Positions 1-64,000 of a DNA stretch of 64,000 nucleotides are shown here, piece after piece. Source of the stretch: Shinella sp. CPCC 101442 (GTDB lineage Bacteria; Pseudomonadota; Alphaproteobacteria; Rhizobiales; Rhizobiaceae). The translations under genes were made by a program, and so were the position numbers. The notes under the pieces are model-generated. The model saw only the letters and a program-made list of their open reading frames with translations, had not been told where the DNA came from and made no database searches. The stretch covers positions 1 through 64,000 of the forward strand of contig NZ_JALIQS010000016.1 in NCBI RefSeq assembly GCF_024704725.1, given 5' to 3'. Position 1 is the stretch's first letter. Every line of letters begins with the position of its first letter.

Positions 1-46
1 GCGCCAACATCATCCGCGCCAAACCGCGCGTGTTCTCCGTCGCCAT
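1..46 (-). CDS. Sugar ABC transporter permease, N-terminal start only (partial)
   Basis: Only the first 15 codons are inside the window, reading MATENTRGLARMMLA from an ATG at 46. A strong Shine-Dalgarno (GGGGAGG, forward 53-59) lies about 8 nt upstream. The N-terminus resembles carbohydrate ABC permeases of the SmoF/MalF type, which often begin with a short polar stretch followed by ARxxMxxP. It follows the epimerase gene by 55 bases in the same direction. It would supply a membrane component for the binding protein encoded at 2677, which otherwise has no permease in view. An in-frame ATG at 52 is less well spaced from the ribosome site. The identification is an inference from very little sequence. 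Confidence 0.45.
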   Translation of the reverse strand, partial: MATENTRGLARMMLA

Positions 47-101
47 TAACATAACCTCCCCGTGTCCTCTGGCGGGGGATCATCCCGCCGCATGCTGTCT
101 C

Positions 102-1370
102 CTACGGCCGATGTGCCGCCGCGGTATCGTAGATCGCCAGAACCCGGTCCACCGCAGCGATCAGGATGTCTTCGGCGCTGCCCGCCTCCTCCGGCGCAAT
201 ACCGGGCAGATACTGGTGCAGCACCGTTTCGGGAATGCGTATCCCTTCGAGCGCCGCCAGCAGAGCCGAAACGCCAGCCTCGGCCTCCGGCCGGGTCCAG
301 TAATAGCGGATGCGGTCGCTGTAACTGAAATGGCGCTGGATACGCAGTGCCGTCTCGTCGCCGTGATAGTAGCCGCTCCAATAGCCCGGCAGGGCGAGCA
401 TCAGCGCCTCCATCGACCGCGCCAGCGGACGGTCGCCATAGCCGGACACGATGTCGGAGGCGATGAGATCGAGAGCGTAGAGCGCCTCGCGATAGGCGAA
501 GGTAAGGCCAGGCCCGACCTTCAGGATGGGAAAACCATCGGCGACGAGCGCGGCCAACGCCGCCTCGGTCTGGTAATCGGTGGAATGGGCCTCGAAGACC
601 AGCGCGGGCTCCTCGTCGAGCAGGGCGCTGAGAGCGGCGGCGCGCGGCGGATCGTAGGCGACGACATTGTCGCTGCCGAACTCCACGCCGGGCTGCACGA
701 CGAAGGCGATGACACGCTCGAAGGCATCGGAGAGGCCTGCCTGGGCAAACGCGGCACGGTGCACGGCGATCGTCTCGCGCGCGGCCTCCGGCGCGGTCGG
801 CTCGACGCTTGCAATCGCATGGTCGGCACCGCCCGGCACCGGCACTTCCGTGCCGAGGATATAGACAGGCAGGGGCAGGTTCCCGCGCCTGGCGGTTTGC
901 TCGGCAACGGCGCAGAGGACGGCAGCACGCTCGGCGACCGTCCGATCGTCCAGGGCGACCGGCTCGCCGGCGCAGCCCATCGAGGCATCGAGATGGATTT
1001 TCGTGAACCCGGCCGCGACATAGGCCTCCACCATGCCGGCTGCTTTTTCGAGCGCGACGGGAGCCTGTTCCTTGCGCCAAGGATTAGGCCCCAGATGATC
1101 GCCGCCGAAGATGATCGTTTCCCGCGCGACACCCTCTTCTCTGGCGATGGCTTCGACGAAGGCGATGAAATCGGCGGGCGTCATGCCGGTATAGCCGCCG
1201 AACTGGTTGACCTGGTTGCAGGTCGCCTCGATTAGCACCGGCCCCTCACCCTTCGCCGCCCGGCGCAGCGCAGCGCGCAGCACGGTCGGATGGGCCGAGC
1301 AGACGGAGGCGATGCCATAGGGGCGGCCAGCACGGCGGGCGCCGGCAATATCCGTGAGAAAGCGGCTCAT
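102..1370 (-). CDS. D-tagatose-6-phosphate 4-epimerase / KbaZ-GatZ family protein
   Basis: A 422-residue protein of the KbaZ/GatZ TIM-barrel family. The N-terminus has the family pattern [16 protein letters not shown], then [17 protein letters not shown] and [11 protein letters not shown], then [11 protein letters not shown]. coli GatZ is an accessory chain of the GatY aldolase. In Agrobacterium a stand-alone homologue is a D-tagatose-6-phosphate 4-epimerase in galactitol catabolism. No GatY gene is visible and a sugar kinase overlaps it by 4 bases upstream, so epimerisation of tagatose 6-phosphate to fructose 6-phosphate is the better inference. Its length is normal and it looks intact. The main alternative is an aldolase accessory subunit whose partner lies outside the window. 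Confidence 0.82.
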
Positions 1371-2356
1371 TCCGTCACCTCCCGACCGGCGGCCGCAATG
1401 AAACGGTCGAGGTCTTCCCGGCCGGAAACACCTTCCATCGGCCCCTGGCGGGTGACCGTGCGGGCACCGGCGGCGTTGGCGTAGAGAAGCGCACGGGCTG
1501 GCGGCAGCCCCGCCCGCCGGCTCGTGAGATAGGCCGCGCCAAAACAGTCGCCCGCACCCGTCGGGTCGATTTCCTCGACGGCGAAGGCCGGGCAGTCGAC
1601 GCGACCGAATGCCTGGCTGAAATGGCTGGAGCCGGCGCTGCCGCGCTTCAGCACGATTTCGCCGATACCGAGGCCGAGCAGGCGCTCTACTGCGGCATCC
1701 TCCGTCGCCTCGTCGGCAGCGACGAGCAGCTCGTCTCCCGAGGGCAGCAGGAGATCGGTCACGGCCAGCATGTCATCGATGAGTTTGCGGCCCTCGCCGC
1801 CCTGGGCCAGCTCCTTGCGGATGTTCGGATCGAAGGAGACCGAACCTCCGCGCGCCCTGATGGACGCGATGGCCTCGAGAATGACGGCGCCGATGCCCTG
1901 GATCGCGAAGGCGGACCCCATGACATGAACATGGCCCGCGCGTGCGATGAGCGTGCGCGCCGCTTCGGTCATGCGCGTATCGCCGGCTGCGGAATGGGCA
2001 ATATTATAAACGAAGTCGCGCGATCCATCGGCGCGATACCGCACGAAGGCGCTGCCGGTCGGCTTGCCGGGCACGATCGCGATGGCCGAGACATCGACAC
2101 CGTCCGCCCGCAACCGCTCGACATTGAGCGTGCCGAAATCATCCGCACCGACGGCTGCGACGATGCCCGCCCCGCCACCGAACCGGGCCACCTGATCGAT
2201 GAAGATCGCCGGCGCGCCGCTTGCGAACGGGCCGACAAGCGGCTGCGGCGACAGGAACCCTGCGCCGACCGTGGTCGCCATGATCTCCACCAGGATTTCA
2301 CCGACAGTCACCGTCGGCCCCAGGGCTTCCGGCGCCAATGCGCTCACTCTCTTCAA
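1367..2356 (-). CDS. PfkB-family sugar kinase, probable tagatose kinase
   Basis: A ribokinase/PfkB-family kinase of 329 residues if it starts at the TTG at 2356. That codon has a GGGAGGG ribosome site 3-9 nt upstream. An in-frame ATG at 2404 would add an arginine-rich leader unlike the family and lacks such a site. Family signatures are the [10 protein letters not shown] region near residue 60 and the C-terminal [13 protein letters not shown] motif, with the catalytic Asp at about 270. The stop overlaps the epimerase start (ATGA type), so the two are translationally coupled. With a polyol dehydrogenase across the divergent promoter, the probable reaction is ATP-dependent phosphorylation of tagatose (or fructose) made from galactitol (or sorbitol). 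Substrate is inferred from context. Confidence 0.85.
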
Positions 2357-2407
2357 TGCACCCTCCCTGCGGCGGCGCCGAGGCGGTCCGCGATCATTTC
2401 TCATTGG

Positions 2408-2436
2408 TAATAGCGGAAAGGTTCAGCAAAAGTCAA
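2408..2436 (-). promoter_or_regulatory. Candidate sigma-70 promoter of the kinase-epimerase operon
   Basis: On the minus strand TTGACT (2436-2431) is followed after 17-18 bases by CTATTA/TATTAC (about 2413-2407), roughly 50 nt before the kinase start. A perfect palindrome (2443-2456) lies just upstream of the -35 box. Confidence 0.5.
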
Positions 2437-2442
2437 CAATTT

Positions 2443-2456
2443 TTTACGCGCGTAAA
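2443..2456. promoter_or_regulatory. Perfect 14-bp palindrome, candidate LacI-family operator
   Basis: TTTACGCGCGTAAA is a perfect inverted repeat with a central CG, the usual form of LacI-family operators. It lies between the two divergent promoters of the hexitol locus, whose LacI-type regulator is encoded at 6008. Confidence 0.5.
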
Positions 2457-2594
2457 TTTATTGATGGAATCCTTTGTTTGCAGTGCGGAAGAAAACTAGC
2501 ATTCAGCCGATTCATTTGCGGCTTATTGCCTTTAGAAACAGCAACTTTCGTTCGAAGCCGACCACCTGAACGCCGATGATGCAAATTTTGCCGC

Positions 2595-2623
2595 TTGACA
2601 ACAACCGTCACTTCGCCTGATAA
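2595..2623 (+). promoter_or_regulatory. Candidate sigma-70 promoter of the binding-protein operon
   Basis: TTGACA (2595-2600), a 17-base spacer and TGATAA (2618-2623) make a near-consensus promoter about 50 bases before the binding-protein ATG at 2677. The ribosome site GGAGG is at 2663-2667. Confidence 0.6.
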
Positions 2624-2628
2624 AACTT

Positions 2629-2650
2629 TACGCATGGCATTTTATGCGTA
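2629..2650. promoter_or_regulatory. Inverted repeat over the transcription start, candidate operator
   Basis: TACGCAT (2629-2635) and ATGCGTA (2644-2650) are perfect inverted arms 8 bases apart. They start just downstream of the -10 box, so a bound repressor would block the promoter. The arms share the TACGC core with the palindrome at 2443-2456, suggesting one regulator binds both. Confidence 0.45.
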
Positions 2651-2676
2651 CACATCCGTAAAGGAGGAACGGACCA

Positions 2677-3990
2677 ATGAGGAACATGACCCGCATTCTA
2701 TCGTCGTCCGCCGTCGGCCTTGGCCTGATGACCGGCCTTGTACAGGCTGAAGACATCAGCATCGCCACCGTGAACAACGGCGACATGATCATCATGCAGA
2801 AGCTTTCCGGCGCCTGGGAGAAGGAAACCGGAAACAAGATCAACTGGATCGTGCTGGAAGAAAACGTGCTGCGCGAGCGCGTGACGACCGACATCGCCAC
2901 CAAGGGCGGCCAGTTCGACATCATGACCATCGGCGGCTACGAGGCGCCGATCTGGGGCAAGCAGGGCTGGCTGGCGCCGGTCGACGATCTCGGCGACGAC
3001 TACGATTACGCAGACCTCCTGGAGCCGATCAAGGCGGGTCTGACGGTCGATGGCAAGCTCTATGCCGTGCCCTTCTATACGGAAAGCTCGTTCACGCTCT
3101 ACCGCAAGGACCTGTTCGAGGCCGCCGGCCTCACCATGCCCGAGCAGCCGACCTACGAGCAGATCAAGGAATTCGCCGCCAAGCTGACCGACAAGGACAA
3201 GCAGCAATACGGTATCTGCCTGCGCGGCAAGCCGGGCTGGGGTGAAAACATGGCCTTCGTCGGCACCATGGTGAACGCCTATGGCGGCCGCTGGTTCGAC
3301 ATGGACTGGAAGCCGCAGCTGAACTCGGACGCCTGGAAGAAGGCGATCACCGACTATGTCGCGCTGCTTTCGCAATACGGCCCGCAGGGAGCGACCGCCA
3401 ACGGCTTCAACGAGAACCAGACGCTCTTTGCGACCGGCCATTGCGCCATGTGGATCGATGCGACGTCGGCTGCCGGCCGCGTCTATGATCCCAAGCAGAG
3501 CCAGGTTGCCGACAAGATCGCCTTCACGCGCTCGCCGATCGCCGAAACCGCCAACGGATCCAGCTGGTCCTGGTCCTGGAACCTCGCGATCCCGGCAACC
3601 TCGCAGAAGGCCGAGGTCGCCAAGTCCTTCCTGAAATGGGCGACGTCCAAGGACTATGTAAAGCTGGTCGGCGAAAGCGAAGGCTGGGTCGCCGTGCCGC
3701 CGGGCACGCGCAAATCCACCTACGCCCTGCCGGAATACCAGAAGGCCGCGCCGTTCGCCGCGACCGTGCTGGAGGCGATCATGTCCGCCGATCCGTCCAA
3801 ACCCACCAAGGATCCGGTGCCCTATACCGGCGTGCAGTTCGTCGCCATTCCGGAATTCCAGGCGATCGGCACTTTCGTCGGGCAGCAGGTCAGCGCCGCA
3901 CTCGCCGGCCAGCAGACGGTCGATGCCGCTCTTGAGGCGGCACAGACCCAGGTCGAGCGCGACATGACGCGCGCCGGCTACATCAAGTAA
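2677..3990 (+). CDS. ABC transporter sugar/polyol-binding protein (family 1)
   Basis: A 437-residue periplasmic binding protein. Residues 1-24 form a Sec signal peptide ending LVQA before EDIS. The rest has the fold pattern of family 1 extracellular binding proteins (MalE/SmoE type), including the regions GGQFDIMTIGGYEAP and YAVPFYTESSFTLYRKDLF. It is the first gene of the plus-strand hexitol operon and is followed by strong stem-loops and then the dehydrogenase. Permease and ATPase genes normally follow such a gene directly. Here they do not, and a likely permease start is on the opposite strand at position 46. The ligand is inferred from the adjacent SmoS-like dehydrogenase: sorbitol, galactitol or mannitol. 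Confidence 0.85.
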   Translation: MRNMTRILSSSAVGLGLMTGLVQAEDISIATVNNGDMIIMQKLSGAWEKETGNKINWIVLEENVLRERVTTDIATKGGQFDIMTIGGYEAPIWGKQGWLAPVDDLGDDYDYADLLEPIKAGLTVDGKLYAVPFYTESSFTLYRKDLFEAAGLTMPEQPTYEQIKEFAAKLTDKDKQQYGICLRGKPGWGENMAFVGTMVNAYGGRWFDMDWKPQLNSDAWKKAITDYVALLSQYGPQGATANGFNENQTLFATGHCAMWIDATSAAGRVYDPKQSQVADKIAFTRSPIAETANGSSWSWSWNLAIPATSQKAEVAKSFLKWATSKDYVKLVGESEGWVAVPPGTRKSTYALPEYQKAAPFAATVLEAIMSADPSKPTKDPVPYTGVQFVAIPEFQAIGTFVGQQVSAALAGQQTVDAALEAAQTQVERDMTRAGYIK

Positions 3991-4000
3991 AGGCTCCCCG

Positions 4001-4057
4001 CCTGCGGTTTACCCCGCAGGCCCTCCCAGGAGGACCCGGCGCTTCGGCGCCGGGTTT
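4001..4057 (+). terminator. Double stem-loop, partial terminator after the binding-protein gene
   Basis: Two hairpins follow the stop codon. The first is CCTGCGG...CCGCAGG (4001-4020). The second is a 9-bp ACCCGGCGC stem with a TTCG loop (4034-4055) followed by TTT. Such structures after a binding-protein gene usually stabilise or attenuate the transcript so the binding protein is made in excess over downstream genes. Confidence 0.6.
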
Positions 4058-4117
4058 CCCGATCAACCGATGGATTTCGCGGCGCCGGCTTTATCCCGCA
4101 GCGCATGGAGAAGAGAC

Positions 4118-4888
4118 ATGAAACTCAAGGACAAGGTGGCGCTGATCACCGGCGGCGCGCGCGGCATCGGCCTCGGCTTTGCCGAAGCCTTCGCTGCCGA
4201 AGGCGCAAAGGTCGTCATCGCCGACATCAATCTCGCACGCGCCGAGGAAGCGGCAGCCTCCATCGGACCCGCCGCGACCGCCATCAGGATCGACGTTACC
4301 GATCTCCAGGACATCGACGCGGTCGTCGGCAAGATCGACGCCGATTTCGGCGGCATCGACATCCTCGTCAACAATGCCGCGATTTTCGACATGGCACCGA
4401 TCCAGGCGATCACCGAGGAGAGCTATGCGCGCGTCTTCGACGTCAACCTCAAGGGACCGCTCTTCACGATGAAAGCGGTGGCGAACGTGATGATCGCGCG
4501 CGGACGCGGCGGCAAGATCATCAACATGGCAAGCCAGGCCGGTCGCCGCGGCGAGGCGCTGGTAACACTCTACTGCGCCTCCAAGGCTGCGATCATATCC
4601 GCGACCCAGTCGGCCGCGCTTGCGCTCGTCAAATACGGCATCAATGTCAACGCGATTGCCCCCGGCGTCGTGGACGGCGAGCATTGGGACATCGTCGACG
4701 CCAAGTTCGCCGAATGGGAAGGGCTGAAGCCCGGCGAGAAGAAGGCTGCGGTCGCGAAGTCCGTGCCGATCGGCCGCTTCGCCACGCCCGATGACATCAA
4801 GGGCCTCGCCCTCTTCCTTGCCTCCAGCGACAGCGACTACATTCTCGCCCAGACATACAATGTCGACGGCGGCAACTGGATGAGCTGA
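4118..4888 (+). CDS. smoS: SmoS-like sorbitol/galactitol dehydrogenase (SDR)
   Basis: A short-chain dehydrogenase of 256 residues, starting at ATG 4118 behind GGAGAAGAG. It has the NAD-binding TGGARGIGLGFAEAF motif at 11-25, NNAA at 85-88, Asn110, and the catalytic set Ser139, Tyr152 and Lys156. The motif SQAGRRGEALV and the C-terminus AQTYNVDGGNWMS closely match Rhodobacter sphaeroides SmoS from memory. That enzyme oxidises sorbitol to fructose and galactitol to tagatose with NAD. The kinase and epimerase across the promoter fit the tagatose branch. Location is cytoplasmic. An in-frame ATG at 4070 would add 16 residues not typical of the family. Confidence 0.88.
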   Translation: MKLKDKVALITGGARGIGLGFAEAFAAEGAKVVIADINLARAEEAAASIGPAATAIRIDVTDLQDIDAVVGKIDADFGGIDILVNNAAIFDMAPIQAITEESYARVFDVNLKGPLFTMKAVANVMIARGRGGKIINMASQAGRRGEALVTLYCASKAAIISATQSAALALVKYGINVNAIAPGVVDGEHWDIVDAKFAEWEGLKPGEKKAAVAKSVPIGRFATPDDIKGLALFLASSDSDYILAQTYNVDGGNWMS

Positions 4889-4891
4889 GCC

Positions 4892-5914
4892 ATGGCAAGC
4901 AGCATGAAAGCGATCCAGTTCACCGCCAAGGGCGAGGCAAGGATCGCCGACCTCAAGGTCGGCGACATCCCTGCGGGCCACGTCCTCGTGAAGGTCAAGG
5001 CATCCGGTCTTTGCCACACGGATATCGACGTGCTGCACGCCCGCTATGGCGACGGCGCCTTTCCGCTTGTGCCGGGCCACGAATATGCCGGCGTGATCGA
5101 GGCCATCGCGGCCGATGTCACCGGCCTTCGCGTCGGCGCGCGCGTCGCTGTCGATCCGAACCTGCCCTGCGGCACCTGCCCGGCCTGCCGCAAGGGCCTG
5201 ACTAACCTCTGCCGCGACCTCAAGGCCTACGGCGTTTCGCACAATGGCGGCTTTGCCGAATACAGCTGCGTGCGCGCCGACCAGGTGCACGGCATCGGCG
5301 CGTTGCCCTTCCCCGTCGCAGCACTTGCCGAACCGCTCGCCTGCGTGGTGAACGGCCTCAACAGCGCGGGCCTGCGCAGCGGCGCGGCGTTGCCGCGGGA
5401 AGCGCTCGTCATCGGCGCAGGGCCGATCGGCCTGTTGCTTGCCCTGTCGCTGAAGGCCGAGGGCGTGCAAAACGTCACAGTCGCCGACATCAACGAGAAC
5501 AGGCTCGCTTTTGCCGGCGATCTCGGTCTCGGCGGGATCGTTTCCGGATCCGCCGAGCTTGCAGCCAACAGGCGCTCCTACGATTTCGTGGCCGATGCCA
5601 CCGGCATTGCCAGCGTCGTCGAAGGCATGATCGATCTCGTCGCCGATGGCGGCACGGCACTCCTCTTCGGTGTCTGCGCGCCGGATGCCCGCATATCCGT
5701 CGCGCCCTTCGAGATCTTCCGCCGCCAGCTCAAGCTTGCCGGCTCCCATTCGCTGAACCGCAACATCCCCGATGCCCTGGCTATCCTCGAAAGGGATGAC
5801 GGGCGCATGGCCCGGCTCGTTTCGCATCGGCTGACACTCGAAGAGGTCCTGCCCTTCTTCACCAAGAAGCCAACGGATCCCGCGACCATGAAGGTACAGT
5901 TCGTCGCCGACTGA
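4892..5914 (+). CDS. Zinc-dependent medium-chain alcohol/polyol dehydrogenase
   Basis: A 340-residue MDR-family dehydrogenase, 3 bases after smoS and therefore in the same operon. The catalytic zinc ligands Cys41 and His63-Glu64 (PGHEYAGVIE) are present. So are the four structural-zinc cysteines at about 93, 96, 99 and 107 (CGTCPACRKGLTNLC). The Rossmann motif is VIGAGPIGLLLALSL. It probably oxidises a second polyol or the other stereoisomer entering through the same transporter. The exact substrate cannot be read from sequence. Confidence 0.82.
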   Translation: MASSMKAIQFTAKGEARIADLKVGDIPAGHVLVKVKASGLCHTDIDVLHARYGDGAFPLVPGHEYAGVIEAIAADVTGLRVGARVAVDPNLPCGTCPACRKGLTNLCRDLKAYGVSHNGGFAEYSCVRADQVHGIGALPFPVAALAEPLACVVNGLNSAGLRSGAALPREALVIGAGPIGLLLALSLKAEGVQNVTVADINENRLAFAGDLGLGGIVSGSAELAANRRSYDFVADATGIASVVEGMIDLVADGGTALLFGVCAPDARISVAPFEIFRRQLKLAGSHSLNRNIPDALAILERDDGRMARLVSHRLTLEEVLPFFTKKPTDPATMKVQFVAD

Positions 5915-6007
5915 TCGCAGAACCGCTTGGCCGGCCTCGATTTCAGCTTTTCCCGCGAAATGAGGCCGGCTAAGAAAGCGAACACGGGAACCGCAGGGAG
6001 CAGCCGC

Positions 6008-7039
6008 TTGGCCAAGTCGATCAGAACCATGGAGGATTTTTCCTCGTTCGTCGGCCTGTCCCGGCCCACGGTATCGAAATACTTCAACGACCCCTCCTCC
6101 GTGCGCAAGAAGACCCGCGACGTCATCGAGGAAGCGCTGAAGAAATCCGGCTTCCGGCCCAACATTTTTGCCGTCAATCTCAACCGCCGCCGCTCGAACA
6201 TCATCGGCATCGTCGTGCCGACCTCGATCGACCCCTTCTACATGGCCCTGACGCGGCGCATCGAACTCATCGCCAACGAGGCCGGCTTCCACGCCTTCGT
6301 GCTCTCGGCCGATGGCCGGGCCGATATCGAGGACAACGCGATCAAGACGTTCAAGTCGATGAACGTCGCCGGCGCCATCATCGCCCCGCTCGGCTCCGCT
6401 GCGCGGCCGAAGACACTGGAACAGCTGGGCCAGTCCATTCCGCTCGTCTATGTCGACTCGCCGCTCGACGAGACCTCCGCCTTCGTCGGCACCGACAACC
6501 GCCAGAGCTTCGGCCTGATCGTCGATTATCTCTGCCGCTCCGGCGAGCCGCCCTGCTATTTCGGCATGCCGCACGTCAACACCAACGCGCTCACCCGCGA
6601 AACCGCCTATCTCGAGGCCATGGCGCGCCTCGGCATGGAACCGCACATCCTGCCGGTGTCGGAGGCCGTCAACTGGGATTTCGAACGCTTCGCCTTCGAG
6701 GAAGCAGGCCGCCTGCTCGAAAAACCGGGAGAACTGAAGAGCCGCACCATTCTCTGCGCCAACGACCGCCTCGCCTTCGGCGTCATCGCCGCCGCCTGGC
6801 AGAAGGGCCTGACGGTCGGCCACGGCACCGACTATGACCTGCGTATCGCCGGCCATGACGACCATCCCCTCTCGCAATATGCCTGCCCGCCGATCACCAC
6901 CGTCGCCCAGAACTACGACGAGATCGGCCGTCTCGCGATCCAGCTGCTGCTGCACAAGCTGGACGAAGCGGACCATCCGGCGCCAGGCAGAGAGCAAATC
7001 CTGCTCAAGTCCGAACTGATGCTGCGCCGGTCCGCGTAG
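6008..7039 (+). CDS. LacI-family transcriptional regulator of the hexitol locus
   Basis: A LacI/GalR-type repressor of 343 residues if it starts at the TTG at 6008, which has AGGGAG 7 nt upstream. Upstream in-frame starts (TTG 5927, ATG 5960) lack ribosome sites and would place the helix-turn-helix too far in. The DNA-binding helix is VGLSRPTVSKYFNDPSSV, followed by the hinge LNRRRSNIIGIVVP and a periplasmic-binding-like sensor domain (SIDPFYMALTRRIE; AGHDDHPLSQYACPPITTV). It is the last gene of the plus-strand hexitol operon. The palindromes at 2443-2456 and 2629-2650 are its likely operators. Its inducer is probably one of the sugars of this pathway. Confidence 0.86.
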   Translation: MAKSIRTMEDFSSFVGLSRPTVSKYFNDPSSVRKKTRDVIEEALKKSGFRPNIFAVNLNRRRSNIIGIVVPTSIDPFYMALTRRIELIANEAGFHAFVLSADGRADIEDNAIKTFKSMNVAGAIIAPLGSAARPKTLEQLGQSIPLVYVDSPLDETSAFVGTDNRQSFGLIVDYLCRSGEPPCYFGMPHVNTNALTRETAYLEAMARLGMEPHILPVSEAVNWDFERFAFEEAGRLLEKPGELKSRTILCANDRLAFGVIAAAWQKGLTVGHGTDYDLRIAGHDDHPLSQYACPPITTVAQNYDEIGRLAIQLLLHKLDEADHPAPGREQILLKSELMLRRSA

Positions 7040-7199
7040 TGTTCGCGCCCGACAGCCGGCTTCACGCCGGTCGTCCAGATCAATATCCGGGATAAGCGAA
7101 CGTGGAGACTGGACTGCCACACCCTTCAGGCGGCATACCTCTTCCACAAACCGATCAAGCCGCTATGCTGTAGAGGCAATGGCAGTCTTGGAGCATCCC

Positions 7200-7469
7200 A
7201 TGGCGGGTGAAGCCCAACATCTTTTGCAAGAGCGCATGACGATCCTCGGCGAACTCGACGCGGAGAGCTTCGTACCATGGATCCGCCGTCACGCGGCCAA
7301 GCTCGGCGTTTCGCAGGTCATAACCCACAGCGGCCCGGACCGCATCGAGGTCGATCTTTCCGGCGCGCCGGAACTGATCGACATGATGGAAGTCGGCTGC
7401 CTGCTCGGCCCGATTAACGTATGGGTTGAAACGATCGATCGCAGGCCTGTCGGCAATGCCGGTGGATAG
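7200..7469 (+). CDS. Small acylphosphatase-like protein lacking the catalytic loop
   Basis: An 89-residue protein. ATG 7200 has GGAG 7 nt upstream; an in-frame ATG at 7179 is possible but has a poorer site. Its pattern follows the acylphosphatase fold: a helix FVPWIRRHAAKLGVSQ, a beta strand DRIEVDLSGAPELIDMM and the closing GPINVWVETI. The phosphate-binding loop G-x-VQGVGFR is replaced by GELDAESFVPW, and the catalytic Asn position appears to be His in ITHSG. It is therefore probably not an acylphosphatase enzyme. It stands alone between the LacI gene and the Rieske operon. The family assignment is by pattern only. Confidence 0.6.
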   Translation: MAGEAQHLLQERMTILGELDAESFVPWIRRHAAKLGVSQVITHSGPDRIEVDLSGAPELIDMMEVGCLLGPINVWVETIDRRPVGNAGG

Positions 7470-7492
7470 CCGGAAAAGCCGCCGTTCTGGTA

Positions 7493-7572
7493 TTTGATCA
7501 AACTTGCCAATGCGGAACTCTTTGTGCAAACGTAGGACCATCTTTCGCCTCCCGTCAAATCAAGCGGTTGAT
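7493..7572. promoter_or_regulatory. Two palindromic motifs ahead of the Rieske operon
   Basis: TTTGATCAAA (7493-7502) is a perfect 10-bp palindrome. ATCAA-GCGG-TTGAT (7559-7572) is an inverted repeat close to the start of the first gene. Both contain TTGAT/ATCAA half-sites and are candidate operators. No convincing -35/-10 pair was picked out. Confidence 0.35.
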
Positions 7573-7592
7573 GTAACTTGGAAAATATCCCC

Positions 7593-8234
7593 ATGCCGTC
7601 CGGTACGGCGAGCTCCTGGGTGCCGGTCGCCCTTTCTTCGGATCTGCCATCGGGAACCGTAATGCCGGCGCGAATTCCCGCCGGTCCCCTTGCCCTCTGG
7701 CGCAGCCAGTCCGGCCATGTCGCCGCATCGGCGGACCGATGTCCGCATCGCGGGATGAGCCTTTCGCACGGCTTCGTGCGCGGCGAGACGCTTTCCTGCA
7801 TCTATCACGGCTGGAGTTACGGACAGGCCGGGAACTGTCTTCGCATTCCCGCCCATCCGGGACTGACGCCGCCTGAAGCGATCCGCACCGTCACCCATCC
7901 GGTGGCGGAGGCCGATGGCGTGATCTGGATCGCCGTCGGCGAACCTGCCGGCACGCCGCCGGCCCTTGCCGGCCTCGTGCCGCTGCGCTCGCTCGCCGCC
8001 TTCGCGGGCATCGCCGCAATCGAGGCGGCGGCCGGAACCAGGGCGAATGCCGCGGGACTGCTGGAAGCGGAAGATATCCGGCTCCTCCTGTCGTCTGCCA
8101 GGGAGGGCGAAACCCTCATCCACGTGCTGGTCGAAGCCGATGCGAGCCCTGCCGCCCGCATCGCCGCCGCACGCGCCGCCGAGGGCCTTCGCCGCAAGGC
8201 CGAGGATTTCCAGAAGAAGGGAGCCGCCCGATGA
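7593..8234 (+). CDS. Stand-alone Rieske [2Fe-2S] protein with C-terminal extension
   Basis: A 213-residue protein from ATG 7593 (a TTG at 7578 is an alternative). Residues about 8-115 form an oxygenase-type Rieske domain with both cluster motifs complete: Cys50-Pro-His52 in CPHRGMSLSHG, and Cys69-x-x-His72 in CIYHGWSYG. A roughly 95-residue extension with no recognised domain follows, rich in Ala and ending in a charged helix. No membrane anchor, ferredoxin-reductase domain or catalytic iron domain is present. The next gene overlaps by 4 bases and encodes an oxygenase catalytic domain without a cluster, so this protein probably delivers electrons to it as a separate redox subunit. Confidence 0.85.
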   Translation: MPSGTASSWVPVALSSDLPSGTVMPARIPAGPLALWRSQSGHVAASADRCPHRGMSLSHGFVRGETLSCIYHGWSYGQAGNCLRIPAHPGLTPPEAIRTVTHPVAEADGVIWIAVGEPAGTPPALAGLVPLRSLAAFAGIAAIEAAAGTRANAAGLLEAEDIRLLLSSAREGETLIHVLVEADASPAARIAAARAAEGLRRKAEDFQKKGAAR

Positions 8235-9076
8235 CTGTAGGTCCCATGCTCGATGAATGGTACCCGGTCGGCATCTTCGGCCAACTCGACGAGGCCGGCC
8301 GCAAGACCATGCTGATGGATGAGCCGATCGTGGTCGCGCGCGATGGAAACGGCGACGCCAAGGTGACCGACAGCAGCGGCCGCATCCTGCCGGTGCGCGT
8401 GCGTTACGGCCATGTCTGGACCTCGCTTGGTGAACCCAAGAAGGAGCTCTTCGCCATTCCCGAGGCCGACCAGCCGGGTCGCCGTTTCGTCGATGTCGGC
8501 GTGGTGCGCGTGCGCTGCTCGCCGTTGCGGGCCGTCGAGAATTTCCTCGACATTGCCCATTTTCCCTTCGTACACACCGACATCCTCGGCGCCGAGCCGC
8601 ATACGGAAGTACAGGCCTACAAGGTCGAGATCCGCGAGGATGTCGACGAGGTCTGGGCAACGCAGGTGCAGTTCTACCAGCCGCAGGCGGCGAAATCGGC
8701 CAGCGGCGGCATCACGACGCAATATATGTATCGGGTCGCGGGACCGACCTCCACCGTGCTCTACAAGACCTGCCCGCCACGGCCGAGCGAATGGGACGTC
8801 ATCACGCTTTTCGTGCAACCGCTCGCCGAAGACCTCTGCGACGTCTGGCCATGGATGGCACTGTTCGACGACGACACACCGATGACCGACCTTATCCACT
8901 TCCAGCAGACGATCTTCCTGCAGGACCGCTCGATCCTGGAAAACCAGGTGCCGCGGCTCCTGCCGCTCGATCCCGGCATGGAAATGCCGACGCGCGCGGA
9001 CCTGACCTCGGTGGCTTACCGGCGCTGGCTGAAGCGCCACAACTATACCTATGGCGCGCAACTGGTGGCGCAATGA
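8231..9076 (+). CDS. Rieske-less non-haem iron oxygenase catalytic subunit (NdmC/VanA-like)
   Basis: A 281-residue protein matching the catalytic part of vanillate-demethylase-type Rieske oxygenases. The mononuclear iron motif is NFLDIAHFPFVH, with bridging Asp107 and ligands His110 and His115. Asp232 in FLQDRSILENQ is the probable third ligand. The first 67 residues keep the outer beta framework of a Rieske domain (DEWYPVGIFGQL ... YGHVWTSLGEP), but the cluster-binding part with both Cys-x-His pairs is missing. That part appears in the preceding gene. NdmC of Pseudomonas putida CBB5, a 7-methylxanthine N-demethylase, has the same architecture. Expected chemistry is O2-dependent demethylation or hydroxylation. 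The substrate is unknown and a reductase is not in the window. Confidence 0.82.
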   Translation: MTVGPMLDEWYPVGIFGQLDEAGRKTMLMDEPIVVARDGNGDAKVTDSSGRILPVRVRYGHVWTSLGEPKKELFAIPEADQPGRRFVDVGVVRVRCSPLRAVENFLDIAHFPFVHTDILGAEPHTEVQAYKVEIREDVDEVWATQVQFYQPQAAKSASGGITTQYMYRVAGPTSTVLYKTCPPRPSEWDVITLFVQPLAEDLCDVWPWMALFDDDTPMTDLIHFQQTIFLQDRSILENQVPRLLPLDPGMEMPTRADLTSVAYRRWLKRHNYTYGAQLVAQ

Positions 9077-9735
9077 TGAAGCTATACGACTACATTCTCT
9101 CGCCGAGTTGCTACAAGGTCCGCCTGATGGCGGCGCTTACAGGCGTCAAGCTCGACCTGCGCGCCGTCGACTTCCATCCCGGCCTCGAGCATCGCGGCCC
9201 GGAACTCCTGGCACTCAACCCCGCGGGCTCGATCCCCATCCTCGAAGACGGCGACCTGCTGCTGACCGAATCCTCGGCCATGCTGGTCTATCTCGCCGCC
9301 AAGGCGGCACCGGGCTGGCTCGCCGGCAGCGATGCGGAAGAGGCTGCCCGCGTACAGCAATGGCTATCGTTCTCCGGCCGGCTCACGGCCAGTCTCGGCG
9401 GTGCGCGGCTGCATGAAATGCTGCTCCGGCCCGGCGATATCGGCGTTCTGCAATCGCAGGGCATCGCCGCCCTTCGCGAACTGGAACTCGGCCTCGTCGA
9501 ACAGGCGGAACGCGGCAAGCGCTTCCTCGCCGCCGACCGGCCGACCGTCGCCGACATCGCGTGTTTCCCCTATGTGGCGCTCGCACCCGATGGCGGCGTG
9601 TCGCTCGACCCCTATCCGGCAATCCGCCTCTGGTCGCGCGCGCTTCGCTCCCTCAAGGGTTTCATTGAAATGCCCGGCATCCATCGGCTGCACGAGCTGA
9701 AACCGGAACCGCAGCTCGAAGCGGGCGGGGCCTGA
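9073..9735 (+). CDS. Glutathione S-transferase-like protein (NdmE-like context)
   Basis: A 220-residue GST-fold protein. The N-terminal thioredoxin-like domain has SPSCYKVRLMAALTG and the cis-Pro/Glu-Ser region GSIPILEDGDLLLTESSAM. The C-terminal helical domain includes RPTVADIACFPYVALAPDGG with the capping Asp. The start overlaps the oxygenase stop in ATGA form, so the genes are coupled. In the NdmCDE demethylase a GST homologue, NdmE, is a structural partner of the Rieske-less oxygenase. The same neighbour here suggests a structural or glutathione-linked role in the oxygenase complex. An ordinary detoxifying transferase is the alternative. Confidence 0.8.
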   Translation: MMKLYDYILSPSCYKVRLMAALTGVKLDLRAVDFHPGLEHRGPELLALNPAGSIPILEDGDLLLTESSAMLVYLAAKAAPGWLAGSDAEEAARVQQWLSFSGRLTASLGGARLHEMLLRPGDIGVLQSQGIAALRELELGLVEQAERGKRFLAADRPTVADIACFPYVALAPDGGVSLDPYPAIRLWSRALRSLKGFIEMPGIHRLHELKPEPQLEAGGA

Positions 9736-9736
9736 C

Positions 9737-11107
9737 ATGACCGGTTATCTCCTGAAGAACTGCGCTGCGGTGATCGTCAACGACGGCAACGGCCCGACAG
9801 TACGGCGCAATGTCGATCTTTTGACTGAGGGATCGGCAATCAAGGCGATCGGCGAAAACCTTGCCGCCGCTCCCGGCATACAGGTTCAGGACGCTACCGG
9901 CTGGTTCGTCTATCCCGGCCTCGTCAACACACATCACCATTTCTTCCAGTGCTTCGTGCGCAACCGCGCCGATCTCGACTGGACAAAACTGTCCGTCATC
10001 GAGTGGCTGGACCGCATCTATCCGGTGTTTTCGCAGCTCAACGAGGAATGCTTCTACCATTCCTCGGTCACGGCCATGGCCGAGTTGATCAAACACGGCT
10101 GCACGACCGCCTTCGATCACCAGTACAATTTTCCGCGCCATGCCGGAAAGCGGCTGATCGACCGGCAGTTCGAGGCCGCCGACCTGCTCGGCATGCGCTT
10201 CCACGCCGGCCGCGGCGGCAATACGTTGCCGAAATCGGAAGGGTCGACCATTCCCGACGCGATGCTGGAGACGACGGACGAATTCATCGCAGACTGCGCC
10301 CGCCTGATCGACACCTATCACGACGCCAAGCCGTTCAGCATGCGCCAGGTCGTCGTTGCGCCCTGCCAGCCGGTGAATTGCTACCGTGAAACCTTCGTCG
10401 AATCGGTTTCGCTCGCGCGGGATCGTGGTGTATTCCTGCACACCCATGTGGGGGAGGGTGAAAGCCCGGTGATTGAAGCGCGTCACGGCAAACGCACCGT
10501 CGATTACCTGGAAGAGCTTGGTTTTGCCGGCCCGGATGCGTTCTACGCCCATTGCTGGGAGTTGACGCATGGCGAGCTGAAAACCATGGCGGCGAGCGGC
10601 ACCGGCGTCTCCCATTGCCCGGAACCGGTCTACCTCGTCGGCGCCGAAGTGACAGACATTCCCGCCATGGCAGCCTTCGGCCTGCGCGTCGGCCTCGGCT
10701 GCGATGGCGCTGCCTCCAACGACAATTCCAACCTCATGCACTGCCTGCATTCGGCCTATATGCTGCAATGCCTCGTCGCCTCGACGCGCAAACATGCCGT
10801 GCCCAACCCGGCCGATTTTCTCGGCTACGGCACGACGGGCGGCGCAAGCCTGCTCGGCCGGCCGGACATCGGCCGGCTCGCGCCCGGCATGGCCGCCGAT
10901 CTCTTCGCCATCGACACGCGCCGCATGGACTATGTCGGCACCCGCCATGATCCCGTCAGCCTGATCCCGCGTGTCGGCATCGGCATGGCGACGGACATGA
11001 CGATGATCAATGGCCGCATCGTCTGGCAGGACGGCGCGTTTCCCGGCCTCGACGAGGCAAAACTCGCCGCCGACGCGGAAGCCGCACTCGCCACCGTAGA
11101 ATTCTAA
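9737..11107 (+). CDS. Amidohydrolase, 8-oxoguanine deaminase/atrazine chlorohydrolase type
   Basis: A 456-residue zinc amidohydrolase starting 1 base after the GST gene stop. Metal and catalytic residues are visible: His66-x-His68 in NTHHHFFQ, His235/His237 with Glu240 in HTHVGE, His272 in HCWEL and Asp323 in GLGCDGAASND. The arrangement NTHHH ... HTHxxE ... DGAASND is that of 8-oxoguanine deaminases and s-triazine hydrolases. It probably removes an amino or similar group from a purine-like or triazine-like ring in the cytoplasm. Position between the oxygenase genes and a nucleoside-type transporter supports an N-heterocycle substrate. The exact substrate is not predictable. Confidence 0.85.
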   Translation: MTGYLLKNCAAVIVNDGNGPTVRRNVDLLTEGSAIKAIGENLAAAPGIQVQDATGWFVYPGLVNTHHHFFQCFVRNRADLDWTKLSVIEWLDRIYPVFSQLNEECFYHSSVTAMAELIKHGCTTAFDHQYNFPRHAGKRLIDRQFEAADLLGMRFHAGRGGNTLPKSEGSTIPDAMLETTDEFIADCARLIDTYHDAKPFSMRQVVVAPCQPVNCYRETFVESVSLARDRGVFLHTHVGEGESPVIEARHGKRTVDYLEELGFAGPDAFYAHCWELTHGELKTMAASGTGVSHCPEPVYLVGAEVTDIPAMAAFGLRVGLGCDGAASNDNSNLMHCLHSAYMLQCLVASTRKHAVPNPADFLGYGTTGGASLLGRPDIGRLAPGMAADLFAIDTRRMDYVGTRHDPVSLIPRVGIGMATDMTMINGRIVWQDGAFPGLDEAKLAADAEAALATVEF

Positions 11108-11130
11108 AAGAACCAACAGAGGGAACCATC

Positions 11131-12228
11131 ATGACCAACCTGACCCGCAGAACCCTGATGCAGGCCGCAGCCGCCACCGGGCTTGCCGGTGCGTTCGGCA
11201 GCCGCCTTGCCTTTGCCGCCGACGAGCCGCTCGGCATCACGCTCGTCGTGCCCTCGCCGATCGGCGATGTCGGCTGGGGCCATGCGCTTTCCGCCGGTCT
11301 CGAGCCGGTGAAGGCCGCCTATGGCGACAAGGTCAAGGTCACGGTGCTGGAAAACATCATGGAAGGCCCCGACGCCGACCGCATCATGACCAAGACTGTC
11401 GCCGACGGAAACAAGCTCCTGATCGCCGGCTCCTTCGGCTACCAGAACGGCGCCCTGCAGATCGCCCGCCGCGACCCCGGCGTCACCGTCCTGCATGCCT
11501 CCGGCTTCCAGGTCGCGCCGAACTTCTCGCCGTTTGCGGCAAAGTATTTCCAGGGCACCTACTTGCTCGGCATGGCCGCCGCCGCCCTTTCCAAGACCGG
11601 CAAGCTCGGCTCCGTCTCGGCCTTCGCGATCCCGGAACTGATCACCTCCATCAACGCCTTCGCGCTCGGCGCCCAGGCCGTGAACCCCGACATCGAGGTC
11701 TCAGTCGTCTGGGTCAACTCCTGGTTCGATCCGGCCAAGGAGCAGGAAGCGGCCAAGGCGCTGATCGCGCAGAAATGCGACGTGATCTTCTCGAACGCCC
11801 AGGATACGCCCTCCGTCGTGGCCGCCTGCGAGGAGGCCGGCGTCTATTCCTTCAACCTCAATTCCTCGATGAAGAAATACGCCGAAAAGACCTATCTCGG
11901 CTGCGTCGCCACCGACTGGTCGCCCTTCTTCCTCGCCTCGGTCGAAGCCCATCTTGCCGGCACCTTCAAGGGTGCTAACGCCTTCCTCGGCGTCGCCGAC
12001 AAGGTCGTGCAGGTGACGGACTGGAACCCCGCCATCCCGGCCGACATGATGGCGAAGATCAAGGACGTCGAGACGAAGATCGCCGACGGCAGCTTCTCGC
12101 CCTTCACCGGGCCGATCGCCAGGGCGGATGGCAGCGATGGTGTCGCGGCCGGCGCAACGATGACCGATGCCGAGATCGTCGCCATGGACTGGCACGTCAA
12201 GGGCGTCGCCACCCCGCTGCCGAAGTAA
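11131..12228 (+). CDS. BMP-family (nucleoside/purine-type) ABC binding protein
   Basis: A 365-residue periplasmic binding protein of the basic-membrane-protein/PnrA family. It has a Tat signal with Arg6-Arg7 (TRRTLM) and likely cleavage after residue 29 (LAFA). Family features include VVPSPIGDVGWGHALSAGLEP, LIAGSFGYQNGALQIARR and CDVIFSNAQDTPSVVAACEE. Characterised members bind purine nucleosides or related bases and feed two-permease transporters like the one encoded directly downstream. It is preceded by GAGGGAACC as ribosome site, 23 bases after the amidohydrolase gene. Confidence 0.86.
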   Translation: MTNLTRRTLMQAAAATGLAGAFGSRLAFAADEPLGITLVVPSPIGDVGWGHALSAGLEPVKAAYGDKVKVTVLENIMEGPDADRIMTKTVADGNKLLIAGSFGYQNGALQIARRDPGVTVLHASGFQVAPNFSPFAAKYFQGTYLLGMAAAALSKTGKLGSVSAFAIPELITSINAFALGAQAVNPDIEVSVVWVNSWFDPAKEQEAAKALIAQKCDVIFSNAQDTPSVVAACEEAGVYSFNLNSSMKKYAEKTYLGCVATDWSPFFLASVEAHLAGTFKGANAFLGVADKVVQVTDWNPAIPADMMAKIKDVETKIADGSFSPFTGPIARADGSDGVAAGATMTDAEIVAMDWHVKGVATPLPK

Positions 12229-12232
12229 GCCC

Positions 12233-13750
12233 ATGACCCCGCCCCTTCTGTCGCTGCGCGGCATCTCGAAGAGCTACGGACAGATCAAGGCCAACCAGGG
12301 CATCGACCTTGATGTGGCCGACCGGTCGATCCATGCGATCCTCGGGGAGAACGGGGCGGGCAAATCGACGCTGATGAAGCTCATCTACGGCGTCGAACAG
12401 CCCGATGACGGAACGGTTTCCTGGCAGGGCGAGCCTCTCGCCCTCGCCTCCCCCGCCGAGGCGCGGCGACAGGGCATCGGCATGGTCTTCCAGCATTTTT
12501 CGCTGTTCGAGACCCTGACGGTGGTGGAGAACATCCGGCTCGTCGTGCCCGGCCACAAGGCGGAGCTGACGGAGCGCATCCGCGCGCTGGGACGTGATTT
12601 CGGCCTTGAGGTCGATCCGCTCGCCCATGTGCACGCGCTCTCCGTCGGCGAGCGGCAACGGGTAGAGATCATCCGCTGCCTGATGACCAACCCGAAGCTG
12701 CTGATCCTCGACGAACCGACCTCGGTTTTGCCGCCGCAGCTCGTGGAAAAGCTCTTCGACACGCTGCGGCGCCTGCGCGACGGTGGCGTTTCCATCCTCT
12801 TCATCTCGCACAAGCTGGAGGAGATCCGGGCGATCTGCGACCGCGCGACGATCCTGCGCGCCGGCCGCGTGACGGGCAATGTCGATCCGCGCGAGCACGA
12901 CGCCCATGATCTCGCCCGCATGATGATCGGCCGCGACATGCCCGAGCCGATGCCGGCCGAGCCCAGGGCCGGCGGCGACAAGCAGCTCGAAATCATCGGC
13001 CTCGACTACACGCCGGACGACCCCTTCGCCGTGCCGCTGGCCGGAATCGATCTGGCGGTGCGCGCCGGCGAAATCCTGGGCATCGCCGGCGTCTCCGGCA
13101 ACGGCCAGAGCGAACTCGCCGCGCTGATCTCGGGCGAAACGCGACTTTCGCGACAGGAGCGGGGCCGCATCTTCATGATGGGTGAGGACGTCGGCCAGCT
13201 CCGCCCCGCGGCCCGCCGCGAGCGCGGCTTCGCCTTCGTGCCGGAGGACCGGCTCGGCCGCGGCGCCGTGCCGGAAATGTCGCTGGTGCTGAACGGGCTG
13301 CTGACCGCCCATCCGTTGAAACTCCTGAAGCGCGGTCTCGTCGACAAGGCGGCGGCGAGCGCCTTCGCCGAGACCTGTATCCGCGACTACGACGTGCGCA
13401 CCCCCGGTCCCGAGGCCGAGGCCGGGTCGCTTTCCGGCGGCAATCTGCAAAAATTCATCGTCGGCCGCGAGATCATGCTGGCGCCGAAACTGCTCTTCAT
13501 CGCCCAGCCGACCTGGGGCGTCGATATCGGCGCAGCCTCGGCGATCCGCCGCCGGCTCGTCGCCTTGCGCAATGAAGGCATGGCGATCCTCGTCATCTCG
13601 GAGGAGCTGGAAGAGCTGTTCGAACTCGCCGACACGATCCAGGTTCTCTATCACGGCCGTCTCAGCCCGCCGCTCGTGACGCGCGATACCAGGCCGGAAG
13701 AGATCGGCCGCCATATGATGGGCGCAAAGCCGGAAAAGGCCGACGCATGA
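12233..13750 (+). CDS. Double-domain ABC ATPase, nucleoside/sugar type
   Basis: A 505-residue ATPase with two ABC domains. Domain 1 has Walker A GENGAGKST, signature LSVGERQR and Walker B LLILDEPTS. Domain 2 has the altered Walker A GVSGNGQSE, signature LSGGNLQK and LLFIAQPTWGVD in place of a normal Walker B. This asymmetry is normal for RbsA/YufO-type ATPases. The start at ATG 12233 is chosen because the protein then begins at the first beta strand (LLSLRGISKSYGQ). It is four bases from the binding-protein stop and overlaps the permease start by 4 bases. It energises import of the binding-protein ligand. Confidence 0.88.
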   Translation: MTPPLLSLRGISKSYGQIKANQGIDLDVADRSIHAILGENGAGKSTLMKLIYGVEQPDDGTVSWQGEPLALASPAEARRQGIGMVFQHFSLFETLTVVENIRLVVPGHKAELTERIRALGRDFGLEVDPLAHVHALSVGERQRVEIIRCLMTNPKLLILDEPTSVLPPQLVEKLFDTLRRLRDGGVSILFISHKLEEIRAICDRATILRAGRVTGNVDPREHDAHDLARMMIGRDMPEPMPAEPRAGGDKQLEIIGLDYTPDDPFAVPLAGIDLAVRAGEILGIAGVSGNGQSELAALISGETRLSRQERGRIFMMGEDVGQLRPAARRERGFAFVPEDRLGRGAVPEMSLVLNGLLTAHPLKLLKRGLVDKAAASAFAETCIRDYDVRTPGPEAEAGSLSGGNLQKFIVGREIMLAPKLLFIAQPTWGVDIGAASAIRRRLVALRNEGMAILVISEELEELFELADTIQVLYHGRLSPPLVTRDTRPEEIGRHMMGAKPEKADA

Positions 13751-14841
13751 GCATGACGAGCCTGCTGCCCACCCTCGTGCGCCGGGAGCGCGCTTCGCTG
13801 AAGGCGACGCTGCTGGCTCCGCCGCTGGCGCTCGCCGCCGCCATCCTGCTCAATCTAGGGCTCTATGTGCTGATGGGCCGTGATCCCGCCGCCGTGGTGC
13901 ACGCTCTGCTGCTGGAGCCCTTTCTCTCCTGGTCGTCGTTTTCCGAAGTGCTGCTGAAGACCGGCCCCTTGCTCTTCATCGCGCAGGGTCTCGCCATCGG
14001 CTTCCGCGCGAAGGTCTTCAACATCGGCGCGGAAGGGCAGTTCATCCTCGGTGCGATCTTCGCGTCCGCCATTCCGATCTGGTTTCCGCAGGCGGCCGGC
14101 GGCTGGATCTGGCCGTCCATGCTGCTGCTCGGTGCAATCGGCGGCGCGCTCTGGGCCGGCATCACGGCTTTTTGGCGCGTGCGTCTCAACGCCAATGAAA
14201 TTCTCGTCTCGCTGATGCTGAGCCTGGTGGCGGCACAGCTCCTGTACTACCTGCTGCTCGGCCCATGGAAGGACCCGAACGGCTTCAATTTTCCGCAATC
14301 GGTGATGTTCCAGTACGACGCCATGGTGCCGACGCTGTTTGCCGGCACCCGCGTCAACGTCTCGCTTTTGATCGCACTCGCACTCTCGCTCGCCGCGTGG
14401 ATCTTCATGCAGAAAAGCTTTATGGGCTACAAGCTGCAGGTCGGCGGCCTCGCACCGCGCGCGGCCGGCTATGCCGGCTTCAGCGAGGGCCGGGCGATCT
14501 GGCTGTCGCTGCTGATCGGCGGCTTTGCCGCAGGCCTGGCCGGTGCGGCGGAAGTCGCAGGCCCACTCGGCCAGCTCCAGCGCTCGATTTCCACCGGTTA
14601 CGGCTATTCCGCCATCATCGTGGCCTATCTCGGAGGCCTGCACCCCATCGGCATCGTCGTCTCGTCGCTGGTCATGGCCGCGATCTCGATTGGCGGCGAC
14701 AATGCCATGGTCTCGGCCAACCTGCCGATCGCCGCGGTGCGCGTCTTTCAGGGCAGCCTGCTGCTCGCCTATCTCGTCGCCGTCGCCTTCGTGCGTTATC
14801 GCCTCGAATGGCCGCAGATAACCGCGCGGAGCCCGTCATGA
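13747..14841 (+). CDS. ABC transporter permease 1 (BMP/nucleoside type)
   Basis: A 364-residue integral membrane protein with about nine or ten hydrophobic helices. The motifs GFRAKVFNIGAEGQFILGAIFAS and RLNANEILVSLMLS are typical of the larger permease (YufP type) of nucleoside/BMP transporters, which are BPD_transp_2 family. It overlaps the ATPase gene by 4 bases and the second permease gene by 4 bases, consistent with a single polycistronic transporter operon. Confidence 0.87.
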   Translation: MSMTSLLPTLVRRERASLKATLLAPPLALAAAILLNLGLYVLMGRDPAAVVHALLLEPFLSWSSFSEVLLKTGPLLFIAQGLAIGFRAKVFNIGAEGQFILGAIFASAIPIWFPQAAGGWIWPSMLLLGAIGGALWAGITAFWRVRLNANEILVSLMLSLVAAQLLYYLLLGPWKDPNGFNFPQSVMFQYDAMVPTLFAGTRVNVSLLIALALSLAAWIFMQKSFMGYKLQVGGLAPRAAGYAGFSEGRAIWLSLLIGGFAAGLAGAAEVAGPLGQLQRSISTGYGYSAIIVAYLGGLHPIGIVVSSLVMAAISIGGDNAMVSANLPIAAVRVFQGSLLLAYLVAVAFVRYRLEWPQITARSPS

Positions 14842-15749
14842 ACGCCGTCGAATTCATCTTCGCCGGCATGCTGGCGGCCGCGACGCCCTTCCTGCTTGCG
14901 GCGCTCGGCGAGCTGGTCGTCGAACGTGCCGGCGTGCTCAATCTCGGCGTCGAAGGGCTGATGGCCTTCGGGGCGGTCATCGCCTTCATCATCGTCTATC
15001 ACGGTGGCGGGCATTTTCTCGGCTTCGTGGCCGCCGGCGTCTGCGGCGCGCTGCTCTCGCTGGTCTTCGCCCTCATCGCGCTCGGCTTCCGCGCCAACCA
15101 GGTGGCGACGGGCCTTGCCATCGGCATTCTCGGCCAGGGCCTTTCCGCCCTCTTCGGCAAGAGCTACGAGAGCATGACCGTCAAGGGCCTGCCGAAGATC
15201 GGCATTCCCGGCCTTTCCGACCTGCCTGTCGTCGGTGGCCTCTTCGTACAGGACATCGTGGTCTGGCTGTCGCTGCTGGCCACACTGGCGATATGGGCCA
15301 CCTTCGCTTTCACCAAGACCGGGCTCGTCATCCGCGCCGTCGGCGAGAATCCGAAGGCGGCGCACGCCATCGGCTACCCCGTCATCGGCGTCAGGGTCGC
15401 CGCCGTCGCCTTTGGCGGCATGATGGCCGGCCTTGCCGGCGCCTACGCCTCGGTGGTCTATACGCCGCTATGGGCCGACGGCATGATCGCCGGCCGCGGC
15501 TGGATCGCCATTGCCCTCGTCGTCTTCGGAACCTGGCTCACCGGCCGCGTCTTCCTGGGCGCCTGCCTCTTCGGCGCGGTCTCCCTGATGAGCCTTGCCG
15601 CCCAGACGACCGGCCTCGACCTGCCCTCGCAGCTCCTCTCGAGCCTGCCCTATCTCGTCACCATCATCGTGCTCGGTATCATCTCCGCCGACCGCCGCCT
15701 GCTCAAGCTCAACGGCGTCGCCTCGCTTGGAGAGCCCTTCGAGCGCTGA
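14838..15749 (+). CDS. ABC transporter permease 2 (BMP/nucleoside type)
   Basis: A 303-residue membrane protein starting at ATG 14838 within an ATGA overlap. The conserved LVVERAGVLNLGVEGLMAFGAV and GFRANQVATGLAIGILGQGLSALFG regions, plus GENPKAAHAIGYPV near residue 175, identify it as the smaller YufQ-type permease that pairs with the preceding gene. It ends the operon that begins with the Rieske protein. It is followed by about 200 bases before the cold-shock gene. Confidence 0.87.
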   Translation: MNAVEFIFAGMLAAATPFLLAALGELVVERAGVLNLGVEGLMAFGAVIAFIIVYHGGGHFLGFVAAGVCGALLSLVFALIALGFRANQVATGLAIGILGQGLSALFGKSYESMTVKGLPKIGIPGLSDLPVVGGLFVQDIVVWLSLLATLAIWATFAFTKTGLVIRAVGENPKAAHAIGYPVIGVRVAAVAFGGMMAGLAGAYASVVYTPLWADGMIAGRGWIAIALVVFGTWLTGRVFLGACLFGAVSLMSLAAQTTGLDLPSQLLSSLPYLVTIIVLGIISADRRLLKLNGVASLGEPFER

Positions 15750-15956
15750 AATCATTGCGATGACAGTGGACAACACGCTTGTCCGGGATGATGTTCGGTG
15801 CCAACGGCCTTGAATAGATTTGAATGACGCGTGAGAATACCATGCGTAAGATTGTTCCCATTCCGCCATGTCAGCGTGAATAAGCGGTTGCAGGTCCATC
15901 AGACGACGAATATGCTTAAGCGGCATCAAGAACGCCGCGTCAATCACGAGGATACC

Positions 15957-16160
15957 ATGGCAACCGGAACCGTTAAGTTTTTCAATCAAGACAAGGGCTT
16001 TGGCTTTATTACCCCCGACAATGGCGGAGCAGACGTTTTTGTCCACGTATCGGCCGTGCAGCCTGGTGCTCCGCTGCGGGACGGTTCGAAGGTCAGCTAC
16101 GACATCGGCCAGGACCGTAAGACCGGAAAGTCCAAGGCGGAAAACGTTCAGACGCTCTGA
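15957..16160 (+). CDS. Cold-shock domain protein (CspA family)
   Basis: A 67-residue single cold-shock domain. It has RNP1 (KGFGFI) and RNP2 (VFVHVS) nucleic-acid-binding motifs and the typical opening [18 protein letters not shown]. It binds single-stranded RNA or DNA and acts as an RNA chaperone. The start at ATG 15957 follows a GAGG ribosome site. It is monocistronic, with about 200 untranslated bases upstream that could hold a temperature-responsive leader, as in many csp genes. Nothing links it to its neighbours. Confidence 0.93.
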
Positions 16161-16232
16161 GCGATCCGCGAAGGCAATCCCTTGCACGTGACGCTTGCGG
16201 ATCTGTCGCCAATCTTCCACCGTAGTGTCTGA

Positions 16233-17459
16233 ATGACCACGGAAGCAGACATGACAGCCGCCGTCCCTACTATCGCGCGGCCGAGAACACATATTGCCGT
16301 TCTGGCGGTTCTCGGCCTGACGCACCTTCTCAACGACCTCATGCAATCGCTGATCCCGGCGGCTTATCCGATCCTGAAGGATGCCTACGCCCTGGATTTC
16401 GTGCAGATCGGCATGATCACCATGACATTTCAGATCGCCGGCTCGCTGTTGCAGCCCGCGATCGGCATGATGACCGACAAACATCCCGCCCCCTATTCGC
16501 CGGTGGTCGGCATGATGTTCACGCTGTCAGGCCTGGTCAGCCTCGCGTTCGCCCACAGCTATTCGGTGATCCTCGTCTCGGTCGCCCTCATCGGCATCGG
16601 ATCGTCCATCTTCCATCCCGAAGCGACCCGCATGGCGCGTTACGCCGCCGGTGGACGGCAGGGACTGGCACAAGGACTGTTCCAGGTCGGCGGTCAGGCA
16701 GGGGGCGCGCTCGGCCCGGTCTTCGCGGCGTTGATCATCGTGCCCTGGGGCCAGCCGAGCCTCGCGTGGTTCGCGGTCCTCGCCTTGCTGGCCATGGCAC
16801 TGCTGGTCTGGATCGGCAGCAAGCAGCGCCAGATCAGCGCGGAGTTTGCGGCCCTGCGGGCGGATGGAAGAAAGGCTGGCAGCGCTGCCCGCCACGCACC
16901 GGCGACGATCGGCATCGGGCTCGTGGTTCTGACACTGCTGATGTTCACCAAGAACGCCTATGGCGAGAGCTTCCGCTCGTTCTACACATTCTATCTGATG
17001 GAGAAATTCGGCCTCTCCATCCCCTCCGCCCAGATGATGCTGTTCATCTTCCTGCTGGCCTCGGCCGTGGGCGCCCTTATCGGCGGCATCGTCGGCGACC
17101 GGATCGGCCGCTATCGGATCATCTGGATCTCCGTCCTGGGGCCGCTGCCCCTGACGCTGATCCTGCCGCATGTCGATCTGTTCTGGACCGGCGTTCTAAC
17201 CGTATTGATCAACCTGATCATGGCCAGCGCCTTCGCATCGATCCTGATCTACGCCATCGAACTTCTGCCGCATCGCATCGGACTGATCGGTGGCCTGTTC
17301 TACGGCTTGAACTTCGGGCTCGGCGGTATTGCCGCAGCACTTCTGGGGATTGCCGCCGACCGCTACGGCGTCGAGGCCGTCTACACCCTCTGCTCCTTCC
17401 TGCCGCTTGCGGGGCTTCTCGCCTGGTTTCTGCCAAGGATCGAAGAGGGCGCCACGTAG
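16233..17459 (+). CDS. MFS transporter, fosmidomycin-resistance (Fsr) type
   Basis: A 408-residue major-facilitator exporter with about 12 hydrophobic helices. The N-terminal motif LGLTHLLNDLMQSLIPAAYP and QIGMITMTFQIAGSLLQP closely follow E. coli Fsr. Further family motifs are GSSIFHPEATRMARYAAGGRQG and the loop motif GDRIGRYR. Fsr exports fosmidomycin, but homologues often have other or unknown substrates. It is transcribed alone in the plus direction. Confidence 0.87.
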   Translation: MTTEADMTAAVPTIARPRTHIAVLAVLGLTHLLNDLMQSLIPAAYPILKDAYALDFVQIGMITMTFQIAGSLLQPAIGMMTDKHPAPYSPVVGMMFTLSGLVSLAFAHSYSVILVSVALIGIGSSIFHPEATRMARYAAGGRQGLAQGLFQVGGQAGGALGPVFAALIIVPWGQPSLAWFAVLALLAMALLVWIGSKQRQISAEFAALRADGRKAGSAARHAPATIGIGLVVLTLLMFTKNAYGESFRSFYTFYLMEKFGLSIPSAQMMLFIFLLASAVGALIGGIVGDRIGRYRIIWISVLGPLPLTLILPHVDLFWTGVLTVLINLIMASAFASILIYAIELLPHRIGLIGGLFYGLNFGLGGIAAALLGIAADRYGVEAVYTLCSFLPLAGLLAWFLPRIEEGAT

Positions 17460-17464
17460 CCCTG

Positions 17465-17735
17465 TCGGTATTGCATACGAGACTGTCGGCCAGTTTTCCG
17501 GCCAACATCTCGTCAATGTCGACATCATGGTGGGAAGCCGCCTGCCGGTGCTCTTCACGGCCTCGGGAACCGCAACCTTGTCGCGGCGCACCGCCGCCGA
17601 ACAGGGGAAAGCCTTCCCCCTGACGGATTTGCGCCCGCTCACGCCCTTCAGCGTGACCGACGAAGACCTGCGGTTCGCACGAACATCCATGAGGCGGCCA
17701 AGAAAGGCTAAGCCATCGTCGGCTCCACGTTAAGG
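17465..17735 (+). pseudogene. Remnant resembling an IclR-family effector domain
   Basis: Open reading in one frame after the MFS stop, with no ribosome site or helix-turn-helix. The stretch NVDIMVGSRLPVLFTASGTA resembles the conserved effector-domain segment (VGxRLPxxxTAxGRAxLA) of IclR regulators. LTPFSVTDEDLRFAR resembles the following LTPxTixdxxxL element. The N-terminal half and the rest of the effector domain are absent. It is probably a degraded regulator gene. The match is short and tentative. Confidence 0.35.
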
Positions 17736-17798
17736 CACGCCGCTCGTTTGGTCGCGACGCCGGCGATCCTCGTTCCACCCATGCACGTATCTACCCAT

Positions 17799-20006
17799 CT
17801 AGGAACGCAGTCTCAGGTAAACCGCAGGTAAGAATTTATCGAGCCGATCGATCGAGTCGATAAGGGCCACACCGCGGGAACCGAAAATACGTTGCGCGTA
17901 GGAATCCGCTTCCGAATCCAGGGCCACGCAGAAAGTATCGATTCCACTCCGGCCGAGTTCGTGCACTGCCATGCGCGCGTCCTCCACCAGGTAGCGCCGA
18001 TCATCGACATCGACATCCGAGGGTTCGCCGTCGGTGACGATGAGGAGCAGCCGGCGGTGACTGCGCTGTCGGCGAAGGTCGTTGCCCGCGTGACGGATGA
18101 CCGTGCCGAGACGGGTCGAATACTCTCCCGTGATCCCCGCTAGTCGAGCAAGGGCCAAGCGATCGAAGGCGTGGTTGAAATCCTTGATGCGCTGATAGCG
18201 CACGTCCTCGCGTCCGTTGGAGCAGAAGGCCGCAATGGCGAAGGGATCGCCGGCATTGGTCATCGCGCGGGCGAGCAACGCCGTCGACAGCCGCTCCATG
18301 TCCAGCACGGAGCTTTGTGAACCGCGCACTCGCTCCGTCGTGGAGCGTGATGAATCGATCAGCACGAGCACCGACATGTCGCGCGAACGCCGCTCGTAGC
18401 GGCCGTAGACACGTGTATCCGGCACCTCGCCCGCGCGTCGTGCGATCATGGCGGCGATGCTCGCATCCATGTCGAGGAATTCTCCTTCCGTCCGGCCGCG
18501 AACCCGCTGCTGGCGGCTGATCCTGGACGCCTTGATCAGCGCCGCAAGCCGATCGACAAGGTCGGAACGCACCTCGCTGAGGGTCGTCACCATCGCGGCC
18601 GAGCCGGTCTGCCCCGGCATCTCGCGCACATGGCACCATTCGGGCCGGTAGCGACCGGTAACGTGATCGTATTCCGGATATCGGGCGACAACCCGGTCGC
18701 CATCGTCCCGCGCCTCGGTCAGCCGGCCTGTCGCCGTCTCGCCATCCTCGCCCTGTTCCCGCCGCCCGTCGTCGCCGGCCTGCTGCTCGATCCGCGCCCC
18801 CTCGAGCATGGCCTCGATCTCGACCGGCGCCTGGCTGTCGTCCGGACCGAAATCCCAGATCCCCATATTGTCGTCGCGGTAGGCCGGCTGGACCACATAG
18901 GTCTTTGCATCGAACTGCAGGCGCATCTGGCCGATGTCGTTGCCGAGCAGTCCGCCGATGCGCCGGCTGAACTGCTGCTCGCCGATCTCCTCGCTGACGG
19001 CCTCAGCAAAGAGCGTCCGCCCCTTTTCCACCCAGCCATGCGGGTCGATATAATCAGGGTCCGCCAGCGCCCGCGAAAGCCGCGCCATCAGGGCGATCGC
19101 AACGGGTGGGCCTTCCGGCCGGGCGACGTGGAAGCGCCGCCAGAGAGAAGCAAGGCCGGGCATCTGCTGCGCGGCAAGCCTTTCGACACGCGCGTCCTCG
19201 ATGAGGGAAACGAGGGCGATCTGCAGTGGCTTCAACCCGGCGACGGGGAACTTCGCCCGCGTGAAACGATGGTGGGCGCCGATATGCGCGACGGCGGCGC
19301 GGTAGAGCAGTTTCGCCTCGGCCCCCTCGAAGCCGGAGAAACCGGCCGGCAGCCGCACGCCGCCGCCACCGAAGCCGGGCCGGCGCCGCATCTGCTCCGG
19401 TGCATCGGTCGGGGCTTCCGCTATCGGCGGCGCGATGCCCCAGAGAGCATTGAGGTAGAGGCCAAGGCCGTGGCGCCATGCGGCAAGGCCGGTATCCACG
19501 CGATGCCCCTCGACAAGGCGGATCGCGTCGCTGCTTTCCAGGGCAAAGAACGCCCGACGGCGGGCCTTGTCCTTGTCGCCGAGATGGAGCCCCATGCGTA
19601 CGAAGGCGGTGAAGTCCGCCGCAGCGAGCGCTTGTGTGAGGCGGCCGGTGTTTTCCAGAAGCGGCAGCGCGGCCTCAGGCGCCCGGCGCGCCACATCCTC
19701 CACCGCAGCCGCCCAGGCGTTCATCGCCACCTCGTCGAAATGCCGCGCCGCGACAAGCGCCGCCTGCGGCACGCGGCTCGCGGTCAGCCGGCCCGCGCGG
19801 ATCGCCACCTGCGAGACCGCCGAGGCAAGCCGCACGGCAAAGGCCGGGCCGGCATGCGCTGCAAGGGCCGGGCCGGCACGGCGATAGGCATCCGCGACGA
19901 GAGCGCCATAACCGGCCTGATCGATGCGGCCATGCGCGGCATGCCAGCGCTCCCGCCATTCCGGCGGAAAGCCGTCTTGCGCGTCGAGGGTTGCGGCCTC
20001 CTGCAT
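17799..20006 (-). CDS. norD: NorD/CbbO-type von Willebrand factor A protein
   Basis: A 735-residue cytoplasmic protein. The C-terminal third (about 540-735) is a VWA domain with an intact MIDAS site: Asp551-x-Ser553-x-Ser555 (DSSRS) and a later TDGEPSD. The N-terminal helical region and the middle domain match NorD/CbbO proteins, which work with a CbbQ/NorQ ATPase. Its gene follows the CbbQ-type gene by 8 bases in the same operon, with ribosome site GAGGTGA. Known pairs reactivate Rubisco (CbbQO) or load iron into nitric oxide reductase (NorQD). Neither target is encoded here, so the client is unknown and may be an enzyme of this amide operon. It is the last gene of the operon. Confidence 0.85.
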   Translation of the reverse strand: MQEAATLDAQDGFPPEWRERWHAAHGRIDQAGYGALVADAYRRAGPALAAHAGPAFAVRLASAVSQVAIRAGRLTASRVPQAALVAARHFDEVAMNAWAAAVEDVARRAPEAALPLLENTGRLTQALAAADFTAFVRMGLHLGDKDKARRRAFFALESSDAIRLVEGHRVDTGLAAWRHGLGLYLNALWGIAPPIAEAPTDAPEQMRRRPGFGGGGVRLPAGFSGFEGAEAKLLYRAAVAHIGAHHRFTRAKFPVAGLKPLQIALVSLIEDARVERLAAQQMPGLASLWRRFHVARPEGPPVAIALMARLSRALADPDYIDPHGWVEKGRTLFAEAVSEEIGEQQFSRRIGGLLGNDIGQMRLQFDAKTYVVQPAYRDDNMGIWDFGPDDSQAPVEIEAMLEGARIEQQAGDDGRREQGEDGETATGRLTEARDDGDRVVARYPEYDHVTGRYRPEWCHVREMPGQTGSAAMVTTLSEVRSDLVDRLAALIKASRISRQQRVRGRTEGEFLDMDASIAAMIARRAGEVPDTRVYGRYERRSRDMSVLVLIDSSRSTTERVRGSQSSVLDMERLSTALLARAMTNAGDPFAIAAFCSNGREDVRYQRIKDFNHAFDRLALARLAGITGEYSTRLGTVIRHAGNDLRRQRSHRRLLLIVTDGEPSDVDVDDRRYLVEDARMAVHELGRSGIDTFCVALDSEADSYAQRIFGSRGVALIDSIDRLDKFLPAVYLRLRS

Positions 20007-20014
20007 GAATCACC

Positions 20015-20827
20015 TCAAAGGCAGGCGGCGATCGCACCGGACAGTGCGTCGCGCAGGTCCGGATCGTCGGTGATCGGTACGACCATGGCCACCTGGCAGG
20101 CCGCCTCGATGGCAATGCCGGCGGCGACGAGCAGACCGGAATTGATGAGCATGCGGGTGGAAGCTCCTTCTTCGAGCCCCTGCCCCTTCAGGTTCCGCGA
20201 CCGCTCGGCGATGCGCACCAGCGTCTCCGCCGTTCGCCGCTCGATGCCGGCCTCCCGGGCGACGATCTCCGCCTCGATGGCCGGTGCCGGATAACCGAAA
20301 GCGATGGCGCCGAAGCGCTGCTTGGTCGATTCCTTCAGGTCCTTGAGCACGCTCTGGTAGCCGGGATTGTAGGATATGACGACGTGGAAATCCGGATGTG
20401 CCCTTACCACCTCGTTCTTCTTTTCGAGCGGAAGGATACGGCGGTCGTCCGTCAGCGAATGGATGACGACGGTGGTGTCCTGCCGTGCCTCGACGATCTC
20501 GTCGAGATAGCAGATGGCGCCCTCGCGCACCGCGAGCGTCAGCGGTCCGTCATGCCAGACCGTTCCGTTCGTATCGAGCAGATAGCGGCCGACGAGATCG
20601 GAGGCGGTCATATCCTCGTGACAGGAAACGGTGATCAGCGGCTTGCCCAGGCGCCAGGCCATATGCTCGACAAAGCGCGTCTTGCCGCAGCCCGTCGGCC
20701 CCTTCAGCATGACGGGCATGCGGCTCTTGTGCGCGGCCTCGAACAGCGCGATCTCGCTTTCGACCGGCCGATAGAAAGGTTCGCTGGAAATGCGATAGGC
20801 ATCCAGGTTCGTCAAGATGGACCTCAT
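20015..20827 (-). CDS. cbbQ: CbbQ/NirQ/NorQ-type MoxR AAA+ ATPase
   Basis: A 270-residue MoxR-class AAA+ ATPase. Walker A is GPTGCGKT at 43-50, Walker B is AICYLDE near 104-110, and the family-typical [16 protein letters not shown] and [20 protein letters not shown] are present. The C-terminal CbbQ_C region ends the protein. It forms hexamers that remodel client proteins through a VWA partner, here encoded immediately downstream. The Pseudomonas aeruginosa amidase operon amiEBCRS also carries an ATPase gene (amiB) of unclear role, so an ATPase with amidase genes has precedent. Confidence 0.88.
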
Positions 20828-20872
20828 GGAGTTGGCCCCGCGATGCTCCCGGCCATCGCGGCGCAGGGAAAT

Positions 20873-21892
20873 TCAGGACGCCAGCAGTTCCTTCAGCTTG
20901 TCGTCCAGGAACTTGACGTCGACGGGATTGGTGCCCGGCCCGCCGGCAAAGTGCCCCCAGATCGAAGGGATCGGCACATAGGTCGCGTTCGGCATGTTCG
21001 CGACCTCGTTCTGGCTGTCCTCCGGCGGGAAATAGAGGTCGGTTCCACCGGGCATGACATAGGTCTTCGCCTTGATCGCGCCGAGGGCGGCCTTGTAGTC
21101 GCCGTTGTAGAGCGCATTTGCCGAGATGTCGCCATTCTGCCAGGTCCAGAGCATGGCCAGCAGGTTGTTCGGGTCCTTCGGCAGGAAGAAGCCCTCCCAG
21201 AAGGCCACGAGAAAATCCTCGAGCGAGGCGTAGCCCAGCGCCTTCAGATCAAGTTCCTCGCGGTAGAAGGACTGCGAAAAACCCCAGCCGGCATAGACGC
21301 GGGCGGCCGCGCGCAGGCCCTTGTGCGGCTTTTCCCTGTACCAGCCGTCCTGGAACGCTCCATCCGCCGTAAGCGCCGCCTTCACGCCTTCGAGGAAAAC
21401 GAAATTGTGACGCGCGCATTTCGCCGAACCGCAGAAGGGCGCCAGAAGATCCATCATGTCAGGGTACATCGCGCCCCAATGGAACGTCTGGAGCGCGCCC
21501 ATCGACCAGCCGGTCACCATGCGCAGATGCGAAATGCCGAAATGCTCCGTCACCAGCCGGTGCTGGGCGCGGACGTTGTCGTAGGCCGTCACCTTCGGGA
21601 AGCGGGCGGCATTGTAAGGTTCCGGCGTGTTGCTCGGCGAGGAAGACAGGCCGTTGCCGAACATGTTCGGGATGATGATGAAGTATTTGTCGGGATCAAG
21701 CGCCATCCCGGGGCCGACAAGCCATTCGTTGTCGTAGTGCTGGCCTGAATACCAGGTGGGGTAGACGATGGCATTATCCTTGGCGCCATTGAGGGTGCCG
21801 AAGGTCTTGTAGGCAAGCTTGGCATCGCGCAGCATCGCGCCATTCTGCAGGGTGAAATCGCCAAGCTGGAAGATTTCGTAGTCGAGCGTCAT
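20873..21892 (-). CDS. Alpha/beta hydrolase, homoserine O-acetyltransferase-like family
   Basis: A 339-residue alpha/beta-hydrolase starting at ATG 21892 behind AAGGAA (an ATG 42 bases upstream lacks support). The nucleophile elbow GWSMGA places Ser130. GPGMALDPDKYFIIIPNMFGNG and the distal SIWGHFAGGPG with the likely catalytic His are features of the MetX-like family. True homoserine acetyltransferases are not expected inside an amide operon, so a hydrolase or acyltransferase acting on an amide or ester of the pathway is more likely. It lies between the NCS1 permease and the CbbQ gene in the same orientation. Confidence 0.78.
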   Translation of the reverse strand: MTLDYEIFQLGDFTLQNGAMLRDAKLAYKTFGTLNGAKDNAIVYPTWYSGQHYDNEWLVGPGMALDPDKYFIIIPNMFGNGLSSSPSNTPEPYNAARFPKVTAYDNVRAQHRLVTEHFGISHLRMVTGWSMGALQTFHWGAMYPDMMDLLAPFCGSAKCARHNFVFLEGVKAALTADGAFQDGWYREKPHKGLRAAARVYAGWGFSQSFYREELDLKALGYASLEDFLVAFWEGFFLPKDPNNLLAMLWTWQNGDISANALYNGDYKAALGAIKAKTYVMPGGTDLYFPPEDSQNEVANMPNATYVPIPSIWGHFAGGPGTNPVDVKFLDDKLKELLAS

Positions 21893-21949
21893 TTCTGTTT
21901 CCTTCATTGAAAATGAGTGTTCGGGGCGCGCCACGGCGCGCCGCCGGTT

Positions 21950-23281
21950 TCAAGCGGATGCACCTGCGGCGGGTCGCCGGTCCCTCAGTGAAGAGAGTGT
22001 GAGATGGGCTATGCCGGCGACGATGCCCGCGCTGATCGCGGTCGAAAACTGCGGCGCGTAGAATTCGACGACGAAGCCCACGGCCGCGCCGATCGCCCAG
22101 GAAATGAAGGGCGTCGAGCGCCATTCCCTCTCCGCTGCGCCGCCGCTCCTGAGGATGTAGGTCTCGACGAGCAGGATCATGCCGATGGGCGGAACCACGA
22201 TGCCGAGCAGCGACAGCCACTGGATGAAGAAGGCCCAGACATTGCCGGCGGCAATCACGATGCCGAGGATACCGAGCACGACCGCAAGCAGCCGCATCTT
22301 CGAACCGAGGATGCGCGACCAGCCCGTCGCCGCATTGTAGAGGCAATGCGAGCAGACCGAGCCGAGATTGATGTAGAGGAACACGAAGGCGAGTGCGCTG
22401 AGCCAGCCAACCTGCAGCATGTTCATGTAACCGAACATATTGTCCGCCCCGAACGGGTTGGCATTCGGCACGGCAAGTGCCGCCGTCAGGATGCCGCCCA
22501 CCAGCATGGCGACGAGATTGGAGACCGGAAAGGCCGAGAAGGTCGCGATGAGGGAATGGGTGCCAGTCTTTGCCCATCGGTTGAAGTCAGCGGTAACAGT
22601 ACCCGCATCGATGAAGAGGGCGATGACGACCGTCAGCCCGACGCCCATCGACATGGTCGCGACGCCGTTGTTGCCGGCGTAGTTCCAGATGGCGTCGAAC
22701 GTCGTGGTCGATGCGGAATGCATCACCACGAAAAGGCCGAGCACGAAGAACAGCGGCACCGAGACGAGACCGATCAGATGCAGGCCGCGCACGCCGATGA
22801 AGGTGATGGCGATGTAGAGCAGGCCCGCCACGACGGTCATCGCGACATAGTTCATACCGTAGGTACTGGCGATCAACGCACCGGTAATGCCGGTCTGCAC
22901 CGCAAACCAGCCGAGCAGCAGCGTCGAGAGCAGACCGGAGGCGAGCGCATATCCCTTCGTGCCGAAGACCTCGGAGGCAATCAGCGCGAAGTTCCGGCCG
23001 CTCTTCGTGGCCGAAAAGCCTAGTGCCCCGACATAGGCGAACATGATCAGATTGCCGAGAACCATCGCGACGAGCGCGCGGGAAAACCCCATGCCGAGCA
23101 CGAGGATCGAGCCGGTCATGGAACCGGTGATGATCGCCGGAAAGCCGGCCCAGACCGTCACCATGGAAAAGAGGCTGTGCCGGGCCGAAAGCGGCACCGG
23201 AGAATGTTCGTATTCCTCGCCGAGCACGTGGTCGGCATCAAGCGGCGACGGATCGCCGGGTCGCGTGGAGTGTGTCGACAT
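21950..23281 (-). CDS. NCS1 nucleobase/cation symporter (CodB-like)
   Basis: A 443-residue membrane transporter starting at ATG 23281 behind AGGGGA. About 12 hydrophobic helices are seen. The N-terminal segment with PVPLSARHSLFSMVTVWAGF and the TADFNRWAKTGTHS motif mark the purine-cytosine permease (NCS1) family. Substrates of this family include cytosine, hydantoin, allantoin and related ring amides. In this operon it would be a second uptake route beside the Urt-type ABC transporter. It is separated from the amidase gene by a strong hairpin. Confidence 0.86.
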   Translation of the reverse strand: MSTHSTRPGDPSPLDADHVLGEEYEHSPVPLSARHSLFSMVTVWAGFPAIITGSMTGSILVLGMGFSRALVAMVLGNLIMFAYVGALGFSATKSGRNFALIASEVFGTKGYALASGLLSTLLLGWFAVQTGITGALIASTYGMNYVAMTVVAGLLYIAITFIGVRGLHLIGLVSVPLFFVLGLFVVMHSASTTTFDAIWNYAGNNGVATMSMGVGLTVVIALFIDAGTVTADFNRWAKTGTHSLIATFSAFPVSNLVAMLVGGILTAALAVPNANPFGADNMFGYMNMLQVGWLSALAFVFLYINLGSVCSHCLYNAATGWSRILGSKMRLLAVVLGILGIVIAAGNVWAFFIQWLSLLGIVVPPIGMILLVETYILRSGGAAEREWRSTPFISWAIGAAVGFVVEFYAPQFSTAISAGIVAGIAHLTLSSLRDRRPAAGASA

Positions 23282-23314
23282 GTTCGTTCCCCTCATGTCT
23301 GTTTTGTCGAAGAA

Positions 23315-23342
23315 GACCGCCCGGCCTCCGAGCCGGGCGGTC
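23315..23342 (-). other. Intercistronic hairpin after the amidase gene
   Basis: An 11-bp perfect stem, GACCGCCCGGC/GCCGGGCGGTC, with a 6-base loop lies between amiE and the permease gene. There is no run of T after it, so it is better read as a transcript-stabilising or processing element than as a full terminator. It could raise amidase yield over the downstream permease. Confidence 0.5.
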
Positions 23343-23351
23343 CGGCTGGCA

Positions 23352-24386
23352 TCAGCGATGGGTAGTGCCGTGCGGAATGCCCTCGATCGGGCATTCGTCC
23401 GTGCCGACCGTGCCGCGCGTCATGGCCTCGACCATCTCGCGCGTCCCTTCCGGGTCGTTCACCCATTTGGCGTAGAAGTTGTACGGGCAGGCCGCGACGC
23501 CGCGATCGCCGTCGCCGGAATTGATCGTGCCGGTGTAGCCGCGGTGCAGGAGCTTGAAGAGATGGTTCTGCGACTGGCCGTTGCGGCGGGCGTCGCGGAT
23601 AGCCGAGACGGAGAGCTGCGCATACTGGATGCCGTTCTCCTCCGTGCCGCATTCGCCGAGCGTGCGCCCGTCGAAGCCGACGATCGCGGAATGGCCGAAA
23701 TAGGAGTAGACGCCATCGAAGCCCGCGGCATTGGCGACCGCCACATAGACATTGTTGGCCCAGGCCATCGACTTGGAAATCTGCACCTGCTGCTCCTTGG
23801 CCGGATACATGTAGCCCTGGCAGCGGATGATGAGTTCGGCGCCGCGCATCGCGCAGTCCCGCCAGATTTCCGGGTAATTGCCGTCATCGCAGATGATCAG
23901 GCTGATCTTCATGCCCTTCGGACCGTCGGAGACATAGGTGCAGTCGCCGGGATACCAGCCCTCGATCGGAACCCAGGGCATGATCTTGCGGTACTTCTGG
24001 ACGATCTCCCCCTTGTTGTTCATGAGGATGAGCGTGTTGTAGGGCGCCTTGTTCGGGTGCTCTTCATGGCGTTCGCCGGTCAGCGAAAAGACGCCCCAGA
24101 CATTGGCCTTGCGGCAGGCTTCCGCGAAGATCGCCGTTTCCTCGCCTGGAATCTGCGAGGCGGTTTCATACATCTCCCTGGAATCGTACATGATCCCGTG
24201 GGTCGAATATTCCGGGAAGATGACCAGATCCATGCCCGGCAGGCCGACCTTCATGCCCTCGACCATCGCGGCGATCTTGCGGGCATTCTCGAGCACTTCA
24301 GCCTTGGTGTGCAGCCGCGGCATCTTGTAGTTCACGACAGCAACGCCGACGGTATCTTTGCTGCTGGTGATGTCACCATGGTACAT
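23352..24386 (-). CDS. amiE: Aliphatic amidase
   Basis: A 344-residue nitrilase-superfamily amidase. The catalytic residues fall at the same numbers as in Pseudomonas aeruginosa AmiE: Glu59 (FPEYS), Lys134 (QKYRK) and Cys166 ([10 protein letters not shown]). Long stretches such as [18 protein letters not shown] and [19 protein letters not shown] are family hallmarks. It hydrolyses short aliphatic amides (acetamide, propionamide) to acid and ammonia in the cytoplasm and forms hexamers. A formamidase is the nearest alternative, but the opening [20 protein letters not shown] is of the AmiE type. It lies directly downstream of the five ABC transporter genes in the AmiR-controlled operon. Confidence 0.93.
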
Positions 24387-24397
24387 TTCCGGTCTCC

Positions 24398-25093
24398 TTA
24401 AACGACGAGGTGGCTTTGGATGAGGTCATCGCTGAGCGCGCCGATGTCATCGGACAGGGCCACGCTCCCGCGATTGAGGATCACGAAACGGTGCGAGGCC
24501 CGCCGCGCGAATTTGATGTTCTGTTCGACAAGGATCACGGCGAGGCCGTGCTTGCGGTTGAGATCGATCAGAACGTCTTCGATCTGCTCGACGATGTTGG
24601 GCTGGATGCCCTCCGTCGGCTCGTCGAGGAGCAGGATCTTCGGCTCCGACAGCAGGGCCCGCGCGATGGCAAGCTGCTGCTGCTGACCGCCGGAGAGGTT
24701 GCCCCCGGGCCGGCCGAGGAATTCCTTGAGGATCGGGAACAGATCGAAGATGTGATCGGGAATGTTTCGCGCCGGCTTTTCCGCCGCGAAGGTCCCGAGC
24801 AGGAGGTTTTCGCGCACGGTGAAGTTCGGCAGGATCCCCCGCCCCTGCGGCACGTATCCGAGCCCGGCGCGCGCCCTCATGTGTGTTGGCAGGTTGTTGA
24901 TCTCCGCGCCGTCGAGCCGGATCGAGCCGGCGCAGCGGGACATGAGACCGAGGATAGTGCGCAGCAATGTCGTCTTGCCGACGCCATTTCGCCCGAGCAC
25001 GGTCAGGAACTCCCCTTCCCGCACCGAGAGCGAGACAGACTGGAGGGCGGGGCTGCGGCCGTAGAAGCCGTCGACATCGGAAAGCTCAAGCAT
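24398..25093 (-). CDS. urtE: ABC ATPase, UrtE/LivF type
   Basis: A 231-residue ATPase starting at ATG 25093, overlapping the urtD end by 8 bases. Walker A is [10 protein letters not shown], the signature is [16 protein letters not shown], and Walker B is [32 protein letters not shown] is typical of UrtE. It forms the nucleotide-binding pair with UrtD for the amide/urea transporter encoded upstream. Confidence 0.9.
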
Positions 25094-25850
25094 GGCCGAT
25101 GCCTCCCGAACCGAGATAGGCCTCGCGGACCTTCGCATCCTGCGAAATTTCGTCGGCGGTGCCCTGCGCGAGCATCTTGCCCTGATGCATGACCGAAATG
25201 GTTTCCGCGATGTCGCGCACGAAGCCCATGTCGTGCTCGACGACGACAAGCGTGTGCTTGCCGCGCAACCGGTTGAACAGCTCGGCGGTCATGTTGGTTT
25301 CATGCGCCGTCATGCCTGCCGTCGGTTCGTCCATGAGGATGAGGGCCGGGTCCTGGGCGAGAATCAGCGCGATCTCCAGCCATTGCGTCTGGCCGTGCGA
25401 GAGCTGTGCTGCCTGGGTCTCGAGATGATCCTCAAGACCGACGAGGACGGCGAGGCGTTCCAGCCGCTCGGTATCCACCCCGCCGGAAAAGCGGAGCAGG
25501 TTGCGCCAGACGCCCGGATCACGCGAGCAGCCGATCTCGAGGTTTTCGCGCACCGTCAGTTCGCGGAAGACGCTCGGCACCTGAAACTTTCGGCCGATCC
25601 CGGCACGGGCGATCCGGAATTCCTTGAAGGAATGGATCGGTTCGCCCCGGAAGGCGATTTCACCCGCCGTGATGCGGGACTTCCCGCAAATCAGATCGAG
25701 CGTCGTGGACTTGCCCGCTCCGTTCGGCCCGATCAGGCAGCGCAGTTCGCCTGACGCCACCTCGAAATCGAGGCGATCGACCGCGACGAAACCCGAAAAG
25801 GCGACGGTCACCTGCTTGAGGGCGAGGAGCTGTTCGCGTGCCGGGGTCAT
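25086..25850 (-). CDS. urtD: ABC ATPase, UrtD/LivG type
   Basis: A 254-residue ATPase with Walker A IGPNGAGKST, the UrtD-specific signature QLSHGQTQWLEIALIL and Walker B LILMDEPTAGMT. The switch histidine is in VVEHDMGFV. Its start overlaps the urtC stop by 4 bases. LSHGQ in place of LSGGQ separates urea/amide transporters from branched-chain amino acid ones and supports an amide substrate. Confidence 0.92.
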   Translation of the reverse strand: MTPAREQLLALKQVTVAFSGFVAVDRLDFEVASGELRCLIGPNGAGKSTTLDLICGKSRITAGEIAFRGEPIHSFKEFRIARAGIGRKFQVPSVFRELTVRENLEIGCSRDPGVWRNLLRFSGGVDTERLERLAVLVGLEDHLETQAAQLSHGQTQWLEIALILAQDPALILMDEPTAGMTAHETNMTAELFNRLRGKHTLVVVEHDMGFVRDIAETISVMHQGKMLAQGTADEISQDAKVREAYLGSGGIGHA

Positions 25851-26974
25851 AGCGCACCTCCGAGATGGGGCTGGGATTTGGGTGCCTGCTCGGTGGCATG
25901 GCGGGCGCCGCCCTCAGGTGCCGCCTTAGGGAAGCGGCGCGCGAGGGCTTCGAAGGCGCCCGCCATCCCCTTCGGCATGAACAGCACGATGAGGACAAAG
26001 AGGCCGCCCATGACGAGGGTCCAGGTTTCGAGGAAGGCCTCGGATTCCGACAGAGCGCCCTGCACGCCGGTCACGAGCACCGCCCCCAGCATGGCGCCAA
26101 CGAGGCTTTGCCGGCCACCGACGGCGACCCAGATCACGATGGAGAGGCTGAGCGGCACGCCGAGGAAGGTCGGCGAGGCGAACTCCATGACGATCGTGTA
26201 GAGCATGCCCGCAAGGCCGGCGATGGCGGCGGAAAACGCGAAGACGAAGGTCTTATAGAGCGCCACGTCGTATCCGAAGAAGCGCACCCGCTCCTCCTGA
26301 TCGCGCACCGCCTGCAGGATGAGACCGGTCTTGCTGCGCGAGACGGCGAGCGCGAGGAACAGCGTGACCGTGAGGCAGATCGCGACGAGATAGTAGGTCG
26401 AGGCGGAATAGGCATCGAAGGTGAAGCCGGCCATCTCGAACTGCGCGAGATCGGTGATGCCGTTGAAGCCGCCGGTATAGCTCTGCTGGTCGATGATGAT
26501 GAGATTGACCACCACCATGGCGGCGAGCGTGATGATCGCCGCATAGACGCCGGCGATGCGCCCGCCGAACATGAACCAGCCGAGCAGGGCCGCGAAGAGC
26601 GCCGGAACGAGGATGCCGGCAAGGAGCGCGAAGGGCATGGAGTGGAACGGCATCCAGATCCACGGCAGTTCCGTCACGTTGTTCCAGACCATGAAGTCGG
26701 GAAGGCCATCGCTGCCGGTATGGATGGGCACCGTCTTCAGCTTCAGGAACATCGCCATGCAGTAGGAGCCGATGCCGAAGGTCGTCGCCTGGCCGAGATT
26801 GAGGATGCCGGCGTAACCCCAGGACAGGCTGAGGGCGATCGCCAGCATGCCGAAGATCAGGTAGCGGGCATATTTATTGAGCAGGAACGCGTCTTCGACG
26901 AACACGGGCACCAGCAGGATCGCCAGACAAACGATGCCGTAGAGAAGGATTTGGCGGGAGACTTTTCCAGACAA
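25847..26974 (-). CDS. urtC: ABC permease, UrtC/LivM type
   Basis: A 375-residue permease. The best start is TTG 26974, with AGAGG about 7 nt upstream; no ATG lies nearer the first helix. Features include LSLSWGYAGILNLGQATTFGIGSY near residue 45 and GLILQAVRDQEERVRFFGYDV, both typical of UrtC/LivM. About ten hydrophobic helices are seen, with a polar C-terminal tail. It pairs with UrtB to form the membrane pore. Confidence 0.9.
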   Translation of the reverse strand: MSGKVSRQILLYGIVCLAILLVPVFVEDAFLLNKYARYLIFGMLAIALSLSWGYAGILNLGQATTFGIGSYCMAMFLKLKTVPIHTGSDGLPDFMVWNNVTELPWIWMPFHSMPFALLAGILVPALFAALLGWFMFGGRIAGVYAAIITLAAMVVVNLIIIDQQSYTGGFNGITDLAQFEMAGFTFDAYSASTYYLVAICLTVTLFLALAVSRSKTGLILQAVRDQEERVRFFGYDVALYKTFVFAFSAAIAGLAGMLYTIVMEFASPTFLGVPLSLSIVIWVAVGGRQSLVGAMLGAVLVTGVQGALSESEAFLETWTLVMGGLFVLIVLFMPKGMAGAFEALARRFPKAAPEGGARHATEQAPKSQPHLGGAL

Positions 26975-27001
26975 GACGGGACCTCTCGTTGACGCGGACG
27001 G

Positions 27002-27871
27002 TCAGGCGCGCACGCGCGGGGCGAACAGGCCCTGCGGCCGGAACCGGATGATGATGACGATGGCGACGAGGACGAGCGCCTTGGCGATCGTGTCGTTGCT
27101 GTAATAGGCGATGAGACCCGAGGTCTCGCCAAGCACGGCGGAACTCGCGAGCGTGCCGACAAGGCTCTGCACACCGCCGAGCACGACCACCATGAAGGCG
27201 TCGACGACATAGGTCGTGCCCATTTCCGGCGACACGCTCTTCAAGGGCGAGATCAGCGCTCCGGCGAGCCCCGCGATGCCGGCGCCATAGGCGAAGGTCA
27301 GCCGGTAGGCGCGGGCGGAATTGATGCCGAAGCTCGACGCGATGGCGCGGTTCTGGGTGATCGCCCGCAGTTTCAGGCCGAAGGACGTGTATCGATAAAT
27401 GCCCCAGGTCAGCATGAAGAGGCCGAGTGCCACGGCGAGCACGAAAAGCCGGTAGGCGGAGTCGGTGGCGCCGAGGATATCGACGCTGCCGGAAAGCGCA
27501 GGCGGCATCTGGACGTAGCGCAATTCACCACCGGCCGTCAGGCGGACGATCTGCTGGGTCATCACCCCCAGTCCCCAGGTGGCGAGGATGGTGTCCAGCG
27601 GCCTGTCGTAGAGATGGCGGATGACGGCGATCTCGATCAGCCAGCCGAGCGCGGCGACCAGGAGGAAGATGACGGCGAGGCTTGCAAGCAGGCTCCAGCC
27701 GAACTGGCTCTGCAGCAGCCAGGCGCAATAGGCGCCAAGCATCACGAACTCGCCATGGGCAAGATTGATGACCCCGGTCACGCCATAGATGATCGCAAGC
27801 CCGAGAGCCACGAGAAGCAGGATCGACGACAGGCTGAGGCCGGTCAGAATTTGCGAAACGACGAAATCCAT
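27002..27871 (-). CDS. urtB: ABC permease, UrtB/LivH type
   Basis: A 289-residue permease starting at ATG 27871, with GGAG about 9 nt upstream (a GTG two codons earlier sits too close to that site). The motif LGLAIIYGVTGVINLAHGEFVMLGAY is characteristic of UrtB/LivH proteins, and RAITQNRAIASSFGINSARAY is the cytoplasmic coupling region. About eight hydrophobic helices are seen. The gene follows the binding-protein gene after a strong GC hairpin. Confidence 0.9.
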   Translation of the reverse strand: MDFVVSQILTGLSLSSILLLVALGLAIIYGVTGVINLAHGEFVMLGAYCAWLLQSQFGWSLLASLAVIFLLVAALGWLIEIAVIRHLYDRPLDTILATWGLGVMTQQIVRLTAGGELRYVQMPPALSGSVDILGATDSAYRLFVLAVALGLFMLTWGIYRYTSFGLKLRAITQNRAIASSFGINSARAYRLTFAYGAGIAGLAGALISPLKSVSPEMGTTYVVDAFMVVVLGGVQSLVGTLASSAVLGETSGLIAYYSNDTIAKALVLVAIVIIIRFRPQGLFAPRVRA

Positions 27872-27893
27872 ATGCACCTTCTCCGCAGGTTGG

Positions 27894-27924
27894 GCCGGCG
27901 GCCGCTCGAAGCACGGCCGCCGGC
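27894..27924 (-). other. Intercistronic GC hairpin after the urtA-like gene
   Basis: GCCGGCGGCCG and CGGCCGCCGGC are 11-bp perfect arms around a 9-base loop, between the binding-protein stop and urtB. No T tract follows. It is likely to stabilise the binding-protein message and lower expression of the permeases. Confidence 0.5.
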
Positions 27925-27935
27925 TGCTTGGGGGA

Positions 27936-29183
27936 TCAGACCTCCTTGAGGCCTTCGGCGGTGCACTTCTGGTTCGGATAGGCGCTGTACGGATTGGGCT
28001 CGAGCCAGTCGGCGGACTGCGTCAGGATCTCGAACTGCCCGTCCGCCTTGCATTGCCCGATCTTCGGGCGCAGCCAGCAATGCAGGTTCTCCGGCTCGAC
28101 CTTCACAAGGCCCTGCGGCGCCTTGTATTCCTCGCTCTTCACCGCCTCGCGGATGGCGAGCGGGCTGATGTCGCTCGCCGCCAGCTTGGCGACCGCCTGC
28201 TTGAAGAGGTGTATCTGGAAGTAGGAGGATTCCGACACGAAGTGCGTGACCTTGTCGCCGCCCCAGCGGGAACGGTAGGCCTCGACGAAGCGCTGGTTCT
28301 CCGGGGAATCGAAGACCATGAAGTAGGGTGCGGAGGTGAAATGGCCAGCAGCGGCGTCCCCGCCCATGGCCGCGACTTCATTCTCCGAGGTGGTGAGGCT
28401 CGCCATCGGCATGGTGGCCGGGTCGAGACCGGCCGCGCGATACTGCCGGTGCAGCGCCACGACGGAATCGCCGACCACCGTCGAGAAGATGACGTTGGGC
28501 TTTTCCGAGCGGAACTTGTTGATGACGGAGGAGAACTCCGAATGGCCGAGCGGTACGTATTCCTCGGCGATGACTTCCGCGCCGAGCCCTTCGAGCAGCT
28601 TCTTGCAGTAGTTGTTCTCTTCCTTCGGATAGATGTAGTTCGAGCCGATCAGGTACCAGCGCTTGCCGAATTTTTCGACGAGCCAGGGGATGAAATCATC
28701 CTGTTGCTGGTTGGGCACGGCACCGGTGTAGATGACGTTCTTGGAGCATTCGCGGCCCTCATAGAGCGTCGGATACCAGAAGAGGTTCTCCTGCTTCTCG
28801 AAGACCGGGAGCACGGCCTTGCGGCTTGCCGACGTATAGGAACCGAAGACGGAAACGCAGCGATCGCTGAGCACCAGCTTGCGGGCCTTTTCGGCGAAGG
28901 TCGCCGGGTCGGATGCCGGGTCTTCCACGACCGGCGTGATCTTCAGGCCATTGATGCCGCCATTGGCATTGATCTCCTCGATCGCCATCAGCGTCGCCTT
29001 GTTGAGCGACTCCTCGATGATCGCCGTCGTGCCGGTCAGCGAGAAGAGCACGCCCACCTTGATCTCGCCGCCCTGTGCGAAGGCCAGCGAGGAATTCTTC
29101 GACCAGATATGGGGAAAGCCGACCAGCGATGCCGCGCCGGCTGCAGCTCCTACTTTCAGAAATTCGCGCCTGTTCTTGTTCAC
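27936..29183 (-). CDS. urtA: Short-chain amide/urea ABC binding protein (UrtA/FmdD type)
   Basis: A 415-residue periplasmic binding protein. It starts at GTG 29183 with GGAG 7 nt upstream and carries a Tat signal with Arg5-Arg6 (RREFLK), likely cleaved after residue 36 (LAFA). The mature part has FSLTGTTAIIEESLNKA, FGSYTSASRKAVLPVFE, LFWYPTLYEGRECSKNVIYTGA and NQQQDDFIPWL, the pattern of urea/short-chain amide receptors. It is paralogous to the cytosolic AmiC-like protein encoded about 1 kb upstream. Its leader contains two terminators, so transporter and amidase synthesis probably needs antitermination. Confidence 0.9.
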   Translation of the reverse strand: MNKNRREFLKVGAAAGAASLVGFPHIWSKNSSLAFAQGGEIKVGVLFSLTGTTAIIEESLNKATLMAIEEINANGGINGLKITPVVEDPASDPATFAEKARKLVLSDRCVSVFGSYTSASRKAVLPVFEKQENLFWYPTLYEGRECSKNVIYTGAVPNQQQDDFIPWLVEKFGKRWYLIGSNYIYPKEENNYCKKLLEGLGAEVIAEEYVPLGHSEFSSVINKFRSEKPNVIFSTVVGDSVVALHRQYRAAGLDPATMPMASLTTSENEVAAMGGDAAAGHFTSAPYFMVFDSPENQRFVEAYRSRWGGDKVTHFVSESSYFQIHLFKQAVAKLAASDISPLAIREAVKSEEYKAPQGLVKVEPENLHCWLRPKIGQCKADGQFEILTQSADWLEPNPYSAYPNQKCTAEGLKEV

Positions 29184-29197
29184 CCTCTGTCTCCATC

Positions 29198-29250
29198 AAA
29201 AAACAAAGGCCCCGAAGCGCTCCGCCGGAATGGCGGATCGTTTCGGGGCC
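29198..29250 (-). terminator. Leader terminator 2 ahead of urtA
   Basis: Reading on the minus strand, a stem with outer arms GGCCCCGAA/TTCGGGGCC and an inner TCCGCC/GGCGGA hairpin (29250-29208) is followed by a T-rich run (29207-29198). It is an intrinsic terminator 15 bases before the urtA start, in the sense direction. It would stop the operon unless antitermination occurs. Confidence 0.78.
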
Positions 29251-29366
29251 TCTTCGCCTCTGGATTTGTTTGCGGCGCCCTGCCGCGGGGAATGCGCTTA
29301 TGCCGCCTTCAGGCCCGGCCGCAACGCCACGGCGTGCTTTTTCCGGATCTGTTTCAGGCCAAGTAG

Positions 29367-29413
29367 AAAAACAAAAAACCCCACGTTCCGCTCTTTGCGG
29401 ACCCGCGGGGTTT
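29367..29413 (-). terminator. Leader terminator 1 ahead of urtA
   Basis: Minus-strand stem AAACCCC ... GGGGTTT with an inner TCCGC-AAAGA-GCGGA hairpin (29413-29376), followed by a long T-rich run down to 29367. It lies between amiR and terminator 2, giving two tandem intrinsic terminators in one leader. Confidence 0.78.
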
Positions 29414-29429
29414 CGTCACCCTTTATGTG

Positions 29430-29447
29430 CGCAGCGTCTTTGCCGCG
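29430..29447 (-). promoter_or_regulatory. Candidate ANTAR-binding hexaloop hairpin, urtA leader
   Basis: Minus strand CGCGGC-AAAGAC-GCTGCG forms a 6-bp stem (one G-U pair) closed by a six-base loop with A at position 1 and G at position 4. This is the loop rule known for ANTAR RNA targets. It lies 17 bases ahead of terminator 1, just after the end of amiR. Confidence 0.55.
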
Positions 29448-29462
29448 GACAATTCCAAAACG

Positions 29463-30125
29463 CTAACTGAGAAGTTCATGCGAGTCAATCACCGCCGCAG
29501 CGACGGCGCCGATCGTCACGCGCTTCTCCATCGCCTGCTTGCGCAGGAAGTTATAGGCCTCCTCTTCGCTCAGGTTTTTCAAGCGGATGAGCAGCGCCTT
29601 CGCCCGCTCGACGACACGCATGGTGCGCAGATTTTCGTCGAGCTTGTCGATCCGCCCGCGAAGGCGCCGCTCATATTGGAAATGCTCGCGCGCCATCATC
29701 AGCACCGACTGGATCATCCGTGCCGTCGCCGGATAATGCAGCATGCCATGCGCCGCGCAATTGTGGACGAGCTTCAGGTTGAGCGGCGCCTTGCCATCGT
29801 CCACGAGGATCAGCGCGGAAGACGGCTCGCCCGGCACCCAGGGGATGCGCTGGGGTAGATCGTCCGACAGCAGGCAGAAGATCGCATCGTACTGCAAGGG
29901 GATCTGCGCCGGCTTCGGCCAGATGTGCCGGACGGCGACGCGCTGGCGCTGCAGCTCCCGGATCAGGAACTCGCCATGATCGTCCCGCTCGACGACAACG
30001 GCGACGGTGAACTCGGCAGGCAGGCCCGCCTGCCGCGGACGTTCCTCCGCGGCAGTACGGCCCTCCGGCTTCTGGGTGCCGATCCAGCGGTCATGTCCAT
30101 AGTCGGCCCTCGGCATATCCGGCAT
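29463..30125 (-). CDS. amiR: AmiR-type ANTAR antitermination regulator
   Basis: A 220-residue regulator starting at ATG 30125, which has GGAGG 5 nt upstream. An upstream ATG at 30167 abuts the amiC stop but lacks that site. The N-terminal pseudo-receiver (about 15-130) lacks a clear phosphoryl-Asp pocket. A coiled-coil (about 135-165) follows, then a C-terminal ANTAR RNA-binding domain with RVVERAKALLIRLKNLSEEEAY and LRKQAMEKRVTIG. AmiR of Pseudomonas aeruginosa is held inactive by AmiC and, when amide is bound, prevents termination in the amiE leader. The order amiC-amiR and the terminators downstream match that scheme. Confidence 0.9.
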   Translation of the reverse strand: MPDMPRADYGHDRWIGTQKPEGRTAAEERPRQAGLPAEFTVAVVVERDDHGEFLIRELQRQRVAVRHIWPKPAQIPLQYDAIFCLLSDDLPQRIPWVPGEPSSALILVDDGKAPLNLKLVHNCAAHGMLHYPATARMIQSVLMMAREHFQYERRLRGRIDKLDENLRTMRVVERAKALLIRLKNLSEEEAYNFLRKQAMEKRVTIGAVAAAVIDSHELLS

Positions 30126-30167
30126 CTTTTCCTCCCGCGCGGGACGGCGCGTTCCTGTTCCCTGCAT

Positions 30168-31319
30168 TCAGCAATTCTCCAGACAACGGCCATAGCCGAT
30201 GAGATAGGGATCGGCCTTCACGCTCGTCTGCGACTGGAAGACGATGTCGAACTGGCCCTGCCGGTTTGCCCGGCCGATGCGTGTCCACACGTCCGCATGC
30301 CCCCAGACGGGGTTGATCGACACGCTTCCCTGCGGCGCCTCGAACTCCGCACCCATGACGAAGGTGCGAAGCTGCTTGGTGTCGAGGGAATTGGTCTCCT
30401 CCAGTGTGCGCGCAAAGAGATTCACCTGAAAATACGAAGCTTCGAGACACATATTGGTCGGCTCGTCGCCACCATAACGCTTCTGGTAGTGGCTGACGAA
30501 GCTGTTGTTGCACGCCGTCTCGATACCCTGAAAATAGGCTGCGGCCGTGTAGTGGCCCTCCCCGACATCATAGCCCATCGCGCGGATTTCCGCCTCGGTC
30601 GTGGTGAGGCTGGCAATCGGAACGGTTTTCGGATTGAGGCCGAGATCGTGATAGGCCTGATAGAGGAAGGTCGTGGATTCGCCGACAACCGTCGAGAAGA
30701 TCACGTCGGGCTGCGCCTGCTTTATCTCGCGCACGAGCGGCACGAATTCGCTGCGATCGGCCTCGAGGCGCAGATACCGCTCCCCCACGACCGTTCCGCC
30801 ATTGTTGCGCACCAGTTCCCGCATCACGCGGTTGGATTCACGTGGATAGACATAATCCGAGCCGACGAAGAAGAACCGGTTGCCGAACTGGCTCATCAGC
30901 GCCTTGCAAAGCTGCACGGAGTTCTGGTTCGGCGTTGCGCCCGTATAGATGACGTTCGGCGAGAACTCGAAACCCTCGTAGAGCGTCGGATACCACAGCA
31001 GGCCGTCGAGCCGTTCGACGACAGGCAGAACCGCCTTGCGACTTGACGAGGTGTAGCAGCCGAAGATGGTGCTGACGCCGTCCTCGACCATCAGGCGCTT
31101 GGCATATTGCCCGTAGGACCGGATCTCCGAGCCCGGATCGTAGACGATCGGCTCGATCGGGCGCCCGTTGACGCCGCCCCGGTCATTGATTTCATCGATG
31201 GCGATCAGCGTGCCGCGTAGCTGCGTTTCCTCGATGACCGACATGAATCCGGTTTTCGAGAACAGGACCCCGACACGCCATGGCGCAGAAGTCCGCTGGT
31301 TTCGATTGAGAGCTCCCAT
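30168..31319 (-). CDS. amiC: AmiC-like cytosolic amide sensor
   Basis: A 383-residue periplasmic-binding-fold protein with no signal peptide; it begins MGALNRNQRTSAPWRVGVLF. It therefore acts in the cytoplasm, as AmiC does. Core motifs SKTGFMSVIEETQLRGTLIA, FGCYTSSSRKAVLPVVERL, LLWYPTLYEGFEFSPNVIYTGA and PNQNSVQL match AmiC and the paralogous urtA product downstream. It should bind short amides and release AmiR. The stop codon is immediately followed by an in-frame ATG for amiR, though the better amiR start is 42 bases further on. It is preceded by its own leader with a terminator and a hexaloop hairpin. Confidence 0.88.
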   Translation of the reverse strand: MGALNRNQRTSAPWRVGVLFSKTGFMSVIEETQLRGTLIAIDEINDRGGVNGRPIEPIVYDPGSEIRSYGQYAKRLMVEDGVSTIFGCYTSSSRKAVLPVVERLDGLLWYPTLYEGFEFSPNVIYTGATPNQNSVQLCKALMSQFGNRFFFVGSDYVYPRESNRVMRELVRNNGGTVVGERYLRLEADRSEFVPLVREIKQAQPDVIFSTVVGESTTFLYQAYHDLGLNPKTVPIASLTTTEAEIRAMGYDVGEGHYTAAAYFQGIETACNNSFVSHYQKRYGGDEPTNMCLEASYFQVNLFARTLEETNSLDTKQLRTFVMGAEFEAPQGSVSINPVWGHADVWTRIGRANRQGQFDIVFQSQTSVKADPYLIGYGRCLENC

Positions 31320-31461
31320 TGTCTCGGTTCATCCCTGTATTTGATCCCCTTTTTTTGATCGGCCACCGCTGGTGAGGTCTTGCCGCCCCATCGCATCAGC
31401 TTGCCGAAGTGTCGTCCGTCCGCGTTCCCCCGGGATGCGCCTGTTTTCTTTCTCCCGCCAG

Positions 31462-31507
31462 AAAACAAAAAACCTCCCAGCCTCGGAACGATGCGAGGCA
31501 CAGGAGG
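31462..31507 (-). terminator. Leader terminator ahead of amiC
   Basis: Minus-strand stem CCTCC-x3-GCCTCG ... CGAGGC-x2-GGAGG (31507-31473), followed by TTTTTTGTTTTC (31472-31461). It lies about 65 bases after the predicted transcription start and 143 bases before the amiC ATG, so it would attenuate the whole regulator-transporter-amidase transcript. Confidence 0.78.
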
Positions 31508-31528
31508 CGACATTGCGCTCAGAAGTTC

Positions 31529-31546
31529 GGCGGCAACCTTGCCGCC
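31529..31546 (-). promoter_or_regulatory. Candidate ANTAR-binding hexaloop hairpin, amiC leader
   Basis: Minus strand GGCGGC-AAGGTT-GCCGCC makes a perfect 6-bp stem with a hexaloop having A1 and G4, the ANTAR target rule. It starts about 15-20 bases after the predicted transcription start and 21 bases before the terminator stem. Confidence 0.55.
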
Positions 31547-31569
31547 CGTCACCGGATTGACGTTCCCTT

Positions 31570-31599
31570 ACGATAGGATCGAGAAATGCGGAATGTCAA
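31570..31599 (-). promoter_or_regulatory. Candidate sigma-70 promoter of the amide operon
   Basis: Minus strand TTGACA (31599-31594), an 18-base spacer and TATCGT (31575-31570). The transcript would begin near 31562, immediately before the hexaloop hairpin and terminator of the amiC leader. Confidence 0.55.
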
Positions 31600-31757
31600 C
31601 ATGCGGTTCTTCAAGCCCTGATGTCGCCGCCGTGTCGCCTGCCCTGCCCGGCGCAACACGCCGCAAACCGCTACGATTGGGACCATAGCCCCTTTCGCGG
31701 ATTTGCCGACCACGCTCCCTCGACGGGAGTCGCGAAGAGAAATTACATCACACTCAC

Positions 31758-31774
31758 ATTCAAGTCACTTGAAT
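31758..31774. promoter_or_regulatory. 17-bp palindrome, candidate operator of the peptide-type ABC operon
   Basis: ATTCAAGT-C-ACTTGAAT has perfect 8-bp arms around one base. It overlaps the -35 element of the candidate downstream promoter. The XRE-cupin regulator encoded at the end of this operon (39340) is the likeliest binder. The rest of 31600-31757 shows no gene. Confidence 0.5.
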
Positions 31775-31797
31775 AGAATTGCGTTTCTGTTTACAAA
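31769..31797 (+). promoter_or_regulatory. Candidate promoter of the peptide-type ABC operon
   Basis: TTGAAT (31769-31774), a 17-base spacer and TACAAA (31792-31797), about 130 bases before the binding-protein start. The -35 element lies inside the palindrome at 31758-31774, so a bound repressor would occlude it. Confidence 0.4.
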
Positions 31798-31923
31798 AAC
31801 CGTGGAAGCAAGTGGATCCAAAGAAATCCGCCTTCCGAGAGGGGCAGCATTTTTTTCAACATTTTCCGGCCGTTAGCCGGCGCCCCTTTGCGTGCTTTTT
31901 TGCCAACCAGAGGGAACCTGACC

Positions 31924-33477
31924 GTGACGATCAACCGACGTGAATTCATGAAGGCGACCGCCCTCGGCGTCGCAGCACTTTCATTGCCGAGCCTCGCCAG
32001 CCGGGCGGCAGCCGCATCCGGCCCGCTCATCTTCGCCGCCGCAGGCACCGTGACCAGCAGCTGGGATCCGACCTCACACACGGTCGCCCCGCAGATTACC
32101 GCCGAAGGGTTCCTCTTCGGCCATCTCACCAAATGCCCCATGAGCGAGGCCAATCCGGGCGAAATCCTGCCGGACCTCGCAACCGAGTGGTCCGTGATCG
32201 ACGAACACACGCTGGAGTACAAGCTGCGCCAGGGCGTCACGTTCCATGACGGCAAGCCCTTTACCGCGGCGGACGTCAAGGCGACCTACGAATATGCCTC
32301 CAATCCGGATCGCCCGGCTTCGGCCTGGTATCCCGGGCGCGTGGACGTCGACGTGGTCGACGATTACACGGTGCGGCTGAACACCAAGCAGTACGGCTAT
32401 CCGGCGCTGAACTTCTGGTATGTTTCAAGCTTCCTGCCGATCCTGTCGGCCGCCGACGTCGCCAATCCCGACACGCTCAAGCAGAAGCCGAACGGCACCG
32501 GTCCGTTCAAATATGTCGAGACCGTCGGCGACCAGATCAAGTTCGCCGCCTTCGACAAATTCCACGAGGGCAAGCCCGCCATCGAGGAAATCGTCTGGGC
32601 CTATGTGCCGGATGCCAACACCCGCGTGCTCGGCCTCCTCAACGGCCAGTACCACCTGACAGAGCGCCTGGAGCCGGAGCAGTATCTCTCCCTTCAGAAG
32701 GAAGCAGGCCTCAAGACGGACCGCTCGCTTTCCAGCGAGAACAAATATCTTCACTTCCGCTGCAACAAGCCGCCCTTCGACGATCCCCGCATCCGGCTGG
32801 CCGTCTGCCACGCGATCGATCGCACGCAGGTCCTTGCCGTGGTCGCAGAAGCCGGGCAGGCATCGAACTGCCATGTCTCGCCGGTCAAGTTCGGCTTCGC
32901 CGACGTGAAGGGCTATCCGGAATACGATCCGGCAAAGACGCAGGCGCTTCTGGCCGAGGCCGGTTTCCCGAATGGCCAGGGCCTGCCGGAAATCGAATAC
33001 ATCACCTCGGTCGGCTTCTATCCGAAGACCCGCGAATATGGTGAACTCATCACGGCGATGCTGCAGGAACAGGGCTTCCCGGTGAAGCTCACGACGCTCG
33101 AACCGGCAGCCTGGGAAGAACAGCTCTATCGCCGCGCCGACGGCCAGGGCCCCGGCCACATCATCGACGTCGGCTGGATCACCGGCTCGCCCGAACCCGA
33201 CCTCGTGCTGCGGCCGAACTATCATTCCACGTTCGCGCTCATCAACGGGATCAGCGATCCGCAGATCGATCAGTCCCTCGACAAGGAACGCGGCGCCACC
33301 TCCACGGAGGAACGACTGAAGATCCTGCAGGAAGAGACCCTGCCGCTCATCGCCGGGAAGGCGCCGAGCATCTCGCTCTTCTCCTCGGTCTTCCTGCGCG
33401 CGATGAGTGCGAAGCTCGACGGCGTCAAGTTCTATCCGAACGGCCCGATCGATCTGTCCAAGGCGACACTGTCCTAG
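31924..33477 (+). CDS. Peptide/opine-type ABC binding protein (family 5)
   Basis: A 517-residue family 5 binding protein. The start is GTG 31924 with GAGGG upstream, giving a compact Tat signal (Arg5-Arg6 in RREFMK, cleavage near residue 31). SBP_bac_5 features are EILPDLATEWSVIDEHTLEYKLRQGVTFHDGKPFTAADV in the N-terminal domain (about 75-115) and AVCHAIDRTQVLAVV later. It feeds the DppB/C-type permeases and fused ATPase downstream. Because an M20 amidohydrolase and an SDR share the operon, an N-acylated amino acid, peptide or similar conjugate is a more likely ligand than plain dipeptides. Confidence 0.87.
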   Translation: MTINRREFMKATALGVAALSLPSLASRAAAASGPLIFAAAGTVTSSWDPTSHTVAPQITAEGFLFGHLTKCPMSEANPGEILPDLATEWSVIDEHTLEYKLRQGVTFHDGKPFTAADVKATYEYASNPDRPASAWYPGRVDVDVVDDYTVRLNTKQYGYPALNFWYVSSFLPILSAADVANPDTLKQKPNGTGPFKYVETVGDQIKFAAFDKFHEGKPAIEEIVWAYVPDANTRVLGLLNGQYHLTERLEPEQYLSLQKEAGLKTDRSLSSENKYLHFRCNKPPFDDPRIRLAVCHAIDRTQVLAVVAEAGQASNCHVSPVKFGFADVKGYPEYDPAKTQALLAEAGFPNGQGLPEIEYITSVGFYPKTREYGELITAMLQEQGFPVKLTTLEPAAWEEQLYRRADGQGPGHIIDVGWITGSPEPDLVLRPNYHSTFALINGISDPQIDQSLDKERGATSTEERLKILQEETLPLIAGKAPSISLFSSVFLRAMSAKLDGVKFYPNGPIDLSKATLS

Positions 33478-33544
33478 GCCGCCTGCGGGCGATGCGCATC
33501 ACCGCATCGCCCGCTCTCGTTCCCGTCTCGCCGGATGACCACAT

Positions 33545-34534
33545 ATGGCTTTTGCCCTGGAATTCTTCTTGCGGCGCATCAGTCAGGGCGTTCTCATCGT
33601 CCTGGCCGTCGCCTTCGTCATTTTCACGCTGCTGCGCATCGCGCCGGGTGATCCGATCCGCATCATCCTCGGGCCGATGGCAACGCCGAGCGCCATGGAG
33701 GAAACGGCGGAGCGCCTCGGGCTGCGCGATCCCATTCCGATGCAGTTCCTGCGTTATCTCGGCGACATCGCCAAGGGCGACTTCGGCAACTCCTTCATTC
33801 GCGGCAAGCAGGGCGGCACCACCGGCGGCTCCCAAGATGCCGCGGGCTCGCCGCCTGTCGAGCGCGCACCGGTGATCGAACTGATCGCCAAGGCCCTGCC
33901 CTATACGCTGCTGCTCGCCGCCTGCGGCTTTCTCTTGGCCTGTCTGGTCTCGATACCGCTCGGCATCATGGCCGGGGTGAAAAATAGCGGCTGGCCCCAG
34001 AAGGTCGCCCTCTACCTTTCCTCCCTCTTGGTCTCCCTGCCGAATGTCTGGGTCGGTATCGTGCTCATCTACCTGCTTTCGGCCCGCACCGGCTGGCTGC
34101 CCGCCATCGGCTACCAGCATATCGGCTATGTCATCATTCCCGCGATCGTCGTCGCGGTGGAGCTGGCCCCGGTGATGATCCGCTCGATCTCGGTGGCGGT
34201 CGCGACGAATGTCCAGGATCCGTTCTACGAGATCGGTCAGGTGCGCGGTCTCAGCGCGAGGACCATGCTGTTTCGCCACGTGCTGCGCAACGCAGCCGTT
34301 CCGCTGCTCAACAGTTTCGGCGCCCAGATGATCGGCATGCTGCTCGGCGGGCTCTTCGTCGTCGAATACATCTTCAGCTTCCCGGGTATCGGGCTGTTGA
34401 CGATCAACGCCGTCTTCCAGCGCGACTTTCCGGTGATCCAGACAGTGGCGATCTTCGCGAGCACCGTGCTCGTCTTCATCAACATCGCCGTCGATTTCGC
34501 CTCCACGACGATCGACCGTCGCCTGAAGTTCTGA
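33545..34534 (+). CDS. ABC permease, DppB type
   Basis: A 329-residue permease with the family N-terminus FLRRISQGVLIVLAVAFVIFTLLRIAPGDP and the EAA-loop region FYEIGQVRGLSARTMLFRHVLRNAAVPLL. About six to seven helices are seen. It carries an extra segment near residues 85-115 rich in Gly and Ala (KQGGTTGGSQDAAG) between helix 1 and the next helix, facing the periplasm. It follows the binding-protein gene by 67 bases. Confidence 0.88.
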   Translation: MAFALEFFLRRISQGVLIVLAVAFVIFTLLRIAPGDPIRIILGPMATPSAMEETAERLGLRDPIPMQFLRYLGDIAKGDFGNSFIRGKQGGTTGGSQDAAGSPPVERAPVIELIAKALPYTLLLAACGFLLACLVSIPLGIMAGVKNSGWPQKVALYLSSLLVSLPNVWVGIVLIYLLSARTGWLPAIGYQHIGYVIIPAIVVAVELAPVMIRSISVAVATNVQDPFYEIGQVRGLSARTMLFRHVLRNAAVPLLNSFGAQMIGMLLGGLFVVEYIFSFPGIGLLTINAVFQRDFPVIQTVAIFASTVLVFINIAVDFASTTIDRRLKF

Positions 34535-34542
34535 GGGGTATC

Positions 34543-35463
34543 ATGGCCATCGCATCCTCCACCCCGCAATCCTCGGCATCGCCGGCACCGGCCCGCGGCC
34601 AGAGCGTCAATGCCCGCATCCTGCGCCTTGCCTGGCGATCGCCCGAAATGAAGGTGGCAAGCGCTCTGTTCTTCGCGCTCTGTCTCCTGACGCTTCTCGG
34701 ACCTTTCATCATCGACGCCTCCGCAACGAAAATCTCCGTCGCCGACAAGTTCCTGCCGCCGGTCTTCATGGAGGGCGGCAGGCTCCCTTATTTCCTCGGC
34801 ACCGACCAGCTCGGCCGTGACCTCCTGCTCCGCTCGCTGGTCGGCCTGCGCAACGCCTTTCTCATCGGTGTCGTCAGCGTCGTCCTGATGTTCGTCCTCG
34901 GTTGCGCGATCGGGATCTTCTCCGGCTATCGCGGCGGCTGGACGGACGTCATCCTGATGCGCATCACCGACGTGCAGATGTCCATTCCAGTCATCATCCT
35001 CGCCATCACCATTCTCGGCATGTCCCGGCCGAACCCGTTCACCATCGTCGCGGTGCTCGTGCTCTCCGGCTGGCCCATCTATGCCCGTGTCGCGCGCAGC
35101 GTGACGCTTGCCGAACGCCAGAAGGAATATGTCCGCGCCGCACGCATCATCGGGGCGTCGGACCTGCGCATCATGGTTCGCCATATCGCCCCGTCCATCC
35201 TGCCGCCCATCGCCTTCGTCGCGGTTCTCGACGTGGCACGGATGATGATTTTCGAGGCGATCTTCGGCTTCATCGGAATCGGCATCCAGCCGCCGACACC
35301 GACCTTCGGCACGATCATTTCGGGCGGCACGCAATATCTCCTGAACGCCTGGTGGATCACCATCGTGCCCGGCTGTCTGCTCGCCCTCTCGCTTGGCAGC
35401 CTCAATCTCATCGGCGGCGTTCTGGAAAAAAGCCGGAACCTCGTCCTGCAGGGAGCTGCATGA
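34543..35463 (+). CDS. ABC permease, DppC type
   Basis: A 306-residue permease with GAGGGGTATC as ribosome site. Motifs LGTDQLGRDLLLRSLVGLRNAFLIG and YVRAARIIGASDLRIMVRHIAPSILPP are those of DppC/OppC. About six helices follow a polar N-terminal tail. It is 8 bases after the DppB-type gene and overlaps the fused ATPase start by 4 bases. Confidence 0.9.
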   Translation: MAIASSTPQSSASPAPARGQSVNARILRLAWRSPEMKVASALFFALCLLTLLGPFIIDASATKISVADKFLPPVFMEGGRLPYFLGTDQLGRDLLLRSLVGLRNAFLIGVVSVVLMFVLGCAIGIFSGYRGGWTDVILMRITDVQMSIPVIILAITILGMSRPNPFTIVAVLVLSGWPIYARVARSVTLAERQKEYVRAARIIGASDLRIMVRHIAPSILPPIAFVAVLDVARMMIFEAIFGFIGIGIQPPTPTFGTIISGGTQYLLNAWWITIVPGCLLALSLGSLNLIGGVLEKSRNLVLQGAA

Positions 35464-37331
35464 TGGCGGCGGAACTCCTCCTGAAAGTCGAAAACCTCAG
35501 CATCTCCCTCGGTTCGGGCGAGGCCGCGCGCACGCTCATTTCCAACGTCGCCTTCGAGGTGAGGCCGAAATCCGTCCTCGGCATCATCGGCGAAAGCGGC
35601 TCGGGCAAGACGCTCCTGTCGCGCGCCCTGGTGAACTGGGTGCGTCCGCCGCTGCGTGTCACGTCCGGCAGGGTGATCTACCAGGGCCGCGATCTGCTCG
35701 AGCTGCCCGAGGCCGACATGGCGCGCCTGCGCGGCCGCGAGATCGCCTATATCGGCGCCAACCCGACGACGGCGCTCGACCCGACCATGCCGGTGGGCCA
35801 CCAGATCGAGGAGAAGCTGCGGACCATCGAACCGGACCTGCCGCGCCGGGAGGCGAGACAGCGCGTCATCGATCTGCTCGATGCCGTGCGCATCCCCTCC
35901 GCCCGCTCCCGCTTCGACGAGTATCCGTTCCAGTTCTCCGGCGGCATGATGCAGCGAGCGATGATCGTCGATGCGCTCATCTCGAAACCGAAGCTGCTGG
36001 TCGCCGACAACATCACCCAGCCGCTGGACGTGACCGTCGCAGCACAGATCCTCCGGCTGCTGCGCGACCTGCAACGCGACTTCGGCACCTCCATCGTCTT
36101 CGTCTCCTCATCCTTCGGCACGATCGTCGAGGTCGCCGACGAGGTCGTCGTTCTCGACAAAGGAACGATCGTGGAGGCCCAGGATACCGGCAGCATCCAG
36201 AAGAACCCGGTCCATCCCTACACGAAGGAACTGCTCGCCAAGGTGCCGCGCCTCTGGCACGACGTCGGCAGCGTGCCGGAGACCAATGCCGAGCCCGTCG
36301 TGCTCAGCGTGCGCGACGTCGCCAAGACCTATGAGGTCAAGGACCGCGCGTCCCTGTTCAGGAAGAACCGCGTACAGGCGGTTCGCGGCGTCTCCTTCGA
36401 CGTTCGGCGCGGCGAGAGCCTCGGGCTCATCGGCGAATCCGGCTGCGGGAAATCCACCCTGTCGCGCCTGCTCTCCTCGCTCGAATCGCCGGATCGCGGT
36501 GCGATCGAAGTGAACGGCGTCGACGTCGCCACCCTGCGCGGCGATGCCCTGCTTTCGATGCGGCGGCGGTTCCAGCTGCTGCTGCAGGACCCCTACAATT
36601 CCATCCCCTCGCACGTCTCCATTGGCGCAACCATCGCCGAGCCCCTGCGTATCCATCGGCTTGCTACGGGGCAGCAGCTGAGGGAGCGGGTCTGCGAGGT
36701 CATGCGGGAAGTGGGCCTGCCGCCGGACCTCTACGACGCCCTGCCGGTCGGCCTCAGCGCAGGTCAGCGGCAACGCGTCAACATCGCGCGAGCTATGGTT
36801 CTCGAACCGAGCGTACTGATCCTCGACGAGACGCTGTCCGCACTCGATCAGGTCGAGCAGGCAAAGCTCCTCGATCTCTTCGACAGCCTTCAGCGCAAAC
36901 ACGGCATAACCTATCTCTACATCTCCCACGACCTCGCCATGGTGCGGCGCGCCTGCGCCCGCATCGCGGTCATGTATCTCGGCAAGATCGTCGAGATAGG
37001 CGACAACGAGACGATCTTCGATGCGCCCGCCCACCCCTATACGCGCACCCTTCTGAGTTCGGTGAGCACGGTGGAAGCAAAGCCCTTCCTGCCGAGGGAT
37101 TACCTGCTCGAAGGCGAACCGCCGGATCCGATCCACATCCCCGGAGGTTGCTCCTTCCGCAGCCGTTGCCCCTTCGTCATCGACACCTGCCGAACCGTCG
37201 AGCCGACGCTTTCGATCAAGGCGGGCGGAACCGCGACCGCTTGCCATCTGGACGTCGATCGCCTGCCTGCGCCGTCGATCCTTGCGAAGGCACGCATCGG
37301 GGCCGCCCCGAAACGAATGGACAGCTTATGA
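35460..37331 (+). CDS. Fused DppD-DppF ABC ATPase with degenerate first domain
   Basis: A 623-residue fusion of two oligopeptide-type ATPases. Domain 1 (about 5-270) has Walker A GESGSGKT at 44-51 and signature QFSGGMMQR. Its Walker B reads LLVADN, with Asn184 in place of the catalytic Glu, and the switch His is replaced by Ser in FVSSSFG. Domain 2 (about 280-600) is complete: GESGCGKST, QDPYNS, GLSAGQRQR, LILDET and YISHDLAMV. A C-terminal oligopeptide-ABC cysteine motif (CSFRSRCPFVIDTC) is present. One composite site is therefore probably unable to hydrolyse ATP. The start lies in an ATGA overlap. Confidence 0.88.
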   Translation: MMAAELLLKVENLSISLGSGEAARTLISNVAFEVRPKSVLGIIGESGSGKTLLSRALVNWVRPPLRVTSGRVIYQGRDLLELPEADMARLRGREIAYIGANPTTALDPTMPVGHQIEEKLRTIEPDLPRREARQRVIDLLDAVRIPSARSRFDEYPFQFSGGMMQRAMIVDALISKPKLLVADNITQPLDVTVAAQILRLLRDLQRDFGTSIVFVSSSFGTIVEVADEVVVLDKGTIVEAQDTGSIQKNPVHPYTKELLAKVPRLWHDVGSVPETNAEPVVLSVRDVAKTYEVKDRASLFRKNRVQAVRGVSFDVRRGESLGLIGESGCGKSTLSRLLSSLESPDRGAIEVNGVDVATLRGDALLSMRRRFQLLLQDPYNSIPSHVSIGATIAEPLRIHRLATGQQLRERVCEVMREVGLPPDLYDALPVGLSAGQRQRVNIARAMVLEPSVLILDETLSALDQVEQAKLLDLFDSLQRKHGITYLYISHDLAMVRRACARIAVMYLGKIVEIGDNETIFDAPAHPYTRTLLSSVSTVEAKPFLPRDYLLEGEPPDPIHIPGGCSFRSRCPFVIDTCRTVEPTLSIKAGGTATACHLDVDRLPAPSILAKARIGAAPKRMDSL

Positions 37332-38506
37332 ACTCCCCACTTCAACAGGCGCCCGCATTCTTCAGCGAGCATGCCCCGATCCACCGCGCCTGGCGGCATC
37401 ATCTCCACCAGAACCCGGAGGTCGCCTTCGAAGAGCGTGACACCGCCGGCTTCCTCGCGGCTCGTCTCGGCGAGATGGGACTGCCGGTAAAACAGGGTTT
37501 TGCGGGGACCGGCCTCGTCGCGAGCCTGCGGGGGAAGAGGTCCGGGCCGACCGTCGGCTTTCGCGCGGACATGGACGCCCTGCCTCTGAACGAGCAGTCC
37601 TGCCTGCCCTATCGCTCTGCCCGCCCGGGCGTCACCCATGCCTGCGGCCATGACGGGCACATGACCATGCTGTTGGCTGCGGCCGACTACCTCAGCCGGC
37701 AGGACGATTTCGCAGGCACGCTGCACTTCATCTTCCAGCCAGCGGAAGAGGCGGCGGGCGGCGGCAGGGTCATGGTCGAGGACGGGCTCTTCGACCATGC
37801 GCCATGCGACCTCGTCTTCGGCCTGCACAACTGGCCCTCCCTGGAAACGGGCAGGATCGCCGTACAGCCGGGACCGATGATGGCCGCCATGGACCTCTTT
37901 ACCATCACGATCAGCGGCAGCGGTGTGCATGCGGCCCTGCCGCATCTCGGCACCGACACGATCGTGGCGGCGGGCGCTCTGACGCAAGCGCTGCAGACTA
38001 TCGTCAGCCGCGCCATCGACCCACACCAACAACTCGTGCTCTCGATCACCCAGATCCATGGCGGCCAATCCCTGAATGCGCTGCCGGACAGCGTGGAGCT
38101 GCGCGGAACCCTGCGCTATTTCGACGACGGCACCGCACGCACCGCGCACCGGCGCATGCACGAAATCGTCGAAGGCACGGCCCGGACACATGCGGTCGAG
38201 ATCGCGCTCGACCTCAAATCGCAATATCCCGTGACGACGAACGATCCGGACGCCGCCGGCATCATGCTGCGCGCTGCGACACTCTCGCCGGCCGGCGGAA
38301 CGGCGATCACGCAGTTCCCGCCGAGCATGGCCTCGGAAGACTTCGCCTTCATGCTCGCCGCGCGCAAGGGCGCCTATGCCTGGATCGGCAACGGTCGATC
38401 GACGGCGCTGCACAGCCCGGAATTCGACTTCAACGACGATGTCCTGCCGCTCGGTGCGCAATACTGGGTCGCCCTTGCGCAGGCCTGCCAATCCCCAATC
38501 CTGTAA
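37328..38506 (+). CDS. M20-family amidohydrolase (hippurate hydrolase/N-acyl amino acid type)
   Basis: A 392-residue M20D metallopeptidase-like enzyme beginning in an ATGA overlap with the ATPase gene. Motifs are HRAWRHHLHQNPEVAFEE, VGFRADMDALPL, the metal-binding HACGHDGHM with Cys106 and His108, and FQPAEEAAGGG. The lid domain lies near 185-300. Such enzymes cleave N-acyl or indole-acyl amino acid conjugates, hippurate or N-carbamoyl compounds in the cytoplasm. Coupling to the transporter suggests that an imported conjugate is hydrolysed here. Confidence 0.88.
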   Translation: MNSPLQQAPAFFSEHAPIHRAWRHHLHQNPEVAFEERDTAGFLAARLGEMGLPVKQGFAGTGLVASLRGKRSGPTVGFRADMDALPLNEQSCLPYRSARPGVTHACGHDGHMTMLLAAADYLSRQDDFAGTLHFIFQPAEEAAGGGRVMVEDGLFDHAPCDLVFGLHNWPSLETGRIAVQPGPMMAAMDLFTITISGSGVHAALPHLGTDTIVAAGALTQALQTIVSRAIDPHQQLVLSITQIHGGQSLNALPDSVELRGTLRYFDDGTARTAHRRMHEIVEGTARTHAVEIALDLKSQYPVTTNDPDAAGIMLRAATLSPAGGTAITQFPPSMASEDFAFMLAARKGAYAWIGNGRSTALHSPEFDFNDDVLPLGAQYWVALAQACQSPIL

Positions 38507-38530
38507 CGACCTGACCTGAGGAGAAAAGAC

Positions 38531-39289
38531 ATGAGACTTTCGGGCAAGAAAGCCTTGATGATCGGCGCGGCCACCGGCATCGGCAGGGCTGCCGCCATCC
38601 AGTTCGCAGAGAACGGGGCCGACCTCGTCATCGCCGACATCAACCTGCCGGCCGCCGAGGAAACGATCGCAGACCTTGTGAAAGCAGGCCGCCACGCCTC
38701 GGCCATCACCTGCGACGTCCGCGACGAGGCGAGCGTGCGCGATGCCGTTGCCACCGCGGAGAGCCGGATGGGCGGGATCGACACGCTGGTCTTCTTCGCC
38801 GGGCTGCAGAAACTCGGCCATGCCGAGCAATTTTCCACCACCGACTGGGACGCGGTGTTCGACGTCAATGCCCGCGGCACGTTCCTCGCGACGAAATACG
38901 CCGTCCCCGTCATCCGCAAGGCGGGCGGCGGCAGCATCATCACCACCTCGTCGCTGGCGGGTCTGCGCGGCGCACCGGGGATGACGGGTTATGCCGCAGC
39001 GAAGGGCGCCGTCATCGCTTACACCGTCGCGCTTGCCCAGGAACTCGCGCCGGACAACATTCGCGTGAATTCGGTCCTGCCGGGCTGGATCGACACACCG
39101 TTCAACAACCCGGCCATCGCTCTCATGGGAGGCGTCGAGGCCCATGGCGAGGTTGTCAAGCGAATCGTGCCGCTCGGCCGTCAGGGTACGCCGGACGAAG
39201 TGGCGCCGATTTATGTGTTTCTGGCATCGGAGGAATCCCGCTATATCACTGCAAAGCAGATGATGGTCGATGGCGGCATGGCCCATTGA
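38531..39289 (+). CDS. Short-chain dehydrogenase/reductase
   Basis: A 252-residue classical SDR. The coenzyme motif is GAATGIGRAAA (12-22) with Asp36 favouring NAD. Catalytic residues are in TTSSLAG (Ser140/141), Tyr154 and Lys158 (GYAAAKGAV). The ribosome site GAGGAGA precedes ATG 38531. It is 24 bases after the M20 gene and probably oxidises or reduces the product of that step. Its substrate cannot be named. Confidence 0.85.
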   Translation: MRLSGKKALMIGAATGIGRAAAIQFAENGADLVIADINLPAAEETIADLVKAGRHASAITCDVRDEASVRDAVATAESRMGGIDTLVFFAGLQKLGHAEQFSTTDWDAVFDVNARGTFLATKYAVPVIRKAGGGSIITTSSLAGLRGAPGMTGYAAAKGAVIAYTVALAQELAPDNIRVNSVLPGWIDTPFNNPAIALMGGVEAHGEVVKRIVPLGRQGTPDEVAPIYVFLASEESRYITAKQMMVDGGMAH

Positions 39290-39339
39290 ATTTCAACGAC
39301 AAGCCAACCAGCACGATCCACGGCCGAGAAGGAACCGGA

Positions 39340-39951
39340 ATGAAGCGGGAGAAGAGCCAGGGCTCTCAGCGCGACAGCCTCAGCGACACGAAGAAAAGCC
39401 TCGGCGTGCGGCTGCGGCTCGCACGGCAGATGAAGGGGCTGACGCTGAAGGAACTCGCCGAAAGCAGCGGATGCTCGGAGAGCCTCCTGTCAAAGGTGGA
39501 AAACGGCAAGGTGCTGCCTTCCCTCCCGATGATCCACCGCGTCGTGCAGGTCTTGGAAACCAATATCAGCTGGCTCTTCGACGAGCCGGCTGATGATGAA
39601 TCGGTCATCTTCCGCAAGGGTACACGCCCCTTCATAACCCTCGACAGGCACAAAGGAACGTCCCGCGGCCTGATGCTCGAACGCATCATTCCCTACAAGG
39701 ACGGCCACCTGCTCCAGTGCAACATCCACCACCTGGAACTGGGCGGGCAAAGTGGCGAGACCATCACGCACGAGGGTGAGGAAGTCGGTTATGTCCTTAC
39801 CGGTACCGTCGAACTGACCCTCAACGGCGATGCATTCCGCCTGGAAACCGGAGATGGCTTCTGCTTTCGCTCGAACATCCCCCATTCCTACCGGAACATC
39901 GGCGACGACGCGGCCAGCATTCTCTGGGTCTGCACGCCCCCGACATTTTGA
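39340..39951 (+). CDS. XRE-cupin transcriptional regulator
   Basis: A 203-residue regulator from ATG 39340, with AAGGA 6-7 nt upstream. An N-terminal helix-turn-helix (about 22-77: VRLRLARQMKGLTLKELAES, then SGCSESLLSKVENG) is followed by a cupin sensor domain (about 125-200: LGGQSGETITHEGEEVGYVL and GDGFCFRSNIPHSYRN). It ends the operon and is the likely repressor or activator of it, with the 31758-31774 palindrome as candidate site. A small ligand probably binds the cupin. Confidence 0.87.
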   Translation: MKREKSQGSQRDSLSDTKKSLGVRLRLARQMKGLTLKELAESSGCSESLLSKVENGKVLPSLPMIHRVVQVLETNISWLFDEPADDESVIFRKGTRPFITLDRHKGTSRGLMLERIIPYKDGHLLQCNIHHLELGGQSGETITHEGEEVGYVLTGTVELTLNGDAFRLETGDGFCFRSNIPHSYRNIGDDAASILWVCTPPTF

Positions 39952-40010
39952 TGGATCTCTCACGACTTCACAAAGCTGGCGCGCTCGAAAAACTCCTCCG
40001 GGGAGGGGGC

Positions 40011-40406
40011 TCATTCAAGCCTCTGTGTCGCAAGAGCAACAGGGGCGATTGCAGCGAGATAGTGGACAGCGAGGCGATCGTATGGAGTGGTGGTGCGCTT
40101 TCAATTTTTGAGTCTGCCGAACATACACTCGCTGATGTTTCGACGTCTGTAAGCGGCCCGGTTGAGGGGATAAGCCACGTAGCGACTTGCCCTTCCGGGG
40201 CGAATGGCCCCTACTCCTCTTTCCCTGATCCAAAGACGTAGCCGGTCCGCGTCGTAGGCTTTGTCGGCGATCAGCTGGGGCGAGGGCAGCGATCCAGCCG
40301 CGAGTATCGGCCAAACAATGGATTTTCGTTGTTCTGCCACCGTGCGAGACACCGACCGTCTGCATCCCTCCCCGTTTCTACCTGATGCAGAACGGTGAGC
40401 TTTCAC
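40011..40406 (-). pseudogene. Broken IS5-family (IS427-group-like) transposase remnant
   Basis: Minus-strand pieces of a DDE transposase lie in two frames. One frame has HGGRTTKIHCLADTRGW. The other has LIADKAYDADRLRLW, then YPLNRAAYRRRNISECMFGRLKN, a TGA stop where Trp is usual, and KRTTTPYDRLAVHYLAAIAP up to a stop at 40011-40013. There is a frameshift plus an apparent internal deletion between the first two blocks, and the N-terminal half is missing. No clear terminal inverted repeats were found. From 40407 to 40511 a 34-codon open frame has no recognisable relatives. Confidence 0.8.
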
Positions 40407-40529
40407 ATGATCATCGGTTCATCGGGGATTGGTCCGCCAGCGGCCGCCTTGGCGAAGTTCCTGCGCAGCCACGACTTCCCCGAGGACGACGCCTATCCCT
40501 GCGGCGAATGAAGAACGCGATCAACACTA

Positions 40530-40778
40530 CTAGGCGGATGGCATTTTCCTATAGATGAGGTCTGGCGCGACGATCCATTCGTCCTGTCGCAACGACAACA
40601 CGTTCAGCCGACCGCTTCGATCCCGGCCGGCAAGCCCGACAAAGCGGTAGCGGCGGCCATGGCCATCGATAACCGCGGCATAGATCGACCGGTCGCGGAC
40701 ATAGCCCGCAATCGGTCCGACACTGCGGGTCCCGGCAAGTACGAAGTACTCGTAGGGAAGGCTGCGGCTCACGCTCAT
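40530..40778 (-). CDS. Small hypothetical protein
   Basis: An 82-residue protein starting at ATG 40778, in an ATGA overlap with the small gene upstream and with GAGG 8 nt before it. It has alternating beta-type segments (IYAAVIDGHGRRYRFVGLAG and RLNVLSLRQDEWIVAPDLIY) and no membrane segment or signal. I do not recognise the family. The overlap suggests it is made together with the 50-residue basic protein. Confidence 0.55.
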   Translation of the reverse strand: MSVSRSLPYEYFVLAGTRSVGPIAGYVRDRSIYAAVIDGHGRRYRFVGLAGRDRSGRLNVLSLRQDEWIVAPDLIYRKMPSA

Positions 40779-40927
40779 TTGCGAACCTCGTTTACGACGG
40801 GTCGGCGCAGCAACGCAGCGTCGCGCCGGATTTTGACAACGAGGGCCCCCTCCCCAGCCGCTGCCGGCCCTTTGCGGCGGCGGCCTTTCTTGAATTCGAC
40901 GACAAATGGTTTCGCCTGCGGTCGCAT
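40775..40927 (-). CDS. Small basic protein of a type seen in rhizobia
   Basis: A 50-residue basic protein with AGGAAA 6 nt before its ATG. The opening MRPQAKPFVVEFKKGRRRK resembles small proteins I recall from rhizobial genomes (PFVVE followed by a Lys/Arg-rich stretch), whose function is not known to me. It starts 21 bases after the hydratase stop and overlaps the next small gene, so the three may be cotranscribed. The high Lys/Arg content would allow nucleic-acid binding. Confidence 0.5.
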   Translation of the reverse strand: MRPQAKPFVVEFKKGRRRKGPAAAGEGALVVKIRRDAALLRRPVVNEVRK

Positions 40928-40947
40928 CTCGATTTCCTTGGATATGG

Positions 40948-41718
40948 TCAGTGAAAGCTGCATTCGACGCTGCCGAGCGGGCCGAAATCCGCGACCATCG
41001 TCTGTCCGGGCAGAACCTGGAGGATGGTGGTGCAGGATCCGGTTGCGACGACGTCGCCGATCCCGAACTTGTGTCCTCGCGCCGAAAGCTGCCGCGCCAG
41101 CCATGCGACGGCATTCAGGGGATGGCCCATGACGCAATCTGAACGCCCGGTCAGCACCTGCCGTCCGTCGAGTGACACGCCAACCTCGATTGTAGCGAGG
41201 CTGGCCGGACCGAGGGTCGTCACGACCCCACCGCAGATCGTTGCGGCATGGAGGGCGAAGTCGGCGATCGCCGCCTCGGTTCCGATGCCGGCGCTACGGG
41301 TTCTGCGCCCGAGAATGCCGATGGCCGGCATGCAGCCGAACACGGCATCGGCCGCGCTTTCGAGCGTGACCGCCTCGCCCGCATCCGGAAACGGCCGCAG
41401 CATGGAGAAGACAAGTTCGCATTGGGCGCCGATGACGCCCGCCGGAAGTTTGAACCGCCTCTGGCCCCGCAGCAAACCCGAGGCCGGAATTTCGGAAAAG
41501 ATCGGCGTTGCGAGGCCAAGCGTCTTGCGGACGGCTTCGCCCGAACCGACGACGGCATAGCCGCCGCGCTCGAAACTATAGGCGTCTTCCGCGGCCGCAA
41601 GGATGTCGTAGGCTTCGGCCTGCGATGCGATCCGGTCGAGTGGAAGGTCGCACAGCACGTTCAGCCGCCGGCTCTCCGCCAGCACGGCCGCGGTATCGCC
41701 CCTGAACTCCAAGGACAT
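40948..41718 (-). CDS. 2-oxopent-4-enoate hydratase-like (MhpD/FAH superfamily)
   Basis: A 256-residue protein starting at ATG 41718 behind GGAG; an upstream in-frame ATG at 41793 has no ribosome site. It follows the MhpD/hydratase family: SQAEAYDILAAAEDAYSFERGGYAVVG near the N-terminus, then CELVFSMLRPFPDAG and TICGGVVTTLGPASLATIEVGVSLDG, and the ending TILQVLPGQTMVADFGPLGSVECSF. Such enzymes hydrate 2-hydroxypentadienoate-like acids after aromatic meta-cleavage, or act on related keto acids. No meta-cleavage gene is nearby, so the substrate is open. Confidence 0.75.
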   Translation of the reverse strand: MSLEFRGDTAAVLAESRRLNVLCDLPLDRIASQAEAYDILAAAEDAYSFERGGYAVVGSGEAVRKTLGLATPIFSEIPASGLLRGQRRFKLPAGVIGAQCELVFSMLRPFPDAGEAVTLESAADAVFGCMPAIGILGRRTRSAGIGTEAAIADFALHAATICGGVVTTLGPASLATIEVGVSLDGRQVLTGRSDCVMGHPLNAVAWLARQLSARGHKFGIGDVVATGSCTTILQVLPGQTMVADFGPLGSVECSFH

Positions 41719-42031
41719 CTTCGTGCTCCAGTCCTTCGCTTCGGCGACAACCGCCGTTCCGAGAGACTGATGCTTTCCCCATATAGATTCCATTCAGGTG
41801 GAGGGGGAAAGAAATCAAGATTCCATAGAGGCCAACGGACACATTCAGAGGCAACCCCATACAGTTTGCGAGGGCGGTGGATCGCATAAGACACCGAGGT
41901 TACCCCCATACCCCATCGCACAAGACGGATATCCGCTGCCTCAAGTATCATCCAAACGTTCAGGGAATCGCCTTCATGACGATCGTTGCCCCCTTCATCT
42001 ATCCTGATGGCGAGCGCGCGTTATCACGTCG
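41719..42031. other. Intergenic region without a recognised intact gene
   Basis: About 310 bases between the hydratase gene (minus strand) and the CorA remnant (plus strand). It must contain the hydratase promoter, but no convincing box pair was found. The right part may hold further decayed CorA sequence in another frame. Confidence 0.4.
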
Positions 42032-42265
42032 GTATTCAAGGCGAGCAACCCTCTCGAACAGCAGCGCCAGGGCACGATCACCCGTCAGCTTGCGGCATGG
42101 GCAGCGATCCTCGCTGTCCCGGCGGCGATCGCCGGCATTTACGGCATGAACTTCGAGCACATGCCGGTACTTGAGACTCGCTACGGCTACTTCGTCGTGC
42201 TCGGCGTCATCGCCCCCTCCTATGCCACTCTGTTCATGCGCTTCAAGATGGCCGGCTGGCTCTGA
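42032..42265 (+). pseudogene. C-terminal fragment of a CorA-type magnesium transporter
   Basis: One frame reads FKASNPLEQQRQGTITRQLA, then AWAAILAVPAAIAGIYGMNFEHMP, then YGYFVVLGVIAPSYATLFMR, and ends KMAGWL. This is the two-helix C-terminus of CorA with the hallmark Gly-Met-Asn selectivity motif. The large cytoplasmic domain is absent, so the fragment cannot form a channel and is a gene relic next to other decayed genes. Confidence 0.85.
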
Positions 42266-42342
42266 TCGCATGCTCTCACATTGAATGGCGATGCTGCACT
42301 GCACATATGTAGGTTGCCCAGCGGCCCGAAAGACAGGATGGC

Positions 42343-43215
42343 ATGAACCAAAAGACAGCTCTGCTACTCGTCAACCCGAACGCACGGCGCGGCAGGGAAA
42401 ACCTTCCGCAGGTTCGCCAACTGCTTGCCGGTGCGGGAATTGCATTCACCGAATTGCCCGACGGGAAGGATGCCACGGCGCTCGGTTTCCTGCGCGAGCA
42501 TGCCGCGCGCATCGACCGCGTGATCGTGGGCGGCGGAGACGGAAGCCTGAACGGCACGGCTCAAGCCCTTCTAGAGACGGGGCTGCCGCTCGGTGTCCTG
42601 CCGCTCGGCACGGCGAACGACTTTGCCCGCACGGTCGGCATCCCCCTCGACCTGCCCTCCGCCATCGGCGTGATCGCCAGGGGCAACACCGTGGCGGTCG
42701 ACCTCGGCCAGGCGAACGGCCACCCGTTCTTCAACGTCGCCAGCATCGGCTTCAGCGCCGATCTCGCCATGTCCTTGACGGAAGAGGCCAAGAAACGCTG
42801 GGGCAAGCTCGGATACGCCCTCGTGGCGGCGCGACTTCTGGCCGGCTCGCGCCTGTTCACCGCAACGCTCGACCATGACGGCCGGAGCGAAGAATTGCGC
42901 ACGCTTCAGGTTTCCGTCGGCAACGGGCGTTTCTACGGCGGCGGGATGACCGTGCACGCCGATGCCACCGCAACGGACGGCATGCTCGATTTCTACAGCC
43001 TGGAGGTCGACCATTGGTGGCGGCTTCTGCGGCTGCTTCCCAGCCTGCGCAGGGGCACGCACGGCGAATGGGACGACGTGAGGGCTTTCTCGACCAAGTC
43101 GTTGACAATCCGCACCAGCCGCCCCCGCCCGGTCAATCTCGACGGCGAACTCAAGACCACGACGCCCGTGGATTTCAGGATTCTGGAGAAAGCAATATCC
43201 GTTTTTGTGCCGTGA
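42343..43215 (+). CDS. Diacylglycerol kinase-family lipid kinase (YegS-like)
   Basis: A 290-residue protein of the DAGK catalytic family. The nucleotide motif is VIVGGGDGSLN (GGGDG at 63-67), followed by GVLPLGTANDFARTVGIP. The C-terminal beta-sandwich includes VSVGNGRFYGGGMTVHADATATDGMLDFY. It phosphorylates a lipid such as diacylglycerol or a sphingoid base at the inner membrane face, or a related small alcohol. It is transcribed alone. A 297-base stretch without a recognised gene follows (43216-43512). Confidence 0.88.
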   Translation: MNQKTALLLVNPNARRGRENLPQVRQLLAGAGIAFTELPDGKDATALGFLREHAARIDRVIVGGGDGSLNGTAQALLETGLPLGVLPLGTANDFARTVGIPLDLPSAIGVIARGNTVAVDLGQANGHPFFNVASIGFSADLAMSLTEEAKKRWGKLGYALVAARLLAGSRLFTATLDHDGRSEELRTLQVSVGNGRFYGGGMTVHADATATDGMLDFYSLEVDHWWRLLRLLPSLRRGTHGEWDDVRAFSTKSLTIRTSRPRPVNLDGELKTTTPVDFRILEKAISVFVP

Positions 43216-43512
43216 GGCGGGGCCGTCAACCTGCTGCTATGCGGGCATTGTAGTCCGGAGGGCTGCGAATGCCGTCCATATGAGGGCTTCCACCTCGCCG
43301 AACCGGGCGCGCATGCAAGCGGCATTTACCTGCATCCTGATCGATCGAGAGGGTGCGCTCAAGCCAAGAATGCAGCTCGGCATAGGTGACATCCACTGCC
43401 CGGCAAATCCAGTACCTTATACCTGTTGCCATGCGCCGACTTGTCGACCTCGCCCTCGACGCCTGGTCTCGAAATTAGGGCATTTTACACCCATGGCATC
43501 GCCTTGCAGGCG

Positions 43513-44184
43513 CTACGTCCCAAGACAGTTCTTCGCGAGATAACCGGTCATGAGCCCGGAAAGAATATCGACCAGCCGCGACTCGACATCGACAACCGCA
43601 TGAGCAAGAAGCGGCTCTTCGCGATAGAGTCGCGCAACGTCCGGGCCAGGCGTCGCCATCTGCCAGAGCGCACCAGCCATACTCGTCGCCGTGGATATGA
43701 TGTTGACCGCCTGTGCTCTGGACAGGCCTATCCGGCCCTCCAGTTTCGCAGCGATAGCCGCCACTTCCTCCAGTGCAATCAGCTTGAAGGCGCGCACCCG
43801 TTCCACCGAGACATTGCGTTCGAGGTTCAACGGAACGTGGGCGAGCAGGTCGCAGAACAGAGGGCGCGCGACGAGTGTACGGGCGAAGGCCTCCGCCACC
43901 GTTTGCGAACCGGGCGTTTCGATCTCTTCCAGAGCTGCGCGCAACGCGGGGGACCATTCCCGCCACCCCTGCCCGGCCAAAACCAGGAAAATCTGCTCGC
44001 GGGTTTCGAAGTACCGTAGCAGGGCTGACTTGTGCATGCCGATCGTATTCGCGATCTCCGTCAGCGTGATCGCGCGAATACCCTGTTCTGCGGCGAGCCT
44101 GCGGGCGGCCTGCAGAATGTCATTCTCGCGCTGCTCTTTGGCCTCAGCGCTGCGGGCTCGCTGGAACGTGTTCGTCATCGCCAT
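43513..44184 (-). CDS. TetR-family transcriptional regulator
   Basis: A 223-residue regulator if it starts at ATG 44184 (ATG 44178 and TTG 44190 are alternatives, none with a strong ribosome site). The helix-turn-helix is TLTEIANTIGMHKSALLRYFETREQIF at about 40-67, matching TetR_N. The C-terminal ligand domain is undiagnostic. It is divergent from the phzF relic, which it may once have controlled. Confidence 0.85.
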   Translation of the reverse strand: MAMTNTFQRARSAEAKEQRENDILQAARRLAAEQGIRAITLTEIANTIGMHKSALLRYFETREQIFLVLAGQGWREWSPALRAALEEIETPGSQTVAEAFARTLVARPLFCDLLAHVPLNLERNVSVERVRAFKLIALEEVAAIAAKLEGRIGLSRAQAVNIISTATSMAGALWQMATPGPDVARLYREEPLLAHAVVDVESRLVDILSGLMTGYLAKNCLGT

Positions 44185-44285
44185 TATCAAAACTTTGTTG
44201 CGTTATTAGTGCGGCCATGGTTGTGTAATCGTATAGCCGATTTTCACCAGGTCGCCAAAGGCTTGCTGACGAGGTCTGAAAGAAC

Positions 44286-45190
44286 ATGACATCATATCGC
44301 CTCTATCAGATCGACGCATTCACTCGCGAGCGGTTCACCGGCAACCCCGCAGGCGTCGTGCCGGACGCGACGGGGCTCTCCGACGCACAAATGCAGGCAA
44401 TCGCGCGGGAGATGAATGTCTCCGAGACAGCCTTCATCTTTCCGGCAAGGGCGGACGGTTCGGACATGACTGTGCGTTTCTTCACGCCCACGACAGAGGT
44501 GCCAATCTGCGGCCACGCCACGGTCTCCGCACACTGGGTCCGCGCCCATGAAGGCGCGACCGATGGCACCTACATGCAGAACACCGGAGCGGGAATCCTG
44601 CCCGTGGAGATCGAGCGGGTCGGCGATGCGACACGCATCTGGATGACGCAAAAGCCGGCAACGTTTGGCGTACCCTTCGGCGAGACGGTAAAGGGCGATA
44701 TCCGCGAAGCCTGGGTATCGCCGATCTCTCGGCCATCGGACCGGTCCAGATCGTTTCGACCGGCCATAGCAAGGTCATGGTCCCACTGACGTCGACCGCG
44801 ATCCTGCATGGGCTGAGACCCGATCTCGCCGCACTTTCTCGGATCAGTGAACGGATCGGCTGCAACGGCTTTTTCACCTTCGTGCTTGCCGATCCGTCCG
44901 AAGACGTTTTCGCACACGGACGAATGTTCGCTCCGGCAATCGGCATTCCAGAAGACCCGGTCACCGGCAACGCCTGCGGCCCACTCGGTGCCTACCTGGC
45001 CCGGCACGGCCTTATTGCCCTAGAGCCAGCAAAAACAACCGAATTCACAGTGCGCCAAGGCGAGTCCATGGGTCGGCCTGGTCTCGTAAAAGTCGAAGTC
45101 CGCCACGCCGGCGAAACGTTCGGCATCCGTATCGCGGGCGAGGCCGTGCTCGTCTTTGCGACGACGATCGAGTTGGAACCGCACGGTTAG
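44286..45190 (+). pseudogene. Frameshifted PhzF-family isomerase/epimerase gene
   Basis: Two frames together make one PhzF-like protein. The first encodes YQIDAFTRERFTGNPAGVV, the catalytic-Glu region MNVSETAFIF and TEVPICGHATVSAHWV, up to about residue 143. The second resumes with VMVPLTSTAILHGLRP and continues through EDPVTGNACGPLGAYLARHG to the end. Between them, reading the DNA one base back restores EALGIADLSAIGPVQIVSTG, so a single-base deletion near 44710-44715 (GCCTGGG for expected GCCCTGGG) explains the break. It is either a true pseudogene or a sequencing error. The substrate of the intact protein would be unknown. Confidence 0.85.
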
Positions 45191-45209
45191 CGCCACGCGA
45201 CCCCTCGCA

Positions 45210-47399
45210 TCAGAACAGCTTGTCCAAGGTGATCGGCAGATCGCGCAGGCGTTTGCCGGTCGCATGGAAGATCGCGTTCGAGACCGCGGCGGCGACACCG
45301 ACGATGCCGATTTCCCCAATACCCTTCACGCCGAGCGGATTGACCTCATGGTCCTCTTCAGGAACGAGGATCGCTTCGACCATCTGCACATCGGCATTCA
45401 CGGGGATGGCATATTCCTCGAAGTTGGTGTTGGTGACCCTGCTTTGGATCGGATCGATCGCCAATCCTTCGAAGAGGGCCGAAGACAGCCCCCAGACCAT
45501 GCCGCCACGATACTGCGCGAGCGCCATGCGCTCGTTGAGGATGCGCCCGGCGGCGAAGGCGCCGACGAGACGTGGCACGCGCAGCTCCTTCGTGCGGGCA
45601 TTGATCCTGACTTCCACGAACTGCGCACCGTAGGATGCGATGGCGATGGGCTCGTCGCCATCAGGCGTCGAAAGGACGGCTCGGCCGCCGTTGGCGTTTT
45701 TGCCGTCGAAGGCGGCATATTGTGCCGTTTCCTGGATTGAAAGCGTTCCCAACCTGTCAAATGCCGCTCCGAGATCGGCCAGGGCAGGCATCCTGTTCCC
45801 AAGCCGCGAAACGATGCGCTCGCAGGCGAGCCGGATTGCCGGAACGGTGCTGGCGGTCTGCATGGAACCGCCCGCCGGCGCCGTCGGCGGCAGCAGGCTG
45901 TCCCCCAACAGGACTTCGACATTCTCGATCGGCAGGTCCAGAAGCTCCGCCGCCACTTGACCCAATGCCGTATAGGCGCCAGTGCCGATTTCGGAGGCGG
46001 CCGTTTCGACCCGCGCCCTGCCGGAACGCAGCAACGTGACGGTTGCGCTGCCGCCATAGTTAAAGCAGGGGAATGTCGCGGCTGCGCAGCCGTAGCCGAC
46101 AAGCCAGTCGCCGTCGCGGTTCGCGCCCGGAACCGGATTTCTGTTGCGCCATCCAAAGCGCTCGGCTGCCTCGTCGAAGCATTTGACAAGTGACCGGCTG
46201 GTGAAGCGGGAGCCGTCGATCGGGCTTCTGGCCGGCTCATTGAGACGCCGCAATTCGACAGGGTCCATTTCGAGGCGATATGCCAGTTCGTCCATGGCCG
46301 TCTCGAGCGCGAACATATAGGGCATCTCGCCCGGCCCGCGCATGAAACCGGGCGTCGTCCGATCAGTACGTACGATGTTCACGCGCGTCAGAATCGACGG
46401 CGCTGCATACATGTCCGCCGTGAGGTCCGTCGAAGCGCTGGCATAGGCTCCGAAACGCGAGCACATTTCCCACGCCTCGTGCGCGAATGCCGTCAGCTTG
46501 CCATCAGGCGTAGCGCCCAACCGGATGCGATGCCGGCTCTCGCCGCGATAGGTGGACAAGGTGAAGCCCTGCGAACGCGTCGCCACCAGCTTCACCGGCC
46601 GGCGATGCTTGCGCGCAAGCGCGGCGAGGATCGCCGTTCGCGGTGTCAGGCTCAATTTGCTGCCGAAACCACCACCGATATAAGGGCTTATGATACGGAC
46701 CCGGGACGGATCGATCCCGAGCTGTCGCGCAACACCCCGCTGAAGGCCGACGACGTACTGGCTGGGCTCATGGACGATGAGATCGTCACCGTCCCACAGG
46801 ACCGTTGTCGGGAAGGGCTCCATGGCATTATGGACCTGGCTTTGCATATGATAGGTCGCGTCGATGGTCACAGGCGCCTCCGCCAACGCCTTTTCGGCAT
46901 CGCCAACCTCCAGATCCTCAAAGTTCTGATTGATCTCGGACCAACGCTCCGTAACAGCGCCCGGACTATCCAGTGTCACCGCCGCCGGCTGCTTCACATA
47001 GTGAATATCGACAAGCGCGGCCGCTTCACGGGCGGTCTCGAAGTTCTCTGCCAGCACGACACCGATGACCTGGCCGTCGAACACAATGTCCGGATCGATC
47101 AATGGCTGGTGATTGGTCGCCGAGCCCGCCGCCTGGCTGACAGGAGCTGCAAGCGCGGGTGCGTTTTCATGCGTCAAAATATCGATCACACCCGGCAGGA
47201 CCAGCGCGCGGTCCGTCTTGATCCTGTCGATGCGCCCGCGTGGAATGGTGCTGAGAAGCAAAAATGCATGGATCGGATCGGCAACGACGACATCGGCCGC
47301 GAACTGGGCGCGGCCCGTCACCTTGGCCCGGCCGTCATAGCGTGCATGGCCGCGGCCGATGAGCGGCAGTTCGCGAAGCGCGGTTTCATGTCCCGACAT
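45210..47399 (-). CDS. paoC: Molybdopterin subunit of a PaoC-type aldehyde oxidoreductase
   Basis: A 729-residue xanthine-oxidase-family large subunit starting at ATG 47399, close to the 732 residues of E. coli PaoC. Features are IGRGHARYDGRAKVTGRAQFAADV at the start, the cofactor loop SPYIGGGFGSK, RGPGEMPYMFALE, and the C-terminal GVKGIGEIGIVG carrying the catalytic Glu. With PaoA and PaoB it oxidises aldehydes in the periplasm. No PaoD/XdhC-type maturation gene follows; a broken phzF lies on the other strand instead, so the chaperone must come from elsewhere. Confidence 0.9.
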   Translation of the reverse strand: MSGHETALRELPLIGRGHARYDGRAKVTGRAQFAADVVVADPIHAFLLLSTIPRGRIDRIKTDRALVLPGVIDILTHENAPALAAPVSQAAGSATNHQPLIDPDIVFDGQVIGVVLAENFETAREAAALVDIHYVKQPAAVTLDSPGAVTERWSEINQNFEDLEVGDAEKALAEAPVTIDATYHMQSQVHNAMEPFPTTVLWDGDDLIVHEPSQYVVGLQRGVARQLGIDPSRVRIISPYIGGGFGSKLSLTPRTAILAALARKHRRPVKLVATRSQGFTLSTYRGESRHRIRLGATPDGKLTAFAHEAWEMCSRFGAYASASTDLTADMYAAPSILTRVNIVRTDRTTPGFMRGPGEMPYMFALETAMDELAYRLEMDPVELRRLNEPARSPIDGSRFTSRSLVKCFDEAAERFGWRNRNPVPGANRDGDWLVGYGCAAATFPCFNYGGSATVTLLRSGRARVETAASEIGTGAYTALGQVAAELLDLPIENVEVLLGDSLLPPTAPAGGSMQTASTVPAIRLACERIVSRLGNRMPALADLGAAFDRLGTLSIQETAQYAAFDGKNANGGRAVLSTPDGDEPIAIASYGAQFVEVRINARTKELRVPRLVGAFAAGRILNERMALAQYRGGMVWGLSSALFEGLAIDPIQSRVTNTNFEEYAIPVNADVQMVEAILVPEEDHEVNPLGVKGIGEIGIVGVAAAVSNAIFHATGKRLRDLPITLDKLF

Positions 47400-47401
47400 G
47401 G

Positions 47402-48403
47402 TCAGACCTCCATCGCCGCCGCGCCGAGCAGCGCCCGAACCAGGGTCTGCTTGCCGAGCGGGATCTTGTAATGATTGTGCGAGCGCGTGACGGCCCCCGC
47501 AAAGGCCGCCTCGGCGGCGCGATGCGCGATCGCCTCCGTCAATGCATTCCCCTTCAAGGCGGCTTCCGCCTCGCGGGCGCGCCATGGAACGGTCGCCACG
47601 CCGCCAAGCCCGACACGGGCCTCCCGCACAGTACCGTCGGGCGCAAGGTCGAGCGCGACGGCAGCACTTGCCAGCGCAAAAGCATAGGATTGCCGATCCC
47701 TGATCTTCAGATACAGCGACCGGCGCAGCCACGGCCCGCGTGGAATGAGGAAGCCAGTGATCAACTCGTCGCGCTTCAGCACGGTCTCGACATCAGGTGT
47801 TTCGCCCGGCAGCCGATGCAGGTCCGTGAAGGGAATGGTGCGCGGCTTGCCCTGCCTGCCGGCGATTTCCACCTGCGCGTCGACTGCCGCGAGCACCTGC
47901 GGGAAATCACCCGGATAGATCGCGATGCAGGCGGTGCTCGTTCCGAGGATCGCATGCTGTCGGTTGTGGCCGTCGAGGGCGGCGCAGCCGGAGCCCGGAT
48001 TGCGCTTGTTGCAAGCCTCGAAACTGGTATCCCGGAAATAGGCGCAGCGCGTGCGTTGCAGCACATTGCCGCCAAGCCGCGCCATGTTGCGGATCTGCTC
48101 CGACGCACCGAGATCGAGCGACAGAGGTATGAGCGGGCAGATCGCCCGGATACCGGGATGGGCCGCCAGATCGGCCATGCGCACCAGCGCGCCAAGACGG
48201 ATTGCCGTATCACTGACTTCAATGGCGGAAAGGCGCGGATCGCGAAGCCGCGTCACATCGACCAGATGGCTGGCCTTCAGAACATTGACCTTCATGAGAT
48301 CGAAGACCGTCGTCCCGCCCGCCACGAACAGGGTTTCCGGCCGACCGAGCGCCCGCACGGCCGCCTCCACGGTCTCTGGCCTTTCATAGGTGATCGGCTG
48401 CAT
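47402..48403 (-). CDS. paoB: FAD subunit of a PaoB-type aldehyde oxidoreductase
   Basis: A 333-residue CO-dehydrogenase flavoprotein-type subunit. FAD motifs are FVAGGTTVFDLMK near residue 30 and RNMARLGGNVLQRTRCAYFRD. A cysteine-rich insert (CAYFRD ... CNKRNPGSGC) corresponds to the extra [4Fe-4S] site of PaoB. The ribosome site GGAGGGG lies within the end of paoA, showing tight coupling. It passes electrons between the molybdenum site and the acceptor. Confidence 0.9.
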   Translation of the reverse strand: MQPITYERPETVEAAVRALGRPETLFVAGGTTVFDLMKVNVLKASHLVDVTRLRDPRLSAIEVSDTAIRLGALVRMADLAAHPGIRAICPLIPLSLDLGASEQIRNMARLGGNVLQRTRCAYFRDTSFEACNKRNPGSGCAALDGHNRQHAILGTSTACIAIYPGDFPQVLAAVDAQVEIAGRQGKPRTIPFTDLHRLPGETPDVETVLKRDELITGFLIPRGPWLRRSLYLKIRDRQSYAFALASAAVALDLAPDGTVREARVGLGGVATVPWRAREAEAALKGNALTEAIAHRAAEAAFAGAVTRSHNHYKIPLGKQTLVRALLGAAAMEV

Positions 48404-48406
48404 GGC

Positions 48407-49018
48407 TCACCCCTCCATCAAAGGCTTTGCCTGCCGGATGGCGGCGACGATGTTCGGATAGGCGGCACATCGACAGAGATTGCCGCTCATATATTCGCGG
48501 ATATCGGCCTCCGTCTCAGCATGCCCCTCCTTGACGCAGGCGACCGCCGACAGGATCTGCCCCGGCGTACAGAAACCGCACTGGAAGGCATCCTGATCGA
48601 TGAAGGACGCCTGCATCGGATGTAATGCACCATCCTCGCCGGCAAGACCCTCGATGGTCGTGATGTCGGCGCCGTCAGACGCCACGGCGAACATCAGGCA
48701 GGACAGGATGCGGCGTCGATCGACATGGACGGTGCAGGCGCCGCACTGGCCCTGGTCGCACCCTTTCTTCGCACCGGTCAGGCCGGCCTGGTCGCGAAGC
48801 GCATCGAGGAGGCTCGTGCGGGCGTCGACAGAAAGCCGCCGGCGCTGGCCGTTGACCGTCATTCCGACGGCTGTCAGCGCCCGGGCATCTTCCGAGGCAT
48901 CAAGCGCCGGTATCTCGGCCCGCGCCGCACGCACGGCAAAAGGCGCAATGGCGACGCCAGCCGATCCTCTCAGGAAATTCCGGCGATGGGGATTGGGCAA
49001 GTTCGGATCACCTGGCAT
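48407..49018 (-). CDS. paoA: [2Fe-2S] subunit of a PaoA-type aldehyde oxidoreductase with Tat signal
   Basis: A 203-residue iron-sulphur subunit. A twin-arginine signal (HRRNFLRGSAG, Arg12-Arg13) carries the assembled complex to the periplasm. The first cluster site is CDQGQCGACTVHVD with a later Cys, and the second is CGFCTPGQ with CRCAAY. It is the first gene of the paoABC operon. Homology to E. coli PaoA rests on the Tat signal, the gene order and the partner subunits. Confidence 0.92.
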   Translation of the reverse strand: MPGDPNLPNPHRRNFLRGSAGVAIAPFAVRAARAEIPALDASEDARALTAVGMTVNGQRRRLSVDARTSLLDALRDQAGLTGAKKGCDQGQCGACTVHVDRRRILSCLMFAVASDGADITTIEGLAGEDGALHPMQASFIDQDAFQCGFCTPGQILSAVACVKEGHAETEADIREYMSGNLCRCAAYPNIVAAIRQAKPLMEG

Positions 49019-49466
49019 TCGGTCTCACTTCTCTTTCGAAAGAGCTCGCGGGAAAAGGATGCCCGCTCAAGCGCCGCACAACAAAACACGGTTTTACTAA
49101 TAATACAACATCGTTCTCGTAATAGCGGAGAGTGAATGTCTTGGCTGAAGATTCCGGCGCCCAGAGACAGAAAACATGTGTCCGACGGACTTGCGGATGG
49201 AGTGAACATGGATGCAACTGCGGCGAGACCATGGATGGGAGGCAAAATCGACCTCCCAGCCCTTCTCGCGATTGCCTTCAGGATCGTCGTCTGGGTGACG
49301 CTTTCGACCGCGTGTTACGTCACGGCTGGTTTCTCCCGGCCAACACCGCTGAACAGTAGAGATTTCGGGCGGATTGCCGTTCAGGTATCGAGATGACCGC
49401 CTCGATGCGTTTGGCGCGCGGGCCTGGCTATGTATGACCGCCCGCCTCGCACAGACGGTCCACCAG
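49019..49466. other. Region between paoA and the RND gene, mostly without recognised genes
   Basis: About 450 bases separate two minus-strand operons. The left end must hold the paoA promoter. The only plausible gene is a short plus-strand frame at 49136-49396, listed separately. No terminator or palindrome stood out. Confidence 0.4.
49136..49396 (+). CDS. Possible small membrane protein, uncertain
   Basis: An 86-codon frame with GGAG about 8 nt before its ATG. It contains one hydrophobic stretch (LPALLAIAFRIVVWVTLSTA) and otherwise polar sequence, and I recognise no family. An AT-rich segment upstream (TTTACTAATAATACAAC) could hold a promoter. It may be a real single-span membrane protein or a relic of a longer gene. 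Confidence 0.28.
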   Translation: MSWLKIPAPRDRKHVSDGLADGVNMDATAARPWMGGKIDLPALLAIAFRIVVWVTLSTACYVTAGFSRPTPLNSRDFGRIAVQVSR

Positions 49467-52400
49467 TCACGACAGAGTTGTCCCCGGCGCAGCGGCGTGC
49501 TCGGCCCGGATGCCCCGGCGGCCTCTCCCGGTTTTGAAAACCCGCCATGTTACAACGAAGAGGAGCGGGATGAAAAATGTGCCGAGGATCGTGGAGGCAA
49601 TCGTGCCGCCCATCACGCCGATGCCGATGGCATTTTGCGCATTTGAGCCAGGCCCTTGCGCGAGCGCGAGCGGCAGCACGCCGAGGATGAAGGCGAAGGA
49701 GGTCATCAGGATCGGTCGCAGGCGCTGGCGGGCCGCCTCCACGGTGGCAGGCACGAGGTCTGCGCCATGGCGCATCTTCTCCACCGCGAACTCGATGATG
49801 AGAATGGCGTTCTTCGCGGCAAGCCCCATTGTCGTCAAAAGCCCGACCTTGAAGTATATGTCATTGGCCTGATCGAAGAGCGTCGCCGCCGCCAGTGCCC
49901 CGAAAATGCCGATGGGCGCGGAGAGCAGGACCGCGAAGGGAATGGTCCAGCTTTCGTAAAGCGCGGCGAGCGACAGGAAGACGACGAGCACCGAAAGCGC
50001 GAAGAGCTGCATCGCCGAATTTCCCGATGCCTCTTCCTGCGCGGAAAGGCCGCTCCAGGCGAGCGCATAGCCCGGCGGCAGAGCGCGCACGAGCTCCTCC
50101 ACCTCCCGCATCGCCGTGCCGGAGCTGACGCCATTGGCCGCGCCCTGGATCTGGACCGCCGGCAGGCCGTTGTAACGCTCCCTTCGCGGCGAGCCCGCGG
50201 TCCAGGCGCCGGAGGAAAAGGCGGAGAACGCCACCATCTCGCCGTCGGCATTGCGCACGTGCCACTTGTCGAGATCGTCGGGCTGCATGCGGGCGTCGCT
50301 TTCGCCCTGGATGTAGACGGGCTTGATACGCCCATCCAGATCGAAATCGTTGATATAGCGGCTGCCCCAGGCAGCGGAGAGCGTCGCGTCTATGTCCGCA
50401 AGGCTCAGGTTCATCGCGCTCGCCTTGTCCTGATCGATGGTGATCGCATATTGCGCCGCATCCTCCAGCCCGTTCGGGCGCGTACCGGTCAGGGCAGGAT
50501 TCTGTGAGGCTGCGGCCAGCAGCTGGCTGCGCGCCGTCACCAGCGCCTCACGCCCGGTATTGGCGGTATCGAGCAGGTAGAATTCGAAGCCGGCCGCGTT
50601 GCCGAAGCCCTGGATCGCCGGGGGCGCAATCACGAAGGCGCGCCCGTCCTTGAGCCCCGAAAAGGCCTGCGTCGTCCGCCGGGCGATGGACTGGGCATCA
50701 GACCCCGGCGCCGTGCGCTCGCGAAAATCCTTGAGGCTCACGAAGGCAAGAGCGACATTCTGCCCCTGTCCGCTGAAGTTGAAGCCGACGCTGCCGAACA
50801 CGCCGTCGACCGTGTCCTTTTCCTGCGTGAGAAAATAGTCGATCACCGCGTTCTGCACGCGGGTCGTCCTGTCGATGGTCGCCCCGGCCGGCATCTGGAC
50901 CGTCACCAGGAGACGCCCCTGGTCCTCAGGCGGAAGGAAGGAGGTAGGCAGCCGGTAAAACAGCCAGCCCGCGGCGACGGACAGGGCCAGGAAGACCACG
51001 AGGAAGCGGAAGGCGCGGCGCACCAGACCCTCCGTCGCCCGCCCGTATCCCGTGGTCATGCGCTCCATCAGACGCTCGAAAAGGCCGAGCGGACCACGAC
51101 GCGGGCCATCATGCCGGGCCTTCAAAAGCGTGGCGCACAAGGCCGGCGTGAACACCAGTGCCACCAGAACGGACAGGACCATCGCCGAGACGATCGTAAT
51201 GGAAAACTGCCGATAGATGACACCGACGGAGCCCGGAAAAAATGCCATCGGCACGAAAACCGCCGAGAGCACGGCCGCAATTCCGACCAGTGCCCCGCTG
51301 ATCTGCCGCATGGACCGGATCGCCGCTTCCCGCGGGGAAAGCTTCTCCTCCGCCATCAGCCGCTCCACATTTTCCACGACGACGATGGCGTCGTCGACGA
51401 GCAGACCGATGGCCAGCACCATGGCGAACATCGTGAGCGTGTTGATGGTGAAACCGAAGAGCGCGAGGATGCCGAACGTGCCCAGCAGCACGACGGGAAT
51501 GGCAAGCGTTGGAATGAGCGTCGCCCGGAAATTCTGCAGAAAGAGATACATCACGACGAAAACGAGCACGATCGCCTCGAAGAGGGCCTCGACCACGCTC
51601 TCGAGCGACAGCTGCACGAAGGGCGCCGTGTCGTAGGGATAGTGGATCTCGACCCCTTCCGGCAGCTCCGCCTTCACGCGGTCCAAGGTCGCCCGCACAT
51701 TCGCGGCGACGTCGAGCGCATTGGCGTTGCTGGCAAGCTGGATGCCGAAGCCGGCCGCGTTCCGGTTGTTATAGGTGCCGGACCGAACATAGCTCTCGGC
51801 GCCGATCTCGACCCGCGCCACATCGCGCAGCCGGACGACCGCGCCGTCCGCCGCGCTTTTGACGATGATATTTTCGAACTGCTCTGGCGTCTGCAGACGG
51901 CTCTTGGCGGTGACGGTGGCGTTGAGCTGCTGGCCGGCAAGCTGCGGCAGCGCACCTAGCTGGCCGGCGGAAACCTGGACGTTCTGGGCCTCGACCGCCG
52001 CCTGCACGTCGCCGATCATCAGTTGATACTTCAGAAGCTTTGCCGGATCGACCCAGAGCCGCATCGCATAGCCGGAGCCGAAAATCTGCAGGTCGCCGAC
52101 ACCGTCGATCCGGCGGATCGGGTCGTTGATGTCGCTGTCAATAAGATCGGCGAGATCGATCGGCTTGAGCCGGCCGTCGGACGAGGCGAGCGCGACCACC
52201 ATGAAGAAGCCGGTTCCCGCCCTGGCGACGGTCAGGCCGTTCGCCTGCACGGCCTGCGGCAGCTGGCTGGTGACGAGCTGCACCTTGTTCTGGACCTGAA
52301 CCTGCGCGATATCGGGATCGGCCGCGGAGGTGAAGACCACCGAAACATCGGCTTGTCCCGTGGCGGTCGAAGTGGCCGTCACGTAGTCGAGATGGTCGAT

Positions 52401-52613
52401 GCCCGTCAGGCCCTGCTCGATGACCTTCGTCACGGCGTTTTCAACCGTTACCGCATCCGCGCCCGGATAAGTGGCGCTGATGCGAACGGTGATCGGCGCG
52501 ACCTGCGGATATTGCGCGACGGCAAGCAGACGGACGGCAAGCAAGCCTGCCAGCATGATGACGATGGCGATGACCCAGGCGAAGACCGGCCTGTCGACGA
52601 AAAAACGGGACAT
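49467..52613 (-). CDS. RND multidrug efflux pump, AcrB/MexB type
   Basis: A 1048-residue inner-membrane pump, the standard AcrB length, starting at ATG 52613 behind GAGGTG. It begins MSRFFVDRPVFAWVIAIVIM. The proton-relay Asp-Asp pair is in GLLVDDAIVVVENVERLM. Two sets of six helices flank two large periplasmic loops. Substrates are usually hydrophobic drugs or toxic metabolites. It is 7 bases after the adaptor gene in the same operon. No outer-membrane channel gene is present, so a TolC-like protein from elsewhere is needed. Confidence 0.94.
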   Translation of the reverse strand: MSRFFVDRPVFAWVIAIVIMLAGLLAVRLLAVAQYPQVAPITVRISATYPGADAVTVENAVTKVIEQGLTGIDHLDYVTATSTATGQADVSVVFTSAADPDIAQVQVQNKVQLVTSQLPQAVQANGLTVARAGTGFFMVVALASSDGRLKPIDLADLIDSDINDPIRRIDGVGDLQIFGSGYAMRLWVDPAKLLKYQLMIGDVQAAVEAQNVQVSAGQLGALPQLAGQQLNATVTAKSRLQTPEQFENIIVKSAADGAVVRLRDVARVEIGAESYVRSGTYNNRNAAGFGIQLASNANALDVAANVRATLDRVKAELPEGVEIHYPYDTAPFVQLSLESVVEALFEAIVLVFVVMYLFLQNFRATLIPTLAIPVVLLGTFGILALFGFTINTLTMFAMVLAIGLLVDDAIVVVENVERLMAEEKLSPREAAIRSMRQISGALVGIAAVLSAVFVPMAFFPGSVGVIYRQFSITIVSAMVLSVLVALVFTPALCATLLKARHDGPRRGPLGLFERLMERMTTGYGRATEGLVRRAFRFLVVFLALSVAAGWLFYRLPTSFLPPEDQGRLLVTVQMPAGATIDRTTRVQNAVIDYFLTQEKDTVDGVFGSVGFNFSGQGQNVALAFVSLKDFRERTAPGSDAQSIARRTTQAFSGLKDGRAFVIAPPAIQGFGNAAGFEFYLLDTANTGREALVTARSQLLAAASQNPALTGTRPNGLEDAAQYAITIDQDKASAMNLSLADIDATLSAAWGSRYINDFDLDGRIKPVYIQGESDARMQPDDLDKWHVRNADGEMVAFSAFSSGAWTAGSPRRERYNGLPAVQIQGAANGVSSGTAMREVEELVRALPPGYALAWSGLSAQEEASGNSAMQLFALSVLVVFLSLAALYESWTIPFAVLLSAPIGIFGALAAATLFDQANDIYFKVGLLTTMGLAAKNAILIIEFAVEKMRHGADLVPATVEAARQRLRPILMTSFAFILGVLPLALAQGPGSNAQNAIGIGVMGGTIASTILGTFFIPLLFVVTWRVFKTGRGRRGIRAEHAAAPGTTLS

Positions 52614-52620
52614 GGGCACC

Positions 52621-53838
52621 TCAGCGGCTGGAGACTTCGACGGGGGGGCGGCCCTCTGCCGGATCGGCACCGGCGACCGGCCTGATGGCACCCGTCGCAT
52701 CGTCAATGGCAACCTCGAGCGCCTTGACGGTTTCGCCGCTGCGAACGCTCTGCGCGCCCTCGACGATGAGCCGGGCACCGTCGGAAAGACCGGCTGTCAC
52801 CACCCAGCTGTTGCCTTTTCTGCGGTCGATGGCGAGTGTCCTTTCCTCCACCTTGCCGCCTTCGCCGACGATCTTGACAAGGGCTTCCCCTCCGCGATTG
52901 CGCGTGACGGCCCGCTGCGGCACGAGGAAGCTGTTGCCCATCACACCCTCGTCGATCGTGGCGCGAACATACATCCCGGGCAGCAGCAGGTGATCGGGAT
53001 TGGGAAAGGCCGCCCGCACCACGACGGTCCCGGCCGTCTCGCTGACGGTCGTTTCGTAGAATTGCAGCTTGCCCGCATGGGGATAGGCCAAGCCATCCTC
53101 CAGGGTGAGCCGCACTTGCGGCATCGTCGCCGGCGTCAGGCCTCCCGCGCCGGCGGCGCGGCGGAACGACAGCAGGCGCGCGCTCGGCTGGCTCACCTCT
53201 ACATAGATGGGATCGAGCTGGCGAATGGTCGTCAGGACAGCGGCCTGCTCGGCGGTGACAAGCGCGCCGACGTTGACGGAGGAACGGTCGACACGGCCGG
53301 AGATCGGCGCGCGGATGGCCGTGCGCTGGAGATTGATGCGCGCCGTCTCGATCGCCGCCTTTGCCGCCGCGACGTCGGATACCGCCTGCCCGAGCGCCAG
53401 CGCAGCATCGTCATAGTCCTGACTGCTGACCGCATCGGCTGTCCGAAGGCGTCCGAGGCGGTCTATCCTCGCCTGTGCGTTGCGCTGGGCAGCACCTGCC
53501 CGCTCGAGAGCGGCGGCGGCGCTGTCATAGGCGGCCTGATAGGAAGCCGGCTCGATCTCGTAGAGAACATCGCCCGCCTTCACCTCGCGGCCCTCGGTGA
53601 AGACGCGCGCGCGCACCAGCCCCGAAACCTGTGGCCTGACCTCGGCGGCGCTGGATGCAACCGTGCGGCCGGCGAGTTCGGACGAGACGGACACATCCTC
53701 CGGCGAAAGCGTGATGACGCTGACCTCCGTCTCCGCTTTCTCCGCCTGGCCGGCCGTGTTCGAACTGGCTTCGGTGCAGGCGCTGAGCGCCAGCGCCAGG
53801 AGAGGGGCGATGAAAACGGGGGGCGCTGTTTTCCACAT
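52621..53838 (-). CDS. RND periplasmic adaptor lipoprotein, AcrA/MexA type
   Basis: A 405-residue membrane-fusion protein with a lipoprotein signal whose lipobox is LSAC (Cys21). The barrel-sandwich, alpha-hairpin and beta-barrel parts are visible: VRPQVSGLVRARVFTEGREVKAGDVLYEIEP, an Ala-rich coiled coil at about 105-170, and IRAPISGRVDRSSVNVGALV. It links the pump to an outer-membrane channel. Its start follows GAGG, and an OmpR-type direct repeat lies about 80 bases upstream. Confidence 0.93.
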   Translation of the reverse strand: MWKTAPPVFIAPLLALALSACTEASSNTAGQAEKAETEVSVITLSPEDVSVSSELAGRTVASSAAEVRPQVSGLVRARVFTEGREVKAGDVLYEIEPASYQAAYDSAAAALERAGAAQRNAQARIDRLGRLRTADAVSSQDYDDAALALGQAVSDVAAAKAAIETARINLQRTAIRAPISGRVDRSSVNVGALVTAEQAAVLTTIRQLDPIYVEVSQPSARLLSFRRAAGAGGLTPATMPQVRLTLEDGLAYPHAGKLQFYETTVSETAGTVVVRAAFPNPDHLLLPGMYVRATIDEGVMGNSFLVPQRAVTRNRGGEALVKIVGEGGKVEERTLAIDRRKGNSWVVTAGLSDGARLIVEGAQSVRSGETVKALEVAIDDATGAIRPVAGADPAEGRPPVEVSSR

Positions 53839-53917
53839 GAGACGGCCTCGCTACGGTTGGGATTGCTCGTGAGCCTACCGTCGCCCCGTCTCAGGAATGT
53901 GCCCGCAGGCCGGCTGA

Positions 53918-53934
53918 ATGTATCAAATTGTATC
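53918..53934. promoter_or_regulatory. Direct repeat with 10-bp period upstream of the RND operon
   Basis: ATGTATC (53918-53924) and TTGTATC (53928-53934) start exactly 10 bases apart, the layout bound by OmpR-family dimers. The same heptamer occurs upstream of the response-regulator and iorA genes at 56741-56780. Confidence 0.5.
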
Positions 53935-54078
53935 GCACTGCAGCATTGAAATCCCGCGGCCCCGCGCGCCCTTTCGGGGCCATTTGACCGTGGCGTACAA
54001 TTTTCGACAAAGACGGCAAAACGCTGAGACAGGTTGACCGCAGACTGGAATCCGCAAAAGTTTGCGAAGGAGATCCCC

Positions 54079-54519
54079 ATGCCCGCCTACACGATCGAAA
54101 CGACCTACAAGCTGCCGATCTACCGGCATCGGGTCTACAATGCCGATACGCTGGAGGAAGCCTGCCTCCTGGCGGTTCGCGACGCGGACTGGAACGATGA
54201 GCGGCCCGACATCGAGGCTTCCGAACGCACCTTCGTCAGCGGCATATGGGAGGGCGCCCTGCAGGAAGTGGCCGGCCGGGCCGTGAGCGTGCCGCCAACC
54301 TTCGACGAAGCCGTCCGGCGCAAGGCCGACCTCTTCGAGCATTCGCTTCGCCTGATCAACGCGGCGGCGCAGACCGGTTCGACGAATGAGCTGTGGCGCA
54401 AGCAGGCCCAGGCGCTGTTGAAGGAGGCGATGGCGATCGGGGCGGATTGCCGCTCTCACTGGCTGGATCCGCAACTCGAAACCGGTGCTGCATCGGCCGC
54501 CTTCGCCGCACATAGATGA
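54079..54519 (+). CDS. Hypothetical protein
   Basis: A 146-residue soluble protein starting at ATG 54079 behind GAAGGAG. It opens MPAYTIETTYKLPIYRHRVY and includes NADTLEEACLLAVRDADWND, a strand-helix pattern without a signal peptide. I do not recognise a functional family. It is divergent from the RND operon and shares its regulatory region, and it ends before a clear terminator. Coregulation with efflux is possible but unproven. Confidence 0.75.
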   Translation: MPAYTIETTYKLPIYRHRVYNADTLEEACLLAVRDADWNDERPDIEASERTFVSGIWEGALQEVAGRAVSVPPTFDEAVRRKADLFEHSLRLINAAAQTGSTNELWRKQAQALLKEAMAIGADCRSHWLDPQLETGAASAAFAAHR

Positions 54520-54580
54520 AGCCCGGCGACCCGGCCCCGGGCGACGATATCCTCGTCAGCAGTCTGTCCCCCACCCAGTG

Positions 54581-54620
54581 ACCCGGCATCACCAACAACG
54601 GAGATGCCGGGTATTTCTTT
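54581..54620 (+). terminator. Intrinsic terminator after the hypothetical gene
   Basis: ACCCGGCATC (54581-54590) and GATGCCGGGT (54603-54612) form a 10-bp perfect stem around 12 bases, followed by ATTTCTTT. It lies 62 bases after the stop and about 40 bases before the end of the convergent histidine-kinase gene. Confidence 0.75.
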
Positions 54621-54658
54621 GTGCGGAAGGGCCGATCTCCCGATGCCGGCCCGCGGCC

Positions 54659-55981
54659 TCAGGCCGCCAGACTTGCCAGATGTTCGCGCGGCAGCGCGAG
54701 TATGGCGCAAAGACCCGGATTCCGGTTGACGAGGCGAATGTCGCCGCCGTGCTGGTGCGCGATCGCGCGGGCGATGGACAGGCCAAGGCCGACGCCGCCC
54801 GTCTGGCGGTTGCGCGAATCCTCGAGGCGCACGAAGGGTGAGAAGACCGCTTCCAGCTGATTGGCCGGAATGCCCGGCCCGTCGTCGGCGACCGATATCA
54901 GCACCTCCGCATCGCTGACGGCGAGGCTGACGCGGGCCGCATTGCCATAGCGCATGGCGTTTTCGATCAGGTTGCGCAGAGCGCGGCGCAGGTTCTCCGG
55001 GCGGCAGCGGAAATCGAGGCGCTCGCCTTCCGTGAACTCGATGCCCGGATAGACCGCCGCCATGTCCTCGCAGAGGCTATCGACCAGGGCGTTGAGATCG
55101 ACCGTCCGTGTTTCGCCGGCCGTCGCCTCGCCCTTGGCAAAGGCGAGCGTCGCGTCCACCATGGTCTGCATTTCCTCGATCGTTGCGATGATGCGATCCT
55201 GCAGGGCGGGGTCCTTGATGTATTCCGCCCGCAGCCGCAGGGTGGTCAACGGGGTGCGCAGATCGTGCCCGATGGCCGCAAGCATCTGCGTCCTGTCCGA
55301 GACGAAACGGTGCAGCCGGTCCTGCATGCGATTGAAGGCGGCGGCGGTCTTGCGCAGGTCCTCCGGCCCCGTCTCTGGCAGGGGGCTGTGCTGCTCGCCG
55401 CGGCCCAGCCGGTCGGCGGCATCGCTGAGCGCCGTGAGGGGCCGGACGATGCGCCGCGCGAAAATGGTCCCGCCGACGGCCAGCACCAGCGCGAAAAGCA
55501 CGAAGCTGATGATCGACTGGCGCTGCAGGGAACCGCTGCTGATGCGCTTGTAGTAGATGCCGTTCAGCCAGCGCGTGCCGGAGGGAACGGCAAGGCCGAG
55601 CCCGTTACCGTCTATGTAGCTGCTCTCGGTGCAGTCCGTGACCGGTTTTTCCGGGAAGGCGCCCGGCGGATTGCTGCCGGCCGTGCCGGGCAGGACGCAG
55701 ACGGCGCCCGGCTGCGGCTCGGGCGCATCGGCGATCCAGAAACGCGTATAGGCATTGCCGCTTGCCGCCGTCACCCGCTTGGCGATGTCGGGCGAAGCGG
55801 AGTCGAGTGCCGCCGCCAACGCGCTGGCCGCCCGGCGGAACTCCGTCTCCTCCGATGCGCGCAGGTCGCGGATGCGGTCTCCCGAGGCGAGGATGTAACC
55901 AATCGCCTGCGAGACCAGCAAAGCCACCAGCATCGCGACGATGAACTGGCCCGCAAGGCTCTTCTTCCATAGCTTCAACAT
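54659..55981 (-). CDS. Sensor histidine kinase, EnvZ type
   Basis: A 440-residue inner-membrane kinase. Helices at about 12-32 and 157-175 flank a periplasmic sensor region of roughly 120 residues with a Cys pair. A HAMP linker follows, then the phospho-acceptor His239 in AAIGHDLRTPLTTLR. ATP-site boxes are NLIENAMRYG, DDGPGIP and GVGLGLSIARAIAHQHGG. Its start lies inside the end of the response-regulator gene (7-base overlap), so the two are made together. The signal is unknown; adjacent RND and iorAB operons suggest a toxic heterocycle or aldehyde. Confidence 0.93.
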   Translation of the reverse strand: MLKLWKKSLAGQFIVAMLVALLVSQAIGYILASGDRIRDLRASEETEFRRAASALAAALDSASPDIAKRVTAASGNAYTRFWIADAPEPQPGAVCVLPGTAGSNPPGAFPEKPVTDCTESSYIDGNGLGLAVPSGTRWLNGIYYKRISSGSLQRQSIISFVLFALVLAVGGTIFARRIVRPLTALSDAADRLGRGEQHSPLPETGPEDLRKTAAAFNRMQDRLHRFVSDRTQMLAAIGHDLRTPLTTLRLRAEYIKDPALQDRIIATIEEMQTMVDATLAFAKGEATAGETRTVDLNALVDSLCEDMAAVYPGIEFTEGERLDFRCRPENLRRALRNLIENAMRYGNAARVSLAVSDAEVLISVADDGPGIPANQLEAVFSPFVRLEDSRNRQTGGVGLGLSIARAIAHQHGGDIRLVNRNPGLCAILALPREHLASLAA

Positions 55982-56694
55982 TTTGCGACGGAGGGCATGA
56001 AACTGTACCCTCCTCCCCAGTGCGTGCGGATGATTTCCGGATTCTTCGGATCGACCTCGATCTTCTTGCGCAGCCGGCTGACCTGGTTGTCGATCGCCCG
56101 GTCGAATGGATCGGCGATGCGGCCGGCCGTCAGGTCGAGGAGCTGGTCGCGGCTGAGCACGATGCCCGGATGGTCGATGAAGGCCTTCAGCAGCCGGAAC
56201 TCCGCGGAAGAAAGCGGCACGCCGACATTTTCAGCGCTGACGAGTTCCCGCCGGCCGGTATCGAGCCGCCATTGGCCGAAATGCACGAAGTTCGCCTTGA
56301 TGACGTCGCGCTGCGGCGGCAGGGACCGCACGCGCCGCAGGATCGCCTTGATGCGGGCGAGCAGTTCTCGTGGATTGAAGGGTTTCACCAGATAGTCGTC
56401 CGCGCCCAGCTCCAGGCCGATGATGCGGTCCGTCTCGTCGGTCCTCGCCGTCAGGAAAAGGATCGGGACTTCCATGTTGGCACGCAGGTCGCGGCAAAGG
56501 GTCAGGCCGTCCTCGCCGGGCATCATGATGTCGAGGACGATCAGGTCCGGCAACGACACCTGCAGGATCTGCCGCAGCGCCGGGCCGCCATCGGCCGTAT
56601 CGACACGAAATCCGCGGTCGCCGAGATAATCGGCGAGGAGTTCACGAATGTCGGCGTTGTCGTCGGTGACGACGATGTGGGGAAATGGAGCCAT
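55975..56694 (-). CDS. OmpR-family response regulator
   Basis: A 239-residue regulator. The receiver domain has Asp11-Asp12 and phospho-acceptor Asp55 ([13 protein letters not shown]), with Lys in [12 protein letters not shown]. The C-terminal winged helix (about 135-235) includes [26 protein letters not shown] and [15 protein letters not shown]. It is divergent from the iorAB operon. Heptamer repeats with a 10-bp period in the shared intergenic region (56741-56780) and before the RND operon are likely binding sites. Confidence 0.94.
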
Positions 56695-56740
56695 TGCCTT
56701 TCAATACAGGATGGAGCCGCGCTTCCGGCAGCGAAAAATT

Positions 56741-56780
56741 GTAAAAAATTGCATCAGGCGGCTGCGACAATCCGATACAA
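56741..56780. promoter_or_regulatory. Two oppositely oriented 10-bp-period repeats between regulator and iorA
   Basis: On the plus strand TTGTAAA (56741-56747) and TTGCATC (56751-56757) are 10 bases apart. On the minus strand TTGTATC (56780-56774) and TTGTCGC (56770-56764) are also 10 bases apart. The pairs face each other in the 160-base divergent region, as expected for sites controlling both directions. Confidence 0.5.
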
Positions 56781-56854
56781 ATCCCGCCCCTCACGGGAAA
56801 ATTCTGCGACAGGTTCATTCTACCTTGGCTTCCGGTCAACTGCTGGAGGCAAGA

Positions 56855-57310
56855 ATGCCGGTTCTCAAGGTCAACGGATCGCCGCACGAGATCGATCTTC
56901 CCGACGACACCCCGCTCCTGTGGGCGCTGCGTGATACGCTCGGGCTGCTCGGAACGCGCTATGGCTGCGGCGCCGCTCTGTGCGGCTGTTGCACCGTGCA
57001 TGCGGATGGCAAAGCGCTGCGATCCTGCGTCGCGACGCTGGCGGATGTCGCCGGCGCCGAAATTCTCACCATCGAGGGACTTGGCACCGCTGCGACGCCC
57101 CATCCGGTGCAGGCGGCCTGGCTAGAGATCGACGTCGCCCAATGCGGCTACTGTCAGTCCGGGCAGATGATGCAGGCCGCCGCCCTCCTGCGTGAAATAC
57201 CGAAGCCGAGCGATGCGGATATCGATGCCGCCATGTCCGGCAACCTCTGCCGCTGCGGCACCTACAGCCGCGTCCGCGCCGCTATCCACCGCGCTGCGGA
57301 GTTCATCTGA
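56855..57310 (+). CDS. iorA: [2Fe-2S] subunit of an isoquinoline 1-oxidoreductase-like enzyme, copy 1
   Basis: A 151-residue small subunit of the IorA type with GGAGG before ATG 56855. Cluster 1 is [17 protein letters not shown] with a following Cys. Cluster 2 is CGYCQSGQ with CRCGTY. It has no signal of its own and would be exported with the Tat-tagged large subunit encoded next, whose start overlaps by 1 base. The family oxidises N-heterocycles or aldehydes and passes electrons to cytochrome c. Confidence 0.92.
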
Positions 57311-59460
57311 TGAACACGCCCGCTCCCACCCGACGTCAATTCCTGTTCGGCATTTCGGCCGTCGCCGGCGGCCTGCTGGTCGGCCTGCCGGAAAGCCGTG
57401 CACAAACCGGCCACGGCGAGGTTACGGCCTGGGTGGTGATCACGCCCGACGACACGGTGACGATCCGCGTTGCCCGAAGCGACATGGGGCAAGGCATCTT
57501 CACGGCCCTGCCGATGCTGGTCGCCGAAGAGCTCGAATGCGACTGGGCGAAGGTGCGCGCGGAATATGCCGATACGAACGAAAACCTCACTCGCGACAAA
57601 CCCTGGGGCGACATGGTGACCTCCACCTCGATTTCCGTGCGCGCCTCGCAGGAATACCTGCGCCAGGCCGGCGCCCAGGCCCGGGAAATGCTGATCGCCG
57701 AGGCAGCGGCTCGCTGGAACGTGACGCCGGTCTCCTGCCGCGCACGAGGCGGCATCGTTTCCCATGCGGCAAGCGGGCGTGCCCTCCGCTTCGGCGCGCT
57801 GGCAGCGGCGGCCGCACGACGACCTATTCCGGAAAACGTACCCCTCAAGGCTCCGTCCGATTGGCGGCTGATCGGCACGTCGGCCGCCCGTATCGAGGCA
57901 GCGCCCAAGGTCTTCGCCGAGCCGATCTTCGCCACCGACGTCGACCTGCCCGGCATGCTGCATGCGGCGGTCAAGAACTGTCCGACCATCGGCGGCAGCG
58001 TCGTCGCCTTCGACCACGCGGCCGTTGCCGGCCTGCCCGGCGTGCGGCATGTCGTCCAGGTCGGAAAGGACGCCGTCGCCGTCGTCGCCGATAGCTGGCG
58101 GCAGGCGAATGCCGCCGTCGAGGCGCTTCCCGTCACCTGGGACGAGAGCATCGGAACGGGTGTGTCGAACGCGACGCTTCGTACGCTCTTCCGCGAAGGC
58201 CTTGCCGATCCCGCCGCGGCCATCGGCCATCGCATCGACGATGTGGGCGCATCGCTTGGCGGCGCGGCGCAGATCATCGACGTCGAATACGAGGCGCCCT
58301 TCCTCGCCCACGCCACCATGGAGCCGCAGGTCTGCACGGCGAAGGTCACGGCGGAGCGCATCGATCTCTGGGCGCCGACCCAGAACGGCGAGGGAACGAC
58401 GAACACCATCGCCCGTGTCATGCAGCGGGACGCCGCGCAGATCTTCGTGCACAAGCTGCAGCTGGGCGGCGGCTTCGGCCGGCGGGGCCTTGCGCAGGAT
58501 TGGGCGCGGCAGTCCGTGCAGATCGCCGCGCAGGTGCCCGGCGTGCCGGTGCGCATGCTCTGGTCGCGCGAGGAGGATTTCACCCACGACTACTACCGGC
58601 CGATGGTTCTGGCGCGCCAGACGGCGGGCTTCGACGCGCAGGGCAGGCTGCTCGGCTGGAAAGTGCGCATTTCCGGTTCCTCGATCGCCGCCTCGCTTGC
58701 TCCCTTCTGGCTGAAGGAGGGTGTCGACAACGCCCTGATGGACGGCTTCGTGGAGGAGGACATGCCCTATGCCGTCGCAAGCTTCGAGGTGGGCGTGGCG
58801 CGGCGCGACAGCCATATCCCGGTCGGCTTCTGGCGCGGCGTGAACCTGTCGCAAAACGGCTGGTTCCGCGAGGCCTTCCTCGACGAGATCGCCGCCATGC
58901 GCAAGATCGACCCCTATCTCCTGCGCCGCGAACTCCTCTCGGAAAATCCCCGGGCGCTCGCCACGCTGGATGCCGCGGCAAAACTCGCCGGATGGGGCAA
59001 GCCGCCTGCAGGCCGACACCAGGGCATCGCCATCGTCGAAGGCGACAATGCCTGGTGTGCGCAGATCGCGGAAATCTCGGTGACGGACGGGCGCCTGAAG
59101 GTGCACCGCATCAGCTGCGCGGTCGATCCCAATTTCGTGGTGCATCCGGATATCACCGTCCAGCAGATCGAGGGCGGCATCGTGCAGGGGCTTGCGGCGG
59201 CGCTCTACGGAGAGGTGACGGTCGAGGACGGCCGCGTCCAGCAGACCAATTTTCACAACTACCGTTACCTGCGCATGGAGGAAATGCCCGTCATCGACGT
59301 CGCCCTGGTGCCGAGCCTCGGCCGCTATGGCGACCGTTGGGGCGGGGTCGGAGAAACCGGCCTGCCGCCCCTCGCCCCGGCGCTCACCAACGCGATCCAT
59401 CCGGCAACCGGCAAGCGCCTGCGCAGCCTGCCGATCAGCAACCACGATCTCCGGGTGTGA
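57310..59460 (+). CDS. iorB: Molybdopterin subunit of an isoquinoline 1-oxidoreductase-like enzyme, copy 1
   Basis: A 716-residue IorB-type large subunit with a Tat signal (TRRQFLFG, Arg8-Arg9). Family motifs are RVARSDMGQGIFTALPMLVAEELECDW, KLQLGGGFGRRG for the cofactor, GFWRGVNLSQNGWFREAFLDE, and GGVGETGLPPLAPALTNAI with the catalytic Glu. The order of domains is that of the single-chain IorB proteins. With the preceding iron-sulphur subunit and the following cytochrome it makes a periplasmic dehydrogenase. The substrate is not predictable; aldehydes or N-heterocycles are usual. Confidence 0.92.
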   Translation: MNTPAPTRRQFLFGISAVAGGLLVGLPESRAQTGHGEVTAWVVITPDDTVTIRVARSDMGQGIFTALPMLVAEELECDWAKVRAEYADTNENLTRDKPWGDMVTSTSISVRASQEYLRQAGAQAREMLIAEAAARWNVTPVSCRARGGIVSHAASGRALRFGALAAAAARRPIPENVPLKAPSDWRLIGTSAARIEAAPKVFAEPIFATDVDLPGMLHAAVKNCPTIGGSVVAFDHAAVAGLPGVRHVVQVGKDAVAVVADSWRQANAAVEALPVTWDESIGTGVSNATLRTLFREGLADPAAAIGHRIDDVGASLGGAAQIIDVEYEAPFLAHATMEPQVCTAKVTAERIDLWAPTQNGEGTTNTIARVMQRDAAQIFVHKLQLGGGFGRRGLAQDWARQSVQIAAQVPGVPVRMLWSREEDFTHDYYRPMVLARQTAGFDAQGRLLGWKVRISGSSIAASLAPFWLKEGVDNALMDGFVEEDMPYAVASFEVGVARRDSHIPVGFWRGVNLSQNGWFREAFLDEIAAMRKIDPYLLRRELLSENPRALATLDAAAKLAGWGKPPAGRHQGIAIVEGDNAWCAQIAEISVTDGRLKVHRISCAVDPNFVVHPDITVQQIEGGIVQGLAAALYGEVTVEDGRVQQTNFHNYRYLRMEEMPVIDVALVPSLGRYGDRWGGVGETGLPPLAPALTNAIHPATGKRLRSLPISNHDLRV

Positions 59461-59465
59461 CGGCG

Positions 59466-60041
59466 ATGCGCTTTCCCTCTCTCATTCTCGCCCCGATCCT
59501 CGCCGCCGCGACAACCATCGCCGTGACCGCCGAGGAGGTCACCCTTCCGCAGGACGAGGTGGCGTCGCTTGCCGCCTTCGACCGGCTAGTGGCCGTCATC
59601 GAGCACCCACGCTGCATGAACTGCCACACCAGCACGGATTTCCCCCGCCAGGGCAATGCACGCCTTCGCCACAACATGGGCGTGGCGCGCGGGCCGGAAA
59701 ACCACGGCACGCCGGCCCTGCAATGCGCGACCTGCCACCAGGACAACAATGCGCCCTCCGGCGTGCCGGGCAATGCCAACTGGCATCTCGCGCCGCTCTC
59801 CATGGCCTGGGAAGGCCTCGACCGGCGCGGCATCTGCCGCCAGCTCACCGATCCGGCGCGCAGTACCATGACGCCGGAACAGCTCGTCGAGCATATGAAC
59901 AACGACCCGCTGGTTCTCTGGGCCTGGAACCCGGGCAACGACCTCAACGGCCTGCCGCGCGAAAAGCCGCCGATGTCAGCCGGGGAGTTCGGCGAACTGG
60001 TGCGGGTCTGGGTCGCGAACGGCGCGCAGTGCCCCGACTGA
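59466..60041 (+). CDS. Dihaem c-type cytochrome, copy-1 partner
   Basis: A 191-residue periplasmic protein with a Sec signal (about 1-22) from ATG 59466; a GTG at 59457 is possible. Two haem-binding sites are CMNCH (50-54) and CATCH (87-91). The rest does not resemble class I cytochrome c; it looks like isoquinoline-oxidoreductase-associated haem proteins with a C-terminal helical part. It probably accepts electrons from the preceding Ior-type enzyme. Confidence 0.87.
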   Translation: MRFPSLILAPILAAATTIAVTAEEVTLPQDEVASLAAFDRLVAVIEHPRCMNCHTSTDFPRQGNARLRHNMGVARGPENHGTPALQCATCHQDNNAPSGVPGNANWHLAPLSMAWEGLDRRGICRQLTDPARSTMTPEQLVEHMNNDPLVLWAWNPGNDLNGLPREKPPMSAGEFGELVRVWVANGAQCPD

Positions 60042-60112
60042 CGGCCAAACGACCGCATCGAGACCGTTTCCCTCAGCCGTCGCCTGCGGCGACCCCTCGA
60101 AAGGAGAACCCC

Positions 60113-60577
60113 ATGGCCAGCTTGAACATCAACGGCGAAATCCGTGATCTGGACGCGGAGCCGGGAACGCCTCTCCTGTGGGTGCTGCGCGAGCAGGCGG
60201 GCCTCACCGGCACGAAATATGGCTGCGGCATCGCCCAGTGCGGCGCCTGCACCGTCCATGTCGACGGCGTTGCCGTGCGCTCCTGCTCGATCCCGGTCGA
60301 AGCCATTGCGCCCGACCAGAGGATCGTGACCATCGAAGGCCTCGGCAAGGACGGGCTGCACCCCGTCCAGCAGGCCTGGCTGGAGCTCGACGTTCCGCAA
60401 TGCGGCTATTGCCAGTCCGGCATGATCATGGCCGCGGCTGCCCTTCTTGCCGAACACCCCGATCCCGGGCCCGACCTCATCGCAGGCGAGATCACCAACA
60501 TCTGTCGCTGCGGCACCTATTCCCGCGTTGCCGCCGCCATCGCGCAGGCGGCGGCAACGCGGGCCGGCAAGAGCTGA
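60113..60577 (+). CDS. iorA: [2Fe-2S] subunit of an isoquinoline 1-oxidoreductase-like enzyme, copy 2
   Basis: A 154-residue IorA-type subunit from ATG 60113 with AAGGAG upstream. Cluster 1 is YGCGIAQCGACTVHVDG with a following Cys. Cluster 2 is CGYCQSGM with CRCGTY. It is clearly related to the copy-1 subunit but well diverged, so the duplication is old or the sets came separately. It begins 71 bases after the dihaem cytochrome gene. Confidence 0.92.
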   Translation: MASLNINGEIRDLDAEPGTPLLWVLREQAGLTGTKYGCGIAQCGACTVHVDGVAVRSCSIPVEAIAPDQRIVTIEGLGKDGLHPVQQAWLELDVPQCGYCQSGMIMAAAALLAEHPDPGPDLIAGEITNICRCGTYSRVAAAIAQAAATRAGKS

Positions 60578-60590
60578 GAGGAGAGTTCCC

Positions 60591-62753
60591 ATGACCGCGA
60601 TCATGCCCGTTTCCCGGCGTTTTTTCCTCAAGTCTTCGGCAACGGCGCTCGGCGCCCTCGTGCTCGGTTTCGCGCCGGATTCCGGGGCACAGGAAACCCG
60701 ACCCAGCGAAATCAACCACTGGATCGTGATCCACCCGGACGATACGGTCGTGCTGCGCCTGACCCGCTCGGAAATGGGACAGGGCTCGCAGACGGGTCTG
60801 GCGCAGCTTCTGGCCGAGGAGCTGGAATGCGACTGGCAACGCGTGCGCACCGAATATGTGTCCCCTCGCGAAAACCTCGCACGCGGCGAGGTCTGGGGCG
60901 ATTTCCAGACGGGCGGCAGCGGCTCGATTAGGGAACTGCAGGAACCGCTGCGTCATGCGGGAGCGGCCGCACGCATCATGCTGATCGCGGCCGCGGCGAA
61001 GCACTGGGGCGTGCCGCCGGAGGAATGCCGGGTGAGCGCGGGCCTGATCCGCCATCCGAAGAGCAAGCGCCGCGCCACCTATGGCGAGGTCGCAGCACTC
61101 GCCGCCGCCATCGAGCCGCCGCCGGTCGTGCCGCTCAAGAACCCGGAGAACTGGCACATCGCCGGCCAGCCGCTGCGCCGGCTCGATACGCCCGACAAGC
61201 TAACCGGCAAGCAGGTCTACGCCATCGACGTCGCCCTGCCGGGGATGCTGAACGCCGCCGTGCGGGCCTGCCCCATCGCCGGCGGAACGCTGCGCCGCTT
61301 CGATGCCGACGCGGCCCTCGCCCTGCCCGGCGTGCGCCATGTCCTGAAGGTCGACGACGCCACCGTCGCCGTCGTGGCCGACCGCTGGTGGCAGGCAAAC
61401 AGCGCCCTCGACGCGCTGGCGATCGAATGGAACCCCGGCCCGAACGAAAAACTCGCCGACGCAGACATCGCCGGTCGGCTGATGGAGGGTCTCGTGGCCG
61501 CCAACGGCTTCGCAGGCGCGCAGGCGGGTGACGCCCGGGCCGTCATCGGCGCCGGCGGACGGATGATCAGCGCCGACTACAGCTACCCCTACCAGGCGCA
61601 TGCCGCGATGGAGCCGATCAACGCGACGGCGCTCTATACCGAGGGTCGCTGCGAGATCTGGGCGCCGACCCAGCATGCCGGCGCCTGCCTCGAGACCGTT
61701 GCCGAGGCGAGCGGCGTGCCGATCGAAAACTGCGAGGTCCACCGCCTGCATCTCGGCGGCGGCTTCGGACGGCGCCTCTACCACGACTACGCGCGCATGG
61801 CCGTGCTGATCGCCAGGCAAGTCCCGGGCACGCCGATCAAGATGATCTGGTCGCGCGAGGAGGACATGACCCACGACTACTACCACCCCGTCACCCGCTG
61901 CCGGATGACGGGCGTCCTCGATGCGGGCGGAAGCATCACCGGCCTGCACATGCGCATTTCCGGCCAGTCCATCCGCGGGTCGCTGCGGCCGGAGAGCCTG
62001 GAGGGCGGCGGCGACGTGCGCGCCTTCCACGGGCTGAACCAGACGGACGGCAACGGCATCCTGGGCTACGATATCGAAAACCTCCTGATCGACCATGTCA
62101 TGTACAATCCGCCGATCCGGCCGGGCTCCTGGCGCGGCGTCAACCTCAACCACAATCTCTTCTATCTCGAAAGCTTCATCGACGAGCTTGCCCATGCCGC
62201 CGGCAGGGATCCGCTGGATTACCGCCGCGCCCTGATGGGCAAGCATCCGAAGCATCTCGCCGTGCTGAACGCCGCCGCCGAACGGGCGCGCTGGCACGAA
62301 CGGCCCCCGGAGGGCGTCTTCCGCGGCCTTGCCGTCGCCAACGGCTACGGCAGCTATGTGGCGGCGGTCGCCGGGGTCTCGTTGAACGGCGATTTCATCC
62401 GGATCGACAGGCTCGTCGTGGCGACGGACGTCGGCAATGCCGCCAATCCCGAACTGATCGCGCGGCAGGCGGAAGGCGCCTGCATTTTCGGCCTCTCGGC
62501 GGCGCTCTACGGCGAATGCACCGTGGAAGGCGGCGCCATCCAGCAGACCAATTTCGACACTTACCGGGTCCTCCGGCTCGCGGAGACGCCGAAGATCGAA
62601 ACGGTCGTCCTGCAATCGCGGGATTTCTGGGGCGGCGGCGGAGAACCACCGATCGCGGTCGCGACCCCCGCCGTCATGAATGCCGTCTTCGCCGCCACCG
62701 GCAAGCGGATCCGCCACCTCCCGCTGGTGAAAAGCGGCCTTCTCCCGGCCTGA
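60591..62753 (+). CDS. iorB: Molybdopterin subunit of an isoquinoline 1-oxidoreductase-like enzyme, copy 2
   Basis: A 720-residue IorB-type subunit with a Tat signal (SRRFFLKSS, Arg9-Arg10) and ribosome site GAGAGGAGAG. Motifs RLTRSEMGQGSQTGLAQLLAEELECDW, RLHLGGGFGRRL, GSWRGVNLNHNLFYLESFIDE and WGGGGEPPIAVATPAVMNAV are present. The last segment reads GGGGEPP where copy 1 reads GGVGETG, which suggests a different active-site environment and substrate. It is cotranscribed with its iron-sulphur subunit and a monohaem cytochrome. Confidence 0.92.
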   Translation: MTAIMPVSRRFFLKSSATALGALVLGFAPDSGAQETRPSEINHWIVIHPDDTVVLRLTRSEMGQGSQTGLAQLLAEELECDWQRVRTEYVSPRENLARGEVWGDFQTGGSGSIRELQEPLRHAGAAARIMLIAAAAKHWGVPPEECRVSAGLIRHPKSKRRATYGEVAALAAAIEPPPVVPLKNPENWHIAGQPLRRLDTPDKLTGKQVYAIDVALPGMLNAAVRACPIAGGTLRRFDADAALALPGVRHVLKVDDATVAVVADRWWQANSALDALAIEWNPGPNEKLADADIAGRLMEGLVAANGFAGAQAGDARAVIGAGGRMISADYSYPYQAHAAMEPINATALYTEGRCEIWAPTQHAGACLETVAEASGVPIENCEVHRLHLGGGFGRRLYHDYARMAVLIARQVPGTPIKMIWSREEDMTHDYYHPVTRCRMTGVLDAGGSITGLHMRISGQSIRGSLRPESLEGGGDVRAFHGLNQTDGNGILGYDIENLLIDHVMYNPPIRPGSWRGVNLNHNLFYLESFIDELAHAAGRDPLDYRRALMGKHPKHLAVLNAAAERARWHERPPEGVFRGLAVANGYGSYVAAVAGVSLNGDFIRIDRLVVATDVGNAANPELIARQAEGACIFGLSAALYGECTVEGGAIQQTNFDTYRVLRLAETPKIETVVLQSRDFWGGGGEPPIAVATPAVMNAVFAATGKRIRHLPLVKSGLLPA

Positions 62754-62764
62754 TGGAGCAACGC

Positions 62765-63184
62765 ATGAACACAGAAAACCAGACCACTATCCCGCGCACT
62801 TGCCGATGGAACGTCACCAGCCGCGCCAAACGGCCGCTAGCGCTGATGGCGCTCCTGCTCGCGGCCACCCCCTCCCTTGCTGAAGGCGATCCGGTCCGGG
62901 GCAAGACGGTCTTCGCCCGCTGCGGCGCCTGCCATTCGACGACCGGCCAGAACAGGATGGGGCCGCCCCTCGACGGCATCGTCGGCCGCCCTGCGGGAAC
63001 GAGCCCCGGCGCGCGATACTCCAATGCCTTGAAGGGCTCGGGGCTCGTCTGGAACGACGACACCCTCAACCGGTTCCTTGAAGCCCCGCGGACCGCGGTG
63101 CCGGGAACGACAATGATGATCGGCCTTGCCCTGGCGAAGGATCGCATGGACATCATCGCCTACCTGAAGACGTTGACCCGCTGA
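62765..63184 (+). CDS. Monohaem class I cytochrome c, copy-2 partner
   Basis: A 139-residue periplasmic cytochrome c from ATG 62765, which has GGAG 6 nt upstream; the ATG at 62753 is less likely. A signal helix at about 24-39 is followed by CGACH (53-57) and a probable axial Met at 117 or 118 in VPGTTMM. The C-terminal helix RMDIIAYLKTLTR is typical of class I c-type cytochromes. It probably takes electrons from the second Ior-type enzyme to the respiratory chain. It ends the six-gene operon. Confidence 0.9.
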   Translation: MNTENQTTIPRTCRWNVTSRAKRPLALMALLLAATPSLAEGDPVRGKTVFARCGACHSTTGQNRMGPPLDGIVGRPAGTSPGARYSNALKGSGLVWNDDTLNRFLEAPRTAVPGTTMMIGLALAKDRMDIIAYLKTLTR

Positions 63185-63350
63185 CGACGGACGGTCTTAG
63201 GCGAGAATTGCTTCTGGCCCAGTGGCCAATGGCCGGGCGGATCTGCTCCCCTTCGCCTTGAGCCAGGAAGCGACGCCCGGCGGCAGAAGGGATCGACACC
63301 CTCCGCCGGACTGACATCCACCGTCGCGACGATGCTCTCGTCAGTCAGCG

Positions 63351-64000
63351 TCAGCGCGCCGGCCGCAGGCGGAGCAGCGTGAGTTCGTTTTGCGAACCGA
63401 CCCGCAGCGGCAACATGAAGGTCCCGATGCCCGGCGAGACGAAAAGCTGCATTTTGCCGATGCGGTACAGTCCGTTGCTGTAAGGAAAGAACAGCCCCTT
63501 CGCGAGCACGGTCGCCGGGAAAATCTGGCCGCCGTCATGCGTATGGCCGGTGATGAACAGGTCGATGCCGGCTTGCTCGGCATATGGGATGCCAACCGGA
63601 CTGTGGTGGATGAGGATCGATGGCCGCGACGGATCGAGGCCGATTCCAGGTAACGTGCCCTCGATCGTCGTCTTGTTCGGCGAAGGATGAAGGTCGAACG
63701 CCTTGTCGTCGGCGTTCATGTAATCGAGGCCAGCGATTTGCAGGCCTTCTACGGACACGACCTCGTTGTGAAGGACGCGGACGCCGTGCCTCTGAGCGAT
63801 CGCGATCAGCCGCTTCTCGTCAATGTATGTGTCGTGATTGCCCGTCGCGAAATAGACGGGAGCCTTCAATTGGGCGAGTGGCGCGAAATTCTCGTCCCTT
63901 AGAATCGCGGTGCTGTCGGCGAGATCGCCCGGCACTACGATCATGTCAGGGTTCATCGCGTTGGTCGCCGCGACAATGCGTTCAAGATAGGCCTTGCCTC
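63351..64000 (-). CDS. Metallophosphoesterase, N-terminus outside the window (partial)
   Basis: The frame stays open to the right edge (GKAYLERIVAATNAMNPDMI at the edge), so the gene begins beyond 64000. Calcineurin-like motifs are PDMIVVPGDLAD, the diagnostic GNHD in YFATGNHDTY, ILIHHSPVG and the metal-binding GHTHDGGQ. It is a YkuE/membrane-associated phosphohydrolase type by pattern. Substrate and membrane anchoring cannot be judged without the N-terminus. It is convergent with the cytochrome gene. Confidence 0.88.
   Translation of the reverse strand, partial: GKAYLERIVAATNAMNPDMIVVPGDLADSTAILRDENFAPLAQLKAPVYFATGNHDTYIDEKRLIAIAQRHGVRVLHNEVVSVEGLQIAGLDYMNADDKAFDLHPSPNKTTIEGTLPGIGLDPSRPSILIHHSPVGIPYAEQAGIDLFITGHTHDGGQIFPATVLAKGLFFPYSNGLYRIGKMQLFVSPGIGTFMLPLRVGSQNELTLLRLRPAR

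Follow-up and report, generated by a model that had tools for sequence, protein, structure and literature searches.

Gene content and conservation of the locus

The window analysed here, i.e. the whole stretch of 64,000 nucleotides from Shinella sp. CPCC 101442 (contig NZ_JALIQS010000016.1, positions 1 to 64,000), carries consecutive forward-strand genes for a Rieske protein (RSK), an oxygenase chain (OXY) and a GST-like protein, with 4-base overlaps at both the RSK/OXY and the OXY/GST junctions. Past the GST gene the operon continues to about position 15749 and encodes AMH (an amidohydrolase), a binding protein of the BMP type, the ATPase of an ABC transporter and two permeases. The features are:

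7203..7469, + strand, acylphosphatase-like small protein, 88 aa; start set by the length of annotated orthologues
7593..8234, + strand, RSK gene, 213 aa, ATG at 7593; Pfam Rieske E 2.6e-21
7974..8228, + strand, C-terminal extension of RSK, residues 128-212 (hhalign, AF2, Foldseek)
8231..9076, + strand, OXY gene, 281 aa; Pfam VanA_C E 8.1e-19
8237..8446, + strand, predicted Rieske-fold stump of OXY, residues 3-72 (hhalign of RSK versus OXY profiles)
8549..8575, + strand, OXY Asp107 and iron ligands His110 and His115, invariant in 42/42 rows
8924..8926, + strand, OXY iron ligand Asp232, invariant in 42/42 rows
9073..9735, + strand, GST-like gene in NdmE-like position, 220 aa; Pfam GST_N E 8e-13
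9737..11107, + strand, AMH, 8-oxoguanine-deaminase-like amidohydrolase; NCBIfam NF006055 369 bits, below the cut-off of 532
11131..12228, + strand, BMP-type (PnrA-like) substrate-binding protein; Pfam Bmp E 7e-41
12233..13750, + strand, ABC transporter ATPase; Pfam ABC_tran in two stretches, start taken from relatives
13747..14841, + strand, ABC permease 1; Pfam BPD_transp_2
14838..15749, + strand, ABC permease 2; open frame that recurs in many relatives

A preliminary description of the locus, made from the sequence alone, included neither the upstream 88-aa gene (7203-7469) nor the continuation of the operon to about 15749; the GST-like gene with its 4-base overlap was described there as found here.

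From a scan of named genomes we obtained 470 relatives and retained the best 80, in which OXY is 83-96% identical; the closest named relatives belong to Shinella (OXY 96% identical). In Rhizobium johnstonii 3841 the locus (L042) is carried by pRL10. In all of these best 80 of 470 relatives the OXY frame is without a Rieske motif and holds the D-x2-H-x4-H motif. The search of genomes for the three-gene order likewise returned OXY, RSK and GST together in 80/80 of the best 80 of 470, OXY and GST each lying on the same strand and less than 3 kb from RSK. A sequencing error or local deletion in OXY was ruled out, as the best 80 of the 470 relatives agree. Nor is the closest homologue a normal full-length oxygenase with a deletion in the window: full-length homologues form a distinct group with a similar transporter setting, the nearest of them being 37-41% identical to OXY.

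The iron-bearing and the cluster-bearing chain

In the Pfam scan OXY matched VanA_C and not Rieske, and its mononuclear-iron set (D107, H110, H115 and D232) shows no variation in any of 42 rows of cluster-less relatives, whose mean column identity is 55%; Asp107 is presumably the bridging Asp, with the role known from other Rieske oxygenases. None of the three Cys residues of OXY (96, 181 and 203) belongs to a Cys-x-His pair. The AF2 model (pLDDT 93.5) gave TMq values of 0.83-0.88 to SxtT/GxtA in Foldseek and has a VanA_C-type catalytic fold. Alignment of the RSK and OXY profiles with hhalign (probability 97, E 4.1e-11) placed OXY residues 3-72 on the Rieske domain, and its single gap spans RSK residues 49-97, with both Cys/His hairpins inside. 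Judged by these profiles, OXY retains a Rieske-fold stump minus both cluster hairpins. Both the flanking strands without Cys-x-His pairs and the full iron motif had been claimed in the preliminary description, and both were borne out.

As the cluster of its family is missing, OXY might be taken for a decayed or non-oxygenase protein. We consider this extremely improbable, given iron ligands that are invariant across 42 rows at such a column identity and a gene set conserved in 80/80 of the best 80 of 470 relatives; moreover NdmC shows, according to the review PMC4408171, that cluster-less proteins are active.

The preceding gene supplies, as had been proposed, a complete Rieske domain on its own chain: the RSK motif (C50, H52, C69 and H72) is intact, and its ligands are invariant in 63 of 63 rows comprising RSKs and NdmD-type N-termini. 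At 213 aa, RSK is without a reductase domain. In its AF2 model (pLDDT 94.8, pTM 0.89) the extension takes the order E-H-E-E-E-H, i.e. a strand, a helix, three strands and a long helix. Aligned with the OXY catalytic domain in hhalign, it reached a probability of 60 and a score of 31.3 over only 23 columns, as against scores of 7.5-13.6 for eight column-shuffled controls. In Foldseek, RSK matched full-length SxtT/GxtA with TMq 0.66-0.73 (rmsd 4.7-7.0 Å); since the Rieske part, about 125 of the 213 RSK residues, could alone reach no more than about 0.59, the extension overlays the catalytic domain at least roughly. Model and profiles make it probable that the extension is what is left of the helix-grip catalytic domain, devoid of iron ligands. 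It had first been put down as uncharacterised; it is conserved and not unique to RSK, as NdmD-type proteins carry the same extension between Rieske domain and reductase.

The best 24 Foldseek matches of the RSK model and of the OXY model were all SxtT/GxtA chains, and one solved chain (SxtT/SxtDIOX) was matched by both, by RSK at residues 10-129 and by OXY at residues 109-333. Furthermore, among 397 genomes the next-best intact genes for the OXY query and for the RSK profile were the same four (G079, G038, G144 and G114), three of which adjoin BMP/ABC genes (L118-L120); the locus of the fourth is too short. Because the remnants are complementary, the matched SxtT chain and the four next-best genes are the same and the extension recurs in NdmD, we infer from sequences and models that RSK and OXY are probably descendants of one purine-associated SxtT-like oxygenase, each incomplete where the other is not. 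Two mutually incomplete copies of one such oxygenase thus probably work together.

Distribution, partner genes and electron supply

Cluster-less OXY (74 copies) and extended RSK (62 copies) occur in the identical 62 of 397 genomes of the order, and neither was present alone in any of the 397; these are found copies, as few first-look candidates were scored per genome (up to 6 for OXY, 7 for RSK and 14 for the acylphosphatase-like protein), and further ones, such as a second RSK, may have escaped. The RSK profile (A3) was built from OXY loci, which in part explains why RSK turns up with OXY, but not why it is absent elsewhere. The cut-offs, at least 198 bits for OXY (next intact gene 142) and at least 193 bits for RSK (next 137), were fixed after viewing the score gaps. 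In one genome (G356) a second OXY, outside the 74 copies, is split over two frames. With open frames under and over 450 aa taken as stand-alone and reductase-fused, respectively, RSK is stand-alone in 41 of the 62 genomes and fused in 21; the NdmCDE layout is one branch and stand-alone RSK the commoner form. In all of the stand-alone lineage the cluster has a subunit of its own, as had been suggested for the window. Stand-alone RSK also occurs beyond Alphaproteobacteria, in a family outside the class of the window (f86), which is probably one of Burkholderiales, because the 60% match of a Variovorax fusion falls in it.

Besides RSK, OXY, GST we observed the orders OXY, NdmD-like, GST and RSK, OXY-reductase fusion, GST (Variovorax L173; G857), a Rieske-extension-ferredoxin protein without flavin domain (L239), and full-length oxygenases in loci without an RSK or GST match (L118-L120, L243-L249). 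A further variant adds a separate, adjoining NdmD-type reductase gene to RSK, OXY, GST and was found, among loci up to L255, in L115 (= L219), L117 and L137. No reductase gene is present in the window operon or in the loci of the best 80 of 470 relatives. Because the window operon has none, a reductase from elsewhere must, judged by gene content, feed RSK. Four proteins of the window genome match PF00175, and among them a DmmA-like protein on contig C1 resembles the reductase part of NdmD most (34% identity); it is the best candidate found in the genome, and naming it the donor is a guess.

Among the other stand-alone loci the GST gene lies on the same strand and less than 3 kb from RSK in all 32 counted, and among the fused loci in 19 of 20 (the exception is L142); these adjacency counts omit six RSK rows that are close to the end of their locus (L131, L139, L183, L189, L193 and L237). 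OXY is more than 3 kb from RSK in 4 of the 32 stand-alone loci (L132, L144, L145 and L184), and GST is still beside RSK there. GST therefore tracks RSK, not OXY. The GSH-site Ser, at what we take to be its position from the motif, is present in 15 of 47 members of this GST family, a low retention that would fit a structural role.

One RSK accompanies two OXYs in 12 genomes, and this, together with the sometimes distant RSK and OXY genes, is what would be expected if RSK were a general ferredoxin that serves several oxygenases and passes electrons to OXY in loose collisions, with GST an ordinary glutathione enzyme. We regard this as rather improbable: no RSK without OXY was found in the 397 genomes, RSK with its 213 aa is twice as long as the Rieske ferredoxin models (100-106 positions) and bears a conserved extension, and the scarcity of the GSH-site Ser speaks against a catalytic GST.

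The orthologue of the 88-aa protein upstream of RSK is annotated as 'acylphosphatase' by PGAP; its profile (A5) matched solved acylphosphatases with a best E of 1e-5, and Pfam gave no match. In true acylphosphatases the catalytic Arg directly follows a conserved Phe. Here Arg follows this Phe in 1 of 34 rows, the residue in the window being Val, and by its sequence the small protein is probably catalytically dead. At a cut-off of at least 78 bits, set after viewing the gap to the next matches (52 bits or less, presumably ordinary acylphosphatases), its gene was detected in 40 of 41 stand-alone genomes, in 0 of 21 fused ones and in 0 of the other 335; as the genomes are related, Fisher values for this association and for the co-occurrence of OXY and RSK are far too strong. 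The single stand-alone genome without it is G226, in which a reductase gene adjoins RSK. The small gene is on another contig than RSK in G010 and 6-8 kb off in G085 and G336, and the gene was also detected, with 95 and 93 bits, in G738 and G606, two genomes from a different order of the same class. It is absent from six of six stand-alone f86 genomes (G733, G863, G954, G827, G926 and G916), where the best match of G827, 34 bits, is at the level of ordinary acylphosphatases; the loci of these six gave no reductase match. The pseudo-acylphosphatase is thus a lineage-linked companion, for which the distribution does not show a general need.

The idea that it is an adapter needed where no reductase is at hand was rejected on G010 and on the six of six f86 genomes. 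This idea fits 40 of the 41 stand-alone genomes and G226 with its linked reductase, and also G336 and G085, which likewise have a reductase gene beside RSK and where the small gene is not upstream of RSK; in G010 the small gene is unlinked though no reductase adjoins. Of the three-component oxygenase put forward in the preliminary description, the conserved RSK/OXY/GST set stands, but a reductase must be needed in addition, a pseudo-acylphosphatase accompanies the set and GST follows RSK.

The relation to NdmC/D/E that had been proposed was upheld: OXY is 47% identical to a Klebsiella and 45% identical to a P. putida plasmid homologue, each with genes for an NdmD-like protein of 585 aa and a GST next to it. 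The NdmC of CBB5 was identified in none of the collections searched and is not among the 67 rows of our catalytic-domain tree. In this tree all full-length genes fall together at one side (94/96), one clade (97/94) unites the alphaproteobacterial stand-alone rows, with the window, and 20 fused or Rieske-ferredoxin rows, the window not among them, lie on one side of a branch (85/89). The stand-alone rows of f86 are in two places, and the base of the tree is without resolution. Four layout changes, the minimum, suffice if the ancestor was stand-alone; an origin of this kind, with fusions later on, is the preferred reading rather than a proven one.

A strict NdmCDE orthologue, i.e. a purine N7-demethylase in which NdmD has been cut into Rieske and reductase parts with the reductase gene elsewhere, would account for the 45-47% identity to the plasmid homologues beside NdmD-like genes, for the common GST, Rieske extension and purine setting, and for the NdmD-type reductases that have a gene of their own in L115, L117 and L137. 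It is nevertheless unlikely, since the NdmD-fused rows have a branch of their own (85/89) with the stand-alone rows elsewhere (97/94 for the alphaproteobacterial ones), and since the four-change minimum goes with a stand-alone ancestor, in a tree whose base lacks resolution.

Purine setting, proposed mechanism and known systems

Among solved structures AMH matched an entry for 8-oxoguanine deaminase best (E 1e-88). The immediate neighbours of OXY in G237 are, on one side, an 8-oxoguanine deaminase (598 bits, cut-off 532) and, on the other, an amidohydrolase that reached no cut-off, after which come a guanine deaminase (404, cut-off 375) and an adenosine deaminase (290, cut-off 217). In the same genome RSK-GST are followed by an adenine-deaminase-like gene (347, below the cut-off of 472). 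Moreover, a Mesorhizobium NdmD-type cluster adjoins an annotated guanine deaminase. By these neighbours, the setting of the OXY and RSK genes is purine metabolism. For OXY we tentatively predict C8 hydroxylation of a guanine-type purine; removal of an N-methyl group is a possible, somewhat more doubtful activity, and hydroxylation at C8 followed by deamination is favoured over N-demethylation. The NMT1/xanthine riboswitch type is reported to accompany purine dioxygenases; Rfam gave no riboswitch match in window positions 1-30000.

Taken as a whole, the best explanation, with a probability of about 0.72, is a split purine oxygenase in which RSK would pass electrons to an exchangeable OXY, GST would act as a scaffold and an outside reductase would supply the electrons. 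The operon would take up a purine-like base and carry out its first oxidation. Of the two centres, RSK would have retained the [2Fe-2S] cluster but no longer the catalytic one, and OXY would still have the iron centre but no cluster. Electrons would cross the protein interface from RSK to the OXY iron via the bridging Asp107, a transfer that would replace the one between neighbouring subunits in ordinary Rieske oxygenase trimers. The GST-like protein may hold or stabilise RSK, and an NdmD/VanB-type reductase encoded elsewhere, for which the DmmA-like protein of contig C1 is a candidate, would reduce RSK. The catalytic subunit may be exchangeable, because the number of OXYs per RSK-GST pair is one or two, and the product of OXY would then be deaminated by AMH, the enzyme of the next gene.

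On balance, we lean towards a history in which an ancestral Rieske oxygenase gave rise to two half-dead subunits, the RSK-GST module, joined in alphaproteobacteria by the pseudo-acylphosphatase, drives interchangeable OXYs that act on different purines, and NdmCDE of caffeine degraders is one later product of fusion within an older and wider family. If the two subunits are indeed half-dead, electrons must always pass from one gene product to another. Such a natural system, in which Rieske cluster and iron centre can be separately purified, mutated and titrated, would make inter-subunit electron transfer directly testable. The picture of NdmCDE as an exception would have to be revised, as the split seems to be reciprocal and widely distributed and the stand-alone layout is possibly the older one. 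The split oxygenase beside purine-uptake genes is carried by many nitrogen-fixing soil bacteria. A purine pathway in rhizobia is suggested as well, and the suggested exchangeable catalytic subunit would be useful for biocatalysis.

NdmCDE is reported as the first system in which a Rieske domain is detached from its oxygenase and joined to a reductase instead, and as the first that depends on a GST; ndmCDE homologues without ascribed function, beyond the closest ones, are mainly from Sinorhizobium and Mesorhizobium (PMC4408171). The structure of the NdmCDE complex is described as unsolved (PMC13237722). A 2025 review states, in its accessible part, that electrons pass between subunits in ordinary Rieske oxygenases and that a self-sufficient Rieske oxygenase has yet to be identified, and NdmC does not occur in that part (PMC12445004). 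In the literature searched, which left most subscription papers outside, we found no description of the stand-alone RSK layout. No title retrieved on split or stand-alone Rieske proteins concerns an oxygenase of the RSK/OXY kind; by title and beginning of the abstract, none joining acylphosphatase with Rieske concerns the RSK/OXY system; and nothing retrieved joins 8-oxoguanine deaminase with Rieske, or 7-methylguanine, Rhizobium and deaminase.

Among known systems, the Moco-independent xanthine hydroxylase HpxD is likewise a Rieske oxygenase tied to purine oxidation; unlike OXY, an annotated HpxD (L174; 29% identity to OXY over 78% of the length) has its own cluster motif, and the adjoining gene has a ferredoxin motif. 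SxtT and SxtDIOX (GxtA) are the nearest solved structures to RSK and OXY in sequence and fold, but have both centres on one chain; the classical VanA/SxtT alpha subunit similarly shares the VanA_C-type fold with OXY, but has cluster and iron together on one chain, as OXY has not. The ndmCDE homologues of Sinorhizobium and Mesorhizobium also join OXY and GST with a BMP/ABC transporter, on large rhizobial plasmids, but have the fused NdmD layout and in some cases two tandem OXYs. NdmCDE of Pseudomonas putida CBB5 N7-demethylates 7-methylxanthine and needs its GST-like partner to be soluble and active. As described in PMC4408171 and PMC13237722, it shares with the window a catalytic subunit without cluster, a Rieske domain in trans and a GST-like partner, and NdmD-type relatives carry the post-Rieske extension of RSK; the Rieske domain there is fused to the reductase in NdmD, whereas RSK is separate, without linked reductase and with a pseudo-acylphosphatase gene, and the NdmD-type relatives form a separate branch of the tree. 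The split as such is known from NdmCDE of caffeine-degrading Pseudomonas, and the stand-alone RSK is a widespread form of it.

Arrangements of the reductase and ferredoxin domains

Two loci encode a cluster-less Rieske-type oxygenase naturally fused to a flavin/NAD/[2Fe-2S] reductase (L173:9968-11782, on Variovorax plasmid CP063167.1, and G857:C165:11917-13728, locus L285), and in both the fusion gene is adjoined by a stand-alone Rieske gene and a gene for the GST-like partner. According to a passage of a 2025 review (PMC12445004), a self-sufficient Rieske oxygenase has yet to be identified. At three further loci an NdmD-type reductase is encoded as a gene of its own adjoining the stand-alone Rieske cluster (L115:9194-10573, L117:4497-5483, L137:10325-11302); in all three genomes the pseudo-acylphosphatase gene is missing or not upstream of the Rieske gene. 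In genome G680 a single chain (L239:6604-7860) carries a Rieske domain, the extension and a plant-type ferredoxin, and a domain search of this protein gave no match to a flavin or NAD domain.

Three further Fer2 domains lie in the window:
48698-48859, Fer2 domain
56867-57028, Fer2 domain
60125-60286, Fer2 domain
By eye, the large adjoining frames look like molybdenum oxidoreductase subunits.

Tandem and full-length oxygenases

One NdmD-like protein and one GST-like partner adjoin two tandem cluster-less oxygenases at L112, L113, L150 and L167, the last from Sinorhizobium meliloti. At L143:8075-9056 (G356) a second such oxygenase, its reading frame disrupted into two overlapping frames, adjoins an intact one. 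Full-length SxtT-like oxygenases occur inside BMP/ABC transporter clusters (L118-L120, L243-L249), loci within which neither the stand-alone Rieske subunit nor the GST-like partner had a match; these oxygenases are possibly unsplit relatives of the two-chain system.
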